In this document: positions 1-64,000 of the stretch, one piece after another | How positions within the stretch are numbered: position 1 is the stretch's first letter | Layout of the letters: every line of letters begins with the position of its first letter | Source: Pomacea canaliculata | Lineage: Eukaryota; Mollusca; Gastropoda; Architaenioglossa; Ampullariidae | DNA length: 64,000 bases | Assembly: GCF_003073045.1 (NCBI RefSeq) | Contig: NC_037595.1 | Span: 13,446,074-13,510,073 of the forward strand | Reading direction: 5' to 3' | Program-made: the position numbers and the translations under genes | Notes under the pieces: model-generated | What the model was told of the DNA's origin: nothing | What the model saw: the letters and a program-made list of their open reading frames with translations, nothing else | Databases searched by the model: none

Positions 1-3000
1 AACTTACATTTCTGATAATAGACGATCAGTTAGTTGTGAAGAGGTTAGAAGTTCATTTTTGTCTCAGCTTCTTTTTGTTTCAACAACGATTTAAAGATCA
101 GATAATACACGATTTCTTATTACATAGCTGTTGCATAGATTACAGCATGTAACTAATTTATTCGCTGGGTTTTTTTTTTCTCAAGTTGAGATATCTTAGG
201 AAAACGTTCGTCATGATGTGATACAAGGATAATGAAACTTACCAGATTGAAATCAAACTGTTTTTCCGGTTGACATGGTTGATAAATTGCTATCTGTATA
301 TACCCTGCTCTGCTTTTATGCATACTTATTAATATTGAATTTTAGTTATAAAGTACTGTATTATTACTTACTACATTTTAAAATGTACTTTGTAAAGTTA
401 TATTTTTTATTAAATATAAATTTTCCACTCGTTCTTGAATACCATTTTTACTAGATATTAGAAGGTGTTTTACTCTTGGAAAAAGAGAGTGGTCCTTTCC
501 AACATTGTAGAAAAGAAACGACTTCATTTTTAAAAGAATATTTTGTGTTATTCTTTCCTTTCTTTTTTTTTTTTTTTTTGTTTGTTACTGTCTGTAGAAA
601 CTGTAGACATAAAGTATCAACGATTACTGTTGCCCTTTGCGCTGATGTAAATCCACAGACACGTACCACGTGAGCGGCTGGAGCACTTTCACTGAGATTC
701 ACTGAGGCGTGTCGAGCTTACTGTGCTCACGTTTGCTGTACTGTGACATGCATGTCGACATTTACAGGACACCTTCAGTCATCAGCCGCCTTTAATGCCT
801 CTTTAATTTGTTTATATCTCAGAAGGACGAGGCAGTTCTTGTAATAATTAAGCGTGTTTTTCCGTTGTACACATTTCATGTTCCCTCCTCTTTGATGCTG
901 CTGCTAAGTGCAGATGAGTATATTTTTTGTCTAGAATGGGATGTTATATTTTGAAAAGTGTTTGTTACTGGATTATTAAAATATTAAAAGGAGAAACAGT
1001 GTACCCTTCATTTTCCTCGGGAGCAAATACCCTGAAGGGGTTCTTATTTCTAAAAAGGCAGTTTAAGTTCACTGAGTAGAACTTCAACTGCTTAGTGGTG
1101 CACTGCGCCTGCGTTTGCCTGAGCGGCTGAACTACTTGTCTGAACTAATACACCTCCTGGTACAAGTGGCTTCCTTGATTTACAGACTTCCTTCAGATAA
1201 ACACAACAAAAATCGAGTGTAAAGATTTGGCATTTACTGACATGATATATCTTGTAAGATCACCTTGTTAGATAACAGCCGATGAAGACGAGAGTTGTTT
1301 TGTGGAGAAGGGCTGATGGAATGTTTTGTGAGTCACTAGTATTTTTCACATGAAACCTGTTTTTCAAGCGTCGTAGTATCCGTTAGAGTTAATAGAGGAC
1401 TTGGCAGTATGCAGCCTTCGCTTTTGCAGTGATAAGCTTTACTTAAAGCTTGTAGTCCAAGTAATCCATTCACACACACACACATATCTGTACTACAAGC
1501 ACGCACGCGTGACAGCACAGACGCACGCACAAATTTAATAACACAAGTTAATAAGAAGCTTAGAATAATAATCTGCTCATGATGACAGCTCAACGTCAAA
1601 GTTCATCGACATATATGTCATATTCAGAAACTGATTTAGTGAGCTCCTTATTTCACCGTTTTTAACGCGGTATCAACATTCATTTTCACCTAGAAGGCAG
1701 CCTCTTGCAATAAATTTTTAAAAGTTTGATGTACAAATAACAAAGAGAGGAGCCTTATTTTCTACCATAACCCACCCTTACACATCATAAAAATGAACTG
1801 CTTCCATGTAGGATTGCTGTGGCAGCTGTTTTTCCATGTCTGATTGTATTTTAGTAGAGGCTTGTGTATTTAAATACGTAGATCAGATGCTGTATGTGTA
1901 ATTACACGAAATTCTTCGTGTTATAAAACACGATAAAAATCTCACGAACTAGAGAAAGCATAATGTTATCTTTCAATTCGTATGTAATATAAAATGTGCC
2001 AATAGTCACTTGAGTTATCGAAACTTTCATCTTTGCAGACGTGTATCCTTTACATTTGATGATCAAATTAACCTGAAATCGCATAAAGCTTTGCAGGCAT
2101 GTTTCGCGATCTCTTATCACAACATTGTCTCCTTATGTTTGAGGAATTTGAAAACAAAAATGGTGATAATCGAGGATTAAAGAAAATGCGGCGAGTTTTT
2201 CGATGATAGCTCTGCGGCTTTCTCATTGATTTCTGGTTATTTATGGCGATTGTCTGCAAAACGGTCCCCTCTCTCCCCTTTCACCTTACAGTATATTTAA
2301 AGTACTTTGTATTAAAGATGATAACGTAGTGAAGTGGTTCACTGTAACAACTTATTTATGAAATAACCAGTGCTCTGTAATCAGTTGCCCTTGTAAACAC
2401 TGTCTTGTAACATATTCGGTCTCAAAGATGAACCTCTGCAATGATGGACATATCGACGACCTCTCTGCCCTGGTGATGTGTCTTAGCAGATCGTGTTGGT
2501 AGTAACCATAAGCTGCACTCAACCTCTCGTTCCTTTATTGAAAGCTCGTGTGATCAGGGAAAGCTTTTGATGTGTGAGGGCGACTGTGAACTGCGAATGA
2601 AATTCGGACAACTTGCTTACTTATGTATCTGTTTACTTGATTACATTACCTGCAAGTATGGTGTAAATGTTTTGCTTTTGTACTGACGCTGATTTATTCA
2701 ACTCGATTTTACCTTCTGCAACTTTCACTTCTGATTAGATTACGGTAAAAAGATTTATACATTTTTATGGGTGTAGAGTCCAATACATAGCACACTCTCT
2801 TCTCTTGGCATATAGGAAAACAAGAAGCCCCGGATGTGTTATACACAAATGTCTGATTGTTCTTTTCAGGAGATTTAATTGCTAAGGTTTTAGTAAGTTG
2901 AAGTTCCTGTTCGAAGCTATCATTAAGCTATAAACCCTGAAACATATCTTTTACACAATTTGTTTTCTTATAATCGTCTTTTTTTTATATTTGGATAACT

Positions 3001-3093
3001 TATTCAAATTCACATGTTCGCGTATCTAAGCAGCAAGGCTATGCAATTTTTAAAAAATTATTTAAAATACAGTAACTGAGGGGAGTGCCGAGT
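1..3093. other. no gene recognised
   Basis: AT-rich sequence with only short chance open frames. I see poly-T at about 561-579 and a short CA run at 1471-1484. No splice-linked coding exon, RNA gene or transposon end was recognised. Confidence 0.6.
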
Positions 3094-3101
3094 TACCTTT
3101 C

Positions 3102-3439
3102 CAGTGTTGTCCATGGGAATGGGAATCCCATGGGATGGGATGGGACAGCACACATTTGTATTTCCCATGGTAGTCGATACTTGATATTGCAAAATAAATT
3201 TACTGTTATTTCATTCATCAAGGATTTAAATCTTTCCTTTGAATCATCTATTGTATTTGAAGTAGCAGGAATTATAGAATAAAAGCCGAAAAGTGGTTTT
3301 CAGTGTTGTCCATAGGATTGTTATTACCATGGGAATCCCATGGGAAACGTCCCGTGGGATGGGATGGGACGGGACAGGCATAAATTGCCATGGGACGGGA
3401 TGGGACGGGATAGAAAAATATGTCCCATGGACAACCCTG
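3102..3439. mobile_element. hAT-type non-autonomous DNA transposon (MITE), complete, with 8-bp TSD
   Basis: The left end reads CAGTGTTGTCCATGGGA. The reverse complement of the right end reads CAGGGTTGTCCATGGGA. These are imperfect terminal inverted repeats of the CAG-starting kind known from hAT elements. The element is flanked by an exact 8-bp direct repeat, TACCTTTC, at 3094-3101 and 3440-3447, the target-site length hAT transposases make. The inside has no transposase and holds GGGAT/GGGAC-rich stretches near both ends. A second end-like copy, CAGTGTTGTCCATAGG, starts at 3301 and suggests an internal duplication or nesting. Seen: ends and duplication. Inferred: hAT family. Confidence 0.85.
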
Positions 3440-6181
3440 TACCTTTCGACTCCTTCGAGTGTCTGCGCTTAATTGTCTTGTATTATATAAGTACTGCTGA
3501 CTATACAGACCTCTACTATTTTGTGATACTACGGCTGCTGTGTTTTATTCTGATACTTTGAATTGATCTGGAATACTCTTATTGAAATTGTTACATGTAT
3601 TAACAGAGCACAATAAACTTGTACAATATTTTCGATAAATATTTTCCTTGTCTTAACCTTCAGTTTTGTTCCGTCCTGTTAGGCACATTGCATAAGGGGT
3701 CAGTTGTGCAACATAGTTCTAGTTTTTAACACTCTAAGGCCTTTAATATGTTTAGTTTAAACAGTTTTATCAAAAGTTCCTAATCGCGTTGCACAACACA
3801 ATTTGAGTACAATTTTAAAATACTACTTAACGGATTGTTTACTCTTTAAATGTAAGTCTAGCATGACAAAGATTCGTGCATGGCAGACTTAGTGAGTTGT
3901 GAGTATGCTCAGTTGTGAATGCGACAGAGTGTAAACAGATCACTCGACATGTCATCGCCTTTTCCTCTAAAACTTGACCTCTGAAGTTCGCTTAGTAGAC
4001 CCCCGCTCCAAAAAAATGTATTTAAACCAGATTTTTGATTGTCCAAACTGACTGAGATTATGTGAACGTAGATAACAAAGATATTCTCTGTCACTTGTTA
4101 GGGTCGCATTGCTTAATCACATAAAATCCTCTCAGTTCGACATCCTTGTCTGTGGCCAAAGCGGATGCAGAGCCTTGTGTGGACGTAGCGCCGTCACGCG
4201 GTGATGAGCAGGTCATCGTGACCTGTAGGTCTCAGTTGTTTTTTCTTAGGAGAAGCACAAGTAGTTGCAGTGCCTTTTGTACACACCTATGAAAAGCCTG
4301 ATTGTGCTCTGTGCACGGCTGAGTGAGCTGCTAAATAAAGCGAGACATAAACAAGTCTTGCGAAACACAGGTTAAGCTCACCATCCCCTCCGGTCATCTT
4401 CACAAAATGCAAACGAAAGTAAGAACATGCTTGAAATATTTGCACACACTAAGTTCGTGAAATAAGAACGAAAACAGGGAAACAACGACAACACATCAAC
4501 ACAACATTTGAGAGTGCGTTGCAAACCACCCGGGAGGTACCTACCCTGACTACCATTCAAGCAACGTAGGTCACAACCAATGTTAAACTCTCTTGCTTCT
4601 CTTTCAATACCCTCGACACTTGATGCAAGCTACTCACAACAGGATTTATAGGTTTAGAATTTGTATCTGGGGGATAATGAAACATCTGACAGCTGTTTTC
4701 CTCACACCAGTCTCTACGAGTTGCGAGTGCTGTCGGTGAAGGCGCGTGCACATCATGTTACACCTTCTTCTTGCTCTTTGATGTCTGCTTGCAGCGGCGT
4801 CACCCACTGTCGTTAGCACGACAGGTAAGGGGATATTACCCGCATGATGGTAAACAAAACTCTTCAAGCGAATAGCAACAAGGGTGTTATTAATGTCTTC
4901 GTCACAGACGCCTACTGAACGGTGCAACTATTTTTTACTTGAGAACCACGTGATACGCAAGTCTACATCTGCATGTTGCTCTTTATATTAATACCCACCC
5001 AGTCCCATCCATTTACTCCTTTCACTTCTGCTTAACATTGACTTTCATGGTATTTATAGGGCGCGGATCAGTTCCACAAAAGTAAGCCGAGGTAAATAGT
5101 TTCACTTCTTGGGGCTAGCCCAGGGGAACAACTAATCCTCGTTGGAAAAAAAGATTAAAGCTGACGCCCTGCTCATGTAGGAAAGGCTCTAGAAAGTAAT
5201 CTTCATTAAAGCTTTGTATTATTACAGCTTAGAACCCTTCCTTTGACTAAATGTTGGGAAGAAACAAGGTTAAAGTCTATATCAGCACCAGCATTGCAGG
5301 ACACATGCAGGTCTTGAAAGATGAGAAATGTCTATCACACTAGACGTGGTCCACTTGTCGCTGTCATCGTGAAGAAGAAGCTGCATCTCGCCCTGCTATC
5401 TTCGACGCTTATCACAGAAACATTGCTTGAAAGGAATAGGGACAATTCTTAGAATTTTTACACACACAAAAAGAAACAATTTTTGGAGTCATGAGTCGTG
5501 TTTACTCAACACTTTTCAGAATCAGTTTTTGCGACCCCAGTGAACGTTTTCATGATACGAAACCCTGCGTGCAAAACGCCCTCGCTCGCCCTTTCGAAAA
5601 GGTCGAAGTGGGTCAGTGGGGTGGCTGGCCAGCAAGTCTCACGTCCGCTTCCGAAACTCCTTCTCGTGTCAGGATGAAAACGATGACTACAAAAAGGGGG
5701 TGGGGTTGGGATGTAGGACACAACGAGAACATGAAACACATGAAACACAGCTCCATGACCTTTTCATCCCTTGGTTGTGGCAATAACCGTTTGGTTTCTC
5801 ACGAGATGTGGGGTTGTTGCCCGCTGCTCGCGTGGTCCATCGGCGCAAAACGCTGAGACTGGGTGATAGACGGCTACAGACCGGAAACGCGTGGTACTGA
5901 TTAGTCGACGGTGATTAACACAGCAACTACACGAGTACCAGTGGGTTTCAGGGCTAGGGTTCACAGTGGGCCCCTGCTGAGCAATTTTGGGCCCATGAAA
6001 AATACAGGTTGTGCGCCATTCCACACACAAAAGATTAAAGATTCTTTTCTCTGTCACCCGGTAAGGGGTGGAGATTTTAAAAATATCTCCATACATAGTT
6101 TACATACATTCCTATCTTTATAAATAGTATCTGTTATTGACATACACATACTCACTGGTGTATGACAGCTTCAAAAAACAG

Positions 6182-6182
6182 C

Positions 6183-6225
<43 letters not shown>
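6182..6225. repeat. (CAA)n microsatellite
   Basis: About 14 uninterrupted CAA units followed by a purine-rich stretch. Confidence 0.95.
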
Positions 6226-6383
6226 GAAAGTAAAAAGGAAAAAAGGGAAACAAACTCTATCATCATTCATTCTTTCCTTCTTCTAGAATCTAGCCTCATC
6301 GTGTATCAGTTTAAGGTAGTCAAGTAAATGAAAGTATATGAACACATGTAAACAAATGATAAACATGCTTTTGTTCTCACTGT

Positions 6384-6417
6384 CATTCATATACATTCAT
6401 ATACATTCATATACATT
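6384..6417. repeat. 10-bp tandem repeat, about 3 copies
   Basis: The unit ATTCATATAC is repeated head to tail three times with a partial fourth copy. A CA run lies close by at 6472-6490. Confidence 0.9.
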
Positions 6418-8869
6418 CTTTACTATTTCTTTACTCCCCTTTCATCCCAATATATAGTATCTCACACTCGCCCACACACACACACACACATGTTATCAGT
6501 TCATTTAGTTCACCACCCTTAGTAAAATCTTCACGAATCTGTTAAGAGTTAATCTGCTGAGTGTCTTTTTTATTTGTTGAAGGAGATAACTAATGTGTGG
6601 ACTAAATCTTGAGGCCGACTAGCCGCCATCTTACTACTCGTAAGGCGAGACTACCTCCCTGTCTAGGGATTCCTTGCTACTATCTTAGCATTGTTTATGC
6701 CCTGTAAACATTCCATGTTTATGTTTTTGTGAACTTCATTATTATTTTTATTTCAAAAACAATGAAGTAGATGTCAATCAGTTCATATTCCATGCTGGTT
6801 TTCGTGACATTACGGGTGGTAAGACGGGTGCGTGTGGGCGTCCAATATGCTACAACAGGCGGAGGGTATATAGATAATTATAGACTAATGGCTATGACAA
6901 AGCGACAGATTTGATTGCCCAGATGACCAAATTACAACTCTTTTAAAAATCTCTTTGATTTAGTATCAACACCCACCTACTATTGTGACACCCTACTCTC
7001 TAGTCACACTTTACACGTGTTTCGTGTTCAGTTCTCGCCCCTGAGGTCGGAGCCGTGACGCAAAGTTTAATTACAGTAACCGCTCGTCACGCACCGAGGG
7101 TCGGATCCCTGGGTTCATATTTCGTCTCGGTCAGCTGCTTCTATTTTCTTTAAATCCTGCGCGTGAGACATTATTAACAGGGTCAGCAGCTTGGCAATGA
7201 TTTGACTTCGTGCTGTACCATATCTAGTCTTATTTGTTGGTTCGGAGTAATGTTCAGCAGCAGTTCCAATTACTCTCGCCAAGGTGATCGATTGCCAGCA
7301 CAAACAAATATAGAACAGGCCTTGAGTTTGTTTCCTCTACTAACACATCGTGCGATGTCACAGATAGGACTGACTGTCGTTTCCGCCAGCAGCTGATGCT
7401 GCTTATGGAGTCGGACTGAGAGTAAATTAATTAAATACATAGTCACGTGACTACATCTGACTAGAGGTCGTCTCCTATGGCTCATCGTCTTCTTCGTGGT
7501 TAAGCCTCTTGCTTGATTGAAAATTTTGAAATTGAAAATTAATATTTTATATTGAATGGCAGCAAATACATAGTTCCTCTACCGCTACCGCTAAAAGTTC
7601 CACATCTTATCCTTACAACCATGTCTTACAGAGTGTTTACGGTAATACAAAGACTTTTACAAATGTGGTTAAACGTTTGTTCGTTATTTTCTACTTCAAA
7701 AGGACCTCATTGTCTAAATGGGTGACACGAATTGACAATTAAGCGACGCCCTCGTGTCACATCCTAGGTGAACTGTTAGACACTTCAAAACTACAGGCAC
7801 GAGTACCCAGTCCTTTAAAACCAACTGTTCGCCGACTGTTGTTAACCGGATACACCTGGGGATTGTCTAGATAACTGAGTAATCTCAATCAAGCTTCCTT
7901 ATTTTCTTTTCCTCGTACACAGAAGCGATCTACTCATGCGAAGGAGAGGAGGAGGAGTGAAAAGATAAAGCAGAGAATCTGCTCCATCGGGCAGTGAGAC
8001 AATTGATTATGCGAGGGGTATTCACTGAGTATTTAAAGGGAACTAAGCAGGATGCTGAGAAGGAACAGAGAGTCAACAACAATGGTATGGAAAGAAGAGA
8101 GCCGGAAGGAAATAGAAGGAGAAAAAAAGAAGAAAGAGGGAGGGATCGGGAGAGTGAGAGACGGGGGTAGGGACACGAGAAAAAGATGACAGTAAGAGGA
8201 TGGGAGGATAGTAAGAAGACAGGAATGAGCGTAGAAGATACTTGGGTACATGCTAGACAGTCTGTGTTTCAACATGACTATTTAACCGCCACGAAGTCTT
8301 TGGATTTTTTTTAAAATGTAGTAGACAGAATAAACAATAACGATTTGCTGTTAAAGTTTGCTTGAACTTATGTATTATAGTTAAATAGTGGTGTAGGAAG
8401 ACATTTTAAAGGAAAAGCAAGTAAGAAAACACAAGTGGGGACATAAATATATATTGGCTTTTGATGATCGTTTACCGAATCCATTCACCTGTGGTTACAG
8501 CCACAGATAACATCTTGATAGCAGCACGTGCTGCATTTCTTACTGAACAGAGAAAGTGTCTAGGCGAGATAAGAAAGGTAGGCAAATGATTAATTTGACA
8601 GGTCTTACTTACTCAAGTCTTACTTAAGTCAACTTACTCAAGTAAGTGAACAACAGCTAGAGCGCATGACCGCACCTGTACAAGTATGTATGTCTGTAGG
8701 TCTGTAGGTACGTCTGCGCGCACAGATGTGAGGGAACTACCGGTACATGTTTACGAGTGTAAATAAAATTCTTGGAAATCTCGCACGACCGATTCATTTG
8801 TATGTCCCGTTCCTCCCCATACAGTCCGCGTGACACCAGGTCGTCCCCCCAACACGCACACACAGCACG

Positions 8870-9042
8870 ACAGGCGCAGTCACGTGACCCCTTGCCACAG
8901 TCGCACGGCGAGGGCAGCGCGTGTAGCCGGAAGTACAGCGAGCAGGGCGATGACTAGAGCGACGGCGCATTAGTGGCTAATTCCTGCCGAGGTGACGGTG
9001 TCCCGGCGACAGTCCAGTCGTGGACTAACATGCCAGCCTGCC
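8870..9042 (+). promoter_or_regulatory. putative promoter / 5' UTR of the receptor phosphatase
   Basis: A local CpG- and GC-rich patch in otherwise AT-rich DNA, directly upstream of the start codon at 9043. It contains the palindrome GTCACGTGAC (8879-8888, an E-box of the USF/MITF/TFE type) and CCGGAAGT (8927-8934, an ETS-type site). No TATA box is evident. The role is inferred from position and motif content; the transcription start is not determined. Confidence 0.45.
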
Positions 9043-9065
9043 ATGGAGTACACACGCTGTGCTAG
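9030..9065 (+). other. short upstream ORF overlapping the phosphatase start codon
   Basis: An ATG 13 bases before the main start opens a frame of 11 codons plus stop that ends inside exon 1, overlapping the main ATG out of frame. It has A at -3. The main ATG sits in GCCATGG, a stronger context. If the transcript begins upstream of 9030, this could lower translation of the receptor. Confidence 0.4.
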
Positions 9066-9093
9066 TCCCTCTCTCCGCCTCCTCCTCACACAG
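9043..9093 (+). CDS. phosphatase exon 1 (first half of signal peptide)
   Basis: Encodes 17 residues, [17 protein letters not shown], and ends in phase 0 at CAG|GTAAGT. Joined to exon 2 it makes a standard signal peptide. Confidence 0.85.
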
Positions 9094-12000
9094 GTAAGTG
9101 GCCTTGACACCCATCTCATACCTGCATCTCCGGGTGGTGTCCACCCCTGGTCTGGCTTCTCTCGGGGTACGTGACGCAACGATTACCGACCAAGTTTCAG
9201 ACCACAGCAGGGTTTAGAGGATTTTAGATGATATCATGTAGATATGTGATAACATTTGAACATCTTTGGTTCCGATGCCATGTCGAAACACAGACACACA
9301 ATATTTCGTCAACATCGAATCCTTGTTAATGTTGATTTATTGACATCCTGTTCTTGTTGCTTACTTACACTGAACTTCGATGAAGGCTTTTATCGTTGAG
9401 GTTGGTCGTGTTCGAGATTAATTTGATTTTGTGTCGTTACTTTTGTTGTTATCGCCACCTAAAATCGTGACCATGAAGATCTTATTTACAGTTCAAGCTA
9501 AAATGGCTGTCTGTAGTTCCTGCTCTCTCTTCGTGTCGACCTTTGCACTCAGCGTCGCAGTCATGTTAATATTTGAACAATTTTCTTCTTGTTTTTCCTT
9601 GCCATCTCTACAAGGAAGAAATTCGAGGCTTTTAAGAAAGGGCGTGACTGATGCATAGCGCCCTTGACTTCTACGGCTATCTTCCTTTTGTTTACAACCA
9701 TTTTTTTTTTTACCCTTCGACAAAAGTATTTTTCTGTTACGTTTCGTCCCTCGGCCTTCACGACATTTTTAGGTTGCTTAATAGGCTATTGTCTGTTGTG
9801 GCTTCAGGGACAGGATAGCGAAACCCTTTACCCGTGTCCAAACTTGCTAAACCAGTTTTGCGTGAGATACGTGCTGAAGATGAAAGTATACGTGGTATAC
9901 AATACAGAAATAAACGTGGTCTTGTGTGAACTACTTGCTGCGCCATAGACAGCCTACGTCCTGCCCGCCTCTAGGGTCCTCTGTCTCACGCCTGATATCG
10001 AGGTTCCTGGGTTGAGAATGAGGAAACCTGTTTGCGGAATTGAGACGCGTACCCCGGGTAGAGTCGCTACTTTGAATATCGCTCAGCCATAAGGGCACCC
10101 GACATGTTGTTTGGCAGCAGCGGGTAGTAGCATGGACGTGTATGGGTCTGTCTGCCAAGACCAACGCTTAGTCTCTTGCGAAGTTCTCCGCTGTTAGTCT
10201 CGGCGAGCCTTAACAAAAGAATATGAATAAACCGGAAGCTTTGTAGTCTCGTGCCTCGTTTTGGTAGTTAACTGGAAAAAATTCATCTGCCAACAGTCCA
10301 GTAATGCAAGATCGTGGTAGTAGCAACAGCAGCTGTAGCAGAAATCAGTGTCGTGATGGTGATAGCTCATTACAGTAATAGATTGTAGTGGTAATGACGA
10401 TACCTGGAATAGGGTTGATATATTTCATTGTAACATGCTGACTTGGGCGTGATGTTATTACCTACACGGCATTAGTACAACTCAGTATTAATGAATAAAA
10501 GCCGAATCGTAAGTATCATAGACACCGGTCTCTATCGATCTGTTTGTATGTTTGTATCTCTGGACTATGAGTATACATTGTGGCTCTCTACTGACACGTG
10601 CAGTGGTGATGTCACGTGTTAAAGCATACAACATATTCATCTACGATTTTCTGTTCGCAACCTTTTCTGTACCGTTATACCTTTAGAAAAGGGAGCAAAC
10701 ATGAGGGAAAGAATCGTCAACCACATCCATTCAACTAGCGCAGATCGGACACCGCGGTAATCAGCTTGTCCCTCTCCCTTGGGCCTAGCTGTGACTTATA
10801 GTTTAATTCTGTTCTTAACATGGCAAAGTGTCAAAGCATCACAGTGCCAGAGTCCCAGAAATATGTTGGACATAGCTCAACATGTTGACCAAAGTTTGAA
10901 TGTTCCGAATGTTCAACTCAAAGCCATTGGTGTGGTGTCCTATGACCTTCCTACACAACTTGTCAAACATGCCTACATAGTCTACATTTGCTCTGCTAAG
11001 ATGTGCCTTAAAACTTTAGATAGAGCCGGGAGATAAGTTTAGCATGATGATGGTGAAGAAGGATTACACGATGCAGGCTTCCTTATCATATGTGACCAGA
11101 AACTGATGCACTGAGCGTGTGGTAATCCCGCACCTTGACAACCGATGTGGCGGCTTGTGAACTCCTCAAACTTTCAGTTGATGAAGACGTTTCACATGGT
11201 TGGCTTGCCGGAGCATTGACATCCATAGTTCAATATCGAAGAAGACAGACTCGAGACTTACTCAAGCCCATGCGGAGCTTACAGTGAATAATTTGGTCAA
11301 TTCGGTTACCAATATAGTAACTAGAACAGTCAGACCAACTAGTTATATTGTTATTGAACTCAGGAAATTTAGTGTAAGCAGGACATGTCACCTGGGAAGA
11401 TGGGCTACACAAGAGTGTGTTTCCCGGTACTGTCGAAGGTCCGGCCAGGAAGTCAGAAAATTGCAAACAGGATACCTTGCGGCAAATTTCAGTTAGATGC
11501 TATTTTGGAATAAACGAGTTTTTGAATATCTCAGTCTTAGATGAAGAAATATCTTCCCACAGTTCTGTACGCCTACTTTGATGAAGAGAAGAAATTAATA
11601 AAGGTGCTGATTATCGTGAAAAGTAAACTGGAACAAAACCACTAACCATTTTGAAAAAAAAATATAACTGCTTAACTCGACTGTTTGTATAATTTCTGAC
11701 GTGTCACTCTCATTTCCACAGTCATCATTCTAACAGCTTCTGGATACACTTTTTTCCCAGTGTGACCGACTGTCAGTACAGCAAATAATAGCACGATCAA
11801 AGGAAAACAAGCTAAACAACTTTTGTTTCAACTCAAGTTCTCTCCTCTTTAAAGAAATCGGTTATGGGCACGAGCCTACCGAATAAAGAAATTGTCATTG
11901 TCACTGTTCTGTTTGAAGAATAATTAAAATGCCTAAAGCAGCCAATGAGCAACCAATGAGCCTTCCCCGACCAAGAAAAAAAAATATCAAGGACTTGGAA

Positions 12001-15000
12001 GATCGGAGATAAAAGCGGATGTGTTTTAACAATAACAGACACTTTCACTGCGATTTAAAAGGAATTGTTTCACGTGTTCTGCAGCTCACATGGCGGAGTT
12101 TGCGAGACGAGATAATAACAACACAAAACGTGTCCAGGCGAGTGCATTGACTGAATTCTAACTGAACTTCTGACCTCACTCACGGGCGGGATTAATGCAA
12201 GAACTGCGAGGTCATTAGCAATGGCATTTACAATGAGCGGACTCAAGTGACGGCCAAAAAAAAAAAAAATACCTATTTGATTTTTTTCAGCGGATGATTG
12301 CAACATTTAAATGCCTTCGTCTCAGGATCGCCATACCTTGATTTACCGCTTTCTAAAAGGTGATCATGTTGCTTAGTCAGTTAAAAATCCATTTTGCCCT
12401 CGCGTAATAACCGTCAACCATTTCTAATGACAAAGAGTCTTATACACCCGCCAGGCCAGGTGTTCACACCACGAACTTGTATTACTGGACTGCTGGCAGA
12501 CGATTTATTTCCAGGTAACTACTAAAACGAGGCATGCTACTACAAAGCTTCCGGTTTAGTCACATTCATTGTTTAGGCTCGCCGAGACTTTCAGCAAACT
12601 TCGCAAGAGACTAAGCGTTGGTCTCGGCAAACAGACAGCAATCCACCTATACATGTCCATGTTCACACTGCTGATATTCTAAAAACTGCAGATAGCGAAG
12701 CTGCCGAAAAGTGAATGGCTACTTTTTGGGGAGATAACTGATTGTAAAGTCCCCCTGGATTTCAATGCTTCAAGAGCAGAGCACTTTGTCATAAGATAAG
12801 GACAGCGCTACGTACAAGAGTACTCGATACTCACAATGAATTTTGCTGAATGTTGACAGTTACACTTAGAAGATTGTTCTCAGACTTGCTCGGGAAGTAT
12901 GAGTCAGTCGAAGGTATCACTGGAACCCAAAACCTTTACCGCCTGTCAGTCAGTGCACGTGCACTCCTACCTTTCCGGGTTGTTTTTGTTTATTTTCTAA
13001 ATTTAAATATATTTATTTATATGCCATGTGTTGGTCTTATTAAAAATTAGGATATCTTTTAGCATTTTTGCTTTATTCATCTGAAATTTATCGTATTTAT
13101 TTTAAAAACACTAGTGGAATATTCTGTCTTATAGTCATGAAAACCGTTTACTTCTTCCTTCTAGAAGCTACCAGTGAGGCGACTAAAGTTAATTTCGCTC
13201 ATTAATATGTTTACCCAATTCAGGTAAAAAAAAAACAAAAAACTAAATGCTCTTTGTACAGAGAAAACCATCTCCTCCTTTCAACCATTGTTAACCTCTG
13301 AACTCTTAGCTCTTATCGGGAAACGCTAACCTTGGTTAGTATTCCTGTTACCAAAGGTATTCAGTTTTTAAAAACGAATTTGTGGATAGTATTTATAATC
13401 AGTTCCTGAAAAAACTGTTGTTATCGATGCATCTTTGGACAGCAAGAGCATATTTCTACTCATAACTGCAACTACTTTGCGTCAGCCATGAGAGTCAAGA
13501 CTAGGGGGAGATCATTAACGGGTGGGTGAGCGCCTCCTGCACGACATCCGGTAGTCGAAGCTGATTGTTACAGAGAGGTGTGTCCGCTTACCGAGGGCAA
13601 ACAATTTTAAAAGAAACATGCTTCGTCAGAAACTTCATATTTAAATCATACTCACACATATATTTACACACAATGACACATAGAACCTATGCAGACACAC
13701 AGCAGATAACATTTCAAGGGGTGTGTCAGCGCCCCTCATGTGAAGACGGTAGAGAAGACGGGTGGACGGAGAAAAGCAGCACGCAGTGCACTTGCTCATA
13801 CTTCCTTGTTAGTGTGGAAAAAAGCAAACCTCTGATTTCAGACGAGAGTCCGGCGGTGGTGTATAGCTCTTAGTCGTAACACCACGTTAATAGTTCTTCT
13901 GTTTTTGCATCTCAATAAATCATTTATGTTCCTTAGCATATATGCCATGATGTCACAAAAAAACCCCAAAAAAACCCAAAACGAAACAAAAAAACAAAAA
14001 AAAACAAAAAAAACAAAACAAAAAAAAAAAACAACAAACAAAAAAAAAAACAAAACAAAACAAAACAAAAACAACAACCCAAAACCCACCCAGGTTCCTA
14101 TGTTGGTTCTCTACCTATCAATCTATCTTGGCGATAAAGTGTTTGTGGGGTGGGTGTGTAGACGAGAGTAGACACCCTTGGTGCCCCACTAAAGCTTTTA
14201 CCTTTGTGTGCCCCACTCAAGCTCGCACCCATCACCAACTCTCAGCTATCGGCCATTCGGGAAGTAAATAATTTCGGTTTCACATTTACACTGGGTTCAT
14301 TTAACAGCTGGCGATCTATATTTATATATAAATCACAAGTAAGACAAGCTTTTGTCAATCCAGTTTTCAACCTTCAATGCTATCAGACTATTTTCAACTG
14401 CTGCAGTAACTGACATATACTTAACAATTAAAACAAAATTCAATGAAAGTGAAAGTGAGATTAGACACATTTAATTTATATTGTGTGTTTGTTTGTATAT
14501 TTGTTTGTGTATTTCGTAAAGATGAATTCAAGTCTAGTATAAATATATCATCGTTCTGAGTGGATATATTGCAACTGGCCGCTGATGTTGTAATAAATTA
14601 ACCCACAGTCGTTAATATTGTATTTCATCTGTGAACTTCCTAGTTAGCGAACTGCACTATAAATACTCTGTCGTATAATGCGAGTGTTTTTAATGGTTTC
14701 GAACTTCCCAATCCTAAAAGTTTGTTGGAGATTTATTACCTCAAAGGGAAAGTAGCAGCTAAAGTTGACAGGCAATGACTGTCGGTAAAGTTATTGTTGG
14801 TGATACAACCTGCAATGACTGTAGGTTCAATAAACGCACTTAATATCTATCTCAAAAAATATATAATAAACGAACAAGAGGAATAAAGATAAACAAAGCG
14901 TGTTGTGATTGTGACACTGAAACTTGTCTCATTGCGTGTTGACTGTAACATAACGGCCAAAGTACGAGCTACCAAGTGTCACTCAGTACACGATAACAAT

Positions 15001-18000
15001 ATCACTTCTACCTGCCATGCCACTCTGCAGGTGATGATAAGAAGTGCTGCATTTCTCTGAGCACAAATATCCTATCAAAGCACGTCACGTGCAGACTAAA
15101 CGTGTTTTTAAACCCTGACTGGCAGTTAGAGACTTGGTCCCCCTGTCCTCAAGGTCTGTACACATCAGGACAACGTATGTGCACCGCTAACAAAACGACT
15201 GTAATTACTGGAGCTGAAGTCGCTGCTGATTAATGATGGTGTTGCTAAGGACAATACAATTCCGTTGTTTGCGTGTTTTCGTAGCTGAGCTCCACGCGAG
15301 GGGCTGGCGGGGTGGACGTCCTCTCAGGCTGAATGAGTTGCACTCACAACCCTTAGAGTTTGGGGAACGAGGCGGAATAAGGACATGAGCGTTGAATAAC
15401 TGAATGTTATCACACTAGGTGACTGTGTGCACTAACATTGACTCCACTGTGCGCGAGCGAGGTCATTAGGCTGTCACGTGACATTGTACAGCAAAGACGA
15501 TTAAGTGCGCTTAGGCGAGAGGATATTTTGTATGGATTTTGTATGGCTACATGCACGACACCATGCAGTTAGAATTGATATAAAATATGTTGAATACAAT
15601 ATCCTACTCATGCTAAGCGCCCTTTCTTGAAACCGCATAGACTGACTTTTTTTTTAATATTCAAGACAATAAGTGCGGCTCTTACAAAGAATGGGCACTG
15701 GACCATAAATACATAGAAACAATAATATATGCAATGTTATTTTTACTCGCTTCTTTGTGATGATAGTTTACAAACAAAATAATAATAAAACACTGATACA
15801 ACCAAGCTAGAAATAGGTTGATATATTAAATTATATATTAAATCATTAAATGAGATTATATCAATTTAACCTTTCTTTTCTTTAGCCTTTATCTGACTCT
15901 TTTTCTTTCTCTCTTTATTTCTCATTCAGTCTCTGTCTCTCTCTTACTCACTATATCTGTGTTTGTCATTCACTTCCTCGTTCATATTTAGTGATATCTA
16001 GTACCAAATTATTTATGATTTAGAAAACTAATCAAAAAGACTTGTATTTAGCAATTACATTTTACTGAAAACGTTACATATATTTGTAATCAATCCATAA
16101 ATCAGCGTATGAATGATAATTGAGTCCTAGAAATAATTCTTGCTAATTCTTGCAGGTTGTGGCTGTTTGCATCTTGTCATCGCCAGTCATTTTTGCAAGT
16201 GAGTGACATTCCACCTGTGACTTTAATAAAGGAAGAGAGAGGGTGTAATTGGTATTTCAGGTGAAAAACCCTTTAATCGAGTCGGGTAGCCTGTTACTTC
16301 TAACAAATTCAGGAACTAAATAAGCAAACCAAAAATTATCAACTGGGGTTTTCCATTTGTCAGCAAAGGTTAAATTACCAAAGAGAAGCAACTCCAAATC
16401 TGTCCCTTGGGTTTGTCAGCATGAATGATCGAGTTTGTGGACATTAGTATGAGGTGTGAGAGTTTGTAGACACAATAGGATGTTCCTCCTGGTACCCAGT
16501 GCCCAGAGGCTGCTGTCAGTGGATGGAGAAAGTCAGCAGCGGTAAATGATTCCTTCACAATGATTATATGTCAAACAAGAATATTTAATGTAATTATTCA
16601 ATACTCAGGTGATCAGACTGCCCACGCAAACATGACATGGCGGTTTGTAAACTCAAACGTGCTCATATCTGTTTAATAACATAAAGTATATTTCTAGACC
16701 ATTATAGTTCATGCTCAGAATGTTCAGTCGACATTTTATCAGAGAACACCTGTCAGCATTATTGCCAGGAGTTCAAATGTAATGTAAAGAACGAGAATTC
16801 AGGTAAAAGTGAACCCAAACTGTCGTTTTCTTGTCTTAAATCGAGATCACAGTTGGGACAAGGGGTAAAAACCTTATCCAGCTATTTATCTAATTCACTG
16901 ATTCTCAAATATTCTACCTCACAAAGTGACTAAAGTTATATAGTTAAATTATAGCACTATCCAACAGACACGCGTATATAAATGCAAATTTCTGTTTTAT
17001 AAAGCATACCTTTCAATATTTAAATTTTTTAAAGAACTGTGAAAAGGTAATTTATACTGAATATATAGTGACTGAATGGCTGTCAGTTAATAACTGTCAA
17101 ATAGATAAGGATGTTCCATCCACCACTGACCATTTACTGTTTGCCATCAGCACTCATGCTACCTACAAGGGGAGACTAGTTACTAATTGCTAGTAATCCT
17201 AATGAGAGCTGTCTCCCTTGATTACCAGCCTCAGTGTAGACAACCTCCAGCCGTGTCGAATGTGTGCCATTGGACTGCGAGTAAATCGCTGTTGGAGAGT
17301 AAATAAAGAATGACCCCCTGACCCCACCATAAACAAAAATATTAATTTCGTCGCAGACAAATAACGAGCATGATCTTTATGATTTTCACGGGCAGGATCC
17401 TCATCTACCTGCTCTCCTACCTGTCTGTCTATGTGTGGGTGTGTGAACTCAGAAATCGTGTTTAATTGTTCATGATAATAATTATGTGTACGACCTGTAT
17501 AAAGATATAAAGTGCCTGTATAAAGAATAATCTTTATCGTTGGCTACAGGCACGACGAACAGCGTGGAACCTACAACTTCAGCGACGACTGCCTCCCCCT
17601 CCGTCACCAGCACCATTAGCACCACCATTCAAACCAGCTCCAGCAGCGACGGCACCACCCCTACAGACAGCCCTACTACAGCAGTCAGCTCCCCTACTAC
17701 AAAGAGCGCCACAACAGGCAACGTCACTGCTACAGACAGATTCACTACAGATAGCTCTACTACAGGCAGTTCAAGTACAACTACAACCAGTTCCACTACA
17801 AGTAGCTCCACTACTACAGGCAGTCCCACTACCACAGTCAGCTCCAATACAAGCAGCTCCATTACTACAGTCAGCTCCGCTACAAGCAGCTCCACTACTA
17901 CAAGCAGTCCCATTACCACAGACAGCTCCATTACAAACAGCTCCACTACTGCAGACAGCAATACAAGCAGCCCCAATGCTACATATATCTACACTACAGG

Positions 18001-20907
18001 CAGCTCCATTACAGGCAGCACCAATGCTACGTACAGCTCCACTACAGGCAGCTCCACTGGTGACTATAACTTTCAATGTGTATTTTTGCTTGTGTGAGTG
18101 TACAAGACTGTATGTGTGCATGTGTATGTACTTGTTTATTTGTACGTTCAGGTATGTATATGTATATGTGCGCGCTCGTATATATGTCGATGAGCGACCT
18201 TTTCGACCCCATGAATGAATTTCACTGAATTCCTTCTGTACTTTTACTCGGCGGGTGGTGCAAGTCTGTATTCTCCATTAACACTGTCGTCCGAGACAGG
18301 TCGTACAGCCGTGTGCTACGTGCTTACAAGTTTTGGTACATAAAGAAAAATACATTTTCTAGATCGAAATAATATCCGTGAAAAAAATGGGAGAAACGGA
18401 TAGCCAGTTGGTTAGAGCACTGACGTTCAAATCCTCCCCCCGGTCGACCTACCTGTCGTGAGTATTGAGGGAGGTAAGGCAGCGAGGGGGAGATGATGGG
18501 CACTGCCATCACAAAAACGGTGACCCCGAGAAATGTGAGATTTCCACAAACTACCTGGACAAGAGTTTACACATGTACTCTAAAAATCACGAGAATATGA
18601 ATAGAAGTAGAAGAAAAGAAGGGAAGTCTCAAAAAAGAAATTCACTGAGCAATGAAGTATGTAGCAAGTGAAATGTAGTGTAGTGTATTCTTAAAGGCGC
18701 CCAAGTGATGCGTTCTTCATACACACACTAAGTTCCGTAAAGAATGCTAAAGTTTCCTCCCCTTCCTTTTCCCCCTCCCACCATAGCGTGAAATTGCTGC
18801 AAGGTGGAAGCACTTTCCTACTAAACCAACCAACCAACTTTCTTACTTATGTGTAAATAATTTCTTCCCCTTTTGGAGACTATTGTTTACTAAATTCTGT
18901 GAACACCATTTAAATTCTTATTTGTCCAGATACAGACATTTGAAAATAAATAGACGATTTATGCTTTTCGATTCCACAGCTGGTGTAACAACCTCCAGTC
19001 CATCAGCTAGCACAGCAAAGGCTTCGACAACCACATCATCAAGCACAACAAGAACTTCATCAATTCCAAGTAAGTAGTATGATCTCGAAAATGAGGACAA
19101 GATCTCTACCGAGACAAAATAATACATTGTATGGTCACTGGTGGTGGTGATGGTGGTGGTGGTGGTTGTTGTTGTTGTTGTTGTTGTGAAACACGCATGG
19201 ACACTTGGTTATCGTGAATTGTAAACTTAAGCGTGTTTATGCTGTGTTGCATATCTGCGATGAAAATAAAAACGAAAAATCCTTAAACACTGAGCTGCAT
19301 TCTACTCCCACTTTACATATGTAAACAGTTCGAAAAAATCCTCTTTTTTTGTACAGATCAGGTATCCTTTAGTAAGCTGCAACAATATGGTCAGAAACGG
19401 TAATCCTGAATATTTTTTAATTTGTTAAAATAAGTGAACTGGTTCATTGATTCTTAACAGGCACCTCAACTAAAAGCACCACTACGACCACGCAGACATC
19501 GACGGCGTCGTCAAAATCAAACACTCAAGACAACGGTAAGTCGTGGTATGGACAGGTTAAGACCTGTTGCAAGGTGTTGTACGAATTAACCCAGACCCCT
19601 CGACTACCCAAGTTTAGCTACAGACCACACTAATAAGCGGGTATTCATGACGGGTGAATGGTCTTGTTGGTCAGCAAGCCTCCATTGGGTACTGAGGTAT
19701 TCAAACGACCACTGTCTTCACTGTCTTGGCTGTTGGGGAGAGTAGGTACCTGTGGATGGAGGGTTGTTAGTAAAGACGAGGGAATCGGGGTAGAAGTTTG
19801 TGTCTAAAATATTAGGATAATTTATCCTACTGTCAATCATGAAAAAAAATTGGATAGCACATTTTCTTACTTAAAAGTAGGCTCCCGCTTGCAAACGCAA
19901 AACAAGCAAAAACGTACAAATATATTGTACACAGAGATAAACACATCACAACAAGACCTAGAGAGACTGTTAGTGCGTGCGTGCGTGAGTTCTAGCTCAG
20001 TCACATGTCTATATTTAGAATCGCATGACTGCCTTCATTCTTCGTAATCTTAAATTAGTTTGCGCATGTGTAACGCGAGGCGCAGGTGGACACGACAACA
20101 CAAAGAGGTTTTATTCTTGTTTTTGTTTTAACCTCAGATCGTGTGTTTTATTCTGCTTGAGGTCATCGCAGGTCAACTCATTTAACAAAGCGTGTAGAGT
20201 TGTAGAGTATGTCTACATTGTAAACCAGTCTTGTCACGAACGCAGGCGCCTACACGTGGGAATGATCTCTGTATGACTCACCTTTGTCATATCCTTTGTT
20301 GTTGCAGACAGAGGAGGTATCATCGCGGCTGTCGTCATCCTTGTCATCGCCATCATTATTGCAGTCGCTTTATTCGTCGTCTTCTGGAAGCGACGAAACC
20401 AGTAGGTGTCATGGAAATCAAACATCATCTTATCTAGATAGATATGTGGATGGAAACGATGCTAGTATAATTGTTGTTGTATTTTAAAAGATGGCGCTGA
20501 CCTGGACAATGGACCTAACTTTTGTGCGCCACACTGTACAACTAGAATGTAATAATTAAATTGTATTAATTTCAAAACAGAACCTGCTTAAATAATGTGC
20601 AGTTCCACAATGTCTTTTATAACGACTGTAGGATGAACAATTGCATGAATAGAATTATTATGTGCGTTGTCCGTGCATTCGTAAAATAAATATCAGCAGG
20701 CATCCCTACTACAGACATGTTTGTTGTTTGCTTTAGGCAATGGTGTAAGGCACGCACACGCTACAGAAGTACCAAACTACCAAGGTAAGGGACATTGTGT
20801 TCAATCATTTTCTTGTAACAAAACTGTGTTCTGCTTTTGGGTGTGAGCAAGTGAGTAAAAGAATGAGTGGGAGGCTAAAGTGAACGAGTAACTAACTCTG
20901 TGTGTAC

Positions 20908-20971
<64 letters not shown>

Positions 20972-23900
20972 AAACAACATATTGTCTCGCTGTATGATAT
21001 TGGCACGAATTCATCAATTTATTAAAAACTAGCGTCGATGATGAAATTTTGACCAGTAGTTTAAATTCTTCTTTCACGTGTTACATGTATTTTTTGGGAT
21101 ACCGAGATGCTGAGTTATTAATATTGCTTCAAGGCGCAGAGAGAACAGGAAAAACAGACTTCACGAGACAGACAAAATTGTGGCCAAAAATGAAACAGAA
21201 AGAATGATAGAAACATAAGTATATGATAGCAAAATATTGTAATTAGAACCCACAACTTATTTCCCCGCATCTACCTGAGCTCATCTTGAAGTCTGTAAGT
21301 TGTCGCGTTCTGTAACATTGTAAAACTCTTGTCTTCTTTAATAGGAAGAGAATGAAGATGAAGTACTTTGCTCAATACCTGGCACTTCTACACAAGGATT
21401 CTGGACTTCTCTTCCAAGAACAATTTGAGGTGAGAGCCTGTGTGGTGTGTTAAGACACATTTCGCAAAGTCTGGTTGCCTCATGTCTCTTGTTGTCCATT
21501 TGTGAGGAACATCATACATCATGTCATTGCTGGGTTGGCGCTCAATGGCTGGAGATGTATGACATGGCCGACAACCGTAGAAGGTCTAGCACAATGAAGA
21601 ACAAAGAAGAAACGCTAATAGGTCTGACTTTTACTGACCGTTGACTCGCTGGTCATGGATGATTGAACGCCGTCTGGACTCTAGTGAGAGACTAAGTAAT
21701 ACTCCGAGACATTGATGAAAGGCTCATGTTTCTGTCTGCAGGAACTACAGAAGAACAGTCCCAGAACATACTCATTCGACGCCGCGCTGGCAGACGAAAA
21801 TAAAATAAAAAACCGCTACGTGAACATCGTGCCATGTAAGAGAATATTTTTATTTATAATTTTTTTATTAGAAATAACTGCAGGGGTGTTTCAGGAGATG
21901 CAATTTGTGAAAAATAGGTTGCACAGCATGGTGATGGGGAACCGATGAAAGGATAAAAATAAGAGAAAGCAGTTTGTGGTCCACGACATGTCCTGTCCCC
22001 TTGTATTCCAATGATTTGTGATATCAAACCAATGAGATGGAATCACACCTCTATTTCTGTCAGTAGCATTTTTGATTGTCTCACGTTTCAGCTATTCTCT
22101 TGACATTTGCCAAGTAGTAAATTATTCGATTTTCTTCTGAAGATTAAACTTTTATCACTCTTTGTCTTGGCTTTTTTATCCGCTACAGACGACCACACTA
22201 GGGTCAAACTCACCGTCGATTCTGAGGTCGGGGGCTCGGACTTCATCAACGCCAGCTACGTCCCCGTACGTCTCGCTTTTCTTTGTCAGTCTCCTGTGTT
22301 TGGCTACAGTTGTCTCTACTTGTATGTCTGTCTGTGTGTCTTTCTATGTGTCTGTGTGTCTTTCTCTGTGTCTGTGTATCTGCTTGACTGATATCTCCAC
22401 CCTCTCTGTTCAGTTCTTTCTCAGTCTCTGTCCCAAATGAGAAATGGCTTGTGGCTCAATTGTTTAAGTCAAGAAAACCTGTCTCAAATTCTGCCGATAT
22501 TTTATCCTTGCCTTTATCTTTTCTTTCATTCCTCCCTCAGCATACAGCTGTGTAAATTCTATTGTCTGTCTCTCAGTCTGTCTGTCTGTCTCGGCATCTT
22601 CACTCAGTCACCGTATTGTTCGTTTTGTGTACAGGGCTATTCGTCACCCCGTGAGTACATCGCTACCCAGGGCCCCCTAGCGAGCACCGCAGACGACTTC
22701 TGGCGCATGATTTGGGAACAAAAGTCTGGAGTCATTGTCATGCTGTCAGACCTTCAAGAAAAAGGACGAGTAAACAGAGTTTTACATCTTTCCGCTTGTT
22801 TTCATCTGTCTGCAAAAACAGTTTGTCGTGTCCACCCACCACAATAAGTTTATAGAACATAACGTTTCGTGTTCGTGCGTCTGTTACCTGTCTGTCTGTC
22901 TGACTGGTTGGCTGGTTGGCTGGTTCATTTTTATTCAAAGAGTGTGATAAGTAGTTAAATATAGCTCTGCCCAGCAAAGTCTTGGTTATTTTTTTTATTA
23001 TAAATATTAAGTATTGTATGACCTGCAGTTGGGGCATAATTCGTAACAGCAGTGTTGTGTTTTGTGTTTTGTGTGTGTTGTGTGGTGTGTGGTGTGTTGT
23101 GTGTAACCTGTCCTAACATTCCTAACGATACCATGTGCAGCGTAAGGTGGACAAATACTGGCCTGATGAGGCGAACTCACCTGAAAGATTTGGGGACATA
23201 ACCGTGGAGCTGACATCGGTAACAACATGCAGAAACTACACCATCCGCCATTTCAAAATCTCAGAAGTAAGCTACTATCATTTCCTAAAACTGGGGTGAA
23301 TGGCATGATACATATCTTACATCATCAACAAATACACGTGGACTCTAGCTGTAAGCTTCTCACTGGCCAGGGACTACATCATGCTGTAAATCTTCTTATT
23401 CAAGCCAAGTACCACCTTAAAGTGGTTGGTTTTTCTGATTAAATCCCTCGGTCACCCACCCACCCAAGCCTCACTCACTCACTGATTGAATCTCTCACTC
23501 GCTAGGACACTCAGGAAGAGCGGATGGTGCTGCAGTTCTTCATCCCCGGCTGGGAGGATCACGGTGCCAACCTGTCCCCTGATGACTTCCTGGGTTTCAT
23601 CCAGGCCGTGAGGCTGGAGGCGCGCACGAGAGAAGGGCCCATCACCGTCCACTGCAGGTACCTGTTCTTGTTGTCTCCCCTAGTCTTCCTAGAAACTATC
23701 GATAATTTTTATCCGATGCTCAAAATAAAGGTCAACAATTCAATCTGACGGGTGTTCCGGGAGATCAGAAGAACATTAGAGAAAAGAAAGATCACAGGGA
23801 AGCAGTCAGGGTGATTAAAACAATCCCTATTATTCTCTAGCTGAAGTAATGGTAGTTTAGACTGATTATTTGTCCATCAATGTCATTTGCTTTCAGGAAA

Positions 23901-26900
23901 AGTGTCTTTAAAATAAGAGTTATGGCGGAAATTAACTTTGAAGATGATCGTAAGATGGATCCTTTTTTTTTTTTAACTCGCGGTACCGGAGGAATTTGAG
24001 TTAAGCCGAAAGTATGGGCATTCTGTCAGATCAGAAGTTTGCTAGCAGTTACCTGGAATAAAATCCACAAGGCACGAACCGGGGAAAGGAAGACAGAAGC
24101 ATTTAAAACCCATACCTTCGCTGCTTCGAAGAAGTTTTTACGAAGACAAATTTATCAGTCCTTGTAATCGTTGGTTTGTTTCTGGTGATTCTTACCAGAG
24201 AGTTATCAGACCAAAGCTCAATAATATGCTTCAGAAAGTATACTCTGGCTTTATGCTGAAAACAAATGGAATCATGTTATAGTCTGTAGTCCATTGCTAT
24301 ATTAAAATGGTTTTTTTCTCTCATGTTCAGTGCTGGTGTGGGTCGCACGGGTACTTTCATCGCCCTGGACTTCTTGATGCAGTTCGCGGAGGAGAATAAC
24401 ATTGACGAAGAGGTGGACATCTATAATCTGGTGCTAAACATGCGCCATAGTCGTCCCAGCATGGTTCAGTCAGAGGTAAAGCCGCTGTTACAAACTTGTT
24501 CACAACATTCTTTTTGATCACTGAACTAAAACTCAGACATTCGAAGAAAAACCATTGAACTAGTCCTTCGTGGTCGAGAAGACTAGTGGTGGTTTGTTTG
24601 CCGTGGGTTTGACGATGATTGTGAACGACATGAGTACAACTCTACGACTTGTGTTTATAACATATTCTCAAACTATTTAAGCTATTCATTCACCTCACGA
24701 TTTCATTTTTCTTCATTCTAGTATAGTTCTGACTTTTCTGTTTTCTTGCAGAAACAATATATCTTTATACACGATGTTTTGAAGATCATTATTGACCGGA
24801 AGATGAAGACGTTAGCGGGAAGTAACGGCGTGCATGATGACAGCTCTGCTGTAGTTAACCTGGCATTTGGTGAGTGACAATGACGAGGTGACATTTTGAT
24901 TTTTGTTTATTTTAATAGGGCTTAACATTAATCAATAAACCAATTTCAAATCACTTTTTGGGAGGGCTTTCCGTGCTTTTCCTACCAATATAAAAAGTAG
25001 CATGAGAATGTAAACAAGAGTGCACGCACGCACGCACGCACTATCATTGTCAGTTTGATGGAATCGCAGCTTTTCTGAATTCAGATGCTTTTCTCTTCTT
25101 CCCTTCTTGAGTCCGTTTCATTAAACAAATCTTTTTTTGTGCTTCAACAAAAATAGACCTGTAAATCCGATTGCCCAGTCAGTCGTAAACAAGAGTTGTC
25201 ACGTGACTGTGTTTTGAGGCCGCTCCCTGAGGCTGGTGGTCCACAGTACTTCCGTGTAGCCTCCCCACTCGTCTGACTTTCTCTGCTGATCCTCTTTTGA
25301 AGCACGACAGACTTTTTTATGTCTTCCTCCTCCACACTTTCCCCAGTAAATCAGTCTGCTAGGTAACGACTACCACCGTCACTACCATAATATTATGCCT
25401 GGAAGTAATGGAAATAATTTGAAGAAGCTGATCGCCATTATTTTTTTTAAACTCTTTTTTTCTCTTCCCTACTCTCTCTCTCTCCATTATCGTTTTCCAT
25501 TGTCTACGGAGGGAGGTAGAATGGTGAGGATATATTCACTTACACAGCGTGAGCGATTGGATTAGGGTCTGTGCTCTCACCGATAATTAATTCATGCTTT
25601 ATACCTGTATACAGGTGTGATCTCAGAAATACTTGTCTCTGTGCTTCACTTGCTTGCAACATTATTCATTTCGAAGACCTTTAATAATGATTCCTCGCTC
25701 CTTTTCTCTCAAATATTTTAGCTCACAGTGAGAAAACGCGATCTCTAACCAGACTATCATTTTTAAATGCACAACATTCCACAACAATAAAATCGTATTT
25801 ACCGCCAGTTGCTCTTACTTGTCAGCTTTGTGAACACAAACGCACCACAAACAAAAGTCAACAAGCTAAAGATGGAGTGAACGCCGAGGGTATATATTCA
25901 AGACTCCCATCCTGATCCGCTTAGTCGTCTGGTTCGACTGTCACGTGTCAGGTGTTCACGACTGTCGTATGGGCGGCTTGTGTTGGTATTTACTTGTTGA
26001 CTGGTTCATTCTGTAAACTCAACAGACACTCGAAAACACCGACACAGGTGGAACTCACTCTTTTACACGAAACTGTTTTTGCGCATCAAAAGGATGAAAT
26101 GTCGGGAAACCTTTAGCGAGGTGCACCAGTCGTTAGGATGAATGACTAACACCACGCATTGCACAATAACATATTTTGTTCACAGTTTAGTTGATTCTTT
26201 CTCTCCTTCTCTCTCTCGCCCGCTACAAGCATCAGAACCTCGTCCCAACCAAAGGCAGCTGCTTCATTTCAAAAGTCGGCAGGTGTAGGCACAGCTAATT
26301 AAACAGCCGGATGCCGTGCTATTCAGGATCTTCACCCACAGGATGTTTGTCTTGAAATACATGGAATGACAGACGCTTGGAATTTTCATAGTCGTATACC
26401 TTATATAAGTACAACACATTAAACACAGTATGTTCTCTCTCTCTGTTGTTCCTTCTTTCTTGCTTGTAGTCCAAAACTTATTGAACTTACTGGCTTAGCA
26501 AGAAACTGAGACAAATGTAAAGAATAAGCATTTATTAATAATTTGAGTTCTTCATTCTTTCAAAGTTACATGTTATCAAACAAATTAGAGAGTTATTAAA
26601 ATTCTAGAGTTTATCAGAAAACTAATATTTTAAGCAAAAGTGAAATTTTATTAAAATCTTCAGCAGCTGCAAGCTCGCAAGGTAAGAACTAGTATTGTCT
26701 TCGGAATGTCTCTTGTATTCATCACTTTTTCCTAGTGATGAAGTCTCGCTCGACTGTTTGATCTTGTACTTAGCACGGTTCATGAAGAACGCATCCTTGC
26801 ATGCAACGAACTCTTTGACATTTCTTATGAGTCGGACACTTTCAGACATCCTCTGGTCTTGTTAAGTGCTAGACGGGTAGGCAGGACCATACCAACATCA

Positions 26901-28290
26901 TATTTAAAAGTTCTCTAATTCTAGTCATTAAGCCTGGGCAAACCAAATTTTTAAAGGCCAGACAGGACCTGAACTTTGAAGAGTGAAACTACCTTACTTC
27001 ACCGAGAATGTGGTGTGGTAAGGCAGGCAGGGAGAGGGTATGGGTACCACCCTACCACCCTCACAATAAAACATGTTGAGAGGGGAGGTCTTTGACACCC
27101 CAGTCCCAAACGAGTGAAAAGAGGAAGTGAATATCTAGAGACAAGTAATTATTAATCTTGCATGTTTTTTAAAATATTTGGTTATGCGTCCTCTTTTCTT
27201 GCCTTTTATATGTAAAAATTTTCATTTATTTATGTAAAAGAAGTAAGTATAATTATCACTGGACAAAATAATAATAATGCTGATAATAATATTTCTGACG
27301 CTTATTTGAATGCAAAATAAAGAAACGAACACAATAGGCGATGCCTTTGTGATAAACAAAGAAGTTTCTGCCGAATAAAGGATGTTGAGCTCACTTAATG
27401 ACCAGCTGTCTGTAGATGTCAGGAAGGTGGAATAGTCCTGGCAATGCTGATGCTTGTCCACCTCATTTTTACATATTTTTCTTAGGCCTACACAAACTCT
27501 ATTTTATGTTTTACATTTCATAGTGAGTTCACAGCAAAGCTGTCTCCAATGAGCAACAGTTCAAGATTCAAATGTCTTTACTTGTCATAGCCAAGTTTCT
27601 ATGTGAAACTATATTTCAGTCAAACAAAATTGCTTTGTGCAAACGATGATGGCAGTCAGTACTTTTTCTGGACTTATTTATCTTGTTCTTATCCCTGTTT
27701 CGTTTTTCAAACTTATTTCTGCTTGTATCTATATCACTTGTGCATGTAGATGCAGAGATTTGTCTACATTGTAGATATTTTAATTGTACTTTATTATGAT
27801 TTGAGTTACTCTAATACAGTCTCTAAGGTCTGAAAGTCTTACTAACAATGACTGAGAGATAGTAAAGCTTAAAAGCCACAAGAGATTGAGCTGAGACACC
27901 TACATGACAGGAAAACAAATACTAAGTTATGACTCGTGCACACGATAAGCATTGAAGGCAGATAAAATAAATGAATAAAGTAATAAAGTATGGGAAGAGA
28001 AAAGAAAGATGGAAGGAATAAAATAAAAAGAATAAAGAAGAGAACAACAAACATCTTTACATAGACTGTAGTTACAGACACTCGAAAAACATAGAAAAGA
28101 ACGGATGGGAAAAAGCCTTTAGAGAATATTTTCGCCCCTTGTTATAAGCAAGAGTCAAATGTTGAGAAATGTTTCAGTAGGTATTGTGAAACTTATTCCT
28201 GTGGTGTGCTGATGGATGTTTCTAGATCCTGACGACGAAGCCGATGGAGAGGCTGCCGAGCTGTGTTCCACGAAAGCGACGTCTCTGTAG
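9043..28290 (+). CDS. receptor-type protein tyrosine phosphatase, mucin-like ectodomain, single catalytic domain
   Basis: Sixteen exons: 9043-9093, 16156-16198, 17550-18059, 18980-19069, 19461-19535, 20308-20401, 20737-20784, 21345-21429, 21742-21835, 22189-22265, 22635-22769, 23141-23266, 23506-23657, 24331-24475, 24752-24869, 28226-28290. All introns are GT/AG and phases agree, giving 635 aa. Order: signal peptide (about 1-31), Thr/Ser-rich stalk with several N-glycosylation sequons (32-256), membrane segment (261-283) followed by KRRN, then one PTP domain (about 320-605). Motifs seen: KNRY at 355-358, FINASY, ATQGP, acid loop WEDHG with Asp494, [10 protein letters not shown] with Cys526 and Arg532, and a Q-loop with Gln573 and Gln577. 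The family dephosphorylates phosphotyrosine on cytoplasmic proteins. No second PTP domain or fibronectin repeat is seen. The acidic C-terminus ends ...KATSL. Start chosen as the first in-frame ATG, in a strong context. Subfamily is not resolved. Confidence 0.93.
9955..10115 (-). mobile_element. possible tRNA-derived SINE fragment
   Basis: On the minus strand there is an A-box-like TATGGCTGAGCGA and, about 45 bases on, a weak B-box-like CTCAATTCC, followed by a non-coding body. The boxes are degenerate and no tail or target duplication was found. It abuts the left arm of the inverted repeat. Confidence 0.25.
10131..10317 (+). repeat. inverted repeat, left arm
   Basis: About 190 bases matching the reverse complement of 12469-12661. 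Shared blocks include GACCAACGCTTAGTCTCTTG, AAACCGGAAGCTTTGTAGT and CAGTCCAGTAAT, separated by small differences. This is either one end of a decayed DNA transposon or one of two opposed copies of an unknown interspersed repeat. Confidence 0.75.
11340..11500 (+). mobile_element. possible LINE C-terminal remnant
   Basis: One frame reads [14 protein letters not shown] then PGTVEG, resembling the tail of reverse transcriptases of RTE/CR1-like LINEs (a ...GHV.R...L.KTVLQGTVEG type ending). The match is short and decayed, and it lies between the two inverted-repeat arms. Confidence 0.25.
12469..12661 (-). repeat. inverted repeat, right arm
   Basis: The reverse complement matches 10131-10317. Between the arms lie about 2.15 kb with no intact transposase. 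No clear target duplication was found outside the arms, so the unit boundaries are approximate. Confidence 0.75.
13956..14090. repeat. A/C-rich low-complexity tract
   Basis: A long run of A blocks broken by single or multiple C, close to (AAAAC)n. The open frames across it on both strands (Lys/Asn/Thr-rich and Phe-rich) are artefacts of composition. Confidence 0.9.
16156..16198 (+). CDS. phosphatase exon 2 (second half of signal peptide)
   Basis: A 43-bp microexon after a TTGCAG acceptor. It reads [14 protein letters not shown] in frame with exon 1 and ends in phase 1 at A|GTGAGT. The hydrophobic run and the final Ala look like a signal-peptide h-region and cleavage site. It is easy for gene finders to miss. 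Confidence 0.85.
17550..18059 (+). CDS. phosphatase exon 3 (mucin-like ectodomain)
   Basis: Encodes residues 32-201, almost entirely Thr and Ser with scattered Pro, Ala and Gly. It is built from irregular 12-18 bp units around AGCTCCACTACTACA. Sequons NVT, NTS, NSS, NTS, NAT and NAT are visible, so heavy O- and some N-glycosylation is expected. Both ends are phase 1. The opposite strand is also open, as expected for such repeats. Confidence 0.88.
18398..18560 (+). mobile_element. tRNA-derived SINE (decayed)
   Basis: It has an A-box-like TAGCCAGTTGGTTAGAGCAC, a B-box GTTCAAATCC at 18425-18434 (closer than in a true tRNA, so a piece is missing), and a body with GATGGGCACTGCC...GGTGACCCCGAGAAATG. 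The same body block recurs near 60.27 kb. It lies in intron 3 of the phosphatase. Confidence 0.6.
18980..19069 (+). CDS. phosphatase exon 4 (mucin-like cassette)
   Basis: A 90-bp exon, phase 1 at both ends, encoding Thr/Ser-rich residues 202-231 (starting [11 protein letters not shown]). Acceptor TTCCACAG; donor A|GTAAGT. Confidence 0.88.
19139..19187. repeat. TGG/TTG trinucleotide repeat
   Basis: About nine TGG units, one with a GAT interruption, run directly into about seven TTG units, just inside intron 4 of the phosphatase. Confidence 0.9.
19461..19535 (+). CDS. phosphatase exon 5 (mucin-like cassette)
   Basis: A 75-bp exon, phase 1 at both ends, encoding residues 232-256 (STSKSTTTTT... 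type sequence ending SNTQDN). Acceptor TTCTTAACAG; donor G|GTAAGT. Confidence 0.88.
20308..20401 (+). CDS. phosphatase exon 6 (transmembrane segment)
   Basis: Encodes DRGG, then a 23-residue hydrophobic segment rich in Ile, Val and Ala (261-283, ending FVVFW), then KRRN as a stop-transfer signal. Enters in phase 1 and leaves in phase 2 at CA|GTAGGT. Retention of the next intron would give CAG TAG, an immediate stop after the membrane anchor. Confidence 0.9.
20910..20968. repeat. (TG)n microsatellite
   Basis: About 29 uninterrupted TG units in phosphatase intron 7. Confidence 0.97.
21345..24869 (+). CDS. phosphatase exons 8-15 (tyrosine phosphatase catalytic domain)
   Basis: Eight exons carry the whole catalytic domain. 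Exon 9 has KNRYVNIVP; exon 10 completes the Tyr codon and continues DHTRVKL with FINASY; exon 11 has EYIATQGP and FWRMIWEQ; exon 12 has KYWPDE; exon 13 has the acid loop PGWEDHGA and ends inside the signature codon after HC; exon 14 continues AGVGRTGTF and ends MVQSE; exon 15 has [10 protein letters not shown]. The usual WPD triplet is WED, with the catalytic Asp kept. All the chemistry residues are present, so activity is likely. Confidence 0.93.
24870..28225 (+). other. phosphatase intron 15 (3.4 kb)
   Basis: No coding exon was recognised, so there is no hidden second PTP domain here as far as I can see. The sequence is AT-rich with short GCAC repeats near 25.02 kb and several pyrimidine-rich stretches. 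Confidence 0.65.
28226..28290 (+). CDS. phosphatase exon 16 (C-terminal tail and stop)
   Basis: Enters in phase 1 after TTTCTAG and encodes an acidic tail, [13 protein letters not shown] then CSTKATSL, with stop at 28288-28290. No known SH2- or SH3-binding motif is evident. Confidence 0.82.
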
Positions 28291-28528
28291 GACATCATCG
28301 TCAGCGTGACGAGAGTTCATCACTCGCCAGTCAGCCCTCGACAGTCATCGCCAGCCAGCATCGAAGCTCGACACGTCGACTGTCGTCAGTGTTGATGATG
28401 ACTTCATCGCTCATCAGCCGCAGCTGTCGCCGGCAAGACTTCTGACTGTGAGGACGAGAGCTGCAAGTCTTGTGGTAGTCATGATGTCCGACATGATGAC
28501 TGCAGCACACTCGTGTAAACTGAGATAC

Positions 28529-28534
28529 AATAAA
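28529..28534 (+). terminator. polyadenylation signal AATAAA (phosphatase)
   Basis: A canonical hexamer about 240 bases after the stop codon, at the end of a GC-richer 3' UTR. Confidence 0.6.
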
Positions 28535-28944
28535 TAACAAAAGGAATATTCCTTCCTGTCAACGACCAGTCGATGCTAGAATTTAAAGTTCTGTAGGAAC
28601 CAAAGCTTTGGTCCTGAGGCAGGACATCCAGCTTCGTGTCAGATACATTTTCTCCTTTCGGCGAGCAGGCTTCTCGGAAGGGGAAGATAATCATTTTTCA
28701 TTTTCCGCACAGGGGTCACTGCGCATGCACAGTGCATTTTGCATTTTGCCGCTGGACAGTGGGTCTGCTAGACATCGCTTGACCACTTCCCAATATTTGA
28801 ACAGCAAATCCACTTCATTCATCTCTTATTTTTAGTGTGCTAAGGATTAGAGGCAGATTCATAAAACGAGATACTATCTTTCAAATTATTAATGTTTGTT
28901 CACCTATTTGTGAAATCATATATGTGATTCCCGAGCAGATGGTT

Positions 28945-29095
28945 TCTTGTGACAGCTGGTTATATCTGGTGATGCCAGACTTTATCTGGTGATGTCTGGT
29001 TATATGTGTGGCGATGTCTGGTTATATCTGGTGGTGTCTGGTGTTATCGGATGATATCTACCTGGTGTCACCTCGTGATGTCTGGTGTTATCAGA
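28945..29095. repeat. degenerate tandem repeat around TCTGGTGATGTCTGGTTATA
   Basis: Six to eight irregular copies of a unit of about 20 bases with substitutions and length changes. Confidence 0.75.
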
Positions 29096-29410
29096 AAATT
29101 TAATATTTTAATATTTAATCTAATGTTTGTGTTTCGTCTCGCAACCCATGAATACTAATGTAAACCAAAGAGACAGACCGGTCCATGCTGTTCACATCCA
29201 CACGTTGTTGCATTATACTATTTATTACCAAGTAGTCATCATAGTATTTACGAGTTAGAAGAAAGAATGGTATGTGAGGTAATGTGTATGGCTATGGATG
29301 GATGAATAAATGAAATCTTTTGTAGGACAATCTGCTGCTTAATGTTGTTGGATAATGATATGTTAAGATCAACCCTACCCGGAATCTGTCATAGAAATCA
29401 CGGGTAGATA

Positions 29411-29443
29411 CAGGGTGACACGGTTATTTTAACCGTTTCCCTG
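29411..29443. repeat. short perfect palindrome
   Basis: ACGGTTA-TTT-TAACCGT at 29420-29436, bracketed by CAGGG and CCCTG. It could form a hairpin. No function is assigned. Confidence 0.7.
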
Positions 29444-31061
29444 GAGTTTGTCTCTCATATTGTCATCTGTTCATGAACTTTATTTTCTACCACAGAATGC
29501 TAAAATACACCGATCGTGCATAAGGTCTGGTCTAAAAATGTTTTGGAGATATTTTATGTCATGTGTTCACTGACACATTGTTTATAAATCATCAGCATAA
29601 CAACATTTCTTCTATCACTTATCAGCTATTCGCACTTTTTTCTTTTCTCTTAGACATACACAGACAGCCATCTGTACATACACATATAAAGAGAAAGAGA
29701 TGAAGATACTTTATGTATCTAAAGTGTAAGTTGTATTCTGTAGATTGTTTCTTACTACAACTTATTATTATATTTTTATTGATAAGAGACAACTTGTGTT
29801 GGCATTTGTAAAACTCGCAAAGTTTTATTAAATAGTGTGACAGATTCTCTCTCTATAGACCAGGTAGACCATGTGGTAGATTTTTATTTAAAAAACAAAA
29901 TAAAACATATCAGAACAAAAACAAGAAACCAAAATAACAACAAACAAAAAGCCACCCTAGTAAAGTATCATTATTGTAAATCATTCCTCTACATTTTTTA
30001 AAGTATTCTTACACTCGGTTTCTTGTGAAGTCTTTATGTGTGTCTGACCTGATGCATGAGATATTTTACTGAAATACACAAATGTCACTGTTGGTGTACA
30101 GAGAAACTATTTTTGATAGATTGGTGTACAGAAACTATCTCCATCTGTCTCGGAAAACAAATACCTAAATCAAAATATTTATGACATGTAAATAGTTGGA
30201 GTAAGAAAAATTCTAAACTATTCTCTTTGAAATGTGTTCATTTTACGACTTCTTTATGTAAAATATATTTTTACATGTAATACCAAAGAAACATTTTTTT
30301 CATATCAAAGAAACAACATGATCGTTTTGTCAACTTCAACATGACATAATGTAAATATATTGTGTAACATAAGAATAAACTACAACTCACCTGCTACTGT
30401 TCAGAAAATCAAAAAGTGAGAGAAAGAAATTGTTAGCATGCTGTATTTTTTAAAAACTGGAGATTGTTTTCTTAAAATTGAAATTAAACAAGCAACACTC
30501 TTTCACTCCTATTTGTTTTTAGATGAGGTGGCTTCCTTGAAAGGTGGGAAACAGGTAGAGAGCACGATAGAGGTGGTGTGATGTGTGATGCGTGATGTAC
30601 GATAGGTGATATGTGATGTCTAAGGAGAGAGGTAGTCTGTTGTGAGAATGTAAGTACTGTAGTGTGACATGCTGTATACTATTCACGACTTTGACAAGAG
30701 ATCGAGACTCACCACTAATCAACTGTTATCTGCACTCAACCAACTCGCCCAAAGACGAGCGAGCTTCGTTTGCTTTCCTTCATTTCAACTCGACTTTTTT
30801 ATGTTAAGTATTTAAAAACTGTAAGAAGGATAATTGCTTGAAAAGTACAAGTACTTGAGTGTGTGTGTGTGTTCGTGTGTGTGTGTGTTGGGGATGGAGC
30901 TGGCAGGCGCAATGCAGCAAGGCGGCAATGATCACACGTGTGATCCTACCAGGGATCGGAAAGCAATTCCAGACTGCACGCTTCACTTCGCCAGAGGCTG
31001 GCTTGCTCACAGCTCTGATAGCAACCACCTCTCCCTCTCTCCCCCTCTCTCCTTCTCTCTA

Positions 31062-31140
31062 GCTCGCACACACACACACACGAGAGAGAAAGAGAGCGGG
31101 AGAGAGAGAAAGTGAGAGAGAGAAAGTGAGAGAGAGAGAA
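31062..31140. repeat. CA run and GA-rich tract
   Basis: A short (CA)n passes directly into about 60 bases of GAGAGA/GAAAGA. GAGA tracts are common next to animal promoters. Confidence 0.85.
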
Positions 31141-31184
31141 GACAGACACAGAGACAAAGCTAGAGAGCAGCCAGGCAAGAGAAG

Positions 31185-31345
31185 TACGATGTCTGGAATC
31201 GGTTCAGCAGTTGGCTGGTGTGGAGGCTGGCGATGTAGAGCCGTTGGTGTATCAAGTGGCAGCACTGTCAGCACCCTTCAGCACACCGCCTTGTCCATGC
31301 CCGGCGCATGCGCGCTGCTCACGCTGGAAATGCACTTCATGTAAA
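31185..31345. promoter_or_regulatory. CpG-rich patch with an NRF1-like site
   Basis: A GC-rich island in AT-rich DNA with the palindrome GCGCATGCGC at 31304-31313, the core of the NRF1 motif. A 51-codon ATG frame (31188-31343) lies over it without a recognisable product. It could be a promoter of an unrecognised gene or transcript. Confidence 0.3.
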
Positions 31346-32471
31346 CAATCTACATAAACAGTTTATCCCAAGCCGCATTTAAGTTTCTCGCTCCGAAAGC
31401 GTTTCACTGCCACATAATGGGATACTGTTGGCTATTACTTACCTCAAGCATGAGAGGCCGTGCCTCCAAATAAGATTATTTCACTGGCTGCATTCACACC
31501 GGGAGGAGGATCACACTCCGGCCCATGTGGTGGCTGCAAGAATCAGTTATGTTGTAAGCTCTATTGTCGCCATGGGAAAAAGAGATGGAAAGTAATTAAG
31601 ATTTACTGAAGAATTAAATATCTTTTATGAGCACGGATGGAAAATATGGAAGGCCTATCATGTCAAGTTCACTGTTATTCAATTCCTGGAGCGTGAAGCA
31701 GCAACATTTGGTGAGTGGACACTTTCTCGCACTTCTTCTTCAAGTTTGTTTTCCACACTTGATGGGCAAGTCAGTGGCTTCTGCAGTTAAGTGCCTATCA
31801 ACCATATTAGTAGATGTTGATGATGATGCTCATATTAATGAAGGCAATAATTATGTCGTTAAACGGTGAAAATGTGATTCTGTGCACGCATCCAAGCCTC
31901 AGCCGATCATTAAATTATGGACATTTTAAATTAATTTGCTGGTAATTGGCTTTCTTTGTAGATAAACATAGTTTCATGTGGCAGCTACATATTCAACCTT
32001 TTTAATAAAATTACCATTTGACATAATTCGAAATGCATTTTACTTGATCATATCCCTTGATCCTGTTTTATTTATTTGATTAATGTGATCTACCCACACG
32101 ACATTTACTCAGACACAGGGACATCCGTTAAACTACACAAACTCTACATTCGTAGTTGTTCACAAGCTGCAACCTCATCCTGTGATAGCGGAAAGGACAG
32201 AATAGAATGACACTTTCTCCAAGACAAGCTTTGCTCCAGGCAGTCCGTCTGCCAACTAATGTCTAGGAGACGGACTTCCGGAATGATAGGCTGTGCCAAA
32301 TAAATTGTAGCTACCATAGTGGGCTTTCTTTCTTCTCTCTATCTCTATCTATCTCAAAAACCTCCAGCCACAAATATTTAGAGATAATAGAAATGAAGCG
32401 TATAATTTGGATATTTACAAAATTTATCACTGTGTGTCTGGTCCATGCTAATGTGTATGAACTACTACACA

Positions 32472-32515
<44 letters not shown>
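32472..32515. repeat. (GTT)n microsatellite
   Basis: About 14 uninterrupted GTT units. Confidence 0.95.
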
Positions 32516-34579
32516 TAATCTGTTTGTGAAAACAGTGTATCAGTAAGTACTAAATGGAACTACATTTCAGTTTATTTATCCACTTGATGGTGACGCAGCT
32601 CTGAGACTAACAGCTACAGCGTCTCGACACACCGACCGGCCATAACTCAGTGTCGGTGCTGTCCATCCCACACCAACACCACCAGCGGCAGAGTAGTCAC
32701 CGTTGTCGGCTGAGGTCTACGTGAAACAGCGATTAACGGTGAGATATCTGTTTATTATTGAGATGTCAGCTTTATATGCAGGTTGTGATTAGCCTTACAC
32801 GTGCAGCAAGCTCAAAGTTCTGAGACCTAGTGACGTGTGGTTCTTTGTCACGCGCGTGATGAGGTCAGATGAGGTCATTGACATGAGCCATCGTCCGCTC
32901 GTCTATGCCTCCGAGTAATATGTGTGTTTGTGTGTGTGGAGGGGGTAGCCTCCTCCACGTGACCTGCTGCCTTTCTTATCGCCGATGCTGCTCCTTTTTT
33001 GGGGGTGAGGGGAGGACTATGGGGAGGGGTTAGGAAAATGATTCGAACCGGACGCCCTGAAAGTATACAGCTTCATGCCGAGTAAGCTGCTTTATTACTG
33101 TTCTCAATTTTGCCTATCTCTCCATCCCTTTCTCCTTGCGTGCTCCTTTGTCTCTCGCATTATCATTGTCCTTCTTCTATGTCTCGTCTACCCCTCTATT
33201 TTTTTCTCTCTCTCTACTTCCCCTTTTCTCTATGTTGACATAAACATGGTTGTAGGCTTGCCATTTGCCACACTGGCAAAAGTTCTCCAACCTAACTCCA
33301 CCTGTTACCATCCTCTCTGCTCGCTTGCTTTAATCTTCAGTTCAAAGCCATCAGCGCCGCCGCCAGCGCGATGCTCGGTGTTGCACGCGAGGTGCCGACC
33401 GACGGTGAGTCGGTGAGTAATCGATGAGCTGCTCACTTCCTCATCACAACCACTCTACTGTCTCGTGTACCTCACTGCCAGGCTCTCGCCAAGCTCGTGT
33501 ACACCTGGGCTGGATTATTTCACTTTGAAGTGCCTACCACTTATCAAGATGTGTACATGAGAGAGGAACAATACACTGTTTACACTCCACAGGTTGAAAG
33601 TCTTCTGAATGCTAAGAGTTTCCGAATAGTCATTTTTTTGTCTTCTCCTTTTTTTTTTATTTAATTCTCTTTTCAACGACCTACAAAAACGGTAGAATAA
33701 TGTGTCCATAAATATTGTGAGTGCCTTTAGATAACAATATGTTTATGGTTTAGCGCTAGTGAAAATAATGTTTATCTTTGTGTATGTATATACTAAAAAG
33801 AGAGGCAGGAGAGAGGGAAAGAGAATCCGTGCATTTAAAAACCTGCATCTGGAATGCAGTTGTTGACATGTGTATTTGTAGACGACTTTCACTGAATGTT
33901 TTCATGAGATCCAATGTTGACAGAACCCGCCTGTGAATGGAAGCACGTTTCTCAACATCAGAACCGCCATATTGTGTCTGATGATTATAAATGCAACTCA
34001 TATGAATTAAATTAATCCTGAAATTAGGAAATGATCAAGAAAAAAATAAAAGGGTCTTAAATGTAAAGGACCATAGACACGTGTAAATGAAGCTTGCGAT
34101 TTACTGTAGTCGTTGCTTGGTTACTGAAGCATGCTGCTGATTGAGCAAGAACGACAACCAGCAATTAATGAAACACACTTGAGAAAACGCTGGTCTAGTT
34201 AATTAAATATGAGCGATACAATCAGACCGACATCACAAAAAGATAAAGAAAGGATGTATTTATACTTCCCTCAGACACAATAAATTATTTACGTGTCGCG
34301 AAGTTGATTAACGATTAAAGTCCAGAAGTAATCATCGTTTCTTGAGAACAGTCTCGTATTTCTTGCCTCTAACAACATCGTGAAGAGCTGTCAATGTAGT
34401 TGCAGTGGTAACCAGAAACACTATTGATAACAGACAAACTACATATGTAATAATTCGAAACCAAGACTCGCACATTTGATATTTATGTTGTTTTTTGGCG
34501 CACTATTTATAGACCAAACGGAGGTTCTGGACATGTTGAGCCACTTTAGTTTTTCCAGGATCAGTCCACCTTGCTTACC

Positions 34580-34779
34580 TCACAACTGGGGAAAAGAGAG
34601 GTCAGCGGCACGAAAGAACCTCCAGAAAGAGGAGCTGAGGGGAGGGTCCTTGTGGTGCCGCTCCTCTTGCACGCGGATGGAGATGCTGTGCTTGCTGGGG
34701 TCAGGCCAGGTCAAGGACAGGCGGATTGCAGCCCTTGGCGCAGAAAGAGATCGATAGTGCTGAGGATGGGAGCCTCGTT
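34580..34779 (-). CDS. candidate terminal coding exon, unknown product
   Basis: On the minus strand, a long pyrimidine tract ends in CTCACAG at about 34786-34780, followed by 200 bases with strong C/G third positions and a stop at 34580-34582. The longest frame includes AAIRLSLTWPDPSKHSISI, then RVQEERHHKDPPL, and ends DLSFPQL. Another frame at the 5' part reads NEAPILSTIDLFLRQG, which also looks coding, so the true frame or integrity is unclear. I do not recognise the family. Upstream partner exons would lie at higher coordinates; none was confirmed. Confidence 0.35.
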
Positions 34780-35256
34780 CTGTGAGGGAAGGAGGAAGGG
34801 AAGAGAGGTAGGGATGGGGGTGAGGGGATCCGATTCTAGTGATTTCCCTTTCAGACAAGAAAACAAGTTTTTGAGGTTGTGGCCTTCACCTCTTGCTCAA
34901 GCATGAACTTTCTGCTCCTTTCGAATGCTAAGTCCTCGCATAGCATAGAATTTGAAAAAAAATCATTAAAAAATATATATATTACAATTCGATGACTATG
35001 CGAGACGCTGAGGTGGTGAGGCGCTGGAGGATTCGTTGTAAATGTGAGTTGTATCAGCACAACCGCAGCCAAAGTCTCAGTCTCCACCTGTTCCCTGATG
35101 TTCCGGTAGCCATGTGAGGTCTAGTCTCCAGTGTTCAGCCATTCCCCAAGAAGTGTTCTCTCGTGATGAAGGATTTGTTTACACCAAGGAGCTCGCGAGC
35201 TGCTCTGGTGGTTTACAACACAAAGGTTGGTTGTGTTCACCGCCAGTCGCTTCTTG

Positions 35257-35860
35257 TCAAGCAGCTGAAACAGTGACAATCAACATCTTGGGCTCATACA
35301 ACATCTTTGCAGTCCTCTCCCTCACCTCACTCTGTCTTGTCTGCCTCCACTCTCTACAAGTCTCGATTTCCTCTCGTCTGTCTGTAATCCAGTCCTTGTA
35401 CCTCTTTCTCGCCTCCTTTCTACCTTGAGCCCATCCTTTGTACATCTCGCTTACTTCTTGTCTGCTCATTTGTTTTTCTTGTCTATTTCTAACTTTGCTC
35501 ATCCTACTCGCGTCTCTAATCCAGTCCCTTTGGATGTCTTTTTGTGTCTCTACTTGCTGCCTGCATATCTCAACTGCTTTGTTGTTGTCTCTAACCGACT
35601 CCTTTGACATTTTTTTGCTTGTTCTTTTTTCTGATCCACTCCGTGTACATTTTTAGGGTCGTGAATACACTCCATGTATATTTTATTTGCATCTCTGTTG
35701 TCTCTAATCCACTCTCTGTACATCTCGCTAGCGTCCTTCTTGTCTTCATTTTTGCAAGCCTCTTGTCTATACCTGTATCTCTATTCTCCCACTATATTTG
35801 TATATCTTACTTGTCTTATGTCTGTCTCTCACCTACACCTCTCGTACTTTGACATCCCCC
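35257..35860 (-). repeat. 42-bp minisatellite, open on the minus strand
   Basis: The minus strand carries degenerate tandem units of about 42 bases that translate as 14-residue repeats: YKGWAQGRKEARKR, YKDWITDRREEIET, CREWRQTRQSEVRE. Related units (MYREWIRDNRDA, IQRDWIRDASRM) continue toward 35.86 kb in other frames. One frame is open for 117 codons (35257-35610). The predicted product is charged and could form helices. It may be only a minisatellite; a GAG|GTGAGG donor-like site lies within it. Confidence 0.6.
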
Positions 35861-37917
35861 GTCATCCCTCGTCTTGCACGTGACCAACCAGTTTCTCAGA
35901 GGATCGATGCTGACGCCGGGTGTAAGTTCGTGCATGTGTTTGTTTGTCAACACGACAAACGATCGAATCTCTATAAAGAATTATTCAGATACAATTTCCT
36001 CGATCGTTCCTTCGCACTGAGTAAGAACGGTTGTGACCTTTAAGAGTTCACACACACCCTGCCCTCATTCTCAGAGGCAAAGACAAGACACGTCTTTGGC
36101 GAGAAGAACTAAGGAAGGAAGCCATTAGATGAAACTGGGGTGGATGGTAAATTGTGCTAAATTATAAGTCACAGTTTCACTTTGGGTGGATCGTGTTACA
36201 CTTGTAGGTCCATAGTAATTCACACAACATAAAAAGTTGGTCAATGCTTTCAAAACTCGTCTCCTTCGGATCTGGTGTCCGAGTTACCATGGCATCAAGG
36301 AACATTTATTGTCATTGAGGACACAGCCTCAAATCAAGATGAACTCAGAAAAATTGGAATTGATTTCACTTGTGGTTATAAATGCAGTATTTTTTCAAAT
36401 TTTCTCAATCTGTTATCTCTCGATTTTTTTTTTCTGTTCCTTTTTTTCATAGCTTCTCCGTCATGTCTGCTAAATAATGCTTTTGCACAAAGGTAAAATT
36501 CTAAAATTTAGACAGAGTAATTGATGGTATAGTTACAGATATGATGGAATAGAGGGGATAAAATTAGGGTAATAGATAAAAATGGAGAATCAACTGACCG
36601 AACAACAACAAACCGCTGTGTGTCACACAATTCTGAACTCTGTTTTAATGTTTCATGTGTCTCTTTCTCGTACCTGACGACGAACACCGATCCCACAGCA
36701 ACTATAAAGGTATATTGAAGTCTGAACACACCTGGATGTCGGTGGCAAATGCTCCACCTGCACTAACAAAACAAAAAACAAAGGTAGCTTCTGACTGCGC
36801 AGTTGTTTAGCCAGACTCCCGTGTATACCTGAGTCCAGCTCTCGTGGCACACCTGACACGTGACAGTCGGAGATATACTACCTGACACCATGTGGATAAA
36901 CAGATGAGGTGCAGGCCGGCAAACAGTTCAGTCAATCCGCTGCCATCTCCAATTACCTGTGATTTTTGCTCGGTGTTGGATGGAAAAAGCAAAGATAACT
37001 TTAAACTACTATGTTCTTTATATTGTAGAGATGCTCCTTAGTTTTAAAGACCTATTGTGCTTGAGTGTGTGTGGGTGTGTGTGAGAGTGTGTGTGTGGGT
37101 GTGTGTGAGAGTGTGTGTGTGTGGGTGTGTGCACGTGTTAATGACAGATACCCAGACACTCATGAACCAGCAGCACCACCTTTCCCAAATGAATGAAGAA
37201 AATATCATTATTGCTTAATCGCTGTTTTAAGGTTGTGGCAGATTAATTATTTATAAAGCACATCTCGTAAATTTCCAGATGATATCACTGCTGTTCATTT
37301 TAAAGTGGCTCCGACAACTTGCGACTCTTACTATTGACAAATTCTGATTCTGTCCAACAGATAGACTGTTCATGAGGTCTTATCATTTGGTTAGAGTGGC
37401 TCCACCTGTGTATATTAGATGTCTGCACCTTACTTACTGATTATCTCTGCTTCTTCTTGCAGCCTGCAGGCAGCTTGGACTGAAGTGTACAGACTGCGAG
37501 ATGTTGTGGCAAGTCAGTGAAAATTAAGAACATCATCTAGAGTTTCTGAACACTGTATGTAAAAATTTGACAAAGAACTTACTCGAACGACGATAATTCT
37601 ACATTTCACACATGTGTGAAAATCAATCTCCAAACTTTGTGGCTTGAGAAAAGCGCTTACTTGAGGTGAAAACATTGACTTTAAACCATAATATTTTTAC
37701 TGGAAAGGCATCCTCCAGCACTTAGCATCATCTCCTGACCACATGGTATGTAGGATATCCTGGACAAGAATCTACTTTGTTCTCGGAATTGGCGTACAAG
37801 TCAGGATGAAAGGAAGATTTTAACTCAAAATATCCAGTGGTTGACCTACAGAGAATGTGAGGAAGATAGAGACTGTGTGTTTTATCAAATAGCACAAGCT
37901 CTGCCAGTTATAGAAAC
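35861..37917. other. intergenic / opsin upstream region
   Basis: No coding exon was recognised. It contains a GTGTGTGGGTGTGTGTGAGA minisatellite at about 37063-37132. A TTCTTGCAG at 37454-37462 could be an acceptor of an untranslated exon. The stretch before 37918 is presumably promoter or 5' UTR. Confidence 0.5.
37063..37132. repeat. GTGTGGGTGTGTGAGA minisatellite
   Basis: Three head-to-tail copies of a unit of about 22 bases, rich in GT with GGG and GAGA interruptions. Confidence 0.85.
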
Positions 37918-38053
37918 ATGGATGGCAGTAGTTTAGCGGACGAGGAGGCGACTGGGAACACAAGTCGACCTTCCTCCTCGTTAGGACTTCCGCTGACGGA
38001 GGGAGCCTACATCGCCATCGGTGTGTATGTGACTCTACTGGGTAAGTGAGCAC

Positions 38054-38086
<33 letters not shown>

Positions 38087-41000
38087 GCCTGCCTGTTTGT
38101 CACTCTGTCTGTCTGTCTGTCTGTCCGTCCGTCCGTCCGTCCGTCTGTCTGCCTGCTTGCTTGTAACACTGACTACCTGTCTGTCTCTCTGTCTGTCTGT
38201 CTGTCCTCATATTCCTCTAACTCAAGGTATGTCACATGTTCTGTGTCTTGTATTGGTTTTCATTATGCAGTGTTGTGGTTCTATTTAAAACCCAGTCCTA
38301 TTCATACAACCACTGAACTTAAAGTCTGAACGACAGCTATAGCCCCAACTCTCTTCCTTTGTTTTATTTATTTATTTATTTTAATCATGTCTTCCTCCTT
38401 TCTTTAATCCTGTCATCCTTCATTCCTTTTTTTCCCCTTACTTTTCTTCTCTTCTATTTTCAATCCTTTGTCCCTCCATTCTTTCCTTTATTTTATTTTT
38501 ATTTCCTTGACCACTTTTATACTTTGCGTTGGAGATTTGTAGAAAAGTATTTTTGCTGTACTAAATTATCAAGCACCATTTCGTGTAAAGGATTTATTTT
38601 ATCTTCGTTCAGTCTATAATGTGTGCTAGGCAAGACAATTAGAAGCCAGCTGTTGTTTGTGACACATTGCAAACAAAGGTTGTACAGGTACAGCCAGGAC
38701 CCAGCACCAACCGACCCTAATATACACTCTGTGTGTGAGTAATCCACTGTCTCACAAGCTCCATGGTTTCTGTGTTCACTTGTAAAAATGACATGTTCTT
38801 ACTGGAAACTTATATCTATATCATTTCAAAGTAAGAGCAGTATATGATCACATAAAGTAGAGTTATACTATGCTCCTGTAAATCTGGTTGTAACAGGTGT
38901 AGCAGCATTGCAAAACGATTCTTAATGACTTGCACTTGCAAATAAATATACAGGAGACCTGTAATAATATAAATGTTGTAGTATTAGGCTAATTAACAAT
39001 TTTCTTAGAAAAAGACCAGATTTGTTTATACCTGCATCAAAATTTCTGTTATTATATGCAAAATATGGACGATGTTTCGAACTAAACTGTTCATTAAATC
39101 CAGAATTTTATACAATCTGAAAATAGCTCTCCTTAAGAAGTTAAACTGAGTAATTGGAGAATGGAAACAATAGATTCTCTAGAAAATCAGTTTAGTCTAT
39201 AAGCAGCAACAGTAAAAACATGGCGGCTATTGTATTACCACAATCTGCTGTCTCAGTTATATGAGACTCCCAAAAACGAGAAGCAAGAGACAGTTTAGAT
39301 GATGTAGACCTATAGTTGCTACACCAAGGTATTGGCTCACAGCCCTACCTGCTTGTCTTAGAAATTTATTTCGTTCCTTTCTTTTTTTCTAAAACAAAAT
39401 TGGATTTAATAGTAATCTTTCAATAACTTTAAGTGCACCTGCCTTTTTCTTGAAATATACAGGCACCCTGTCTTAGAATCATCGTAAACAAACTTGAGAA
39501 TGATTACTTTAAAATTTAAACATCGTTTCAGACAGATAAATACTTTAAACAGCTTCTAAGTGCATCAGTAAAAAGCCCATCACATTATTTTTGTGTTCTT
39601 TTGCGCTCCGAGAGATTGATTTTCCACTTCAGTTCCAGGTGACTGTACACAATTTATTTTCCAAATCAAATGTATGGTATTTCTTAAAGACCTGATAGTA
39701 TCTTTGCAACACAAATGGATAGGTAGTCGGGAGAAACTGGCCAAAATTGTTTAAAGATAGGATCAGCTAAAAAATAAAATTCAGTGTTTGATAAGCTACA
39801 GGCAAGGAACTGCTCAACACAAAACTTGAAGCAAAGTTTGGCAAAGATGGCTAACAGCGCCATTTAAACGAAATTGCAAGACATCGTGTTTGTTAAAAAA
39901 CATTCGTTGCCTGGCCACTGCTCCCCATGTGGGCTGAATATTAAGAAAAATGGAAGTTTGCTGCAGGCAGAAAGCAAATCCAGAAGGCAAATGACGCTGG
40001 ATAAATGAAGACATTCTTCTTTTTCCTTTTTCTTCTTTTTTTATCTTTTTTTCCGTCTATGGTGGAATGAACGTGTGGACAGGAATTCATTAAATGTTAA
40101 AGTATTAGAGTACGCCATTACCTTTATCTTTTGCTTCATTAAACAGAGCTTGAATCAGAGATTTCATACAAGCCTTCTATCCTCGTGGTTTACATTTATG
40201 TTCAGCCTGCTACACTCCTGATGATCAGCTTATTTATCCTTTGCTTATGTCACTACTTCAATGTCCTTAGTTGAATGTATTTGGCATGCCATGCTTTAAA
40301 CAAACATCTGAAAGAGTAAACCGTCCATCTCACACCATCCTTGTTTGCTGTAAATAAACATGGCCGACACTGTGCCAGCCCTGGATTTCAGACAGTCAGG
40401 ATGCGGCCCATCACGACTTTGGATGAATGACAAATAATGACTTTAGAGAGTTTGGATGCGGGCGATAATAAAATACGATTTAACAATCGATGATGCCTTT
40501 AATGGTATCGACAAAGTGCTCGGAAATAAAGATAATGAGCGATGAACGACAGGTAATGCCTTTATTGTGAACCATCTCCTCTCCTGGCTCTATTTTCAGG
40601 TGCCGGAGCTTTCATTGGAAATGTTTCTGTCCTGGTGGTCATCTTGTCACAAAAGGCAGCTCTGCGCAAACTGCAAAATTTGTTGTTGCTGAACCTGGCC
40701 ACCGCCGACCTGCTGGTGACTGTCACCGCCTACCCACTCACCTCTGTGTCCAGTTTTCATAAACAGTAAGTTTCGTCCTCGTGCATCGCTTGAAGATGTC
40801 GAGATGTGTGTCTAAGAAAGATGTGGAGAGCGTGCGTGCGTGTGTATGTGGTTGCACGTGTTCACCTACCCACATGTTCCCAATTACCTAAGTTTTCTCC
40901 CATCTGCCACTCCTCCCTTCTGTCTCTCCATAATGATTCCATCACGTTTTCTTCTCTGACCACCTGCTCCTAATTAAGTCTCGCCTTCTTCATCAACAAC

Positions 41001-44000
41001 ATGTTTGCGTAATACACCAACTGTAATATTCATTTGGACACTTTCCACAATAACAGAACCCACGCCATCTCAGAACGAAACCAGAATGATCAATCTGTCT
41101 GATGTATTTTTAAACCGTGCTGGAAATGAAATAAAGTGTTTAGTTAGGTGAAGTTTTCGTAAGCATTAACTTTTTATACAAACTTTTTATACAAAAGCGC
41201 ATTCGTTGCTTAATCCATCATCGTTCAGAAAGAGAAATGAACCGCTAAGACAAACAGATAAGTAGATAGATAAAATATTCTTTGCAGCTTAAGCTGAATT
41301 TCAAAAGTGTAAATCATTAGAAGTATGCAGAAGAAGAAACTTCTGGACCCTGTTAGCTTTAAACCAGTATCAGTATAGACATGATGGAAATGCACAAAAT
41401 CGGATTTTCTGGATCCTTGTCCTTAATCAGATCGGACAAGACATTCAGTGGCAAGTTAGGGAGGGCCACCGCCATGTCACTAAATTTAATTGTCAGGCTA
41501 GGTTTCTCCTGGAACTGGTCCTTGTTTGACAAGATGAAAAGGTTCTGAGTCTATGATAGTTCCAATTTCTGCCTTGTGGACACTGCCAGTGCACCCTGCG
41601 CCAGGCGACATCTAACTACTACTGTACACCTGCAAGATTTTCTTTTACAGAAAGTTTAAAAACATGAGTATGTGAGATTGCCTTTGATTGGAGTGAGACC
41701 CACCACGTGTAGAGCTGACGACAAGACACCATCCTTAAAATATCTTTCTCGGCCCTCATTCTAATGTTTTGCTTCCCTGTGCCTAAAAACAATGTGCTGT
41801 ACTTTTCCAGTTTTCTTTCCCATCCCCATCTTTAAGTCCTTCCTTGTTCTTTCTTGCTAACTGTTTGTATATCAGGCATGTACAATAGACTTTAGAGAGC
41901 TTTTCCGAATTCAATAATCAGACTTGACCTTTGGCAGCTGGCTGTTCGGAGATGTTGGATGCAAGGTGAGCGGCTTCCTGGTCTTCTGTCTGACCATGGT
42001 CAGTCTCAACACCCTCACAGCCATCGCCGTCTTCCGCTTTATTCTCGTCTGTAAGCCCATGTACCGTGAGTATCACCAGCCCTGCAGCTAATCGCCATCA
42101 TTTGTGAATCAGCTAGTAATTAACTAATTAAAGCTGTATATAAATATAAACCTCTCTATTTAAAGACACAAGTTGACATCAGATATACCTGCATTACAAA
42201 TTTCTATTTCTAAAATCCCATTTCTTGATATAGAAAAGTAGATAAATGGATTGTTAGATGGATAGATAAAATGTTTTCTTTCTCATCACACAACTGTTTG
42301 ACATTTCCCTTGCGGTATAATGTAAGAAACTGCCTTACTTTTCTCTCAGGAGATTTTTGTGCCAACTGGACTGAGTAGAAGGCAATCAATAATTTACAAT
42401 AAATAGCAACAAATAAATAATTTCTCTACTGCACCTAGCAAAACTGCTGGTGACAGATGTTTTTACCAATCCGCTTAGACAACTTTTCTTTGAATAAGAA
42501 ACTATTGCTTTCGAAATGCCTGGAGGGAAAACGTTTTCTGTTATTTTGCCTGATTTTTGTTTTGTTTTGTTTTGTTTTTTTGTTTTTTTTGTCCTGTTTT
42601 GTTTTGTTTTATTTTGTTTTGTTTTTTGTTGCTCATCAATCCAACAAAATTCCAAATATTTGGACGGAAGCCAGTAGCGTGGCACTATGTTTGTGCTTCC
42701 ACCATTGCTCAGGGCCCGATATTAACGCCGCCACACGGAGAGACTTTGAACTAATGAGTTTTCTTCTCACATGATGCAAAACGGCAGGTGTACTTGGCCA
42801 ACTATTGCAAGCTGCAACAATGCCTCGAAACAAATTTCTTTTTCTCTCGGCTACTTAAAGGCTGTGAAAAAAAATTCAAGAAGAAGAAAGTGTTAGGAGA
42901 TTATACTGATTAAAAAGACAAGAAAATGAAAAATGAAAAGAAAATCAAAAAGATATTGAAAAAGCAATTATGGATGTCCAGATGTACATTTTGTTTTTCG
43001 ATGTCTTGAGGTTGTGTTCTCTTATCAGATATTAAATGTTATTGCTTTAGAACAAAACCTGCTTTCCACCATCTACTTTTAGCGTACGTGCATTTTCCTG
43101 TTTTTCGATTTACAGTTATTTTAACTTTATTTTTACCGTCGTATTCTAAATAGTTTCCAGATTTTAATCAGTTAAGAGAATATTCATACATTGATGCCTA
43201 TCTGTTGCTTAATGTCAAAATTCCAGCTTTTCTTTCAAGTGTTAGCCGTAAAAGAAAGCTAAAAAAAAAGTGTGTATCGTCACTTTAATAACAATAAACC
43301 AACAAACTGTTGTCACAGGACGAAAGTATGGCTTAGCTGGAGAAAGAAGTGATGACCTCTGAACTTGCAGACTGAACTATATTATTATTGTGCCTTTCAC
43401 ACTGCATCACATTCGCTCTCACTCATTTCTTTCATCCTGCTTCATCTCTCAGATCATCTCCTACGGCCAGAGAGTGCCAAGCCTGCCCTGCTGGCCAGCT
43501 GGCTGCAAGCTGCTGTCTGGACATCTCTGCCACTGTTCGGGTGGAGCCAATACGTCCCTGAACCCTTCCTGACCTCGTGCACGGTAGACTGGGGCGGACG
43601 AAGCGCTAGCAACCTCTCGTACGTTGCCATGACAATCATCCTGTGCTTTGTCGTGCACTTGGTCATCATCTCGTTCTGCTACGTGCGAATTCTCGTGATA
43701 TCGCGGAGACTGACGTTTGGAGTCCGCAAGAACAGCAACATGATTCGTCTGGAGGAGGTGCTGTGGCACCACAAGGTGGAGACCGAGCGGAACGTCACAC
43801 GGGTAAGAGTTTCATCGTCGATGATTCTGATAAAGCCGTTTTCCTTAATGATAGAGAAAGTTAGCAAGCTTACGGAAGCTTTTCAGTAAAAATAAGAGTT
43901 GTGCATCGCTGCGTGAAGACCGTTACGACCGAATCCTTCCCATGACCATGACCATGAGCCTTGAGCTAGGAGTGGTCAAGCTGACTTAGCGGTTCTGCCT

Positions 44001-46536
44001 CACCGATGAACATACCAAGTACAGCTACGTGCGAAATCCTTTCCCCAAGTATAGCTACATCGACAGTCTCGTCCCATTCAAACTCAATGATCCGTGACAA
44101 TCTAGAAAACGGTTTCAATACATAGCGTATGACAACACCAGTCCTACCAGTCACAATAAATTTAGAAGTAAAGTGTGAAAAAAACTAAACTTTGACATCA
44201 TACTTATTCGACACTGGAAAATCTCTTCGAGAAATCCATCCGCCCATTAATGACTTACCGACGTCTATAACTGCATGGCATTGTTGAGTCCCACCCACAA
44301 GAATACTGGACTGAGAGAGTCTTCTTTATCAAATTCACTCAACAGTCTCAAATATTGTCAAATTTTAGAAATTCTCTTCCTGTATGTGTGTGAGTGCGTG
44401 CGTGCGTGCATGTGTGAGAAGTGTGTGTGTGTCTTTTTGAAACATCCGAAATACAATCGACTTTTATCAAATAGCTTCCCTCGATGACAATTCGCTAAAA
44501 TAGCAAATATGTCGTCCCAAGAGTAGGTTTAATTCACTTAGAATACATATTCTTTATTTAGCTTAGATGACAGTCTCTGTAGAACATATCTGGCAGCTTC
44601 ACTTTCATGAGTGGAACGTGGAACTCTGGCGAAATCCACGGAAAGTCTGCGCCTCTGTAGCCACTCAAGCAAATAAGGGATTCCAGTGCAATATTGACTT
44701 GTCTCCCCTTAATTATTGGCAGTGAGTGCATTTCCATTGATTTCTCCGAGACCCGAGAATTCACAACATTTGTTCTCGTCTGTCGTCGGAAACAAGGAAA
44801 TCCTCCACGGCATGAATCTTTCCTGTCTGTGGCAAGGGCGAGTAACTTTCTTGATAAGACCTCTTACGTAATTATCCCCCTTTCTGATGAACAGACATGC
44901 GCACGTTCGCTTATCGGATGTGACAGTGATGGTGATTGCGTGTGTGCATGTCTGCTTGCTTGTGGAAAGCATGCAAGAGCTAATATTATTTCTTTTATAA
45001 ACGGCTTTAGCTCTTTCTCCCTCTCCCTCTCCCTCTCCCTCTCTCTCTCTCTCACTCTGTCTCCGTGAGAATATATACACTTAAGGAGAGAGACAGATAG
45101 ATCAACACTAGCGGACTGACCGACAGCATGGTTGACCACTAAATACACACAAAGACATAGTCATTGCCACGGTCATTGTCGCGCCCTTTGACCTGATACA
45201 GATGTGCATGGTGATGATGGCGACCTTCTTGCTGTGCTGGACGCCGTACGCCTTGCTGTCCTGCCTGGCAATCGCTGGCCTGCCACTGTCTGCGGCGATG
45301 TCCACGTTGCCGACGATGTTTGCCAAAGTCAGCTGCGTCGTCAACCCCGTCATCTACGCCTTCATGTCGTCCAGCTTCCGCAAGATCTGTTGGAAGCTGT
45401 TTCCACGGGGACAGCGGAACCAGAATCGCGTGGCCACTGCCGGCATCGAGCTTCCAGGGAAATCACAGACGTACGTGAACTGGTGTGCGTGTGCGTGTGC
45501 GTGTGCGTGTGCGTGTGCGTGTGCGTGCTGTACATGTTTGTGTGCGCTCTCAAGTTTATGAGTGGGAGAAAAAGTAGATAACTATTTGTATCGGCGCACA
45601 TTTGAGTGATTTTGCCACTTTTTTCCTTTTACTCTAAGCTCTTAGTCAATCCGCTTACATAGCATTCCTACCTTTTTGAGTTGAAGAACATGATGAGAAA
45701 ATGAAAAAAAAAATGTATGGGGAATTCAGTTTGCTTCCTGGTCTACCAAGAATACAATTTCTCACCAATCACGTTTCTAAATTTGAATCATGGATACAAC
45801 ACTTAACTGATGTCTATTATCTTCTCGAATTCGTGAGATTATGCCGTAAAGCGATAATTTTAAGCTTTCATTTTTATTTGCATAGCCGCGCATGCCATAA
45901 CTCTTGCTTGTAAAGCTTCCGTTCGCTCTAGTTTCAGAGAAACCAATGAAAAAACCCATTAAAAGTGACACTTTTTCCGAACAGGCATAGGTCGCGAAGG
46001 GCACTAGCCCCACTCCCAACACCATCCCCGTGTGTGACGAAAGCTATGTATCGGGAAGCCAGTAAAAAAAAAAAAGAGTTATTATCATCCTAAGTTCACA
46101 TGCTACCTGATCACGTGACATATCCGAGAAAGAGAATAAGTGCGCATGTCAAATGTAACTTTTTGAGACAAGGACGAATGTTTTAAGTTAATCATTTTGC
46201 CGAGATTTTAATTTAGAGAATAAATTAAGCCTTTCTATATTTTTATCCTGGCATTGCATTTGCAATATGTTCATGCTGCACAATGAATACTGTTTACACA
46301 TGAGCATGCTTTATACCTGTCATGAGATCTCGAGGCTTAATCGCATTGTATCTATAAAAAGAAACAATATGGCCCGTTGAACAGAATGTCACAAAGCTGA
46401 CGTCACGCTACTTGTCTGTCACAGGCAGCCACAGCAGCGGGCTCCGGTGCGAGAGTACTGTGGTGACATGACACGGGCGGGGGTGTACATTGGCAACATG
46501 GTCATCAGTCTGGAAGTACAGTCCACCGTCTTCTGA
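37918..46536 (+). CDS. opsin (retinal-binding G-protein-coupled receptor)
   Basis: Six exons: 37918-38041, 40600-40765, 41938-42065, 43453-43802, 45202-45470, 46425-46536. Phases agree and give 382 aa, a normal opsin length. The ATG is in AACATGG; a glycosylation sequon NTS is at 14-16. Motifs: GN in TM1, NLATAD in TM2, Cys105 and Cys181 for the TM3-ECL2 disulphide, Glu175 in YVPEP (six residues before Cys181, the position of bovine Glu181), CWTP at 268-271 in TM6, and FAK with Lys298 in TM7, the Schiff-base lysine, followed by NPVIY. Family role: light sensing or retinal isomerisation in a membrane. Oddities: the DRY position reads FRF (129-131), and the position of bovine Glu113 is Ser108, so Glu175 is the likely counterion. 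The sequence looks closer to the neuropsin/xenopsin/Go side than to Gq rhabdomeric opsins, but the clade is not resolved. Confidence 0.94.
38053..38206. repeat. (CTGT)n with (CCGT)n tetranucleotide repeat
   Basis: Long interrupted CTGT arrays with a CCGT block, starting about 12 bases after the donor of opsin exon 1. Confidence 0.95.
40600..40765 (+). CDS. opsin exon 2 (TM1-TM2)
   Basis: Phase 1 in, phase 2 out. It carries GAFIGNVSVLVV of TM1, the QKAALRKLQNL loop and NLATADLLVTVTAYPL of TM2. The last codon is completed by exon 3, giving FHKHWLFGDVGC. Confidence 0.93.
42553..42630. repeat. (TTTTG)n low-complexity tract
   Basis: Irregular TTTTG units in opsin intron 3. The Phe-rich and Lys-rich open frames over it are artefacts. 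Confidence 0.9.
43453..43802 (+). CDS. opsin exon 4 (TM4, ECL2, TM5, ICL3)
   Basis: The largest exon, 350 bp, phase 1 in and phase 0 out at CGG|GTAAGA. It holds GWSQYVPEPFLTSC of the ECL2 plug and ends in VETERNVTR, the start of TM6 with an acidic residue where class A receptors keep their ionic-lock partner. Confidence 0.94.
45202..45470 (+). CDS. opsin exon 5 (TM6-TM7, retinal lysine)
   Basis: Carries LLCWTPYA of TM6 and FAKVSCVVNPVIYAF of TM7 with Lys298, then SSSFRKICWKLF as helix 8. It ends in phase 2 at AC|GTACGT, 12 bases before a TGTGCG array. Confidence 0.95.
45483..45527. repeat. (TGTGCG)n hexanucleotide repeat
   Basis: About seven TGTGCG units directly after the donor of opsin exon 5. 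Such alternating purine/pyrimidine DNA can form Z-DNA. If the intron were retained, it would encode alternating Ala-Cys. Confidence 0.95.
46425..46536 (+). CDS. opsin exon 6 (cytoplasmic C-terminus and stop)
   Basis: Entered in phase 2 after GTCACAG. It encodes QPQQRAPVREYCGD and a tail ending VQSTVF, with stop at 46534-46536. Intron phase matches exon 5. Confidence 0.82.
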
Positions 46537-46955
46537 CCAGCTCATACTCACCTGTCCGCTGGGTGGACGGATGCAAAAGGTCAAGAAGTTCAAAGGTCCG
46601 TATTCTGGACCGCAGGTGTCTCGCGACCGCTGGTGTTGAACAAAATTGAAGATTCATGTGTCTGACATGTGATCCGTAATCCCTGGTGACTGGTGGAGGA
46701 CAGCAAAGCAGTTCTGTGTGTCAGATGGCAGCAAGGGGTTCATGGACAGTCTTCTGGCAAACGTTCGAGTCTTAGGTGGGCCGTACGATACATTGAATAG
46801 TGTAGATGGCCTACATTGCTAGTGATGTGACAAAACTATATTCAATATTCTGATCAACCAGTTGTTATTACATACTACTCTAACGTATTTAACATATCAA
46901 AGTATTTCAGGAACTTTCAAACCTGTTTAGTCTACTACCGAAACCCAATGACTAT

Positions 46956-46961
46956 AATAAA
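46956..46961 (+). terminator. polyadenylation signal AATAAA (opsin)
   Basis: A canonical hexamer about 420 bases after the opsin stop. The assignment is by position only. Confidence 0.4.
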
Positions 46962-47488
46962 TTTGTTCTCATTTATTAAAATTAGTTTTATACGCATATT
47001 TAATTATAGTTCTCTGCGTTTGTTATAGAGAGAATGGTTCTTTTAACCCAGACCAATCAAATCAATTTGATTTTTTTCTCATTAAATTACATAGTAGTCG
47101 GTGAAAACATGTTAATGGAATGCTAGAAACATTGTAATGTAAGCTAATATGTACAGTTGAGGGCTGAGCGTTTCTAATGACATTGTGACCAGCATCTCTT
47201 ACATTCCATTCAACTGTCCAGCGATCGCATCTTGGTGTTTTTCACAAGAGATTTGATGATACCACTCAGCCTTTAGTCAGGCCAAGTCCGGTGATGTCAA
47301 AGGGACTGGCTACACTTCCGCTACAATACTCCATTGGATTGTCTTGATATTCATGTCCACAACTTTGGGATGGCGTACTTTGTTGTCAAAGAAACACGCT
47401 AAATTTAGGAACACAATATGTAATTTAATATCGATGATGCTCGCTGTCTACTGTTTTAATTAGTTTTTACTGGTGCTTGTTAAATATG

Positions 47489-47560
47489 CCTGGTGCATGT
47501 TGATATACTTAATATGTCTGGTACATGTTGATATATATTTGTCTGGTGCATGTTGATATA
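47489..47560. repeat. 25-28 bp tandem repeat, 3 copies
   Basis: CTGGTGCATGTTGATATA-type units at about 47490, 47518 and 47543, with short AT-rich spacers. Confidence 0.85.
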
Positions 47561-48588
47561 ATATTACAAATTATAAAAATAAGTTTGAGCACTGATGATT
47601 GCCAGCTTTTTATTTAGTCAACAAGGACTTTTAGAAATACATTTGTAGCATAATCATCATTTTGACAAACTTCATCTCATCCATTCTTACTTGCAGACAG
47701 AAAACAGGAGAACTCACACACGCTTGCATGGTTACTTGTATATATAGAGATATATCGAGAGAGAGAGATGAAAACTCGATTGCCTTCTCATCGTCGTTAT
47801 CATCGTCATCATCTGTTTCTTCGGCCATTTTGGCCATGAGTAAAATTGACGATTTTAGCAACAACTTTCGTTATTTCTCAAGGTTCTCTGCCATTCTGGT
47901 GTATACACTGAGCGGCAAACCATTCATTTCTTTAATGTTTTCTTCCCAGTTCTTCGGTCTGTCGCTTCTTCTACTGCCTGCGCTCAATTAGTTTCGTTAC
48001 TTGTTCATTCGTTGAATACTGGTGTTTACCCGAACTAACCATTATAGTAGTCTCAATGTTACTGACTGATTAACCACACTGTCACTGACTTTATACCAAA
48101 GGACATTCTGATTCTACTATCTGTATCATCCTGAACAGAACAACATTATTCTTTACAATTCGCGGTATTGCTGTCTTACTATCATACTTTGAAATTGCAC
48201 GAGCAGCTTACAGTAAAAGATTCGCCCTCAGGTAAGCCTTTAAAATGTAATTCGATCATCTTCAACCAAATATCAGCAAAAAGCCATCTAATGGAGGACA
48301 AAAAAATTACTGGGAAAGATTCTTACTACTTCAGCTGCTGGAAATTTGCTAAAGTAATATCGATGTCAACATTTTGTTGCAGCCCGCAGTTTCATTAAAA
48401 AACCAAGCTCTGTCTTCTTGGTGTGCCAGATTTTGTGCAAGTTATGCAGACTTTTCATTAATTTTTTCATCCGGCAGAAAATGGAGATAAGTGTTTTTAT
48501 GTCTACTGTGGTTGTCCACGAGTCTTGCAGTAAAACCACTGATTGTGTTTTCTTTAAAATTTGCCTGATATCATCTCACTCGACATCG

Positions 48589-48797
48589 CAGAGAAATCTT
48601 TTGAAAATGTTTACTTGGTTTGTTTAATTTTTGTACGCAACACAGAAATCTTCTGTAATATTTACTACTTTGTTTATTTTCGGTACGTAACAGAGAAATC
48701 TTCTGTAATATTTACTAGTTTGTTTATTTTCGGTACGTAACACAGAAATCTTTTGAAAATATTGACTAGTTTGTTTATTTTCGGTACGCAACACACA
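48589..48797. repeat. 50-bp tandem repeat, 4 copies
   Basis: The unit runs CAGAAATCTTCTGTAATATT, then TTACTAGTTTGTTTATTTTC, then GGTACGTAAC. Copies 2 to 4 are spaced exactly 50 bases apart; the first is offset by 52 and more divergent. Confidence 0.92.
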
Positions 48798-49789
48798 TTC
48801 CTCTGCATCTAACAGAAGAATGTGTGGAACTATGTGTGAGTCTGCTTCTGATTAGGGCCTCTTCATACCATGCAATGTATGGGCAGATATTTTATATCAA
48901 CAAACGATATGAAGGCCGCTGCAACCAAAACTGCTTTCTAGTATAGAAGAAAAAAAGAAATTCATGCTAGATTATTTTATTCTGCCACACAAATTCAAGA
49001 TATCGGAAACTGCTTAATTTGACAAAAAATCTGGAAAAGAAAAATTAGTTAACACTGTCTGACTGATTAGTCCGTGTGGCCTGGTAACATTCACGATATC
49101 ATGACAAGAGATATACGAGTACACACGCACACAAATACCTACAAAATACAATTTAATCAAAAAATGCGAAAAATACTTGTGTTTCCTTTCTTGTAGTCTC
49201 GAAGGAGGGCAGGATTTAGCAATTGCATGTGTGAATGCATGTTATGAAATATTTAATACAGTCTTTTTTTTAAAAAAAGAAACAAGATTCATTTCATTGC
49301 TGCAAAACAAATTTTAGCCTGCGAAAATAACTTATGTGTTAATGCTGATGTTTGATATCTGTGAAATATATTTTAGGCAGACGACAGTTGCCTGCATGTG
49401 TAGCCGTGATGTGTATGTTGGTGGATATCATGATGCAGAATGTGAAACAGTTTAAACCTGTGGTGAAATAAAGACAGGACTTGTAACAGCGGCTGGTACT
49501 CTAGTTAACTGTATGCATGTACACATACCTGTATATTTATAGCTTAAGACTATTATTTATAGCGTCAGTAAAGAGTTTAAGACATTTTAATAATTAAAGA
49601 ACGTGTTCGTCATTTCATTTTTAATCGATAATTATTAAAATTTATTTATTAAAATGTTTTTGGATAAGAAACTGTGTCGGTGTGTGTTATTTTTACAGCT
49701 TGAAGATCAGAATGTTTCTAGACTGACACATGTTCTCATATCCTATATCTTCGTTTTCTTCATCGCAAGCAAAAAGTGGAGGATGGCAT

Positions 49790-49905
49790 GCGCCTCACGT
49801 ACACACATCTCGGTTTGCTTCAGGCGCGAGCGGGAACTGAATCCCCGGCCATTAGCCGCCAGGCCTGCTGCACTCACCAAGACTGTCTTCCCAGACCTTA
49901 ACTTG
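49790..49905 (-). mobile_element. possible tRNA-derived SINE fragment
   Basis: On the minus strand, an A-box-like TTGGTGAGTGCAGCAGG is followed about 45 bases on by GGATTCAGTTCCC, close to a B-box. No tail or target duplication was seen. Confidence 0.35.
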
Positions 49906-50284
49906 TTTTGGTGGTGAGTCGGACTCACGTGTCTCATACATCTTGTCTAGACGACGAGGACGCAGTCTCAGACACAAGCAATACGCAAACAAATAAGACA
50001 AATTAAAAGCTACAGACAGCTGGGTTGATATATATGTTCAGCCCTTGTTAGTCCTCAAAAATAATGATTGCGTGTCTGTTTACCTGCCTGCCTGCGGTCT
50101 GTCTAGCTAGATGGTTGGCTGGATGGATTTTTTTTCTCTCTATCTTAACTTTCTCTACTCGAATGTGTGCATTAGATTCTAACACCATATCTCTTCCACC
50201 CAACTCTTTCTCTCCTCTCTCCCTTCCCTTGTTTCTCTCTCTCTTTTCCTCTCATCCTTGCTGTCAACCTAGATAAATCAAATA

Positions 50285-50790
50285 TCTTGATCTTTCCAAT
50301 GTAGGGAAAATGGTTCTTTGGTAATTCTTCTTTAAAAATGTGAATGTATACAAATATTTGGGCATAGTTTTCTCCACGAGGTGTATTTTCATAAATGCAT
50401 TAGAACATATAGCTGAAAATGCAAAGAGGGGAGTTATAAGTATTCTTAAACTGTTGTAGTACATTGGTGATACTTCACCAAACCTGTTTTTCAAACTTTT
50501 TGGTGCTCAGATCCAGCCAATACTTTTGTATGGGTCTGAAATATGGGGTCTATCTGTGCACCAGTAATGATAGTATTAATTAAGGTTGACACCTTTGCAA
50601 TGAAAAGATTTTTAGGAGTCACAACCAGACACCTAACTCGTTGACATAAGGGGAATGTGGTAGATTCCCTTTATTTGTCAAGGCATCAGTGCGATGTGTT
50701 GGATATTGGCTCCGTCTGCTAAGAATGTCACAAACTAGACTCCAGAAGAAAGCCTATTTAATGCAAACACTACTATGAAAATGTTAATTA
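50285..50790 (+). mobile_element. decayed LINE (non-LTR retrotransposon), reverse transcriptase C-terminal part
   Basis: Translation shows VNVYKYLGIVFSTR, then NAKRGVISILK, then LFFKLF and QIQPILLYGSEIWG. This is the thumb-region pattern YKYLG...PILLYGSEIWG of LINE reverse transcriptases, probably RTE/CR1/Jockey-like. The frame is broken by stops and shifts, and only the C-terminal part is present. An A-rich run lies near 50.84 kb. Confidence 0.7.
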
Positions 50791-51823
50791 TTATGGCTGT
50801 TGTTGTTCCCCTTGAAATAGGCTCAGGACTACTCATAAAAAAAAAAAAATTGGAATCTTGGAATCTCTTATCTCCTCTCACGTTGCATCTCTTACTCCTT
50901 CTCTTCCTGTCTAGCTATATCTGTGTGAGAAATAGAGAGCTATAGTGTGTGTGTGTTTCGCGCACGAGCGAGAGAGAGAAATCACCTCTTTGCACCACAA
51001 ACATGCGAAGTACATCGTAAAAGTCATCTCTACTCAAAGAGTCTGCCAAGTAGACAAAAATCGTGTCTATTTAACTAGTCACAGTGTGGCTTGAACTCTG
51101 CGATGAGGTCGAATTTCCATTAATTATTTTTTGCTGTGAGTCCTGGAATTTACCCGCTCATAGAAAGTGACTCGGAAATTTTTTCAATATTTGCTTACTC
51201 TCGTCCCCATCATCCGCCTTTGAAATGTTTGCCGTCAAGTCTCGAGACGTGCCCGAGTACAAGAGGAAATTTCTCGGCTTCCTGGTCATCCAGTGCTCAC
51301 ATCGTGTTGGGTAAATTAGTCACTGATGTGTGCTCGTGCGTTCGTGTGTCTGTATATGCCTATCTGTGTGTGTTTGTGTGTGCGTGAGCAGGTATGCAGT
51401 CAGGCATGTACTTTTCAGTTACATATATAATTACACATGTACACATATACGCATGTACACCTTGACTACAGGTGCATACAGTCAAGTTTTTAGCTTTTAC
51501 CAAGTTGTGACCTTATTATGACTATTTGCCTCGGCACTTCCTTCTGATTGATTACTTTCAACTAAACTTACAGTCTCATCCGTTTGTTTAGCTGTGGTTA
51601 GTGCTGAGTACTGCCAGCTCCTTGCTGTGATCGTCAGTAGTTCATTAATCTGGTTTGTTTCCTTCTCTCGGCACAATGGGAGGGCGGGCCACTTAGTTCC
51701 ATGACCTACAGTGACTTAGTCTGCACCTAGAGACACCGAGTGTGAAGACGCACTGGCTGTGTATTTAGAGTCGTTCGTGGTCCTCACATCGTCCTGCGTG
51801 TACGGACTTCATTTCATTGTGGT

Positions 51824-51853
51824 ATGGAGTCTTTCACGCAAGTTTCAGTCATG
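51824..51853 (+). CDS. defensin-like exon 1 (start of signal peptide)
   Basis: A 30-bp coding exon, MESFTQVSVM, ending in phase 0 at ATG|GTGAGT. The start has G at -3 and G at +4. Confidence 0.7.
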
Positions 51854-53079
51854 GTGAGTAAAGAAACGGGTTTTCATAGTCTGAAGAGAACGTGTAACGA
51901 ATCTGTTCTTAATGTTCTGGTACCTGCCACTGGCTGTGACATAATGCATATTGCATTTTTTGAAAAAAGGATGAGAAACTCAAACGTGAAACAAAACATG
52001 CTTTTATCTAAAGAAATGTCATTGCCTTTCGGGGCCAATTCAAGTGACATTCGGTTTTTCGAGTTGAAATTTGAGAAATTTTCAAGTTTTTAATGAAAAG
52101 CGCTAATGCCAGCGATACGAAACCATTAGTTGTCATGTTTTCCAAGGCAGCACCTGTTGAACTGTCAGATTGCATTTTTCCCCCTTATTTTTTTTTTATT
52201 TTTTTTTATAAATTTGTGCATGAATCCTCCAGCACTATTACGTTTCTTACATTTTACATTTATCCATTATCTTCATGGGCCACCAAACAAAAGTGGACCG
52301 CCTGCAGCTTTCCTTTTAAAACATTAATGTTTTCTTTCATCTTCGCCAGAAAAAGCAAGGCCAGCGACTTGTCATCTGCACCGCAGTTCACATCATGGTC
52401 CTGCTTTGCTCTGCTGAGACATCGAGAGGCCTCGAAATAAACAGCTCTGCTAACAGACAGCAACTTTTTCGTTTTTCGGTGCCATCAAGGTACAGAGGAG
52501 CTGTCCTAGGGCCGGAGACCTACGGGTGGCTGGAGGAGCGATATGGTCAAGATTCTTTGGACAAAGCCGGAGTCCACAGAGCTCGTATCCTTTACTCAGC
52601 GGCGCGCTCGGAACTATGTGTGTTTGTTTATTTGTAATCATGTTACAATATATTTTTTTTGATAATAGTAAACTGGCCATTAAGACGGTTATCTACTTGA
52701 CTGTCTGGTGGTAGGTTGCTAGGTTGGATGGATGCTTTGTATTCACTGTATGTTCCTGTATGATCATGCACAATCTTGTAAGCCGATAGAATGAGAGAGC
52801 AAAAGGAATTGATAGATAGCGAAATATTTCTTTAGTTATCGAATTTATGGACAAATGATTTTTTGACCCGTGGTTTTCTTTAATCAAAATCTAGCCACCG
52901 ATGAACATGCTTGTGGACAGAAGGGGTGGTGTAAAGACAGTTGTCTCCCTACAGAAACAAAAGACTGGACATTGAAAGACTTGTGTGGTGTACTTAATTG
53001 TTGTGCTCCATTGGAATCAAGTGACTACGAACACTCGGAGGATCCTTCTAAAACCGAGTCGATATATCTACAGTCGTAA
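51824..53079 (+). CDS. big-defensin-like secreted protein
   Basis: Three exons (51824-51853, 52350-52617, 52895-53079) give 160 aa, with phase 0 then phase 1 introns. Residues 1-32 form a signal peptide (hydrophobic 17-32, ending LLCSA) split by intron 1. Residues about 57-92 (RYRGAVLGPETYGWLEERYG... AGV) resemble the N-terminal domain of big defensins (G..V.P..F.WL...YG..A...AG). Residues 104-136 have six cysteines, 106, 112, 116, 130, 135 and 136, spaced C-X5-C-X3-C-X13-C-X4-CC with GWC after the first gap. Horseshoe crab and bivalve big defensins have C-X6-C-X3-C-X13/14-C-X4-CC and the same GWC. The family acts as secreted antimicrobial effectors. Odd: a 24-residue acidic tail after the last Cys, and a charged rather than hydrophobic N-terminal domain. 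Antimicrobial function is inferred, not shown. Confidence 0.8.
52350..52617 (+). CDS. defensin-like exon 2 (signal h-region and N-terminal domain)
   Basis: Acceptor TTCGCCAG. It begins KKQGQRLVICTAVHIMVLL and carries the big-defensin N-terminal-like domain. The donor is T|GTGTGT in phase 1, the weakest junction of the model but the one whose phase matches exon 3. Confidence 0.75.
52895..53079 (+). CDS. defensin-like exon 3 (six-cysteine domain and acidic tail)
   Basis: Acceptor AAAATCTAG, phase 1. It encodes TDEHACGQKGWCKDSC, then a 13-residue loop and CGVLNCC, followed by a tail with six acidic residues and one Lys, and a TAA stop. The defensin fold on its own exon matches the modular layout known for big defensins. 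Confidence 0.85.
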
Positions 53080-53282
53080 AAAAGGGTTTCTAAACAAGAT
53101 GTTAGCAGCCAGATCACACACTGATATATACTTACTTATATACTGACAAATCAACTTACAAACGAGAAAGATTGTCGATGACTGTGTGTGTGAGTGCGTA
53201 CGTGTTTGTGTGTGTGTGTGTGTGTGGAGGGTGCAGGGGAATCGCCAACTGCTGACCTAAGGTGAACAGAGAGTGTCAAAAG

Positions 53283-53288
53283 AATAAA
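53283..53288 (+). terminator. polyadenylation signal AATAAA (defensin-like gene)
   Basis: A hexamer about 205 bases after the stop. A second candidate is at 53557-53562. Confidence 0.4.
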
Positions 53289-54111
53289 AATTGAATCAGA
53301 GGATATACAACTAAATTCTGGCGACAGTGAAGAGGCGCAAGCTGATCTATAGTTTTGCCATGTCTACCGGCACGACGCATTGACTGTCGTTCAGGGTACC
53401 TAGACAGGCGATCAACAAAGAGGCGGACAAAGGGGAAAAACTGGAACTAGCCATACCATGCAGGACATGAAGACTGTTGCTCAAGTCTTGCTGCGTCTGT
53501 TCTCTCTGACGACCAGTTCCTGAGCTATCTCTCCATATATATATATAAAGTATGACAATAAAGAAATAGCTTTAAAATCTTATTTTTGTTTATTTCATTT
53601 TTACACCAGTTTTTTTTCAGTCCATTTTTGTTACTGTTTCAGTGTTACATTTTGTACGATGAACGTTGTATGCATATGCCTTTTGAAATATCTTCTTGCA
53701 CTTTTATCTTGTAAATGCCTGGCAGCAAAGTGTGTATTTCTAATTCTTAAATGAGACAATGCAACTTTTAGTTATCAAAAATAATACAATTTTGTACTCT
53801 TGTTTGTCTTCCTGAAAACGATAGCTTCTCATCCACCCTACGTGTTTGGAAACTGACTTTTAAAAATTCTTGAAAATGACAAGGTACTCTTCTAGCCACC
53901 TTTTGCCCTTTTCTTAGAAAAAAAAAAAGAGAAGCTATATGATATATAAAGTCGTCAGTTGGTCACTCACATACAAGGGTTAATAAAATACTTCACTCAC
54001 ATGAGATACAGAATATCTATACATCTGATGTACTGTAGTAAAGAGAGCAGTGTTTTTAGTCTTTCTCTTGCTTTCATTCTTTTTTACTTTCTGTTTTGCT
54101 CTCTCTCTCTC

Positions 54112-54123
54112 TCACACACACAC

Positions 54124-54204
<81 letters not shown>
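54112..54204. repeat. (CA)n microsatellite
   Basis: About 45 CA units with one CG interruption, preceded by a CT run. Confidence 0.97.
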
Positions 54205-54208
<4 letters not shown>

Positions 54209-54789
54209 AAATAAAAATAATAATAATAAAATGAAAGGTAAGAGAGAATCATGAAATCACTCTAACACGGGAAGTAAGCAAAGAAAACAAAACGAAACTA
54301 TATTCTCTAGTTATTTCCCTTGAGTTTTTTTATTTGCAAAAACAAACACAAATCTGTTATAGTTCCTGAGTATATAGCATTTTTATTGGCATCGTATGTA
54401 AAGATATTCATGGATAATTAATACTGCACAAATTTTAAATATAATAATGGGTAACAACATCATTTATTTTAAAAAGTTGAAAGGCAATGGAAAGGGAGAA
54501 GTCAATTTTATAAATTGCTCATTCTTTAAAGTTTTGATTTTATTTTCATGGTGTTTATATGTTTATATAAGACGTGTCTAAATCCCAGATGAAAGAAATC
54601 AGCAAACCATGAAAAAGATATACAGCCCACGGCCGTGTCTAAAATTTGTGTACAGACTAATCACTAATTACTGAGACAGGGACCCTACTTCCGAAGGTGT
54701 GACCCGCTTTCACAGTGTATGTGGCAACAACCCAGTTTGACCTTTATTTATACTGCCAACTTTTCAGGGACTAGAATATCACTGTAGTA

Positions 54790-57700
54790 ATGGAGAGACT
54801 GAAAATTCTGACGCTGAATTGCTGGTAAGACTTTCCTTGAAGTGTGTTTTTCATAAACCTTTCGCCGCCTTGTTTCGATATGGGGCACGAACCATTTTGT
54901 GTAATGGATAAAGCAGTGCAGTATGGATGTAATAACCCATGCCCGTACAGCTTCGAAGCAAGAATTAATCTGTTGTTTAAGAGATGAAGACAGCAGATAA
55001 TCTGCTTTCAACTTCTTAGTTATCTCACGAGAAGTGTTTTACCGTGAAAATTTTTTTTAACCGTTTCAACATTGCATACCTTGATTTTATTTGTATTTCT
55101 CTCCCCACCCCCACCCCTGTGCATTTACTCTCTTAGAATACATTAAAGCGACTTGGTGAGTACTTGCTTTCTAATGAGTGTAATCCGTATAATTCTGTTA
55201 TAATTTTTGGTTACATAAGTTTAAACTCTATGATAGAGGATAAGATCCTTACATAGGTACAAGTTGATTAGTGTAGTGTTAGGATTGAACAACAATCAGC
55301 TCGTCGCAGTCAACTAAGAGAAACGGGTGTGGTTCAGGCATGTCGTCTTACATGATACCTTGCCAAAGACAGTTTTGCAGGGTTATTTTAAAGGCTACTG
55401 ACACTGAGGACAGCAGAAAAAAGGCTATAGGTAACAAACATAAAAGAGTGAACCGGCTGTTCACTGTCGAACCACTGGGAGGTCCTGGTGTCAGTACACC
55501 CAAGCTGTGTGTGAACTTGTTTCCCCTTTGACAGATAACTCCAGTTCCATTTAAAGGATAAAATTAAGAAGGCATGAGCAACAGGTTTTTTTAAAAAAAA
55601 CAAACCCTATTGACATGGAGACTTTCATAAACAGTTTTGTAAGAGGAGAGTTTTGCTGAGCAGAGCTGAAGATTTGTGTATACATCCTAACTCATGATCA
55701 TTGATTTTCTTGACAGGGGTGTACCAGTTCCTTTTGTCTGCAAAATGAGACCACAGAGAATCCTTGCTATTGCTAAGGAGTTGTCCAAGGGACAGTACGA
55801 CATTGTGGTCCTTCAGGAGGTGTGTATGAGTAGATTTTGACAGTGTTTTAGATTATAAATCAGAAAATATAAAAGGAACAGTTTATTGTAATTATCAATT
55901 TAAAGTTTGGACGTGAAAAAGGGCAGGAGGTCTTTAAATTAGTCTTCTTCTATCTCATTCAATACAGGTGTACAATGCAACTGAGCTATAGAATAGCTCA
56001 TTCAATATGGGTGCATCAACACAATCGAGCTATAGAGCTATGAAGATTTTTGCATTCACAGATGCAAACTTTACAGTCCTTGTGTTTGTCTTTTTCTCAA
56101 CAGGTATGGTTGAAGAGTGATTACAATATTATATGTGAAAACATTAGCAGTGTCTTGCCACACAACCATTATTTCTACAGGTATGACTTTTTGATTCATG
56201 AGGAAACAGTCATTATTGCTTTTTCCAATGATAGGGGGATAGTAAATGCTGAAGAGTCTGTATTCTAAATCTAAATCTGTGCAAGTTTTTAACACAGTTT
56301 ATATTGTTTATGATTTACAGACATCACCAGTATTTTTCCTTAAAAACTATACCATCACGGGTAGAAAAAATATCCAATGTTGAAAAAACTTCAGAAGACT
56401 GTTTGATTGTTTCAGTGGTGTTATCGGGAGTGGAGTGTGCGTGTTCTCAAAAGTGCCGATACTGGAGACATTTTTCCACAAGTTCCAGCTCAATGGGCAT
56501 GCTTACAAAGTTCACCATGGTGACTGGTTTGGGGGCAAAGGTGTTGGCCTTTGTATTCTAAACTATAAGGGATTAAAGATCAATCTCTATGCTACACATG
56601 TAAGCTGACTCTTTGTGCAAAAATCAGTGAATACATGAACATGAATACGAGCATATTGTAACTAGTTATATATGGATTTTTTTAAGACCACAGTGGTATG
56701 GGTTCTACTTAAGCAGTTGCTGAATGGGCAGGATGATCAATTTTCCAGCCACAGGCCTCAAACCACTCAAGTGTACTATCCACCAGGTTATGGAGCCTTC
56801 CCTTTGTTGATTGTATCATACATCCCTGCAGTATACATGTACCTGTTTGTATTTGTAGTTGTCACCTCAGTACCGCTACATTACTTTGTTTGCATTTGCT
56901 TCATTAAATTCCACTGTGTATTGCTTTATTGGAGTATCATCTTACATGTCTGACTCTAGCTGCATGCAGAATACAACCGGTCAGATGATGAGTACCTGCC
57001 ACACAGAGTGTCTCAGGCCTTTGAAATGAGCCAGTTTATTCGCTACACATCAACCAACTGTGATGTCGTCATAGCTGCCGGAGACTTCAATTTGGAGAGC
57101 AATGATGTTGGCTACAAAGTTTTGGTTACAAACACACCTCTGAGAGATACATGGGAGCAAAAGGTTTTCTAAACTTTGTACATCTTGCAGTTTCTTATTT
57201 CTGTTGCTCCTTTTCTCTAATTTGCTCAGTGTTGTTGAAAGAAAGCAGATTGATTTCTTCGGCACTGTACACCCCAAACAAAAATGTTTCCTTTTCCTGC
57301 AGTCCTCAGTTTGAAATCCATACATTGCGCAGTACATTAGCCCTCTTTTTTTAATCCCTTCCCCAAACACAGACCTTCCTTTCCATATAGCTGTTCCTTT
57401 CCCTTGCTGTAACTGTAACTAGTTTTAAAGCACTTGGTACTGACAAGAAGACTGCTCTGTGTAAAAACAGTTTTATTTTTAGTGAAGTGTGCAAGGCTAT
57501 AAGTGTTACTACTGTCACTTTCAGAAAAACACACCTGATAGCAACTTATCAGGGTCAACATGTGAGTGTCCATTCAACCCATTCAGTGACAAGAATCAGG
57601 TCCAAATACAGCAAGATGGCAAACGTATTGACTACATATTATATGAGGCCAAAACAGGTATTGTGGTTTTTCAGTTCCAGCAAGCAATCTTTTGTCAAGT

Positions 57701-59310
57701 TCATCATTTTTATTGTCTCCACAGTATTAACTTGCTCACTTAATTAAATAGATTTTTTTCAGAGTACTATATGTAATTTTAAAAATTATTCTTCACTGTT
57801 ATTGTCTGTGATCAGCTGTGATGTTTACTGTGGCAATGTCCTTCAGGTGTGAATATCACTGTGGAACGCTGCATCACCACCCTAGGAATGGTGCCAGGTC
57901 AGCAGTATTCTTTTTCTGACCATGAAGCTGTAGCTTCAGATCTTCTGCTGCTACGGTCTTCGGAAGGTAAGTCTGTCAGTGACATTATCAGAAAACTGGG
58001 AAATGACCTCTTGATGGCAGGAGAGGGGGGATAATTAATATATATGGTTCTGTCCCTTGAGTTCTACTTGTTTGGTTTTTCTTTAGCAGATAATTGTGCA
58101 TGACATTATCAAAATGCAGCAAATAGTAGCTTCACCAGGCATATAAATAATAAGTTATAAATTTTATTTATTTATCATATAACATATATATATATAAAGC
58201 ACTATCAGTGACTTTATAAAAAATTTGGACTTTTTGTATGCCCAATAAGGAACTGATTATATTACTTATTAGGCAAATCATTCATTATTTATTTAGTATA
58301 ATTATGAATTTATGACATATGGCTAGTTTGTTTTTATTGTATTAAATATGTTGCTACTTATATACATAATTTGTAAGTAAGGAATGGTTGGGAATAAAAG
58401 TTATCTAAAATCTGTTAATTTTGCTGAACATCTCACCTAAGTGGATGCCATATCACACAAACATCTTGAGAAAAATCTTGTGAGTGTCATAGGAAACCTG
58501 GTTTGTGGAAGAGCAAGTAACACTCATATGGTAGCACCCACTTGAATCTGTCTGTGGGCCTAAATTGTTCATTGGCTTTTGTGCTGCAAATATAAACTAG
58601 CATATGCTGAAGCAAACTAAGTTGAGAGAACAGTTTTCCACCATAGCCTTGTGCACAGAGAGTATTACGGCAGTTGTTATATTAAAATTGGGCAAAATAC
58701 TGTGCCTTTGAAAGTGTGTGTATATGTAATTTTGTTTTATGTTGAAATGGTGGCTCAGGACACAACAAAAGGCTTTTAAGTCTGTTGTAAATGTTTAAAG
58801 GAAAAAATTGCAAGGGACAAATTGATGCATGTGTTAAAAATAAAATATCAAGATAAACCTTGCCAAAACCTTAAAGATAAAATAAATATTGCTTCAACTT
58901 CATTTATATCAAAACCTTTATTGGCGGTCCTAATCATGACAGCGTTTGCTTTCGTTTCAGAAACACAACCAGTTGATACTTCTTTGGAGACTGAGCGCAA
59001 TGCATACCTCATTGCAGCTCAGAACATTGTGAAAGAGGGTGTAATTCAAGTTCGGCGAACTATCACTGGCCTGCAGCTCCAAGCTCTGGGTCTGGCTGTT
59101 CTCCTGCTAGGGCTGTGCAATACAGAGTTGTCTGTCACTAATCCCATCATCATTATTTTCTTCCTTGGCTTGGTGAAGCTTGTGTTGGCTGTAGCAGTGG
59201 CTGCCCTTGTTTGGTTAGCATTGGTGGTTAAAGAGGGAGAAGTGCATGGGCTGAAGGCAACAGCAAGTAACCTTGAGCTTCTGTCCAAACACATTTCCGA
59301 GGGGAGGTAG
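54790..59310 (+). CDS. SMPD2: neutral sphingomyelinase, SMPD2 type
   Basis: Eight exons: 54790-54824, 55717-55819, 56104-56180, 56416-56599, 56960-57163, 57525-57657, 57847-57966, 58961-59310. Phases agree and give 401 aa (vertebrate SMPD2 is about 420). It hydrolyses sphingomyelin to ceramide and phosphocholine at internal membranes and needs Mg2+. Seen: exonuclease/endonuclease/phosphatase-fold motifs LNCW with Asn10, VVLQE with Glu46, SGVIGSGVCVFSK, HHGDWFGGKGVG, TH-LHAEYN with His135, AGDFN with Asp174 and Asn176, RIDYILY, and SDHEA with Asp270 and His271. The last exon adds two hydrophobic segments (about 323-338 and 348-375), the C-terminal membrane anchors of the family. The very short first exon (35 bp) ends inside the Trp codon of LNCW. 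The exon 5 donor GTTTTC is non-consensus but the frame is continuous. It appears whole. Confidence 0.97.
54825..55716 (+). other. SMPD2 intron 1
   Basis: Non-coding, AT-rich, 892 bases. A short minus-strand open frame at 54748-55011 has no recognisable domain. Confidence 0.8.
57967..58960 (+). other. SMPD2 intron 7
   Basis: 994 bases, AT-rich, with an imperfect inverted repeat at 58439-58543 and no coding exon. Confidence 0.8.
58439..58543. repeat. imperfect inverted repeat
   Basis: AAGTGGATGCCATATCA at 58439-58455 pairs imperfectly with TCATATGGTAGCACCCACTT at 58524-58543. It could be a hairpin or a small decayed MITE. Confidence 0.5.
58961..59310 (+). CDS. SMPD2 exon 8 (membrane anchors)
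   Basis: Encodes residues 286-401 with two hydrophobic helices and a short charged tail ending HISEGR. Acceptor TTTCGTTTCAG, phase 1. Confidence 0.95.
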
Positions 59311-59376
59311 CTTTCCACAATGTTTTCCACGCATCAGTTTAAATTTTTTAGTGTTGTAAATATGTGCCAGTCAACA

Positions 59377-59382
59377 AATAAA
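59377..59382 (+). terminator. polyadenylation signal AATAAA (SMPD2)
   Basis: A canonical hexamer 67 bases after the stop. Others occur downstream, for example near 59.71 kb. Confidence 0.6.
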
Positions 59383-60249
59383 TGCCATTAAGATTATGAT
59401 AAAATTTTGTCAATGGAAAAAAACAGATTAGTCATAATAAGAGAATTGTATAGAGAGACTACATTTTGAAGAATTTATTTTTATAGTGTTTTTCTTAAAT
59501 AGTTTTGATATGACTGTGGTTATTTTGTATAGCATGTCCTTACCTTAGTTTTACTGATTCTGGGGAAAGTGGTTTATTTTCTCGTTGTGGAAGAAGTACA
59601 TTTGGTTTGATTCTTGACTGACTACTTACCAATATTTTTCACTTGTATACTCATAGATGGTTTTGAAATGATCGGCATCTGAACTGCTCAAAAACTTTTA
59701 GAACCAGAAATAAAATCCATGAAGACTACTAGTCAGTAGCAAAATTATCGAAAACTTTTTCCAACATACTGGGACCAAAACAGAATCATAACATTCTCAC
59801 TATCAGGGAGAATGTCTGGACCACATTAGAAGATAAATAAAAGATCATGCTTTAATTGTAATGTATGATAATATCAGCTATAATATGTGATAAAGTAATA
59901 TACATTCTGCTGATGATGCCATGTAGACTTGGCTATTCAGTTGTTGGTAATTGTGTGGGTATTAATAGTTGATGTTTCAAAGGGCTTAATATTATTTTGT
60001 GTGATATTTTGCATATTCTGTTTATTTTAAAAGGATATAAATATTGTACATATCTGTGTCAAAAAGACTTGATAAAGCTACATACAACAAGGTGTATCTT
60101 CTGACTTGTTATTATTGAGATATTTTTCAAACTTTTTTTTGAAAATCTTGAAATTTTTTTTGCACGAGTGTTCATTTATGCCAACTGGAAAAATGCAATT
60201 GAAATGTAGAGCAGTCCAATAACCTGGACAAAGGAATGTGTACCGGACT

Positions 60250-60330
60250 CTACAGAGGGTAGGGAATGTAAAGTGGCGAAGGAGAGGAGATGGGCACCGT
60301 CCTCATGTAAAGCTGGTCCCGAAATGGTTT
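60250..60330 (+). mobile_element. SINE body fragment
   Basis: Contains GAGATGGGCACCGTCCTCAT and GCTGGTCCCGAAATG, matching the body block of the SINE at 18.48-18.54 kb (ATGATGGGCACTGCC...GACCCCGAGAAATG). The tRNA head is missing or unrecognisable. Confidence 0.55.
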
Positions 60331-60621
60331 TGCATTGTTATTATTTTTAGTACGTTGCGATTATCTGAAAGATTACTATTGCACCAAACAAGTGGTAGTT
60401 GTAAACTCAAAATATGCTAGCAGTAAAATGAATTTTAAGTAGAGTTAAATTTGTTTGCAGAACGAAGTTACCAAATGTCGTGCGCCCAAAACCGACTGTC
60501 AAATTACAATCTCAACTGGATAAAGTTTGTAATACCTACTGCATTTTTGCTTATGTTTTCTTCGAGATCTATAACAGTGATGACCCCTATATGGTCCCTG
60601 AAGCTTGCCAGTGAGATTATG

Positions 60622-60671
60622 TACGTGGTCACGTCAACCATCCGTGGCTGTGGCTACGTGGTCACGTCAAC
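60622..60671. repeat. duplicated TACGTGGTCACGTCAAC
   Basis: Two exact 17-bp copies, at 60622-60638 and 60655-60671, 33 bases apart. Each holds two ACGT cores. Confidence 0.85.
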
Positions 60672-61554
60672 TATTCTTGGGCATCCTTGCGGTGCAGGTG
60701 AACTTTTATATATTCCCTTAATCCAGTTTTTCTATTCTTCTGTCTGAACGAGTTTTGGGTTTTTTTTTGTTTTTTTTTAATCGTGACTTTTTCGCCCCGA
60801 AAATGTCCAGTTGACTTGTTCTCTGTGCTGGATAGCGGCCATTCCCATCTAAAATGCCCAACACTTCATCTTAATGTCTACAAATGCGTTGTCCGTGTGG
60901 CTGCTGCTGTTGACATTAGACAAATGTTGGTTCTTATCTGTCACTGTTCTGCGGGAACTTTCAAGGCTTGGCACTGACATTTCGATTAGACGCCGTTAGA
61001 CTGCTTCGTCTTCTTTTTCCTTTAAAACGACAATCGTGTCTTTAGAATCCCTTCAGGGTCGTCTCCCTTAGACTCGGTCGCAGGCGTAGGAAGGATGTCT
61101 CACGTTTGTTTGACATCTTGTGCTCTGTCTCACTACTGAATTATCATTATTCACAACCACAGTTCTAGAGAAACAAGACCGAAGAAAGATGAAGGAGAAA
61201 TAAAAGACCCGAGAAATCAAATCGTGGTGAGAACATACACAAATTAATTACTAATACTGTATTTTTCTTAAATAGATGTACAGTAATTGTAAAATATCTT
61301 TTAAACACGTGCAATGTGGTAGCTGCTATGATGTTATTGGACATGCAGAGTTTTGTGTCAGTTTATTTTGTGTTTTTTTTTTTTACTTTGAGCGCGTGCA
61401 GGTGTGTGCGAGCGGCACCTGCCCCCTCCGTGTATGTGGATGCATGATAGTCATTCCCTCAACAGCCTGTAGATATATATAATTATATATATCACACGCA
61501 TGCCCTCCGTCCATATCTAAGATACCTAAGGCAGCATCATCGCTTAATTAGTTG

Positions 61555-61645
61555 TGGAGGCGGGTCCACACACCTGGGCCATAAAGCTCGACTATCACCA
61601 GGCTCTTGCCCCGTGCACGGGATGGCCTGGGGTTCGATGCCCATG
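61555..61645 (+). mobile_element. possible tRNA-derived SINE fragment
   Basis: A B-box-like GGGGTTCGATGCCC at about 61631-61644 follows GC-rich sequence that could be a decayed tRNA head. No A-box is convincing. Confidence 0.25.
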
Positions 61646-61831
61646 GCCGTGTGTACTCCTCTCACGCCAAACTTTCATGTCAGTCCGGGAAGCTATTTCT
61701 GTCCTTTGTTCCGTGCTTCTCCAAAGCATCTGCAAAGTCTGAGTTTGCTACACATAAACAAGCTTCGCACAGTATTCATACAATATCATGCACCCAGTTT
61801 CTGTCACAATGATTAAACCTAATTGCTGCTT

Positions 61832-61879
61832 TCTCCTCCTCCACCTCCTCCTCCTCCTCCTACTCCTACTCCTCCTCCT
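61832..61879. repeat. (CTC)n trinucleotide repeat
   Basis: CTC units with CAC and CTA interruptions. Confidence 0.93.
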
Positions 61880-63882
61880 AATCATCACTATCATCTAAGA
61901 AACATGGCAAAATTTTGACTTCGTTAGCTCTTATTTTTTATTCTTCATCTTTCCCCCTCTCCCCTATTGACAAAAACACGTCAGTGAACGAACGAACAAA
62001 AGAGAAACTGCACCAACTACAGTTACTTGAACATTATGCACTTCCTTCATTGTGTCTTTATTCTTCGAAACGATTTTAGAGAAATTTGAATGTACCTCTT
62101 GTTTTTCCCGACACATCCATTTACCGAGCGAACGCCGAGTGTTTATGCGTGGTGCAAGGTCTCAACCCAAAACACAAATAACCCTCCTCCTGGAAGGTGA
62201 GGACGAAAACAGGCGGGCGCATAAACCATCCCGCAAGTAAAGTGCACTTAACAACGGCCTGCAGCCTGCACGTGCAAACAGAAACATCATAAAGATCTGG
62301 TTGGATAGTTATTCCCATTCTATTTTCTTGTTTCAGACACAGTTTCCATCGCCTTACAGGTGTCAGGCTTACTAATTAGGTGTTGCAGGTCATCATCAAA
62401 TGATTACTATAACTTCATCACGTTTTCCTTTCGACTATAAATTTTTTTTTTCACCCGCTTCTGGTCCTGCTCATTTGTTGAAGTTTCTGGCAAGATGTTT
62501 ATTGTCCAAAATGTTTTGAAGCTTTTAGCTTCAGGGTTTTAATGGTTCCTGAAAGCTGTACCGTTTTGCTACAAGCAGTTAAAAACAAGATTTTAATGAA
62601 ACCTCGGACTGAGGGCTTCTTTCAGTACTGTCTACACGTTATCATTGAGGGGCAGCAACAAGATGAAAGATTTCTTCTTAGCCCTGTCTTTTTTTCCCCT
62701 CCATTTATCTACCCCCTTTTCTCTCTTTCCTCTCATCTGCTCGCTTGGCCTTGCCCTATCCCTAACCCTGTGTCCTTATTTGATGTTTCCGAAAGCACTT
62801 AAATTCAACAACCATACTGCAACATCAAGTACAACATCCCTTTTGGTTACAACAAAGATCTCATCTCACGAGCAGAATGGTTGTCAAAGTCTTAGAGTGT
62901 GGCACAACACTGGCGACACTAACAACACCGCTTTATGGATGTTTGACCTCTTCACGCGCGTGGCGGACATTCTGTAAATGTGAATAACATGTCACAAATT
63001 TGGTTTGAAACAACAGGGGAATAAATCTACCTTTTCAGCCTTATCTCTCGATAAACAAGCTAGTAAAAAAGTGAAGTTCAATAGGATGTTTTGCAATATC
63101 GTTATGGAATCGGGAGAATGATCAGCGGGAGGGCTTGTAACGTGAGTTTTCGATGTTCTTGTTTTCAGTGGACACCCAGTAATGAGGATTTTGTTGGTAG
63201 TCTGGATGTAGATGAGTTTTTTTTTAGAAAGTTTTCGTCCACGTGACCCAGGATGAGACCAGCGTACCTGAGATTCGATTGCTTGAAAGCTGAAATGAAA
63301 TAAGTTGTAGCCTGCTAGCAAGTCTATTTATTTCCCTTTTCTTCTTTTCTTTATTGCGACATGAGATAAAACAGGAGCAAACAAAAAACAGAAATGAAGT
63401 TATCTTCTCCCACACATGCATGCGCGTACACACAGAGATGGAGACACGGAATGAGAGAAAGTGGGAAACAGAAGGCTGTATCTGTGTGCTTTTATCTTGG
63501 TTAAAGGCTGAATTCAATTGCAGCTTCTTAATGGAGAGGTACAGTTCGAGGAGAGAAGAGACCATCTGAGACAACAACAACAGTATCGAGCATCTTCGAC
63601 GACGCCATAATGAAAGTGAAGGGCTGACTGGATTGTAACCAGATGCGCTGCTTCAAGCACATCACATTTTTCTCAAACATCTGCCCAGATGATGCAAAAA
63701 AACTTCTTGGCCTAATGGGCGGTGAAGATGATGAGTTCACAGATCAATGTAGTCCTGTGGCCATGTAGCCAAGGTGGCCAGAGGGAGTGTAGCGATGTGG
63801 TTAACGGATTATAGGGAAACATAATTCAATCAGCCGCTTCCTCACGTCTGTTTGTTTTCACCTAGCCGACATTTTCTCAGGC

Positions 63883-63907
63883 TTTTTTTTTTTTTTTTTT
63901 TTTTTTT
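63883..63907. repeat. poly-T run
   Basis: 25 consecutive T. It could be the tail of a minus-strand retroposed copy, but no body was recognised next to it. Confidence 0.95.
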
Positions 63908-64000
63908 GGAAAAGAATGTACATACGACAATACTACCTTCTGGTTCTCCGGTAGTCAATGATGATGGTCATCTTGACCGTCGATCACACGATTGTTTACA

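Follow-up and report, generated by a model that had tools for sequence, protein, structure and literature searches.

The window, the 64-kb stretch of Pomacea canaliculata DNA analysed here, carries on its plus strand a locus that we identify, with little doubt, as a relative of the big defensins. At the sequence level it has three joinable exons, a hydrophobic leader, a big-defensin-like N-terminal domain and a six-cysteine domain of the beta-defensin type. The big defensins are regarded as ancestral to the vertebrate beta-defensins. The N-terminal domain of the snail gene is predicted to fold as in the family, and yet it is polar, departing from the family property of a domain hydrophobic in bulk. 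As a joint explanation, we have good confidence that this is the only detectable big defensin gene in the genome, that it is very probably the one already in print, and that it would work by the effector mechanism proposed below.

Structure of the gene

The three plus-strand exons (51824-51853, 52350-52617 and 52895-53079) can be joined into an open frame for a precursor of 160 residues. The sequence, coordinates and matching phases of the exons are as the original prediction gave them, and the proposed signal peptide agrees with a hydrophobic leader in the Kyte-Doolittle profile, in which the top three windows begin at residues 16-18. The features of the locus are listed below.

51824..51853, plus strand: coding portion of exon 1 (residues 1-10, MESFTQVSVM), with donor ATG/GTGAGT
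51854..52349, plus strand: intron 1, phase 0, GC 0.36
52350..52617, plus strand: exon 2, with the remainder of the signal peptide, the pro-segment, the N-terminal domain and the linker
52350..52415, plus strand: part of the putative signal peptide, residues 11-32, with the hydrophobic stretch LVICTAVHIMVLLCSA; cleavage after A32 was guessed by eye
52488..52580, plus strand: N-terminal big-defensin domain, residues 57-87, predicted order b1-a1-a2-b2
52618..52894, plus strand: intron 2, in phase 1 (phase I), immediately upstream of the cysteine-rich region, GC 0.33 in 52617-52894
52895..53079, plus strand: exon 3, with the cysteine-rich domain, the acidic tail and the TAA stop (53077-53079)
52912..53004, plus strand: beta-defensin-like six-cysteine array, C106-C136, C-X5-C-X3-C-X13-C-X4-CC
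53005..53076, plus strand: acidic C-terminal tail of 24 residues, net charge -5, pI 4.1
53283..53288, plus strand: AATAAA, candidate polyadenylation signal, a pattern match only

Donor sites were scored with an approximate weight matrix, and all donor scores and ranks are approximate accordingly. On this matrix, the donor of exon 1 ranks in the top 0.4% of the 4173 GT dinucleotides of the window. The final codon of exon 1 (51851-51853) is a second in-frame ATG, and a polypyrimidine-CAG stretch lies directly 5' of the start of exon 2 at 52350. Exon 2 encodes residues 11-99 and contributes one base, the first, to codon 100. A further AATAAA is located downstream, at 53557. A sigma-70 promoter scan of the window was set aside as inapplicable to an animal gene.

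Two phase-1 donors fit the end of exon 2, one at 52618 (TAT/GTGTGT, score -0.16) and the other at 52585 (CTC/GTATCC, -5.16), and intron 2 is in phase 1 whichever of the two is taken. The donor at 52618 outscores about 89% of the 4173 GTs; the GC content is exon-like in 52585-52616 (0.56) as against intron-like in 52617-52894 (0.33). The 160-residue model aligns through the linker to the oyster protein Cg-BigDef1, giving 42.6 bits with 6qbl as against 32.5 for the shorter model, and the numbering 104-136 originally given for the cysteine domain agrees with an exon 2 ending at 52617 (cysteines 106-136). The shorter exon 2 (end at 52584, 149 residues), with its worse donor and worse match to Cg-BigDef1, was rejected as first choice and retained as an alternative. 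It is favoured by 2rng of Tachypleus (45.9 versus 30.5 bits) and slightly by 8bgk (39.0 versus 35.9 bits), and because these two sequences match the shorter form better, the end at 52617 is regarded as probable and not as proven.

Relationship to the big defensins

The 160-residue model was compared with 177,635 distinct PDB sequences, and all four matches at E<=10 were big defensins, the best at 5e-10, indicating that the proposed big defensin relationship is sound; four out of four were likewise big defensins with either end of exon 2. With exon 3 alone, big defensins made up four of the five matches (6qbk, 1.2e-7; 8bgk, 3.3e-7; 6qbl, 7.3e-7; 2rng, 0.001). When exon 3 was left out, exons 1 and 2 gave five PDB matches, none being a big defensin and none being significant. 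Relatives were also sought among microbial and viral sequences with a query that left out exon 1, the leader and most of the tail; pattern stretches were found (17 and 174), and none of them was confirmed by tblastn.

It had been predicted that standard searches may miss the gene, and Pfam at E<=10 indeed gave no family for the 149-residue model or for either half of it. Similarly, a search of the genome with the Defensin_big profile, PF14862, detected nothing at the snail locus. This profile of 55 positions scores a Tachypleus fragment at 36.2 bits and the C-domain of oyster Cg-BigDef1 at 14.5 bits versus a cut-off of 25; since the latter falls below the cut-off, the profile is insensitive to the cysteine domain. 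We infer that PF14862 rests largely on the hydrophobic N-domain, the part most changed in the snail, and this would explain why Pfam misses the gene. With PF14862, other members with a changed N-domain may escape annotation pipelines.

The six cysteines are located at residues 106, 112, 116, 130, 135 and 136, in the spacing and with the GWC that had been claimed. Allowing X5-6 in the first gap and X13-14 in the third, the array has a single occurrence across all six frames of the 64-kb window and none in 40 first-order Markov windows. The GWC is kept in the cysteine domain of the snail, and so are D, H, E, D and G, which do not vary in an alignment of four rows. The array falls within the published big defensin motif, C-X(4-14)-C-X3-C-X(13-14)-C-X(4-7)-CC (PMC6805989). 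The reported difference in the first gap stands against oyster 1 and Tachypleus (X5 versus X6), but it lies inside the published range of X4-14 and does not set the snail gene apart from the family. Beyond the array, the chains of the solved relatives stop two or three residues past the matched stretch.

For the N-terminal domain, the local alignment with Tachypleus reached a score of 57 over 35 columns, a score attained by none of 5000 shuffles (mean 16.8). The alignments with the oyster proteins were far weaker, their scores being reached by 117 and 368 of 5000 shuffles. The domain was modelled from its single sequence with AlphaFold2 at a mean pLDDT of 71.4 (76, 88 and 84 in the core blocks), and the predicted strands and helices coincide with those published for Cg-BigDef1 or are displaced by no more than one residue. 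Foldseek returned 24 matches for this model, with 6qbl first and 2rng second at a probability of 0.98, whereas the remaining 22 did not exceed 0.08; the E-values of these two were 0.19 and 0.20, and none of the 24 was below 0.001. Oyster BigDef5 (8bgk) was absent from the 24 matches and from the VIA lists. The buried core of Cg-BigDef1 consists of Y11, V16, V20, L24, L33 and I38 (PMC6805989), and five of the six positions are kept hydrophobic in the snail (Y58, L63, L71, L80 and V85), T67 being the exception. On sequence and on the predicted model, the domain is a homologue of the big defensin N-domain and is predicted to share its fold. The N-terminal resemblance, described at the outset as weak, is genuine as judged from the shuffles against Tachypleus and from the two big defensins at the top of the Foldseek matches. 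The proposed check of the fold succeeded in part: the N-domain gives the b-a-a-b order of the family, whereas the single-sequence model of exon 3, with the C-domain, was of low confidence (pLDDT 53.6) and found no Foldseek match.

Among the named relatives, Cg-BigDef1 of Crassostrea gigas (PDB 6QBL/6QBK, PMC6805989) aligns with the snail protein over both domains and the long linker between them, the linker of the snail being two residues longer in the 160-residue alignment. Cg-BigDef1 has an X6 first gap, is cationic and carries a dibasic pro-site, whereas the snail protein has X5, is acidic and carries an extra acidic tail; neither the dibasic pro-site nor the cationic charge seen in the oyster members is present. 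The big defensin of Tachypleus tridentatus (PDB 2RNG) provides the best match to the N-domain (Foldseek rmsd 1.4 over 36 columns), but differs from the snail in its short linker, strongly hydrophobic N-domain and X6 gap. The beta-defensins share the type of six-cysteine array and the phase I intron (PMC7203481), and are without the N-terminal domain that is present in the snail.

A polar N-terminal domain and its predicted consequences

The core of the snail N-domain (30 residues) has a GRAVY of -0.94 and a net charge of -1. The corresponding values are 1.03 and +2 for Tachypleus, 0.61 and +3 for oyster 1, and 0.68 and +3 for oyster 5, so that among the four sequences compared, of which the snail is the sole gastropod, the snail domain stands out as polar. 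An N-domain hydrophobic in bulk is described as the family hallmark, a property retained across big defensins (PMC7203481), and the snail gene departs from it though the domain itself is present. For this reason, we refer to the gene as a homologue of the big defensins or, in the way Gerdol et al. count it, as a big defensin by descent, and lower the claim of like function. The pattern of substitutions suggests that the fold and the core were kept and the exposed face exchanged.

The predicted mature peptide has a net charge of -5 and a pI of about 5.1. Acidity alone is not new, since big defensins range from anionic to cationic, with no electrostatic role established (PMC7203481). No KR or RR was found before the N-domain, the sole dibasic pair in the precursor being KK at residue 11. 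A prodomain is usual in big defensins "with few exceptions" (PMC7203481), and because of these exceptions a pro-segment ending in KR or RR was not counted as required. The R46-Q47 junction resembles that of the oyster, whose mature peptide starts with a cyclised glutamine (PMC3182236). That the two-domain fold was kept in a freshwater snail while the N-domain went from hydrophobic to polar and charged and the tail went acidic is a tentative proposal, to which we give somewhat less than even weight.

By analogy with the family, the precursor would be secreted, and its cysteines would pair 1-5, 2-4 and 3-6 as in Cg-BigDef1. The pro-segment may be removed near R46 and Q47, at a monobasic position with no KR or RR site, and the mature peptide would then act as an immune effector on microbes. 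Such an antimicrobial role is, in our judgement, reasonably likely. In the oyster, the hydrophobic N-domain provides salt-stable contact and nanonets (PMC6805989). Since the N-domain of the snail is polar and charged and the whole peptide acidic, hydrophobic membrane contact and high-salt nanonet assembly are expected to be weak or absent, loss of the assembly being a possibility that we hold with some doubt. If the peptide kills at all, the killing would be salt-sensitive and would reside in the cysteine domain, acting at the low ionic strength found in a freshwater animal and perhaps once the acidic tail has been removed.

The same set of features, a mature peptide of net charge -5 and pI about 5.1, the polar N-domain, the acidic tail and the lack of a dibasic pro-site, could also belong to a secreted homologue that has gone from antimicrobial work to signalling, to a component of egg or mucus, or to enzyme inhibition. 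We consider this unlikely, although it deserves more weight than the other alternatives: the spread of the family from anionic to cationic, with no established electrostatic role, takes force from the argument on charge, and the GWC and the invariant D, H, E, D and G are kept in the cysteine domain. A gene in decay, with its frame still open and its splicing or expression lost, would explain the weak donor and the lost features. Neither donor of exon 2 is strong, whichever model is taken, and relict big defensin pseudogenes occur in bivalves (PMC7203481), but the frame stays open through all 480 bases of the three coding segments and the two introns match in phase, the core positions, the cysteines and GWC are conserved, the changes at E72, E73 and D78 fall outside the core positions, and the P. 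canaliculata copy is counted as a gene by Gerdol et al. (PMC7203481); decay is thus very improbable. The possibility that unrelated open frames have been joined by chance, for which the lack of a significant PDB sequence match for exons 1 and 2 alone might speak, is practically discounted by homology at 5e-10 over both domains in the correct order, by the independent fold match of the N-domain and by a cysteine array found in none of the 40 random windows.

Genomic setting and significance

In the neighbourhood of the gene, 20 of the 76 open frames of at least 90 codons were scanned with Pfam. Two plus-strand frames at 43356-43886 and 45136-45558, which lie on the strand of the defensin gene about 6-8 kb upstream of it, match a rhodopsin-like seven-transmembrane receptor (Pfam 7tm_1, 3.3e-9 over positions 96-181 and 1.9e-5 over positions 201-260, the second of these below the cut-off). 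In the plus-strand frame 22104-22388, there is a weak match, below the cut-off at E 0.003, to the beginning of a protein-tyrosine phosphatase domain (Pfam Y_phosphatase). A long plus-strand frame at 17531-18094 runs over a degenerate tandem repeat (17780-18058, periods 15 to 84) and codes for a Thr/Ser-rich, mucin-like stretch with no Pfam family. At 48589-48795, a 50-base tandem repeat is present in four copies (87% matches), or alternatively as two copies of 101 bases.

The genome was searched with four queries, and three of them reached the snail locus. The snail protein gave three matches at E<=10, its own exons twice (best 2.2e-38) and a third at E 0.79 with a stop; PF14862 gave four matches, none over the cut-off; the Tachypleus protein gave three, of which exon 3 was the best (0.023) and the others were at 0.24 with two stops and at 5.0; and oyster BigDef5 gave exon 3 as its single match (1.2e-5). 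No convincing second big defensin locus was detected with these four queries, and very divergent copies could be missed because the exons were searched one by one.

A big defensin gene with the conserved phase I intron has been cited in the genome of P. canaliculata (Gerdol et al. 2020, PMC7203481), and in gastropods the start codon is described there as moved into exon 1, giving a phase 0 intron. Both introns of the snail locus agree with this published gastropod architecture (phases 0 and 1). Since one locus was found, it is very probably the gene of Gerdol et al. 2020: the species, the phase I intron and the exon 1 start with its phase 0 intron all match. The suggestion that the gene extends the family by a new member has accordingly to be given up, the P. 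canaliculata big defensin having been cited with the same architecture, and little is added as gene discovery because the species was already in the 2020 survey. No remark on a polar N-domain in the P. canaliculata gene was found in the available part of the text of PMC7203481, and no other statement on the gene in the available parts of the Pomacea and gastropod big-defensin literature.

The N-domain is thought to have been kept since hydrophobic contact functions in salt water, and one of 78 big defensin sequences was non-marine in the study that discusses this idea (PMC6805989). Freshwater bivalves and gastropods were added in the 2020 review, which also describes the salt idea as partly questioned (PMC7203481). 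With a freshwater member that combines the predicted fold of the family and a polar N-domain, a single synthetic peptide would allow a direct test of this idea. If the reading given here is true, the snail gene would provide a test of whether marine salt keeps the N-domain hydrophobic, and would represent a natural separation between possession of the ancestral N-domain and hydrophobic, salt-stable nanonet assembly.
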